Positions 1-24,167 of a DNA stretch of 24,167 nucleotides are shown piece by piece (position 1 is the stretch's first letter; each line of letters begins with the position of its first letter). Origin of the DNA: a virus. The stretch spans positions 1-24,167 of the IMG/VR virus record IMGVR_UViG_3300047552_002588; one strand, 5' to 3'. The translations under genes and the position numbers were made by a program. The notes under the pieces are model-generated. The model saw only the letters and a list, made by a program, of their open reading frames with translations. It was not told where the DNA came from and did not search any database.

Positions 1-692
1 CCTTAACACTTATTGAAACAGGAGTCCATTGTCTTATATGCCTTCCATCACCGTGAATTAATATAGGTTGACCATTAAATGCTCTCAAAATAGACTTAGG
101 AAACATTTTTTCTGGATGCTGGTGTTCACCAAATTGATTTGCCAATCTAATATACTTAACATCTACTCCAAAAGTATGCTTCAACGCACCCAAGTATAAA
201 TCTTGTGCTGCTTTAGAGGCAGAATATGGATTATTAGGAGCAAATGGAGTCTTGGGTGTAAACCAGAATTTTTCGTCTGTTTGATCTAAAGGTATCTCAC
301 CATATACTTCGTCCGTCGAAATATGATAAAAAGTGTTTATGTTCTTTAACCCTATTCTATCAATTAGGTTTGGTATTAAAAGCACATTTTCTTTATAAAC
401 TTCTGAAGTATATAAACTCTTAGTAACATGACTTCCAGAAGCAAAATTTAAAATATCAAATGATAGTAAACTCATAATATCGCTATGGAAACTATTAATA
501 TCACAATCAATTCTTATAATGTTTAATTCTGAGCAAAGTTTCCTATAAGTTTCAATATTATAATCAGTGGAATAATCAAGTCTATCTATAGAAATAATTT
601 CTTTATAGTTATTTCTGATAGATTTAAGTTCCTTAAGGAAATTTATGCCTATAAAACCTCAGACCACCAGTTACAATAAGATTTTTTTTCAT
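1..692 (-). pseudogene. dTDP-glucose 4,6-dehydratase-like NAD-dependent epimerase/dehydratase, frameshifted, C-terminus cut by window edge
   Basis: This is an extended short-chain dehydrogenase of the RmlB type, which converts dTDP-glucose to the 4-keto-6-deoxy sugar in nucleotide-sugar synthesis. The reading from ATG 690-692, behind a GGAGAC ribosome site, opens with MKKNLIVTGGL and should continue as the Rossmann motif TGGxGFIG. One extra base at about 659 (minus strand CTG-A-GGT) shifts the frame and brings an early stop. In the next frame the protein resumes as GFIGINFLKEL and stays open to the edge. It shows NFASGSHVTKSL (family NFAAESHVDRS), ISTDEVYGE, the catalytic-type YSASKAA, and RLANQFGEHQHPEKMFPK. 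The rest of the frame is intact, so the lesion is recent, a sequencing error, or a recoding site. Family assignment is strong; the exact sugar substrate is not determined. Confidence 0.8.
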
Positions 693-712
693 TTTGTCTC
701 CAATTTATATAT

Positions 713-718
713 ATTATA
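713..718 (-). promoter_or_regulatory. Extended -10 promoter for the epimerase gene
   Basis: The minus strand reads TGTTATAAT, a perfect TATAAT preceded by TGn. It lies about 20 bases upstream of the ATG at 692. No convincing -35 hexamer is visible, as is common for extended -10 promoters. It implies a very short leader containing the GGAGAC ribosome site. Confidence 0.5.
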
Positions 719-745
719 ACACAAATTTAATATCTTTAAATTAAT

Positions 746-753
746 TATAAATA
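746..753 (+). promoter_or_regulatory. T4-type late promoter (TATAAATA) for the homing endonuclease
   Basis: An exact copy of the T4 late-promoter octamer TATAAATA lies 23 bases before the ATG at 777, with an AAAGGA ribosome site between them. In T4 this element is read by RNA polymerase carrying gp55, which is encoded in this window. Confidence 0.75.
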
Positions 754-776
754 AACATTAAAGGATTAAATTTTCT

Positions 777-1532
777 ATGAGTAAAAAAAATTGTTATTAT
801 GTGTATTTTCTTCTAGATACTAGAAGAAAACAAAAATTTATTTTTAGGAATTTTGAGTTTGATTATGTTCCATTTTATGTAGGGAAGGGAAAAAATTATA
901 GATATGCTGATCATTTTCAATATTCAACTCTTTCAAAGGAAAATAATAGAAAAGCAACAAAAATTAAAAGCATAATAAATGAAACAAATAAAAATCCAGA
1001 AGTTGTTATTGTTTACAAAAATTTATCTAATGAAGATGCTTTAAAAATTGAAAGTGATTTAATTTCCGAACTAAAAAGAATAGAAGATGGTGGGATACTA
1101 ACAAATACAACATTAGGTGGAGAAAATCCACCCGCTCTCTTTGGTGAAAATAACGGTTTCTTTAAAAGACACCATACAGAAGAATCTAAAAAAATAATGA
1201 GTTTAAAGAAATTAGGTAAGAAATTAAATAAAAATCATATTGAAAAACTTAAGCAATCACATATGGGTGCAAAGAATGGTTTTTTTGGAAAAAAACATTC
1301 AAAAGAAACTAAACTATTAATGAGTAAAATAAAAAAAGAAAAGAAAAAGAAACAATATATACTTTCATTAACTGATGGTAAAGAATTAATCGTTGAAAAC
1401 TTAAAGCAATTTTGTATTGACAATGGTTATACCTATAGTTGTATATGTAATCTAGTAGCTAAAAGAATAAAAAAATGTTATGGGTTTATATCGGCAAAAA
1501 TAAAACCCCCTGAGAATTCTCAAGGGGTTTGA
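777..1532 (+). CDS. GIY-YIG homing endonuclease with NUMOD3 repeats (Seg/I-TevI-like)
   Basis: A free-standing 251-aa homing endonuclease that would nick or cut a related phage genome and promote its own copying by recombination. The GIY-YIG core shows YYVYF (residues 7-11) and FYVGKG (33-38), arginines just after it (42), a glutamate around 92 and the LTNTTLGGEN segment near 108-116. Two NUMOD3 DNA-binding repeats follow, NGFFKRHHTEESKKIMS (about 126-142) and NGFFGKKHSKETKLLMS (about 167-183). A lysine-rich stretch and a C-terminal NUMOD1-like helix-turn-helix (about 195-240) complete it. It lies tail-to-tail with gene 32, the position occupied by segG (32.1) in T4. Its last codons overlap the hairpin that ends the gene 32 transcript. 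A late promoter precedes it. Confidence 0.88.
   Translation: MSKKNCYYVYFLLDTRRKQKFIFRNFEFDYVPFYVGKGKNYRYADHFQYSTLSKENNRKATKIKSIINETNKNPEVVIVYKNLSNEDALKIESDLISELKRIEDGGILTNTTLGGENPPALFGENNGFFKRHHTEESKKIMSLKKLGKKLNKNHIEKLKQSHMGAKNGFFGKKHSKETKLLMSKIKKEKKKKQYILSLTDGKELIVENLKQFCIDNGYTYSCICNLVAKRIKKCYGFISAKIKPPENSQGV
1503..1530 (-). terminator. Rho-independent terminator of the gene 32 transcript, overlapping the endonuclease 3' end
   Basis: The hairpin pairs AAACCCC (1503-1509) with GGGGTTT (1524-1530) and TGAG (1511-1514) with CTCA (1519-1522) around an AATT loop, with one mismatch. On the minus strand it is followed by TTTTATTTTT, an ideal U-tract, only about 20 bases past the gene 32 stop. The plus-strand tail (GATTTGTTTA) is weaker, so it may act in both directions. 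Confidence 0.8.
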
Positions 1533-1550
1533 TTTGTTTAATTTAAGTTT

Positions 1551-2516
1551 TCACTTAAACAATTCGTCATCAGAAAGGCTATCAAGATCTATGCCAGCGT
1601 CTTCTTCCTTAGCTGGTTCGTCCTCGACTTCAGCGGTTGCTGCTTTTGGTTTTGTAACTGGTTTAGGAGCAGCACTTGTTGTTTGTGCTTTAGGTGTTGC
1701 TGGGGTTGGTTCTGAAGGTGTTTCTACCGCACCACTGTCTTGTTCAGAACCTTCGGCTGATCCCCCAGATTCACCAGTTGGTGTATCAAGTAATTTCTTG
1801 AGATCTTCGTAACCACGGAGGCGACCAGCGACTTTCTCTTGAAGATTGTGGATTTGTCCATGAATAACATCAAGATCGTCTTCACTACCAATAGCAGATG
1901 CAGCAGAACTAAAGTGACTTGATTCGTAGTTATTGAACTCACCCTTCTTCTTAATAACTAAGTTGAAGTTATAACCTTCAAATGGATCAAAGAATGGAAG
2001 TTTCTGATCGAAGAAAGCATCCTTAAACTTCTCAAAGATTTGAGGACCAACTTCCCAAACAAGAACCTTACCAGTTTGATCTTCTTCGGTTCCCTTGCGA
2101 GGATCATCTACAACAAGCACATTTACATAGTAACGAGGTTTGCGGTTGTATGCTCTAGCTAAATCTTCTTCAGCCTTTGATGCAGAACCAGCATTTACTT
2201 TGGTCCAATATGTGCGAGCTTTTTCACAAATTGGGCACTTATGTTCCTTGCCATTTGTAGTTGGGCAAATGGTATAGACTCTCTTTCCATTGCTTCTAGT
2301 ATAAATGTGAGCGAAAGCCTCAAACCAAGGTTCGTCCAAACCATCATTTATATGGACATTTGGTAATACCCTAAGAACATAGTTTACTTTTGGTTTATTT
2401 GAAGGAAGTGTTGGATTAAATTTCCAACTGTTGTCATATGACTGACCTTCATCCTTCTCTTTTATTTTGCTAACAACCTCGTTGTAGCGTTCTTTTACTG
2501 ACTTGAATTTACTCAT
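1551..2516 (-). CDS. 32: Single-stranded DNA-binding protein gp32
   Basis: The T4 gp32 homologue (321 aa; T4 has 301) coats single-stranded DNA during replication, recombination and repair and coordinates UvsX/UvsY, helicase and polymerase. The structural zinc site is visible as His70, Cys84, Cys94 and Cys97 (CPTTNGKEHKCPIC), matching the T4 spacing H-x12-C-x9-C-x2-C within one residue. The OB-fold region includes YYVNVLVVDDPRKG and VLVWEVGPQIFEKF. A long Ser/Gly/Pro/Ala/Thr-rich linker (about 245-300) leads to an acidic tail ending DSLSDDELFK, the usual protein-interaction end. The N-terminal basic region (KFKSVKERYNEVVSKIKEK) fits the cooperative-binding domain. The ATG at 2516 has a GAAAGGAAAC ribosome site. 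A terminator follows at once. Confidence 0.95.
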   Translation of the reverse strand: MSKFKSVKERYNEVVSKIKEKDEGQSYDNSWKFNPTLPSNKPKVNYVLRVLPNVHINDGLDEPWFEAFAHIYTRSNGKRVYTICPTTNGKEHKCPICEKARTYWTKVNAGSASKAEEDLARAYNRKPRYYVNVLVVDDPRKGTEEDQTGKVLVWEVGPQIFEKFKDAFFDQKLPFFDPFEGYNFNLVIKKKGEFNNYESSHFSSAASAIGSEDDLDVIHGQIHNLQEKVAGRLRGYEDLKKLLDTPTGESGGSAEGSEQDSGAVETPSEPTPATPKAQTTSAAPKPVTKPKAATAEVEDEPAKEEDAGIDLDSLSDDELFK

Positions 2517-2555
2517 AGATGTTTCCTTTCGTTTTCTATTCGTTTGCTTTTGTGT

Positions 2556-2583
2556 ATTGTAGCAGAGCTAATTAATGTTGCAA
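2556..2583 (-). promoter_or_regulatory. Sigma70-like promoter for gene 32
   Basis: On the minus strand TTGCAA (2578-2583) and TACAAT (2556-2561) are separated by 16 bases, placing the start about 33 bases before the gene 32 ATG. A TTGGACA heptamer (2584-2590) abuts the -35. The same heptamer abuts the -10 in the uvsX and 9298 promoters. Confidence 0.5.
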
Positions 2584-2601
2584 TGTCCAAGAAATTTGGA
2601 T

Positions 2602-2880
2602 TTAGAATTTGCATTTTCCGTATCGTTGAATTGCGTCTTTTTTTAATAGGTCTTTAAACTCTTTATTAAGTTTATCTACTGCCTCCCTTTCCGACATACC
2701 AAAGAAATCTTTTAAACCAACAACACAGTCCCAAATATTTATATTCTGTTCGTATACCATTTTTTTAACTATTTTATTGTATATCTTTTTTACTTCAAGA
2801 TGTGCCTTATTCGGAGTCATACCGCATTTTTTACCTAACTCGTCATATGTCAAAGGTTTAGAAACTGATTTATAATTCAT
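2602..2880 (-). CDS. Small helix-turn-helix protein, sigma70 region 4-like (possible gp33-type late coactivator)
   Basis: A 92-aa basic protein between genes 41 and 32, starting three bases after the gene 41 stop and so probably co-translated. Its N-terminal half, LTYDELGKKCGMTPNKAH followed by LEVKKIYNKIV, resembles the sigma70 region 4 helix-turn-helix (LTxxEIGxxLGxTxxxVxxIExxAxxKL). The C-terminal half has a second helical segment with FFGMSEREAVDKLNKEF. In T4 the small gene 33, whose product binds the RNA polymerase beta-flap and stands in for sigma region 4, lies close upstream of 32 (33-59-32). Position, size and the sigma-4 look suggest a gp33-like role, but I cannot align it to T4 gp33. 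An independent DNA-binding regulator is the alternative. Confidence 0.5.
   Translation of the reverse strand: MNYKSVSKPLTYDELGKKCGMTPNKAHLEVKKIYNKIVKKMVYEQNINIWDCVVGLKDFFGMSEREAVDKLNKEFKDLLKKDAIQRYGKCKF
2736..2743 (-). promoter_or_regulatory. Possible internal late promoter for gene 32
   Basis: An exact TATAAATA on the minus strand lies inside the small HTH gene, 220 bases before the gene 32 start. T4 gene 32 is also expressed late. The octamer falls in AT-rich codons (Asn-Ile-Asn-Ile), so chance occurrence is quite possible. Confidence 0.3.
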
Positions 2881-2883
2881 AGA

Positions 2884-4305
2884 TTATTCCTTCTCATCAA
2901 AATCTGATAATATATCATCGTCCCCATTTGATGATGGGGGTTGTTGTGCCTTTGATTCATTAAACTTTTTTATGTTTTCTTTTGTTTTTTCTTGTCTTGC
3001 ATTTCCAGAGGCATCAATGAAGTCATTAATTCTCATATGCTCATAATCAACTTGAACAAGGAACCCAGAACCGTTCTTGCTAAATCTAGATTTTGCTACA
3101 TGATAATAAAGTTGATTATTGGCTGCTAAGTCTTCGGTTCTGCTAACCATAATCATAACATCTGCTGTCATTGGAATACCCATCGAATCAGATGTTTTCT
3201 CAAGTCCTATTTCTGATTCTTCATAACCAGAACGATTAACTTGAACCGCACTAAGTATAGGTACATTTAATTTGACTGCGACCGCTCTAAGTTCCTCTGC
3301 AACAGTCTTTAACTTACCATAAGTATTATCACTAAAAGCTTTACCATTTGGAATCATTAATCCAAGATAGTCAACCATTATAAAGTCTGGTTTAAACCCA
3401 TTTCTTTTTACTTGAAGATCCTTAACAAGTGCCAAAAGTTGATTTGCACTCATTGAGGCGGGTGGGTATTCTTTAATTATTAATCTACCAAATGGTTGTC
3501 CAGAAGCTTCTGCGAGTCTCTTCTTATCAAGCAAATCTTGCATTAATCTATCGGGATTCATTGAAAGATCTGCCATGTTGATACCAGTTAAGTTAGCATC
3601 AATTCTATTAGCAAGAATGTCTTCATTAATTTCAAGCGACACATAAAGACCATTCAAACCTTGCTCAATGAGTTTCTTAGCAGCATCACCAAGAATAAGA
3701 GTCTTACCAACATTGGTTGCTGCTCCGAAGATACCAAGCATCTTCCTTCTCCAACCACCACCAATATGTTCATCAAGTGAAGGAGTGCCAGTTTTAATAA
3801 CTTGTTCTGGCGACTTCATTCTTTCAACACGTTGGGCGATATCTTCAAAATAATCCAATCCAAGAGATTCATCAAAATTTACATGAGAAGCATCAATTAC
3901 CTTTTTAATAGCTTCGTTTCTTTTACCAGCTTCCATTAAATTAACACATTCAACAAGTGCCAACTCAATTCTTTTTTGTTGAATAAACTCTTTAGTTATT
4001 TCATTTAACCAATCAAAATAATCTTCTTTCTCAAATTTTATAAGAGAAGCGGAGGTTACAACTTCAATACAAGGTTGTAAATGCTCCGCTTTCTTTAAGA
4101 TATTTGGTATTTCAGTATCACAAAGGATTTGAACCGAAGGTTTCTTGTGATGTTTCACGTAAAATTGTTGGACCGCTCTAACGACTACCGCAGCCGCTTT
4201 AGAGAAAAATTTATAATCAATTTTATCTATAAAACGAGTGAGATAATCATCAAAACTGATTAACCCTTTTATAATATAAAGTTCTGTTCTATCGTCAATC
4301 TGCAT
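2884..4305 (-). CDS. 41: Replicative DNA helicase gp41 (DnaB/RecA-fold)
   Basis: A 473-aa homologue of T4 gp41 (475 aa), the hexameric 5'-3' helicase that unwinds DNA at the fork and works with primase. The C-terminal RecA-like domain shows Walker A GAATNVGKT (194-202), DnaB motif 1a YVSLEIN (221-227), and Walker B DFIMVDYLGLM with Asp312. Next come ILSAVQVNRSG and the downstream VDYEHMRINDF segment. The N-terminal 150 residues form the usual helical domain (TELYIIKGLISFDDYL). The ATG at 4305 has a GAAGGAG ribosome site and its own promoter. Unlike T4, no gene 59 (helicase loader) lies between 41 and 32. Confidence 0.95.
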   Translation of the reverse strand: MQIDDRTELYIIKGLISFDDYLTRFIDKIDYKFFSKAAAVVVRAVQQFYVKHHKKPSVQILCDTEIPNILKKAEHLQPCIEVVTSASLIKFEKEDYFDWLNEITKEFIQQKRIELALVECVNLMEAGKRNEAIKKVIDASHVNFDESLGLDYFEDIAQRVERMKSPEQVIKTGTPSLDEHIGGGWRRKMLGIFGAATNVGKTLILGDAAKKLIEQGLNGLYVSLEINEDILANRIDANLTGINMADLSMNPDRLMQDLLDKKRLAEASGQPFGRLIIKEYPPASMSANQLLALVKDLQVKRNGFKPDFIMVDYLGLMIPNGKAFSDNTYGKLKTVAEELRAVAVKLNVPILSAVQVNRSGYEESEIGLEKTSDSMGIPMTADVMIMVSRTEDLAANNQLYYHVAKSRFSKNGSGFLVQVDYEHMRINDFIDASGNARQEKTKENIKKFNESKAQQPPSSNGDDDILSDFDEKE

Positions 4306-4336
4306 TCGTATTTCTCCTTCGGTTCAATCTTACCAT

Positions 4337-4364
4337 ATTTTATGGTCAACAATTTCCCCGTCAA
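4337..4364 (-). promoter_or_regulatory. Sigma70-like promoter for gene 41 with TTGACCA spacer element
   Basis: Minus strand: TTGACG (4359-4364), a 16-base spacer, TAAAAT (4337-4342). The last seven spacer bases are TTGACCA, matching five of seven positions of the TTGGACA placed identically in the uvsX and 9298 promoters. Predicted leader about 25 bases. Confidence 0.5.
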
Positions 4365-4371
4365 TGGAGTT

Positions 4372-5559
4372 TTATTTATCTTCTTTCTCCTCTTCGGTTT
4401 CCAACTCGTCAAGAACTTTATCTGCTTCTAAAACACTACTAAAAGAAGTTAATGTTTGAATCTTTTCATCCATCTCTTTAATTACAGTTTCCCAAATTTG
4501 TGCATTTTCAGCTTTATATAACTGACTTTCAAAGAAGGTCTTATCAAGATGCTTGACATTTATTCTTGTTCCTGTCTTTTCAAAGACACCAGTATTTAAA
4601 GCATCGTCAAGTAAACCATACCACTTATGAAGACCATTCTTGAAACTTACAAGAATCTCACCATTTGAACCTTCTGGAACGAATCTATTTTTTGTAGTAG
4701 TTGCTCTGATTATGAAATGAGTTGCTAATTTCTCAATTTCACCACTAGCTTGCTTAACCTCTTCTTTTTTAATTGTCTTCTTAAGATTAATAATGATAGA
4801 ACAAACATAATTGAAACCTTCACCACCAGCAAATACTTCTTGGGAACCTAATGATGGGTTCTGTGGATTTATTGGTTGGTCATATGTATGATTAGTTACT
4901 AACATAGCGGCATTGTTATAGGCAATAGCATTAGTTAATACACGAGAGCATGCTCTCAATTCTTTTGCTCTAAGACCCATATCAGACGCAACATGTCCAT
5001 CTCTTGCGTTGGCAAATTCTTTGTCAGTTGAAAGGTTTCCTAAAGAGTCAACGACTATGAAAATCTTTTGATCGGGGTCCATCTTGTGGATTGCTTCAAC
5101 AGTATTAAGAACTTGGGTCTTTAAATCGTTAACAGTAGAAATTGATTTAAAACCTAAGTTATCAATATCTACACCTAATCTAATCAAAAATTCTCTATCA
5201 ATTGAACTTTCTGATTCAAATACAAAGCAGAGATAATCATTCGCTTGTGCTTCTCTTAAAGCATTACCACACACGAATGACTTACCTACACCCTTTTTAC
5301 CACAAAGACCAGTAATGCGACGATGGGGAATACCCTTGGAGTAACTTCCAGATGCTACTCGATTGAGAATTAAAGATCCAGTAGATATAAAACTATCAAC
5401 TTTAGTAAGTTTACTATCTCCGAAGATTTCAAAGTTATTATCCTTACCCATAGTCTTCATGAATTCATTTAATAGATCCTTAGACTTTGATGGTTTCTTT
5501 GGTTGGTCATTCTCTGGTTCATCAGCAGCACCAGCAACATCTTTTGGTTTTCTACCCAT
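4372..5559 (-). CDS. uvsX: Recombinase UvsX (RecA/Rad51 family)
   Basis: A 395-aa strand-exchange ATPase (T4 UvsX is 391 aa) that forms filaments on single-stranded DNA, loaded by UvsY over gp32, and drives recombination-dependent replication and repair. Walker A is GKKGVGKS (87-94). Walker B is IFIVVDSLGN with Asp171, and the following LSTDKEFANARDG matches the UvsX/RecA region. The RecA-like FESESSIDREFLIRLGVD segment and the acidic tail LDELETEEEKEDK are present. The ATG at 5559 has AAGGAGAG. Its promoter lies just upstream and it diverges from a late gene at 5650. The N-terminal ~28 residues (Pro/Lys/Glu-rich) are a low-complexity extension. Confidence 0.95.
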   Translation of the reverse strand: MGRKPKDVAGAADEPENDQPKKPSKSKDLLNEFMKTMGKDNNFEIFGDSKLTKVDSFISTGSLILNRVASGSYSKGIPHRRITGLCGKKGVGKSFVCGNALREAQANDYLCFVFESESSIDREFLIRLGVDIDNLGFKSISTVNDLKTQVLNTVEAIHKMDPDQKIFIVVDSLGNLSTDKEFANARDGHVASDMGLRAKELRACSRVLTNAIAYNNAAMLVTNHTYDQPINPQNPSLGSQEVFAGGEGFNYVCSIIINLKKTIKKEEVKQASGEIEKLATHFIIRATTTKNRFVPEGSNGEILVSFKNGLHKWYGLLDDALNTGVFEKTGTRINVKHLDKTFFESQLYKAENAQIWETVIKEMDEKIQTLTSFSSVLEADKVLDELETEEEKEDK

Positions 5560-5583
5560 AAATCTCTCCTTGTAATAATTAAA

Positions 5584-5611
5584 AGTATATGTCCAATATT
5601 TTATAATTCAA
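5584..5611 (-). promoter_or_regulatory. Sigma70-like promoter for uvsX with TTGGACA spacer element
   Basis: Minus strand: TTGAAT (5606-5611), 16-base spacer ending TTGGACA (5590-5596), then TATACT (5584-5589). The predicted transcript begins about 18 bases before the ATG and includes the AAGGAGAG ribosome site. Confidence 0.55.
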
Positions 5612-5622
5612 CATTAGAAAAT

Positions 5623-5630
5623 TATAAATA
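5623..5630 (+). promoter_or_regulatory. T4-type late promoter (TATAAATA)
   Basis: Exact late octamer 19 bases before the ATG at 5650, with GGAG (5639-5642) between. It shares the 90-base divergent region with the uvsX promoter on the other strand. Confidence 0.75.
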
Positions 5631-5649
5631 GTTTCATCGGAGCTTATTT

Positions 5650-6369
5650 ATGTCTAATATTTTAAATTTAACAAAAGAGTTTGAAAAATTAAATAATGAT
5701 TTTATTATTCTTGAAGGTTTATTTTCAAATATAGCTAAAGGATTTGATAAAACATTATTTGGCGCTCAAAAGTTTTTGAAAGGAGCTGACCAAGCAACAG
5801 TTGATAGAATAAATGCTAAAGTAGATAATATTCTCAAAGCAGATACAAATAAGTTAAAGACCGCTTTTGATATAATTAATAGAGCAACTACACAAAGAAA
5901 TCAAAAATTAAAAAATGTTGTTACGCAGTTAAAGAGCGAAATAAGTAATTCAAAAAAGATTGACCCAAATCAAAAATCTTCTTTTATTAAATATTTGGAT
6001 GCTAGACTTAAAGCTTCAAATGATATCATTGAACCATTACAAAAAATTAAAAATGCGATTTTGGATCCTATAGATCCGTTAAATGTAAACGACCAAACCG
6101 ATCAAGGCACTCAAGGCACTCAAGGTGCTCCAGTCGTTCAAGGTAATGATAATCAACAGACTATTACCCAACCACCACCAGATGTTCCACAACAAAAATT
6201 ACAAACCCCCAAGCAGAATAATAAACCAAAGAAATCTGGAAAAACTCAAAAACCATTAAAGCAAAAAAATAAACCAAAAGATGCTTTAGAAACTGGTTTT
6301 GATCAAACAAATCAACGAGAGTTAGATAAAGATAATCCAGAATTTGAAGAATCTTACCAAGTAAAATAA
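5650..6369 (+). CDS. Late protein of unknown function, helical with Q/P/K-rich tail
   Basis: I do not recognise this 239-aa protein. Residues 1-140 look alpha-helical and coiled-coil-prone (ILNLTKEFEKLNNDF, then repeated Asn/Lys/Asp-rich heptad-like stretches). Residues 145-225 are low complexity: three QGT/QGA units coded by a 9-bp tandem repeat, then Gln/Pro-rich and strongly basic Lys/Pro/Gln-rich segments. The end is acidic. An exact late promoter and a good ribosome site precede it. It stands alone between two minus-strand units, with its 3' end overlapping that of DNA polymerase by 16 bases. Late expression suggests a virion or assembly protein; the basic tail could contact nucleic acid. 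Both statements are inference. Confidence 0.75.
   Translation: MSNILNLTKEFEKLNNDFIILEGLFSNIAKGFDKTLFGAQKFLKGADQATVDRINAKVDNILKADTNKLKTAFDIINRATTQRNQKLKNVVTQLKSEISNSKKIDPNQKSSFIKYLDARLKASNDIIEPLQKIKNAILDPIDPLNVNDQTDQGTQGTQGAPVVQGNDNQQTITQPPPDVPQQKLQTPKQNNKPKKSGKTQKPLKQKNKPKDALETGFDQTNQRELDKDNPEFEESYQVK
6103..6129 (+). repeat. Three tandem 9-bp units (CAAGGCACT) within the late gene
   Basis: CAAGGCACT occurs twice exactly (6103-6111, 6112-6120) and once as CAAGGTGCT (6121-6129), encoding QGT-QGT-QGA. In-frame units like this expand or contract by slippage without breaking the gene. Confidence 0.85.
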
Positions 6370-8969
6370 CCTTCAATATTACTATGATTTAGAGAAGGTT
6401 TTTCCCATTCAAGAAGATCAAAAAACTTCTCTAATGGAGTAAGGAAAGCCTTCTCAAATTGTTTCTCACGATCAACATAATCATCAATCTCGAATTTAGA
6501 AACCCAAGATTCCTTATAAGTCAAAATATCACTTTGCCACTTTTGACCTTTTTTCATATGGACTAATTTGACTTTATCGCCTTCGTATATTGAATCATAA
6601 GTAAGTTTTAACTCTGGGTTATCGTCAAGATAATCATTATAGATTATGCTACCTCTGATATGAATAGGGGTTTGTTTAAATCTTCCATCAGCTAAAAACT
6701 TTTCATAGTACTTATTTAGATTATTAGCAGTACTTGGAAAACTAATATCAATAATACTAGCAGTCATAAATTTTTCTCTAACTTGCTTTATTCTTTCAAC
6801 AAACTTATCTCTATCAACATATTTAAGAAGTTCAAAGAGATATTCTTTCATGTATTTCTTAGCAAGAGGTGGTGTTGATGATCTAACTAATTCAATACCA
6901 GTTGCTTTGACTTTATCAACGGCAACATTAGCCTCACCATCATAAACAACCCACATAATATATTTTTTCTTTTCAAGGAAGATAGAACGACGAGCGACCT
7001 TTTCTACCTTAAAAGAAATAAGATTCTTTTTACAGTTATATTTCTTCTCTGTTAATATAACCATTGATTTATTAATTACTGCGGAAATAAAAGGAACAAT
7101 TTCTTTGTTGATAGTATCAATAACTGGTTGCATTTCCTCTGGAATTATTGAATCTTTGTTTTTGAGATTTAAAGAATTTACAATCTTACCAATATCAATG
7201 TAGATTGAGTCAGTATCGCAATATATTGAAACATCTTTTATATTCTGTGCATTATATTTCTTTGCTAACTCCGAATCTGCAAACTTCTGTTCAAAATATC
7301 CATTCACAGTATCATTTACTGTTTTTGTTATTGATTGACCAGTTAGGGTAACTGCCATAGCATTATCAAGATCATAGAATCTTGAATATGGGGTAGAAAG
7401 ATATCCATAAACAGAGTTAATAAGAATCTTGTAGTTTAACTGTAAACTATCGTAAAGAACTTGGGCATCTTTATCCCCATTCTTTTCGGCTTCAAGCATC
7501 TTCTTTTTGTATTCTTTTCTCTTTTTAAACCATTCGTCAACGAATCTAGGAACAATCCCGACTTTATCTTGCTTATAAACAGCACCATTACCAGCAAGAC
7601 AGAAATTGCTACCTATTATCATTTGAGATAATTCTTTCATAGAAACACTAACACCAGTAAATGTAGTTTCGTAATCTTCAATTTCTTTACCACCAATAAG
7701 TTTTCTCAAATCAGATACAACAGAAGATTCAACTTTACCAACCTTAGTTTCTGGTGAAATATTCCAACCAATCATAATTGATGGATAAAGCGAAGTAGCA
7801 TCAAAAGATACTGTCCACTCATGAAGACCCTTAATTGGATCTTTAACATAACCACCAGGAAACTTAGTTGCTTCTAAATCTCTATTAACATCTGGAAGAA
7901 CGATATTTTCTTCAGCAAGTTTAGAAAGGAAAGCACCATCAAGAACCCTTACAGTCTTTTGATAGTGATCAAAAGGCACTCTACATCCATAACAGAATGA
8001 AAATAGAATGTTAAGGAACCCCTTTTTAGCTTCAAGTTTCTTTAACAAACGAACGTCGTGAACGTTATATTCAACATACTTTTGCCAGTTGTTATATAAA
8101 TCAACGAGTGTACCTTCATACTGTAACTTCTTTTCACCAAGAATTTCCTCGGCAATACTATCAAGTTTCCAAGATGGTTTAGCAGAGAAAGTATAAGTCT
8201 TAAAGACTTCCAAAAGATCAATAGTAGAAATACCACCAATCATATATGTCTTTTTAACCTTACCGTTCTTTAAGGTTTGTTCTGATTCTCTAACAACACC
8301 AAGAGGACTTAATGCTGTTTCTGCACCCTCGCCAAATAGATTTTTAATTCTATTAATGATATATGGAATATCATAAAAGTTACTATTCCACCCAGAAAGG
8401 AAATCTGGGTGCTTAGAGAATACAAATTTCATAAATTCACGAAGTAAAACCTCTTCGTTCTTATAAATGAATTTTGTATAATTCTCGTTAGCATCATCAA
8501 GGAACTTTGTATCAAAGTCCTTTTCTGCAAAGATGTAGTACTTATTGTCTTTGGTTGACCAAACAGTTATAATAGTGATGGGTGAATTTGCATCTTCTGG
8601 TTTAGGAAAACCAGAAGTGGAATGCACCTCAATATCAATATACCAAATATCAAACTTTGGAATTTTTAACTCTTGACCTAAGTAATGAGAAATGATAAAC
8701 TTTGTTTCTATTGGAACATCAGACTCAAAGAGCTGAAGACCAGTAGATTTAAATCTCTCGATTTTCTGCTTATAATTCTTCCATGTATCACATTCAATTC
8801 GTCTTGCAGGATCACCGAAAATCGTTTTATAATCTGGATTCTTTAAAGTCTTATCTTTGTAATAGAAATACAAAGGTGCAGGAAGTCTCTTCTGCACCTT
8901 TATATCGCCTTCATATTCAAATAAAACTATTTCGGATCTGCGGTGATCCATGAAGACATTGCTATACAT
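6354..8969 (-). CDS. 43: DNA polymerase gp43 (family B, with 3'-5' exonuclease)
   Basis: The 871-aa replicative polymerase (T4 gp43 is 898 aa). Exonuclease motifs are present: Exo I IDIE (Asp112, Glu114), Exo II GWNSNFYD (Asp200), Exo III YNVHD (Tyr301, Asp305). Polymerase motif A is SFDATSLYPS (Asp390), motif B KILINSVYGYLS (514-525), motif C YCDTDSIYID (Asp585, Asp587). All key acidic residues are intact, so it should both polymerise and proofread. The start at 8969 overlaps the stop of the 109-aa gene (TGATG) behind a GGAGG ribosome site, so the two are translationally coupled. No intron or split is seen, unlike some T4-like polymerase genes. It converges with the late gene ending at 6369. 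Confidence 0.97.
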   Translation of the reverse strand: MYSNVFMDHRRSEIVLFEYEGDIKVQKRLPAPLYFYYKDKTLKNPDYKTIFGDPARRIECDTWKNYKQKIERFKSTGLQLFESDVPIETKFIISHYLGQELKIPKFDIWYIDIEVHSTSGFPKPEDANSPITIITVWSTKDNKYYIFAEKDFDTKFLDDANENYTKFIYKNEEVLLREFMKFVFSKHPDFLSGWNSNFYDIPYIINRIKNLFGEGAETALSPLGVVRESEQTLKNGKVKKTYMIGGISTIDLLEVFKTYTFSAKPSWKLDSIAEEILGEKKLQYEGTLVDLYNNWQKYVEYNVHDVRLLKKLEAKKGFLNILFSFCYGCRVPFDHYQKTVRVLDGAFLSKLAEENIVLPDVNRDLEATKFPGGYVKDPIKGLHEWTVSFDATSLYPSIMIGWNISPETKVGKVESSVVSDLRKLIGGKEIEDYETTFTGVSVSMKELSQMIIGSNFCLAGNGAVYKQDKVGIVPRFVDEWFKKRKEYKKKMLEAEKNGDKDAQVLYDSLQLNYKILINSVYGYLSTPYSRFYDLDNAMAVTLTGQSITKTVNDTVNGYFEQKFADSELAKKYNAQNIKDVSIYCDTDSIYIDIGKIVNSLNLKNKDSIIPEEMQPVIDTINKEIVPFISAVINKSMVILTEKKYNCKKNLISFKVEKVARRSIFLEKKKYIMWVVYDGEANVAVDKVKATGIELVRSSTPPLAKKYMKEYLFELLKYVDRDKFVERIKQVREKFMTASIIDISFPSTANNLNKYYEKFLADGRFKQTPIHIRGSIIYNDYLDDNPELKLTYDSIYEGDKVKLVHMKKGQKWQSDILTYKESWVSKFEIDDYVDREKQFEKAFLTPLEKFFDLLEWEKPSLNHSNIEGYFTW

Positions 8970-9298
8970 CAGTCCTCCTTTTTCGCCTCCACAAATGCGG
9001 TTTCGGTTTTTGCGGCTGGGATATTTATCATGGAGTGAGCAAACTCCTTTGGATCAATACCCATCGAGATTAAGATATCTCTAGCGAGAACATAATCATT
9101 CTGTGCTAACTCAGTACGAATTGCCTCACGGAATTCTTGAGCAGACTCTTTAGAGTAGCAACGACGCTTCTGAATCTCTTCATCAACGCGATACTCTTTC
9201 ATTTCCTTGCCAATATGACCGTTATCATACATCTCAATAACGAGTTTAAAAAGCATCTTTGGCTTTGGAACTCTTTCTTCTTTTGGAACTTTAGGCAT
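8969..9298 (-). CDS. 109-aa protein of unknown function coupled to DNA polymerase
   Basis: I do not recognise this protein. It is short, highly charged and probably helical (EEIQKRRCYSKESAQEFREA, then ELAQNDYVLARDILISMGI), with no clear motif. The sequence LFKLVIEMYDNGHIGKEMKEY could form a small beta element near the N-terminus. Its stop overlaps the polymerase ATG, and it has its own promoter and an AAGGAG ribosome site. In T4 the gene directly upstream of 43 is regA, a 122-aa translational repressor. The lengths are similar, but I see no sequence match to RegA, so the equivalence is positional only. Confidence 0.75.
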   Translation of the reverse strand: MPKVPKEERVPKPKMLFKLVIEMYDNGHIGKEMKEYRVDEEIQKRRCYSKESAQEFREAIRTELAQNDYVLARDILISMGIDPKEFAHSMINIPAAKTETAFVEAKKED

Positions 9299-9321
9299 AA
9301 AGTTATCTCCTTATGCCCAAA

Positions 9322-9349
9322 ATTGTATGTCCAAGTTAAACCTTGTAAA
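9322..9349 (-). promoter_or_regulatory. Sigma70-like promoter for the 109-aa gene and DNA polymerase, with TTGGACA spacer element
   Basis: Minus strand: TTTACA (9344-9349), 16-base spacer ending TTGGACA (9328-9334), then TACAAT (9322-9327). It overlaps the 3' end of the upstream glycosyltransferase gene. The predicted leader is about 17 bases and contains AAGGAG. Confidence 0.55.
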
Positions 9350-10415
9350 GTTTAGTATATAAAGAGATATTTTCTGGATTCTCTAACCATCTTCTGTTTA
9401 ACTCGTTACGACCAACCTCTAGATATTTCTTTCTTAAATCTTGGTCCTTTTCAAAGTTTTTTAGTGCTTGATACCATAGATCTGCTTTATTCTCAATCAC
9501 AAATGAGTCTTTTACAAGATCATACGGACCCATACCATTACCTATAGAAGAACAAATAGAAGGTAATCCAACTGCACTATATTCTAAAAGTTTTAAATCT
9601 GATTTTGCATAGTTGAAAATATGGTCTTTAACTGGCACTATACCAACATCAGCATCCACAGCATCTAGATGTGCTGGGTAGGTGTAAAATTCTTCCCAAT
9701 CATGGAATTCAACTCTTCCAAGAAGTGATGGAGGACATGTACCAAGGAATACCCATTCAAATTCATTTAAAGTCTTTTCAATAACTGGAAGTAAAAACTC
9801 CATATCACCACCACGAGCAATATGTGATGCTGAACCTGTCCAAAGTATTCTTAATTTACCAGATTTGCTTTTATTGTATTTGTCTCTTTTTCCACAGTTA
9901 CCCCAAAGGAACTTAGGTAAGAAATTTGGAATAACATGAGAATGTTTAATACCATGTCTTTCCTCATAATAATCTTTTAAAAACTGTGTACTAAAAGTAA
10001 CCATATCCGATAATTTAAATAGTTCAATTAAATTATCTTTTCTGGTTTGTGTGTAATACTGATAAGCGAGTATATTGCAGTCTTCAATTTCATGAACCAA
10101 ATCATCAATGTCATAAGTTAATTTAGTTTGGAAATTATATTTTTTAATTAAATTTTTATATTCTGTAAAGATTGCTTTTTGTGCTTCAGTTACTTGTCTC
10201 TGGAATCGTATCCAATTTGCTCTTTGAATAAAAGACACATCAAAATTAAAACCAAACATAAAAGGACTGTCAAAATTTTGACTAGACATTAAATAACTAA
10301 AAGGAACAATACTTCTATAGTATCCACAACCATTCTTGTCAGATGGATAATTTATAACCAAAGTTGGATGTCCTTTATTGGGTGGTCTAAACATTTTTGG
10401 TACATTTTCGGTCAT
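9336..10415 (-). CDS. GT-B fold glycosyltransferase (GT4-like)
   Basis: A 359-aa glycosyltransferase. The C-terminal donor-binding domain shows ILWTGSASH (190-198), the phage-typical WVFLGTCPP, and KSDLKLLEYSAVGLPSI (271-287), where the Lys and the ExxxxGxP pattern match the GT4 nucleotide-sugar site. The N-terminal domain has GCGYYRSIVPFSYL (29-42) and YDIDDLVHEI (101-110), common in phage and surface-glycan GTs. It lies upstream of DNA polymerase and divergent from gene 55. In T4 the DNA alpha-glucosyltransferase gene agt lies close to 47 and 55, so DNA modification is one possibility. Modification of virion or host-surface glycans is the other. The substrate cannot be read from sequence. 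The ATG at 10415 has AGGAGATCC. Confidence 0.85.
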   Translation of the reverse strand: MTENVPKMFRPPNKGHPTLVINYPSDKNGCGYYRSIVPFSYLMSSQNFDSPFMFGFNFDVSFIQRANWIRFQRQVTEAQKAIFTEYKNLIKKYNFQTKLTYDIDDLVHEIEDCNILAYQYYTQTRKDNLIELFKLSDMVTFSTQFLKDYYEERHGIKHSHVIPNFLPKFLWGNCGKRDKYNKSKSGKLRILWTGSASHIARGGDMEFLLPVIEKTLNEFEWVFLGTCPPSLLGRVEFHDWEEFYTYPAHLDAVDADVGIVPVKDHIFNYAKSDLKLLEYSAVGLPSICSSIGNGMGPYDLVKDSFVIENKADLWYQALKNFEKDQDLRKKYLEVGRNELNRRWLENPENISLYTKLYKV

Positions 10416-10461
10416 AAAAAGGATCTCCTAATAAAAATCATCTTATATAGTATAATTATAT

Positions 10462-10469
10462 TATAAATC
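10462..10469 (+). promoter_or_regulatory. AT-rich promoter region of gene 55 (TATAAATC, near-match to the late octamer)
   Basis: TATAAATC differs from the late octamer only at the last base, and overlapping TATAAT-like hexamers occur on both strands at 10442-10468. This 82-base divergent region probably serves gene 55 and the glycosyltransferase. Which element is used for gene 55 cannot be decided by eye. Confidence 0.3.
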
Positions 10470-10497
10470 CAAAATTATCTTTGGTAGAGAGGTATTT

Positions 10498-10947
10498 ATG
10501 AAAAAACAAGGACCAAGAATAAAGAATGTAATTAGAAAGAAACGCCCACAGGCAGAGAAATCTAGATACTATATTGATAAAAAAGAATATACTGAGGAAT
10601 TAATGAAGTATATAAAATCGGGTGTAGCATCAGAGAAATTAGGTGAATTGTTTAAGAGGCATGTTGATCATTATGCATCTGGTGCTAGTTTTAAAAACTA
10701 TACTTACTTAGATGAAATGAAATCTGAAGCTTTGTTATTCTTAATTAAGTATTCTAAGGGATTTAAAATTGATGTTGGTCGTGATGCTTTTGCGTACTGC
10801 ACCACAATTATTCATAATGCTTTCCTTCAATCTATTAACAGAGAAAAGAAACACTCATTTATCAAAGATTCTCTTATTAAGAATCAAAGAAAACTTGAAG
10901 GAAATCCGCCAAAATCTTCAGTATTTGACACAATGCAAGTTGATTAA
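10498..10947 (+). CDS. 55: Late transcription sigma-like factor gp55
   Basis: A 149-aa homologue of T4 gp55 (185 aa), the minimal sigma-region-2-like protein that directs host RNA polymerase to TATAAATA late promoters. The diagnostic stretch runs from residue 60 to 118: YLDEMKSEALLFLIKYSKGF, a short variable segment, then FAYCTTIIHNAFLQSINREKK. This matches the sigma-2 helices that contact the -10 region and the polymerase beta' coiled coil. The N-terminus is basic. The end, SSVFDTMQVD, has hydrophobic residues in the place where T4 gp55 carries its clamp-binding tail, but this is only a resemblance. Its presence is consistent with the exact late octamers seen across the window. GAGAGG serves as ribosome site. 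It leads the 55-47-46 unit. Confidence 0.88.
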   Translation: MKKQGPRIKNVIRKKRPQAEKSRYYIDKKEYTEELMKYIKSGVASEKLGELFKRHVDHYASGASFKNYTYLDEMKSEALLFLIKYSKGFKIDVGRDAFAYCTTIIHNAFLQSINREKKHSFIKDSLIKNQRKLEGNPPKSSVFDTMQVD

Positions 10948-11002
10948 TTTGGTCATTTAATCATCAAAAAAACTAAGTAAAATATATAGGACAGGAGTTA
11001 AT

Positions 11003-12118
11003 ATGTCCTATAGAATGTGTTTCATATCTGATATTCACTTTGGAAGAAAAAATAATAGTGAAAAGTATTTGGAAATAATAGAAAATTTCTTTTATAAGAC
11101 TCTCTCTAAAGTTATTTCTGATTATAAAATAAAAGATGTAAGAATACTTGGTGATCTTTTTGAGAATAGAAATAATTTAAATGTTAGAACACTTAATGCT
11201 GTTCTTGCTATGTTTCGTTGGTATCAAAAAGAATTTCCAAATGTTACTTTCACTGTCCTTGTTGGAAATCACGACCAATATTATCATAATAGAATTGATG
11301 TTAACTCTATTGAAGCAATTCGTGAATTCGTAAATATTAAAGTTATTGATAAAGTAACTGAAGAAACCATAGGAAATAAAAGTATTGTTATGTTCCCTTG
11401 GATATCTGCCGAAAGCGAAGCTGAAGTTAAATTTAAGTCAATAACTAAAGGTGAAAAGAAATATGATCTTTGCTTAGGTCACTTTGAAATAAAAGGATTT
11501 GAGATGCAAAGAGGGTATCCCGCTGAACATGGTATTGAACAAGGCACTTTCAAAAACTTTAAAAGGGTATTTACTGGTCACTTCCATATTAGAAATACTT
11601 CCAATGATGGCAAAATATCTTACCTTGGTTGTCCTTATCAGATGGATTGGGGTGACTATGGAAATGAAAAAGGAATTCATATTTACGATCTTGATACAAA
11701 TGAAACAACATTTATTCAAAACGATGATTCTCCTAAATTTATTAAAATAACAACCGAAGACTTTGCTATTAAAAATATGGAGAAGATTAAATTAGCAAAA
11801 GGCAACTTCGTTAAACTTATTATTGAAAGAAAGATTCAAGAATCAACTCTTATTAAATTAATTCAAAGAGTTGAATCGTTACAACCAGTAAATCTTGAAA
11901 TAGATAACCAAGTTGTTGACGATATTGCCGAATCAGAAGAAGCAAAAAAGATGCTTGAGCAATATCAACACTCAGTCGGTAAAGCAACAGATTCTAAAAC
12001 ATTTATGACAGAATATGTTAATAGTGTTTTGATAGCAGACGAAGGTATTGACAAAAATACTATTAGAGGTATATTAGAGGAACTTCACCAATTATCAGTA
12101 AGGGATAACGATGGCTAA
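11003..12118 (+). CDS. 47: Recombination endonuclease subunit gp47 (Mre11/SbcD-like)
   Basis: A 371-aa metallophosphoesterase (T4 gp47 is 339 aa), the nuclease half of the gp46/gp47 complex that resects double-strand ends for UvsX-driven recombination and helps degrade host DNA. Phosphoesterase motifs are SDIHFGR (Asp10, His12), LGDLFENR (Asp51), GNHDQ (Asn89-Asp91), LGHFEI (His160) and TGHFHIRN (His193, His195), so all metal ligands are in place. The C-terminal 130 residues form the capping/partner-binding region. The ATG follows an ACAGGAG ribosome site, and the 3' end overlaps gene 46 by eight bases. Confidence 0.95.
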   Translation: MSYRMCFISDIHFGRKNNSEKYLEIIENFFYKTLSKVISDYKIKDVRILGDLFENRNNLNVRTLNAVLAMFRWYQKEFPNVTFTVLVGNHDQYYHNRIDVNSIEAIREFVNIKVIDKVTEETIGNKSIVMFPWISAESEAEVKFKSITKGEKKYDLCLGHFEIKGFEMQRGYPAEHGIEQGTFKNFKRVFTGHFHIRNTSNDGKISYLGCPYQMDWGDYGNEKGIHIYDLDTNETTFIQNDDSPKFIKITTEDFAIKNMEKIKLAKGNFVKLIIERKIQESTLIKLIQRVESLQPVNLEIDNQVVDDIAESEEAKKMLEQYQHSVGKATDSKTFMTEYVNSVLIADEGIDKNTIRGILEELHQLSVRDNDG

Positions 12119-13922
12119 AATAGAATTTATAGATGTTTCAATAAAAAACTTTATGTCCTTTGGCAATGCTGAAGTGACTTTTGATTACTTAAAAGGTATC
12201 AATGTTGTAACTGGTAAAGTTGAGAATTCATCATCAAGAAACGGTGTAGGTAAATCAACTTTACTTGTTGATTCGCTTTCGTTTGCTCTTTATGGTAAAG
12301 TTTTAAGGGGTGGTAAAGTTGTCCTTGGTGAAATGATTAATAAGATCAATAAAAAAGACTGTGTAGTTACTACTAGACTTAGGATAGATGGTGAATTAAT
12401 TAAAGTAGTTAGATCAATTAAACCAAATGATCTTAAAATATATGTTGGTGAACAACAAGAATTAAAGAAGTTTGATGCAAATGGTAGAAACCAAGAGTGG
12501 CTTGAAAAGAAACTTGGAGTCAATCATACTTGCTTTAATAACATTATTATTCTTAATGTTAACTCTTCTGTTCCATTCCTTGATATGGAAGCACAAAAGA
12601 AAAGAGAAGTTATTGAGAATATTCTTTCTTCCGCTATCTATGGAAGGATGGCAGTATTGGCTAAAGATCGCCATCTTGATCTTAAAACTGCTCTCAAACA
12701 AGAAGAGGTTGCTTTCCAGTTAATCAATAAGCAATATGAAACTTCAAAGGTCACTCTTGCTAAACATCAAGAAACTATTAATCAACTTCAAGTTGAAAAA
12801 GATGCTAATTTAAGTAAACTTAACGGTGAATTAGAAAAACTTAAAAATAAATTAGAGAATTTAAAGAAGTCATTAGTTGACAAGAATCATGATTCAGAGA
12901 AAGTTGAACTTGAAAAATCTATTAAAGGGTTTGAATTAACTATTAATGACTTAAGATCATCTATCAAGATTCATCAAAACGACATCACTAAGGCAAAGGA
13001 AGCGTTGAGTCACATTGAAAATGTTCCCCATTGTCCAACTTGCCACACCCCTTCAGATAATCCATATATTCAGTCTTATATCACAACTCTAAGAAAAGAG
13101 GTTAGCGATAAGGAAGAAAACATTAATGTTGCTAAGAAGCAAGGAGCAGCTCTTGTTAAAGGTAAAGAAGAAACCGAAAACAAACTTAAAAGTATTAAAG
13201 AAGAAATAGAAAATCAAAATAAAGTTAAAGAAGAAATTAGAATTGCTAACTTAAACATCACTCATAAAGAGGCAGAAATCAAGAAAGAGCAAGACAGAAA
13301 AATTCAACATGGTGGAGTATCCCAAGAAGAAGTTAACGAACTTGAACAGAAAGTCAAAGAACATCAAGTTAAACTTGATACGGTTTCAAAGGAATTCCAG
13401 CACTACGAAGTAGTCCGTCAGATACTTTCAGAGGAAGGTCTTCGTAAGTTCGTTGTTTCAAGAATTCTTCCTATTCTCAATAGCAAAGTTAACGAATATC
13501 TTAAGATAATGGGTTCGGAATATACTCTTGTATTCAATATGAATCTTGAGGAAAAGATTCTTTCAAGAAACCGCGAAGAAAGACCTTATAACTCTTTCTC
13601 AAGCGGCGAAAAGAAGAGATTAGACTTAAGTGTTCTTTTGGCACTTATGGATATCTCAAGAATGCAAAATTCAGTTGAGACAAACTTACTCGTTCTTGAT
13701 GAGGTTCTTGATACTTCTATGGATTCAGATGGAGTTGAAAACTTTCTTGAATTCCTCAAGACGGGATTTAAGAAAGCATATCCAGATAAGTGTATCTATA
13801 TAATTACCCATCGTAAGGAAATTGCTGGTGAGAGTTTTGATCGACTTATCAATTTAGTAAAGAAAAATAACTTTACCGAAATTGCTTCTATTGTTGATAT
13901 GACCCACCCTGAGTCTGCTTAA
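12111..13922 (+). CDS. 46: Recombination endonuclease ATPase subunit gp46 (Rad50/SbcC-like)
   Basis: A 603-aa SMC-like ATPase (T4 gp46 is 560 aa) that controls the gp47 nuclease. N-terminal Walker A is SSRNGVGKST (41-50). Two coiled-coil arms flank a zinc-hook CPTC (about 307-310) that joins two molecules. The ABC signature SSGEKKRLDLS lies near 496-506 and Walker B with D-loop, LLVLDEVLDTSMD, near 525. A His in IYIITHRKE follows. The gene overlaps 47 by eight bases, so the two subunits are coupled. Its 3' end overlaps the convergent large late gene by 35 bases, leaving no room for a terminator in between. Confidence 0.95.
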   Translation: MAKIEFIDVSIKNFMSFGNAEVTFDYLKGINVVTGKVENSSSRNGVGKSTLLVDSLSFALYGKVLRGGKVVLGEMINKINKKDCVVTTRLRIDGELIKVVRSIKPNDLKIYVGEQQELKKFDANGRNQEWLEKKLGVNHTCFNNIIILNVNSSVPFLDMEAQKKREVIENILSSAIYGRMAVLAKDRHLDLKTALKQEEVAFQLINKQYETSKVTLAKHQETINQLQVEKDANLSKLNGELEKLKNKLENLKKSLVDKNHDSEKVELEKSIKGFELTINDLRSSIKIHQNDITKAKEALSHIENVPHCPTCHTPSDNPYIQSYITTLRKEVSDKEENINVAKKQGAALVKGKEETENKLKSIKEEIENQNKVKEEIRIANLNITHKEAEIKKEQDRKIQHGGVSQEEVNELEQKVKEHQVKLDTVSKEFQHYEVVRQILSEEGLRKFVVSRILPILNSKVNEYLKIMGSEYTLVFNMNLEEKILSRNREERPYNSFSSGEKKRLDLSVLLALMDISRMQNSVETNLLVLDEVLDTSMDSDGVENFLEFLKTGFKKAYPDKCIYIITHRKEIAGESFDRLINLVKKNNFTEIASIVDMTHPESA

Positions 13923-16164
13923 TTAGAGTAACACATTTCTGTTGAGCATAAACAATAGCAGTTCCATAAAACTTATCTAAACTCTTTTCCCATTGTGGAT
14001 CAAGTTGCTTAGAATCAATCATAAAATCTTTCAAAACACTGTATTCATCAATAAAGTGTCTAGTTAAATCAAATGTCTTATCTAACTTTATTCTTTCAAT
14101 AAGTTTATAATCAATTTCATCTGTAGAAACTGATTTACTGTAGAAATTAAGAATACTTGCAAAACTTTCAATAATCTCTTTATATTGCATTATGAGTTTT
14201 GGATATTGAAGATTCTTTTGAATTAATTTATCAATTAAGAATGTTCTTCTAAAAATTCTATTTACAGACCATAACTTTCTTCTTCTTTCATCCTTTAAAT
14301 CAGTTGATAATTTCTTACATAAATCATCAAGTTCATCATCAATAACAATTTTATAAGGATTAAAAGTAACTTCAGCACGAGGTCTTCCTCTTGCTTCATC
14401 TAATCCCGCTCGACGAGTTTGACTTTCAACTAACTTGAAGACACCAAAACTATCATTTGATTCATCAGTAAGTTGAAGTAGGAATTGTTTAAGATCAAGA
14501 CTTGGTTTTCTGCCCTTCTTAACCTCTCCTTTTCTCTTAGCAACTCTATCGTAGTATGTAGCAACATTTGCTGGATCACTCATATCAAGAACTGAAACAT
14601 ATATCTTTCTTGCTCTAATATACTCAGAGATAAGAGTACTGTAAACTTTAATATCCTTTTTTGACTTTGAAATCGTTACGAGGGTTGAATCTTCGTGACC
14701 ATGAGCATAAAGATCAAGCATAGCAAACATAAATTGGACAAGTTTATCATTATTGGACTTTTCAATACTCATAAAGTATTTTTTCATATTCTCCATAATG
14801 GCATCGGAGTCACCAGAAGGGGCATAATGATCCCATTGAAGTTTCTTAAAGTCTAATCCACTGGCTTGAAATACCCATTCAATATCGTTTCTCCACTTAT
14901 CGTTGAATTGAATTATAGCAACATCTTTACGATCACTTGCTTTTAATGAGAAACTGTAAACTTTTTGATCAATAATGCCACTTCTATTCATAGCATTAAA
15001 CTCAATAACTTTTATTTCAGCATCTTTCTTGATGTTACCAGCAACACCACTTCCACCATGGGCTCCTAAAGAACCTGATGAACTTATAACTAAGTCAATG
15101 TAGTCAATTTCATTATTTGAAGCAAGGTACTCAAGGTACTTTCTAGCCTCTTCAATATCTGGAATTGCCATTATATTTTCAAGATAAGTTTCTATCATTC
15201 TAATCATATCATCAAGTTTCTCACCTCTTTCAGTAATAACTTGAGCAATATCTGAAATTAAATCCTCAGAATAATTTACATTTAAAGCAATTCGGATACT
15301 ATCGTTACTGTCTTCTATTTTGAATGCAACTTTTTTATGTTCAATTTCTTCATTTATAGTTTCTTGAGGGACTATAACGAACCTTATAGCAACAGAAACA
15401 CCTCCACGACCTTGTTTAATGACTTTTGAATCAGCAAATGCTAATTCTTGAGCAGATACTTCATTTGCTAATCCTCTGGATCTTTCTCTAAGCCACTTTA
15501 AGGCATCAGTTTCTTTTTGACCCTCTGAAGCATGTTGTTTTGAACGATAAAGATGTGCAAAGTAATAGATAGTAAACTTATCAGTTACTTCTTTACCTTC
15601 AAATTTAAATTTACTATTATCTTCTGAATCTTTATATTGAATGAAATGTTGTAAAATTTTACTTTTTAAAGAAGTTACTTCTGATTCAATACCAATATCT
15701 TTAAAAAGTTCCTCTGATTTAGTATCAGAATACTCTTTAATAGATTTTTCAGAAGGAACTTTTTTAGTTTCTTTTTTTGCTGCTAATATTCTTGCTTTTA
15801 AGTCTTCACTCTTACTTAAAAATAAAGAACTTGCTTCATTAACTTCACTATCAAAAATTATAAACTTTCTCTCTTTAGTTACATTAATATGCTCAATTGC
15901 ATTTAAAATATCTTCAGTAGTTGTTTTATTAGTTACAAAATAATCACCTACACAAAGTGGAAAAATAAGTTCACTTAACTCACCCATAAAAGTTCTATGG
16001 GTCTTTAGTTTCTTATCGTCACTTTGAGTTTCTTGGTTACTTAAAGTATCTTGGTTAGTTGGAGTTTCTTCAGTAACCGCAAGAGGAGGAGTAACTTCTT
16101 TACCTAGAGCTAAGTTAAAGGTTTCTTTAATTAATTTCTGAAACTTATCTTTATGATTTGGCAT
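13888..16164 (-). CDS. Large late protein of unknown function (758 aa), possible nuclease-like core
   Basis: Not recognised. An upstream GTG at 16176 is possible, but the ATG at 16164 has a GTGGAA ribosome site and fits the late promoter better. Residues 1-55 are polar and disordered. GELSELIFPL (61-70) resembles the N-terminal helix of PD-(D/E)xK-type folds. The centre has IDYIDLVISSSGS (353-365), a glycine-rich loop, EIKVIEF (383-389) and YSFSLKAS (403-410). Together these look like a D...ExK...SLK arrangement, but the match is by eye only. The C-terminal half is helical and charged, with VKKGRKPSLDL and many Lys/Arg. An exact late promoter precedes it, so it is probably a virion or ejected protein. 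There is no signal peptide or membrane segment. Confidence 0.75.
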   Translation of the reverse strand: MPNHKDKFQKLIKETFNLALGKEVTPPLAVTEETPTNQDTLSNQETQSDDKKLKTHRTFMGELSELIFPLCVGDYFVTNKTTTEDILNAIEHINVTKERKFIIFDSEVNEASSLFLSKSEDLKARILAAKKETKKVPSEKSIKEYSDTKSEELFKDIGIESEVTSLKSKILQHFIQYKDSEDNSKFKFEGKEVTDKFTIYYFAHLYRSKQHASEGQKETDALKWLRERSRGLANEVSAQELAFADSKVIKQGRGGVSVAIRFVIVPQETINEEIEHKKVAFKIEDSNDSIRIALNVNYSEDLISDIAQVITERGEKLDDMIRMIETYLENIMAIPDIEEARKYLEYLASNNEIDYIDLVISSSGSLGAHGGSGVAGNIKKDAEIKVIEFNAMNRSGIIDQKVYSFSLKASDRKDVAIIQFNDKWRNDIEWVFQASGLDFKKLQWDHYAPSGDSDAIMENMKKYFMSIEKSNNDKLVQFMFAMLDLYAHGHEDSTLVTISKSKKDIKVYSTLISEYIRARKIYVSVLDMSDPANVATYYDRVAKRKGEVKKGRKPSLDLKQFLLQLTDESNDSFGVFKLVESQTRRAGLDEARGRPRAEVTFNPYKIVIDDELDDLCKKLSTDLKDERRRKLWSVNRIFRRTFLIDKLIQKNLQYPKLIMQYKEIIESFASILNFYSKSVSTDEIDYKLIERIKLDKTFDLTRHFIDEYSVLKDFMIDSKQLDPQWEKSLDKFYGTAIVYAQQKCVTLIKQTQGGSYQQ

Positions 16165-16184
16165 ATTTATTTCCACTTTTCACT

Positions 16185-16192
16185 TATTTATA
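16185..16192 (-). promoter_or_regulatory. T4-type late promoter (TATAAATA) for the 758-aa protein
   Basis: Exact octamer on the minus strand, 20 bases before the ATG at 16164. Its distance matches the plus-strand late promoters in the window and supports the ATG over the upstream GTG at 16176, which would leave almost no leader. Confidence 0.75.
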
Positions 16193-16278
16193 ACTTTAAG
16201 TAACTAAGGTACACAATATCTCTAAGTTGCGGAGTCTTTAAAAATTTAAGTGCCATATGTATGTAATTTTTGCTGCTA

Positions 16279-16430
16279 ATAACTTCGTGGCGGAAGTTAT
16301 CGTCAAAGCAATTTGTTGACTAGACCATTACTGGCGTAGTGTATCGTAAGTTTCTCCAAACTCCTACTCCTAGGCATATGGTTTACATAAACCATATATA
16401 CGACACCGTGGAATCCTTTTATATAAAGGA
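16279..16430. ncRNA. Candidate structured RNA element: hairpins and a four-way-junction cloverleaf
   Basis: This gene-free stretch holds exact inverted repeats. First hairpin: ATAACTTC/GAAGTTAT (16279-16300). A small one follows: CAAA-GCAA-TTTG (16304-16315). The cloverleaf is closed by 16339-16348 with 16399-16406 (8 pairs, two-base bulge). It encloses three arms: AGTTT-CTCC-AAACT (16349-16362), CCTA-CTCC-TAGG (16363-16374) and a 9-bp arm (16376-16397). Only two junction bases are unpaired. A further hairpin is TCCTTT/AAAGGA (16414-16430). It is not a tRNA: no seven-base loops, TTC loop or CCA. The strand is undecided. Minus would make it part of the uvsY-uvsW transcript tail, with GGAG loops. 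Plus gives CUCC loops and a GNRA (GCAA) tetraloop. Confidence 0.45.
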
Positions 16431-16470
16431 ATCTCCCGAAGGCTTAAAACTATTCAAAGTACTTTTACTT

Positions 16471-16487
16471 CTTCTTTGACTAAGAAG
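16471..16487 (+). terminator. Weak possible terminator hairpin at the end of the structured stretch
   Basis: CTTCTT (16471-16476) pairs with AAGAAG (16482-16487) around TGACT and is followed on the plus strand by GTTTTGATATTTA. The stem is AT-rich and the T-run broken, so efficiency is doubtful. If real, it would end a plus-strand RNA covering the hairpin cluster. The minus-strand tail is not T-rich. Confidence 0.25.
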
Positions 16488-16500
16488 GTTTTGATATTTA

Positions 16501-17589
16501 TCACATAACTCTAATCTCCAAAGGAACTCTAGTTCCATATTTTCTATTAACATCGGAAAAAATTAACGGACACCAAGTTTTCTCGGGTCCGTAGAAAGAA
16601 GCAGTAGTAGTTCTAAAGTATGGAAATCTATTTCTCCACTTAACAAATAACCTAGAACCATGTTCTAGGTATGAGTTTTGATGATCTGGTTTTACAAGAT
16701 TTTGCTGACCATCTGAAAGATGAGTACAATCCGCATCAACGGCAAAGTTTCTATAACCAGCAGATAAGGCATTTAAACATATATCGGCACCATAGAAATG
16801 ATAATGATCAAAAGTTTTTTCATCATATTTTATATTTAAATCTGATCGACATGCCATTATACATTCATCAAGTGTTTGTACTTCCTTAAATGAACCATGT
16901 TGTTGTCTCATCATATCTGCGAAAGTTATATTTCTTCCTGTTATTGATGCCGATGAATTTGAAAGGTAAATAGCACCATATTCAGTTGTGGGTGACTTAT
17001 TTAACTTACCAGTTCCAGCAATTCCTAAGAAACCAACTTTAAATTGTTTTTCTAGATTATCAAAAGACTGTTTAAATCTCTGTATCCAATATTTAGGTAC
17101 TAGTAAATCTTGATGGGTCAAGAAATAGTAATCACTATTAGCAAGACTCATTCCGAAATTTAAAGCCTGGGAGCAACTTTTAAATTCATTTTTGTGGTTA
17201 AAAACTGGAATTAACTGAAAAGTATAATCAGTTTCTTGTAACAAAAGGGTATTCAAAAAGTCTATGTAAGTCTTTTTGTCGTGAGTTAAAGTAATTATTG
17301 CGAAAGTAGTTTTATCCACTCGTTTTTTATAATCAGAAAACGGTTTTGATGTATCTAAACTATTAACCAACTGGATAGTAGATTCTACTTCTTTTCTATT
17401 TTGATCTAAAACATTCATTTGTAAATTCTCGATTTTATAATAATCTGGACTTTGAACCTCCGTTAGACCATTATACTGAAGTAATTCGTCTGGTCCAGAG
17501 ATAATCTGCCCTGGTTTGATAATTAATTTTTTCCCTTGGTAAATTACGGAGATTGAATATTTAGATCTATTTTGGAATTTCTTGGACAT
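16501..17589 (-). CDS. GT-A fold glycosyltransferase (family 2-like, StrF-type) with N-terminal beta domain
   Basis: A 362-aa protein. Residues about 93-300 form a GT2-like domain: TTFAIITLTHDKKTYIDF at the nucleotide-binding start, SQALNFGMSLANSDYYFLTH, then HQDLLVP (159-165), the HQD form of the DXD metal site seen in StrF-like GT2 proteins. Next come DECIMACRSDL (241-251) and HFYGADICLNALSAGY (264-279), typical acceptor-side motifs. The first ~50 residues (YSISVIYQGKKLIIKPGQII) look like a separate small beta module, as in some phage structural proteins. The gene overlaps the uvsW 3' end by 23 bases, so it is coupled to the recombination operon. Donor and acceptor are unknown; surface glycan, virion or DNA decoration are all possible. 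Confidence 0.8.
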   Translation of the reverse strand: MSKKFQNRSKYSISVIYQGKKLIIKPGQIISGPDELLQYNGLTEVQSPDYYKIENLQMNVLDQNRKEVESTIQLVNSLDTSKPFSDYKKRVDKTTFAIITLTHDKKTYIDFLNTLLLQETDYTFQLIPVFNHKNEFKSCSQALNFGMSLANSDYYFLTHQDLLVPKYWIQRFKQSFDNLEKQFKVGFLGIAGTGKLNKSPTTEYGAIYLSNSSASITGRNITFADMMRQQHGSFKEVQTLDECIMACRSDLNIKYDEKTFDHYHFYGADICLNALSAGYRNFAVDADCTHLSDGQQNLVKPDHQNSYLEHGSRLFVKWRNRFPYFRTTTASFYGPEKTWCPLIFSDVNRKYGTRVPLEIRVM

Positions 17590-19033
17590 CTATATTAATC
17601 TCTTTTTCTTTTAACGGGAATTCGTTCTTTTTATAGTATCTTTTTCTAGTATTGGCATGGTCTTTAGAAGATTCAAGATTCTCAGAAATATCATATAATT
17701 GAAGTTTAGTCTTAGTGTTATGCAAACGAAGTCCTCTACCGACTGCTTGAAGTGTTCTAATTTTTGATTTACCAGCCGCAGCAAAGATAACAACATGAAG
17801 TCTATTAATAGAAACACCAACAGCAAATACACCATCTGATGCAACTGTTACATTTCCTCCAGATTTTTCAAGTGACTTTCTAAGTAACTGTCTTTCTTCT
17901 GGGGAAGTTGCTCCGTAAATAAAAGGAGAATCAAATCCCTTTTCTTTTAGCATTTTTTGAAGAGTTTCTCCATGCTCTATTCTTCTAACAAGGATAAGCA
18001 CATTCTGACCAGAATCAGCATGCATCTTTGCTATGTTAACGATTGCTTTATTTCTTGATAAATCATTAACAATAAAATCCTTTTCAGCAACATAACCATC
18101 TTCTTTAAGTTTAGAAACAATATTTTGTGGGTAGTTAAGTCTGATTAAATTAATATTTAAATCCGAAATTGCTTTTTCTTCTATAAGTTGCTTTGGAAGA
18201 ACTTGGTCTAAAACTCGTCCTGTTACACCTTCAACAAGCATTCTTTCTGCTTTATCATCTGGTAATGTAGCAGTAAACCCTAAACGATACTCTGCATTAA
18301 GTGCCTTTGTAGCAACTGCTTTTATTTCATCTGCTTTAAGTCCATGACATTCATCAACAAGAAGAACTGTAAACTGACCCAAAAGATCCTTATGGTTCAT
18401 CATAGATTGCCAAGTACTAACCACAATAGGACAATCTATTTCTTTTTGAAACTGATAGAATCTACCAATGACATCACCTGGAATACCATAACTCATCATA
18501 TCATCTTTCATTTGATCAACAAGACTAACTGATGGTACAAGTAGAAGAATTTTATGAGTTGGTTGTTTCCAAAGAAGATAGTTACACACAAGAGTAATTG
18601 TAAGGGACTTACCACTACCAGTAGCATGTTCAATGACTCCTCGTTTCCAATAGAGTGCCTTTAAAGCTCCTCTAAGTTGGTAGTGTCTGGGAATCATTTC
18701 TGGGTTAATTCTTTCAACTATAGATTTATTAAATTCCTCTTTAAATAATTCTTGATCAGTAATATCTGGTTTAAATGAAGGGTCTACAATTATGTTTTTA
18801 GATTCGCTTTTAACATAATTATATATCATATTAAAATGACCAAGGTAAAACTTTCCACTTTTTTCTACAAAGTGAATCTTACCATCCCACACCCCCGCAC
18901 GATATTGAGGCATGTAGAAATAATTTTGAACTCTAACCGCAAATCTACGAAATAAAGCTTCTAAAAGACCAATATCATCGGTGACGATACGACCATATAC
19001 ATTGTTAAGTTTTATAAATTTTATTTCACTCAT
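17567..19033 (-). CDS. uvsW: Recombination helicase UvsW (DEAH-type superfamily 2)
   Basis: A 488-aa homologue of T4 UvsW (about 500 aa), a branch-migrating helicase that unwinds R-loops and D-loops, regresses stalled forks and shuts off origin-dependent replication in favour of recombination-dependent replication. The N-terminal ~110 residues carry the UvsW domain (FRRFAVRVQNYFYMPQYR, GVWDGKIHFV). Helicase motifs: PRHYQLRGALKAL (Q-motif-like, 115-127), Walker A ATGSGKS (137-143), DECH (227-230), GFTATL (252-257), and motif VI QAVGRGLRLH (429-438). The start overlaps the preceding gene by four bases (ATGA). The 3' end overlaps the glycosyltransferase. In T4 uvsW also neighbours uvsY, so this linkage is conserved. 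Confidence 0.93.
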   Translation of the reverse strand: MSEIKFIKLNNVYGRIVTDDIGLLEALFRRFAVRVQNYFYMPQYRAGVWDGKIHFVEKSGKFYLGHFNMIYNYVKSESKNIIVDPSFKPDITDQELFKEEFNKSIVERINPEMIPRHYQLRGALKALYWKRGVIEHATGSGKSLTITLVCNYLLWKQPTHKILLLVPSVSLVDQMKDDMMSYGIPGDVIGRFYQFQKEIDCPIVVSTWQSMMNHKDLLGQFTVLLVDECHGLKADEIKAVATKALNAEYRLGFTATLPDDKAERMLVEGVTGRVLDQVLPKQLIEEKAISDLNINLIRLNYPQNIVSKLKEDGYVAEKDFIVNDLSRNKAIVNIAKMHADSGQNVLILVRRIEHGETLQKMLKEKGFDSPFIYGATSPEERQLLRKSLEKSGGNVTVASDGVFAVGVSINRLHVVIFAAAGKSKIRTLQAVGRGLRLHNTKTKLQLYDISENLESSKDHANTRKRYYKKNEFPLKEKEINIDVQEIPK

Positions 19034-19479
19034 TTAACACCGATTTCAATTTTATGATATTCTCTCAAATCCTTTAATATGTATATTTTACCATTTAGGA
19101 ATTTATATTTATTCTCTAAAACTGCACAAATGCCTTCTTGGTATTCGTAAGCAGTAGATATTCTAAGCCATTTTTCATTTTTATAAACATATTCATCCAT
19201 ATCTGATTTCTTAAGTGCTAAACCGTTTTTAAATTTTAGATCCTCAAAAATCTGACCTTTAAGTTTATTACGAATTATGTTTATAGAAGTTAAAATAAAT
19301 TTTTCTTTCATTAGAGTGCTTAAGCATTTACCAGTTTCTTCAAAGGTTTCTTTATAATCATTCAATATATCCATTTCATCAACTGGAACATTAAAAAGTT
19401 CGTTAATTTTATTTGCCTTCTCTTCAAAGAAGGTATCAATTTCATCAACATTGTGTGAGAGGATTTCATGAACTTCCAT
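19030..19479 (-). CDS. UvsY-like protein, tandem paralogue
   Basis: A 149-aa protein between uvsY and uvsW. It resembles its upstream neighbour in length, helical layout and one signature: DEYVYKNEKW here against REWIYTNEKY there, each followed by about 45 residues of helix ending in a charged tail. Both match the T4 UvsY pattern in which a short Ser/Glu-rich segment, a D/N-E/K turn and two final helices form the oligomerising end. The start overlaps the upstream stop (TAATG) and the stop overlaps uvsW (ATGA), so it is co-translated. In T4, small genes uvsY.-2 and uvsY.-1 sit here. I cannot say whether this is their counterpart or a duplicated mediator. Confidence 0.6.
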   Translation of the reverse strand: MEVHEILSHNVDEIDTFFEEKANKINELFNVPVDEMDILNDYKETFEETGKCLSTLMKEKFILTSINIIRNKLKGQIFEDLKFKNGLALKKSDMDEYVYKNEKWLRISTAYEYQEGICAVLENKYKFLNGKIYILKDLREYHKIEIGVK

Positions 19480-19949
19480 TAGTAAACCCTATCATATGTT
19501 TGAATGTTATGAAGTATTCTCTGCTTCATTTGAATACTATCTAAAAGTTTCTCATAGTATTCAACGAGAATCTTTTGAAAGTCGGTCCATAATTTGAGTT
19601 TTTGATATTTTTCATTTGTATAAATCCATTCACGAATTTCCGATTCGCCAGAAAATGCTCTATTAACATCTTTACCATCTGGTCTAGTTACAACAACTTC
19701 ACCTTCCTTGGCGATTGAATAAAGTCTTGAATACAACTTCTGAAGTTCCCTATTAAGTTTAGTAGCATCCATTTTTGCTTTGAGCCATTCTGAACGAATG
19801 GAATGACTTTTATATATTGTAGTCACAAGTTCAGTATTAAGTTTTGCTTCATCCATCAAAAAGATGTCAGCATATTTCTGATTAAGAGACTCTAATTTAT
19901 CTCTTAAAAGGGTTTCAATTTCATCTAAACTTTTATCAAATAAACTCAC
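19479..19949 (-). CDS. uvsY: Recombination mediator UvsY
   Basis: A 156-aa protein (T4 UvsY is 137 aa), mostly helical and charged, first in the operon that leads to uvsW. UvsY loads UvsX onto gp32-covered single-stranded DNA. The C-terminal region SESEIREWIYTNEKYQKL, then ILVEYYEKLLDSIQMKQRIL and NIQTYDRVY, follows the UvsY family pattern (E-x-E, D/N-E/K-Y turn, two terminal helices with I-K/H-N-I). The middle has SEWLKAKMDATKLNRELQKL, like the T4 helix with WLNKHSS and KKEMLRIEAQKK. The start is GTG at 19949 behind AAAGGA. No in-frame ATG lies near it. The assignment rests on pattern, size and synteny, not on a diagnostic catalytic motif. Confidence 0.7.
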   Translation of the reverse strand: MSLFDKSLDEIETLLRDKLESLNQKYADIFLMDEAKLNTELVTTIYKSHSIRSEWLKAKMDATKLNRELQKLYSRLYSIAKEGEVVVTRPDGKDVNRAFSGESEIREWIYTNEKYQKLKLWTDFQKILVEYYEKLLDSIQMKQRILHNIQTYDRVY

Positions 19950-19968
19950 GAAGAATCCTTTATAATAG

Positions 19969-19976
19969 TATAAATA
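19969..19976 (+). promoter_or_regulatory. T4-type late promoter (TATAAATA) for the 117-aa gene
   Basis: Exact octamer 23 bases before the ATG at 20000, with AGGAG (19990-19994) between. It touches the -10 of the divergent uvsY promoter at base 19976. Confidence 0.75.
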
Positions 19977-19984
19977 TTATACCA
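19976..19984 (-). promoter_or_regulatory. Extended -10 promoter for the uvsY-uvsW operon
   Basis: The minus strand reads TGGTATAAT, a perfect -10 with TGn, about 26 bases before the GTG start of uvsY. No strong -35 is visible. The 50-base gap holds both this and the plus-strand late promoter back to back. Confidence 0.5.
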
Positions 19985-19999
19985 TTTTCAGGAGTTTAT

Positions 20000-20353
20000 A
20001 TGAGCATAAGTGACAAACTAGAAAAAGAATTAATTAAAGTTGAAATAGAAAAATCAGATCCTATTCCACTTGAAAAGATACTTGAAATAATATCTGCTTT
20101 AAAGCATTTAGATCAAGATCTTAAACCCATACTTGAAATAATAACAAGATTCATGGAACAGACAACAGACGAAAAGTTCAGAGCTTTGATGCTTAAAAAA
20201 CTTTTAAAGTTTTATGGAATCAATAATTCCGATATTTTAACATGTAGACAAAAAATCATACTTGTGGATAGACAACTAGTTAAAACACCATTTTTAAAAT
20301 CAAAACAAAAAGAATGTATAAATATCTTGTTGAAGGATTTAAACATATTATAA
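20000..20353 (+). CDS. Small late protein of unknown function (117 aa)
   Basis: I do not recognise it. It appears all-helical, with acidic N-terminal and basic C-terminal halves (SKQKECINILLKDLN at the end). There is no signal peptide, membrane segment or metal motif. It begins the plus-strand late cluster, with an exact late promoter and AGGAG. Its stop overlaps the next start (TAATG at 20351-20355), so the two proteins are made together and may interact. In T4 the region after uvsY holds baseplate genes 25 and 26. Position alone does not allow an assignment, and no match to those proteins is apparent. Confidence 0.7.
   Translation: MSISDKLEKELIKVEIEKSDPIPLEKILEIISALKHLDQDLKPILEIITRFMEQTTDEKFRALMLKKLLKFYGINNSDILTCRQKIILVDRQLVKTPFLKSKQKECINILLKDLNIL
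20317..20324 (+). promoter_or_regulatory. T4-type late promoter (TATAAATA) inside the end of the 117-aa gene
   Basis: Exact octamer. A transcript from it would start near 20331, upstream of GAAGGA (20332-20337) and the ATG at 20353 but downstream of an earlier in-frame ATG at 20314. It therefore supports 20353 as the start of the next gene. Confidence 0.6.
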
Positions 20354-21210
20354 TGGATACTTTTAAAAAATTCTATACCGATAAAACAGGTGACTCCTTT
20401 ACAAAATACAATGTTGTTTTGTTCGTCGGTGAGTATAACCCAATAACATATGATGAGTATGACAGAATTCGTCAGTTTGTAGATACCGTTATTAAAGGTC
20501 CAGAACATACTAAAATGTTTGAAGACTCTGTAGATATCGGAATTATAATGAATGCCGATAAAGATGAGGAGAAATTCTCAGTACAGAAACAATATAACCT
20601 AAGTTTTGAAGAGAGAAATTACATAACAACTAAAATTTTTGGTCTTAAAGCTATTTCTATTGACTTAAAGCAACTTGAGATGGCTCAACAACTCTCCAAG
20701 GTAGGTGATGTTGAAAAATTAAATGAATTACTCTTTAAAGTATCCGAAGATATGAAGAAAGTATTTCACAAGAGTAATATTTTAATTGTTCTTCGTGATA
20801 AAGATAACATCATTAAAGACGGATTTCAACATATTAAAGGAACTTACGAGACTGATTTAAATACCGAATCAAAAGTTGATTTAGTTATATTTAAACATAA
20901 ACAACATGTTCCAAAATCAATAAGTATGCCATGTGATGGACAAATCATTAAGGCAATAACTTTACTTAATGCTGATAAACCATTACCAGAGAATCTCAGG
21001 GCATTTGCTGCTAAGTATGGTCTTTTAGATTACATTGATGAAATTAGAAGAATTCATTTTAAAACTGGTGGGGAAAGATATCATCTTGCTTTTGAATTAG
21101 TTTTTCCACAGATGAATTTATTTGCTGGTCAAGATGAAGCAAGTAAACAAGCAAACATTTTATTTATTATGGATTTGCTTAAAGAAATGTATTTAAAAAT
21201 TTCGGTTTAA
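20353..21210 (+). CDS. Nucleotidyltransferase-fold late protein with degenerate HxGH motif
   Basis: A 285-aa protein. VVLFVGEYNPITYDEY (residues 21-36) matches the start of the cytidylyltransferase/NMN-adenylyltransferase fold (GxFxPxHxGH), but the two catalytic histidines are Thr32 and Glu35. LSFEERNYITTKIFG corresponds to the conserved PLSFEER helix, and ISMPCDGQIIKA may be a worn ISSTxxR motif. The fold call is moderate and activity is doubtful. It may be a structural or binding derivative. I chose the ATG at 20353 because it overlaps the previous stop and lies behind a late promoter and GAAGGA. The ATG at 20314 would add 13 residues with no ribosome site. Its late promoter suggests a virion or assembly role rather than NAD metabolism. 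Confidence 0.55.
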   Translation: MDTFKKFYTDKTGDSFTKYNVVLFVGEYNPITYDEYDRIRQFVDTVIKGPEHTKMFEDSVDIGIIMNADKDEEKFSVQKQYNLSFEERNYITTKIFGLKAISIDLKQLEMAQQLSKVGDVEKLNELLFKVSEDMKKVFHKSNILIVLRDKDNIIKDGFQHIKGTYETDLNTESKVDLVIFKHKQHVPKSISMPCDGQIIKAITLLNADKPLPENLRAFAAKYGLLDYIDEIRRIHFKTGGERYHLAFELVFPQMNLFAGQDEASKQANILFIMDLLKEMYLKISV

Positions 21211-21218
21211 TATAAATA
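21211..21218 (+). promoter_or_regulatory. T4-type late promoter (TATAAATA) for the zinc-ribbon gene
   Basis: Exact octamer starting at the base after the previous stop codon, 24 bases before the ATG at 21243, with ACAGGAG between. Confidence 0.75.
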
Positions 21219-21242
21219 ACAACACAGAAACAGGAGAATTTT

Positions 21243-22712
21243 ATGAATTGCCCTTATTGCGGATCAACTCTTTTAGAAGAAGCTTCAAATTTTAATGAAT
21301 TTACTTGCAACCTTTGTAAGTGTGAATTTAAACACGACGGAGATCGTTATCGAATATTTGAGGAAGGTAATTATAAAAAATTCTGTGATAACATAATGTA
21401 TCATTTATGCGAAAAGGCATCTCCAAAAGTTTCTAACATTCTTGTTTCTGTTTTAAGTCAACTTAAGAATAATGGAGTTGAAGAGATTGATACCGTCCTT
21501 GAGCATCTTCAAATGGTAGCTTCAAATGTTTCTAGTGAAATGGTTATTGGTCTTCAAACCGAATCAGATTTAGAAGTAGTTAAAGAAGGTATAGAATGCT
21601 TTAATAACTTGGGCAACACTCTTTTAAAGAGAGATGACTTAGAATTAGATCTTCATCGTTTCTCTAGACTTCAAGAAGCTAAGGCATTTTACGAGAAAGT
21701 ATATGTTTCAGCAATAGATTCTCCTACTGTTAATGGTTTTAAAAAAGGAGCAATGGAAGAGGGTTCCGAAGCACAATCGTCTGAAGCAAAAAAAGAGAGA
21801 CTTAAAGATGCATTAAGTGCAGCTTTTCATGGTGATAATGATGTTTATGTTAATGGGGAAATGATAGATATTCAAACAGCACTTGAACAAGCTATTAAAG
21901 GTGCTTTAACTGCTGATCCAAAAGTTTTTGATAATATGAAAAAACCATATCTCGGTGGTAATAATGGAAATTACTTTGAAAAAGAATTAATTCCACAATT
22001 AGATAAAGCATCAAGAGAATTCCCTTCCTTAAAAGCTAGTGTTGAGGAACTTAAGTCAAAATTAACAGGTGTTCAGACTGAAAATACCATGGATGGACTT
22101 CCAGAACAACCAATCGGACCAAGTGGATTTGAAGACACGGGAATTGCTCCTGGTTTGGAACAAACACCTCCACCAGAATTAGATGTACCACCAGAAGACT
22201 TAGCATTAGCTGGTCAACCTCCAATGGGTGGAATTAGTGATACAGAAATAGGTGGTCCAAATGACCCAGATTTACAACCAGGCGGCGATCCTTCTGCTAT
22301 TGCTCCTCAAGATATTGAACTTGCAAAACAACAAGTTCCCTTTGAAGAAGAATTACTTGAAAAATTAGCAGAAGTCATGGCAAAAGGATACAGTGAAGGT
22401 AATATTGCTATGGAAGCGGATTTTGCCGAAGCTCTTATGAATTGCGAAGAAGCTAAAGGAATGTGTGAGAATATTGGCAGCATGCCAGAAGAAATTGTTT
22501 ATGAATTAGCACAAAAAGTAGCCAATAAACTCCAAGAAAACCCAGCATTAGCCTCGTTAGCTGGAGCCGCTGCTGGTGGCGGCGGGATCGCCAGTGGTAA
22601 TACAGTAAATATTAATACCGAAGGTGATGTTTCCGAAGAGCAACTTTGTGAAGCAATTGAAATTCTTTCAAAGGCAGCTAATTTAACAGAAGAGGAACTC
22701 AAGGATTTATAA
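21243..22712 (+). CDS. Late protein of unknown function with N-terminal zinc ribbon (489 aa)
   Basis: Residues 1-30 form a four-cysteine zinc ribbon: Cys3, Cys6, Cys22, Cys25 (CPYC...CNLCKC). A helical acidic region follows (to about 280). Next is a long Pro/Gly/Asp-rich disordered segment (about 285-355: LPEQPIGPSGF, PPPELDVPPEDL, LQPGGDPSAI), then a helical acidic part and an Ala/Gly run (AAAGGGGIASG) before a final helix ending LTEEELKDL. The protein is strongly acidic. The family is unknown to me. A late promoter and coupling to the next gene (TAATG) suggest a virion or assembly protein, perhaps with a nucleic-acid- or protein-binding ribbon. Alternatives such as a transcription accessory factor cannot be excluded. 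Confidence 0.75.
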   Translation: MNCPYCGSTLLEEASNFNEFTCNLCKCEFKHDGDRYRIFEEGNYKKFCDNIMYHLCEKASPKVSNILVSVLSQLKNNGVEEIDTVLEHLQMVASNVSSEMVIGLQTESDLEVVKEGIECFNNLGNTLLKRDDLELDLHRFSRLQEAKAFYEKVYVSAIDSPTVNGFKKGAMEEGSEAQSSEAKKERLKDALSAAFHGDNDVYVNGEMIDIQTALEQAIKGALTADPKVFDNMKKPYLGGNNGNYFEKELIPQLDKASREFPSLKASVEELKSKLTGVQTENTMDGLPEQPIGPSGFEDTGIAPGLEQTPPPELDVPPEDLALAGQPPMGGISDTEIGGPNDPDLQPGGDPSAIAPQDIELAKQQVPFEEELLEKLAEVMAKGYSEGNIAMEADFAEALMNCEEAKGMCENIGSMPEEIVYELAQKVANKLQENPALASLAGAAAGGGGIASGNTVNINTEGDVSEEQLCEAIEILSKAANLTEEELKDL

Positions 22713-24167
22713 TGTCTAAGATGTCTGAAAATTTACTTCAACGAGGAGTATCAGCAGTTGTTGGTGATATAACTAAAAATACTATCTATCAAGGATTAAG
22801 TCAAGATCTCGTAAATAAAATTTTTGGATTTAAAATAGACATAAAAAAGGCATCTCCTCCAACTAAAACAACTGAGAAATATCAAGCAGTAATTCCAGAA
22901 TATGCTTTAAAAAAGAAGACATATGATGTTTTTGTAAAAGAAAAAAAAGGAAAGAACATTGAAGAAACAATTCAAATTCTAAAAGATCCTAAAAATGAAG
23001 AAGTTCTTAAATTTTATTCTTGGAAATATTATATTGATATAAAAATAAATAAAAAACACAGAGATATTGCTCGTGAAGAAGTTATTTATGATATCATTAG
23101 AGACATTGATACGGATTCAATGAAAATAGAAGATAGTCATAAAAAAGAATTATATGATATTGTAGATAATAAAATAATACAATTTGCAAGAACTAAAGAG
23201 AGAGAAATGGAAAACACTCTCAAAAAGATGCCAACAAAGGAAAGCAACATGACATTTAAACATTTTTTTGAATCAAAGAACATCAAAGAAGGTGCTGCCG
23301 AAATTGCACAAAAACAAGCAATGAGATCAAAAGTTGATGCTGCAAAAGCAGATGCCAAGGCCGCTCAAGATGAGGCTAAAGCTGGTACAATTGCTGCTAA
23401 AGAAAAAGAAAAGCAAGCAAAATTACAAGCTAAGAATGTTATGGTTGCTGAAGGAACATATGCTGGTGCCGATGGTGTCAGTAAGAAAATTCCATTTACT
23501 CAGAACCCAACTCTCCAACCACAAGCAGTCGGACCTAAAGATAAAGATTCTAAGGAAGATAAAGACACAGAATCAGATGATGGAAGCAAGGATCGTAAAG
23601 AGAAACTTGAGAAAATTACCAAGGAACTTCAAGCACTTGCAGATGATGCTTGTGCGGTTGCTAAAGATAACATCGATGCAACTGAAGATACTCTTATTGC
23701 CAAGATTGCTGCTAAAGAATATAAGTCACTCAAAGAAGGTGCTACTTCTTGGGAAGAGATGGAAAAGCATCTTGCTAAACTTGAAGAGAGTGGTTGTGCT
23801 GGTGGTGTTTGTGCTATTGGTGCTGGTGCTCCAGATATGGGAGTTGGAAGAGGAGCAATGACAATTTCTCCAATGGGATCTCTCGGACTTCAGACACAAC
23901 CAGTTAATTCACAAGTTCCACAAGTCGCTGATCGTTCAACAATTTATAATTTTATAAAAAATAATGATCTTCATAGAACAAATAGAGATTATGCATTGAA
24001 TATGCTTTTATCTCAATATGGTAATTCTCAAACAGAACTCTCCACAATTTTAAGTGATGCTATACTTTCTGATGGCAACCCATCTGATATTGATGCATCT
24101 TATGGATACCAGACAGACACTTTCTCTGCAAGGTTTGATCCAGCAGCAACAGCATATCCACCAGAAG
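22712..24167 (+). CDS. Late protein of unknown function with coiled coil, C-terminus beyond window edge
   Basis: The frame is open from ATG 22712 to the right edge (at least 485 residues). The start overlaps the zinc-ribbon gene's stop, with GAACTCAAGGA as ribosome site. Residues about 1-190 are basic and mixed alpha/beta (KFYSWKYYIDIKINKKHRDI). An alanine/lysine-rich coiled coil follows (about 200-248: SKVDAAKADAKAAQDEAKAG), then a charged Asp/Lys/Ser linker and a second helical part. A Gly/Ala segment contains two cysteines (ESGCAGGVCAIGAGAP). The visible end is polar (YGYQTDTFSARFDP). No family is recognised. The layout suggests a large virion or internal protein. A reading in another frame at 23334-23861 is a shadow of the alanine-rich region. 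Confidence 0.75.
   Translation, partial: MSKMSENLLQRGVSAVVGDITKNTIYQGLSQDLVNKIFGFKIDIKKASPPTKTTEKYQAVIPEYALKKKTYDVFVKEKKGKNIEETIQILKDPKNEEVLKFYSWKYYIDIKINKKHRDIAREEVIYDIIRDIDTDSMKIEDSHKKELYDIVDNKIIQFARTKEREMENTLKKMPTKESNMTFKHFFESKNIKEGAAEIAQKQAMRSKVDAAKADAKAAQDEAKAGTIAAKEKEKQAKLQAKNVMVAEGTYAGADGVSKKIPFTQNPTLQPQAVGPKDKDSKEDKDTESDDGSKDRKEKLEKITKELQALADDACAVAKDNIDATEDTLIAKIAAKEYKSLKEGATSWEEMEKHLAKLEESGCAGGVCAIGAGAPDMGVGRGAMTISPMGSLGLQTQPVNSQVPQVADRSTIYNFIKNNDLHRTNRDYALNMLLSQYGNSQTELSTILSDAILSDGNPSDIDASYGYQTDTFSARFDPAATAYPPE

Follow-up and report, generated by a model that had tools for sequence, protein, structure and literature searches.

A conserved structured RNA downstream of uvsY and uvsW in T4-like phages

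Introduction

To our knowledge, only a small number of structured noncoding RNAs have been described in lytic phages, with almost nothing established about what they do; the main examples are GOLLD and ROOL, RNAs of about 600 to 800 nt that often lie near tRNAs. The translational operator of T4 gene 32 consists of an H-type pseudoknot and then an AU-rich single strand. GOLLD and ROOL are large, self-assembling phage RNAs of unknown function (PMC12286853). The lytic phage ICP1 produces abundant intergenic noncoding transcripts of about 800 and 300 nt that contain no ORF (PMC7567579), and CFrI, a cyanophage RNA antisense to psbA, is a structured RNA in T4-like phages (PMC9602691).

Here we describe an RNA of about 270 nt (about 230–290 nt) encoded on the minus strand of a 24,167-nucleotide stretch of viral DNA, which we call the window. 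This 24-kb fragment comes from an uncultivated T4-like phage and carries gp32-, gp41-, UvsX-, gp43-, gp55-, gp47-, and gp46-like genes. Like GOLLD and ROOL, the RNA is a phage-encoded, independent, multi-helix noncoding RNA with a pseudoknot and strong covariation. It differs from them in size, since members of those families exceed 500 nt, in having no tRNA nearby in the window, and in matching neither by sequence nor by family model. The ICP1 transcripts are likewise intergenic and ORF-less; they come from a different phage, and blastn of the phage collection shows no relative of the RNA described here. In contrast to CFrI, this RNA has no psbA among its neighboring genes and no Rfam match. 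As in the gene 32 operator, an AU-rich single strand comes after an H-type pseudoknot, again in a T4-like phage, but the RNA does not lie upstream of gene 32 (1551–2516, minus strand, in the window), and its pseudoknot precedes 180 nt of further conserved structure. With its compensatory changes and its position outside coding sequence on phage contigs, the RNA belongs to the known broad kind of phage-encoded structured noncoding RNAs, of which it is a new, smaller class.

Results

The locus and its homologues

The window carries a minus-strand run of genes for a UvsY-like protein, a 149-aa protein, UvsW, and a glycosyltransferase (362 aa; Pfam PF13712), followed by a gap and a gene for a 762-aa protein. 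The first-pass annotation had taken this gap (16177–16500) for the only gene-poor stretch above 300 bases; at 324 nt it is indeed the longest non-coding gap of the window, but the next, at 476–776, measures 301 nt. Elsewhere in the window, a free-standing GIY-YIG homing endonuclease with a NUMOD3 motif (777–1532, plus strand) adjoins the gp32-like gene. The 762-aa protein (13888–16176, minus strand) has no Pfam or PHROG match, and relatives of it were found only in the L004, L006, and L008 contigs (39–67% identity in the best tblastn segments).

Searches using the neighboring proteins found homologous contigs with the same gene order, and homologues of the RNA are present in three other uncultivated phages (L004, L006, and L029), making a family of four with the window. 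Their common locus reads uvsY, uvsW, glycosyltransferase, RNA, gp46. In L004, uvsW is 73% and the 762-aa protein 62% identical to that of the window, and the gap is clearly homologous along its whole length; in L006 (143.7-kb contig) the gap is homologous yet diverged, and L029 (214-kb contig) was retrieved by a glycosyltransferase alignment search. In all four phages the RNA comes immediately after the glycosyltransferase gene, and in three of them (window, L004, and L006) it precedes the 762-aa family. In L029 the RNA is followed by a convergent sbcC homologue, and no homologue of the 762-aa gene was found anywhere in the 214-kb contig.

Several other features of these loci were recorded. 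The glycosyltransferase gene downstream of uvsW ranges from 362 to 659 aa across phages (L025, L026, L027, and L029), with an extra N-terminal glycosyltransferase-like region in L026 and L029. A 21-nt near-perfect inverted repeat, ACCTAGAACCATGTTCTAGGT, lies within the glycosyltransferase coding sequence of the window (16650–16670) and scans as terminator-like on both strands. In L003, uvsW is apparently split by an intein-like insertion (920–3017), on both sides of which the uvsW reading resumes.

Further searches returned no known family. Rfam (4227 families), which the first-pass annotation had suggested consulting, gave no match at or above the gathering threshold for the window or for L003–L006, L025, L026, L028, and L029; the matches of a permissive scan were scattered and mutually inconsistent and were dismissed as chance. 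ARAGORN detected no tRNA or tmRNA in the window or the homologous loci. DNA searches of 50,697 phage records and 72,556 plasmid records found nothing related, a single match (E 0.9) being due to chance. Searching the phage collection with the 762-aa and 362-aa proteins found no relative, and a glycosyltransferase search of genome contigs returned generic glycosyltransferases only. A corrected TTCCTTTANNNNAAAAGGATTCNANRGT DNA pattern (one A fewer) matched 11 stretches, the true ones being those in the L004 and L006 contigs, while an CAACAAATTGCTTTGAC pattern found no new member: L034 is the L029 contig, and L031–L033 were rejected as chance matches in coding sequence.

Covariation supports a minus-strand RNA

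The first-pass annotation had placed a cluster of hairpins at 16279–16487. All of them are present and fold better than dinucleotide shuffles, against which the z-scores given here were computed. On the minus strand, the 68-nt junction element reaches –23.6 kcal/mol (z –4.57, 0 of 200 shuffles as good), compared with –14.4 kcal/mol on the plus strand (z –3.08, 1 of 200 shuffles as good); for the 229-nt unit, the z-scores are –3.90 (minus) and –2.27 (plus).

Covariation among aligned related loci, the check that had been proposed for this cluster, gave strong support to a structured phage RNA on the minus strand downstream of uvsY–uvsW. In a three-sequence alignment of the window, L004, and L029 (nine helices), 22 of 53 pairs changed on both sides and 99.4% of cells were paired; none of 500 shuffles matched this, and sliding the partner by 1–3 columns lowered pairing to 38–45%. 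A covariance model built from these three sequences found L006 out of sample (72 bits, E = 1.9e-16). With all four sequences, the tool alignment contained 28 pairs with double changes and 99.0% of cells paired. After the register of P3 (L029) and of P4/P5 (L006) was put right in a block-wise structural alignment, 210 of 211 helix cells (99.5%) were paired, with a compensatory double change at 33 of 55 pairs; this alignment was itself fitted to the structure, and it comprises only four sequences. The corresponding controls were 0 of 500 shuffles and 40–44% pairing when slid. We consider the covariation counts convincing because of these slid and shuffled controls and the out-of-sample match to L006, and the conserved secondary structure is near certain to be real. 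Each phage record containing the RNA has a single model match above chance.

The same alignment identifies the strand. When the 210 conserved paired cells are read on the minus strand, 16 are G–U and none is A–C; since G–U pairing is tolerated on one strand only, the RNA is the minus strand. At least four distantly related phages preserve the shape despite changes in its letters, so the phage evidently uses the RNA itself.

Architecture of the RNA

As defined by the four-member alignment and the covariance model, the RNA spans 16487–16220 (minus strand), its 5′ end lying on the 16487 side; conservation reaches at least to 16220, and the 3′ limit is uncertain. At the 5′ end is a 34-nt H-type pseudoknot (16454–16487) whose two 6-bp stems, S1 (16487–16482 with 16473–16468) and S2 (16479–16474 with 16459–16454), are free of mismatches in every one of the four phages and show compensatory changes. 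S2, for example, reads UCAAAG/CUUUGA, UCAAUG/CAUUGA, CUAAUG/CAUUAG, and UCACUA/UAGUGA across the four. The loop dimensions are identical throughout, with an L1 of 2 nt, no L2, and an A-rich L3 of 8 nt. What had been described as a weak terminator-like hairpin at 16468–16487 is stem 1 of this pseudoknot, and our scan found no terminator-like hairpin there on either strand. The pseudoknot is followed by a conserved AU-rich linker (AUAUUUUUAAG-like) with a small variable hairpin, P2 (CC-UUCG-GG; 16435–16453 together), the latter absent in L029, and by hairpin P3 (UCCUUU/AAAGGA, with one CG-to-AU double change in L029) and a conserved UUCCAC (16414–16430).

The central element is a four-way junction in which two junction bases are left unpaired; two of its arms have loops reading GGAG on the minus strand (CTCC on the plus), as the first-pass annotation had noted. 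The cloverleaf that it placed at 16339–16406 exists, but the evolutionarily supported closing stem moves its limits to 16341–16406: this 8-bp stem, P4, pairs 16406–16399 with 16348–16341, is paired at 8 of 8 positions in all four phages, and has several pairs changed on both sides. It encloses arms 1–3. Arm 2 (16363–16374) has a 4-bp stem, reading CCUA-GGAG-UAGG in the window with stems CCCA/UGGG in L004 and UUCU/AGAA in L029; both sides of each of its four pairs change, yet the loop remains GGAG in these three members. Arm 3 (16349–16362), with a stem of 4–5 bp, likewise keeps GGAG in three of four. In L006, arm 2 reads CUGA-AGAG-UUAG and arm 3 has no GGA.

Hairpin P5 (16319–16340) follows, with an outer stem of 4 bp, a C·C mismatch, an inner stem of 4 bp, and a GNRA tetraloop (GUAA; GUGA in L029). 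Beyond it lie the single-stranded motif CAACAAAUUGCUUUGAC (16302–16318), identical in the window, L004, and L029, and hairpin P6 (UAACUU/AAGUUA) with a conserved UAACACGCA-like strand (16280–16299). The neighboring hairpins of the original cluster thus exist, but as parts of one RNA rather than separate elements, the "preceding" ones being P6 and P5 and the "following" ones P3 and P2. A 3′ element, CUCCGCAACUUAGAG (16220–16234), retains a GCAACUUAG-like core in all four phages (ACAACUUAG in L004), and this CAACUUAG element is preceded by CUCC (16234–16231) in the three members with GGAG loops. Inspection by eye did not show the motifs that define a kink-turn, a preQ1-like, or a pRNA-like element, and these readings were dropped. 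Short AAGTAACT-like repeats occur between the RNA and the next gene (window 16185–16205; L006 6840–7040; L025 6740–6827).

Promoter signals and the downstream gene

A candidate T4-type late promoter, GATAAATA (16495–16502, minus strand), matches TATAAATA at 7 of 8 positions, overlaps the glycosyltransferase stop, and lies 7 nt upstream of P1. Equivalent 7/8 matches lie 6 nt before P1 in L004 and 2 nt before it in L006, and L029 instead has TTGAAG-17-TATAAT, 21 nt before P1. These matches are individually weak in AT-rich DNA (local frequency 0.016–0.057; late-type background about 0.05 per phage), and a promoter scan of these loci found no excess of promoter-like sites, so that GATAAATA is suggestive only as a late promoter of the RNA. 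Since each match is weak alone, we infer rather than demonstrate that the RNA has its own promoter. The late-promoter word TATAAATA occurs 7 times in the window (3.8 expected), 5 of the 7 copies lying just upstream of start codons. One of these copies (16185–16192), within TATAAATAAG (16183–16192, minus strand), comes after the RNA and just before the 762-aa start and is the likely late promoter of that gene.

In three members (window, L004, and L006), no more than about 15 nt separates a stop codon from the start of the RNA, which is located ahead of the same 762-aa family, so a role inside those mRNAs is possible. The RNA is not, however, always upstream of that gene. Because L029 carries the RNA with no such gene downstream or elsewhere, the RNA is not merely the leader of the 762-aa gene.

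Structured gaps at sister loci

Different, apparently structured gaps occupy the same locus in L003 (4150–4435), L025 (6460–6760; L025/L030), and L026 (4476–4780). These begin with a second kind of H-type pseudoknot, in which the last four bases of the loop CUAAGUUAGUCY pair with the RGAC of a following RGACAGCAG. Fold z-scores were –3.2 for L025, –3.0 for L026, –1.0 for L003, and –0.3 for L028, and L026 has a promoter-like TTGAAT-17-TATAAT 7 nt upstream. Because the covariance model does not match L003, L025, L026, or L028 even at E up to 10, we do not claim the sister-locus RNAs as family members; they are possibly another new RNA class.

Discussion

To the observed structure, strand, locus, single copy per record, and independence from the downstream gene we add a functional reading, which as a whole we consider somewhat probable: a gene of its own at 16487–16220 (minus strand) encodes a noncoding RNA that acts in trans as a scaffold or decoy. 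A promoter where the glycosyltransferase gene ends would probably drive transcription; it would be of late type in three phages and sigma-70-like in the fourth. The transcript would open with the compact H-type pseudoknot and continue as a chain of hairpins around the four-way junction, which would present the two GGAG loops, with the GNRA hairpin besides. We infer that this stable RNA would work in trans, its junction loops docking onto a sequence-specific partner. Because the loops stay constant while the stem pairs change, selection on the loop letters is suggested, and the conserved GGAG loops are probably a docking site. They could contact the anti-Shine-Dalgarno of the 16S rRNA, a protein of the CsrA type, or the CUCC in the RNA's own 3′ element. 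The first of these is conceivable because GGAG/AGGA-type Shine-Dalgarno sequences predominate among the phage's own genes. A GGA-type partner in trans is a tentative proposal that we would not expect to hold in most outcomes.

Other readings account for part of this evidence. The GGAG loops might be structural, pairing with the RNA's own CUCC or that of a second copy and so folding or multimerizing the RNA, as GOLLD and ROOL assemble through kissing loops (PMC12286853). L006 lacks both the GGAG loops and the CUCC that the other three members share, which fits such pairing, but this is a single contrast, there are two loops for one CUCC, and the bases that follow CAACUUA can pair locally with the CUCC, an alternative hairpin that is clear in L029; we find this pairing possible but unlikely. 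A somewhat weaker prospect is that the RNA works in cis, forming a stable 3′ UTR for the uvsY–uvsW–glycosyltransferase operon, controlling the 762-aa gene as its leader, or both. Its constant position after the glycosyltransferase gene, and before the 762-aa family in three phages, is what this would predict. L029 speaks against it, as do the TATAAATA late promoter between the RNA and the 762-aa start and a fold far more elaborate than a terminator or 3′ stabilizer requires. The GGAG decoy proposed in the first-pass annotation would titrate CsrA/RsmA, the two loops being predicted to bind host CsrA. It is right about two GGA sites in short hairpin loops, about 13 nt apart and kept in three members with changing stems, but there are only two such loops and L006 has lost them, whereas many GGA-loop hairpins, kept in all members, would be expected of CsrB/RsmZ decoys. 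It also has no Rfam match of CsrB/RsmZ type and leaves unexplained the pseudoknot, the GNRA hairpin, and the conserved single-stranded motifs, domains foreign to those decoys; we judge it quite improbable.

Three further explanations are weaker still. The neighboring uvsY–uvsW genes recall the T4 origin oriF(uvsY), a promoter with an AT-rich unwinding element (PMC3016281), and the RNA could be an R-loop primer later unwound by UvsW. T4 R-loop formation is, however, independent of specific sequences (PMC3016281), whereas pairing is conserved here, the T4 oriF and oriG promoters are middle-mode rather than late-type or sigma-70-like, and there is no local GC-skew switch at 16.3 kb; an origin transcript is therefore very improbable. 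The 34-nt H-type pseudoknot likewise brings to mind type III antitoxin (ToxI-like) RNAs, and phage PhiTE evades ToxIN by a pseudo-ToxI RNA (PMC5449768). We hold such an identity to be highly implausible, as the pseudoknot is single, with no tandem array and one model match per record above chance, it is no better conserved than the remainder of the RNA, and pairing sequences vary freely. Two options raised in the first-pass annotation, a plus-strand anti-Shine-Dalgarno RNA and a DNA cruciform, draw on the CTCC loops of the plus strand and on the ability of inverted repeats to extrude. Both are now disfavored to the point of being barely credible: the 16 conserved G–U cells would read as A–C in a plus-strand RNA and would be mismatched in a cruciform, and the minus-strand fold is much stronger.

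A bolder version of the trans-acting reading is speculative, and we offer it as improbable but worth stating. The RNA could be a late-expressed, approximately 270-nt RNA machine of a new class, opened by a pseudoknot, whose two identical junction loops would bind its own 3′ CUCC or a host target to form an RNA or RNA–protein complex; the structured RNAs at the sister loci (L003, L025, and L026), unrelated in sequence but likewise opened by a pseudoknot, would then point to a general, fast-evolving RNA gene of the T4-like lineage.

With its small size, its constant position at a core locus of T4-like phages next to the recombination genes, and pair-by-pair support for its structure, the RNA should be easy to synthesize, probe, and delete. 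Were a relative brought into culture, the role of ornate phage RNAs would become directly testable.
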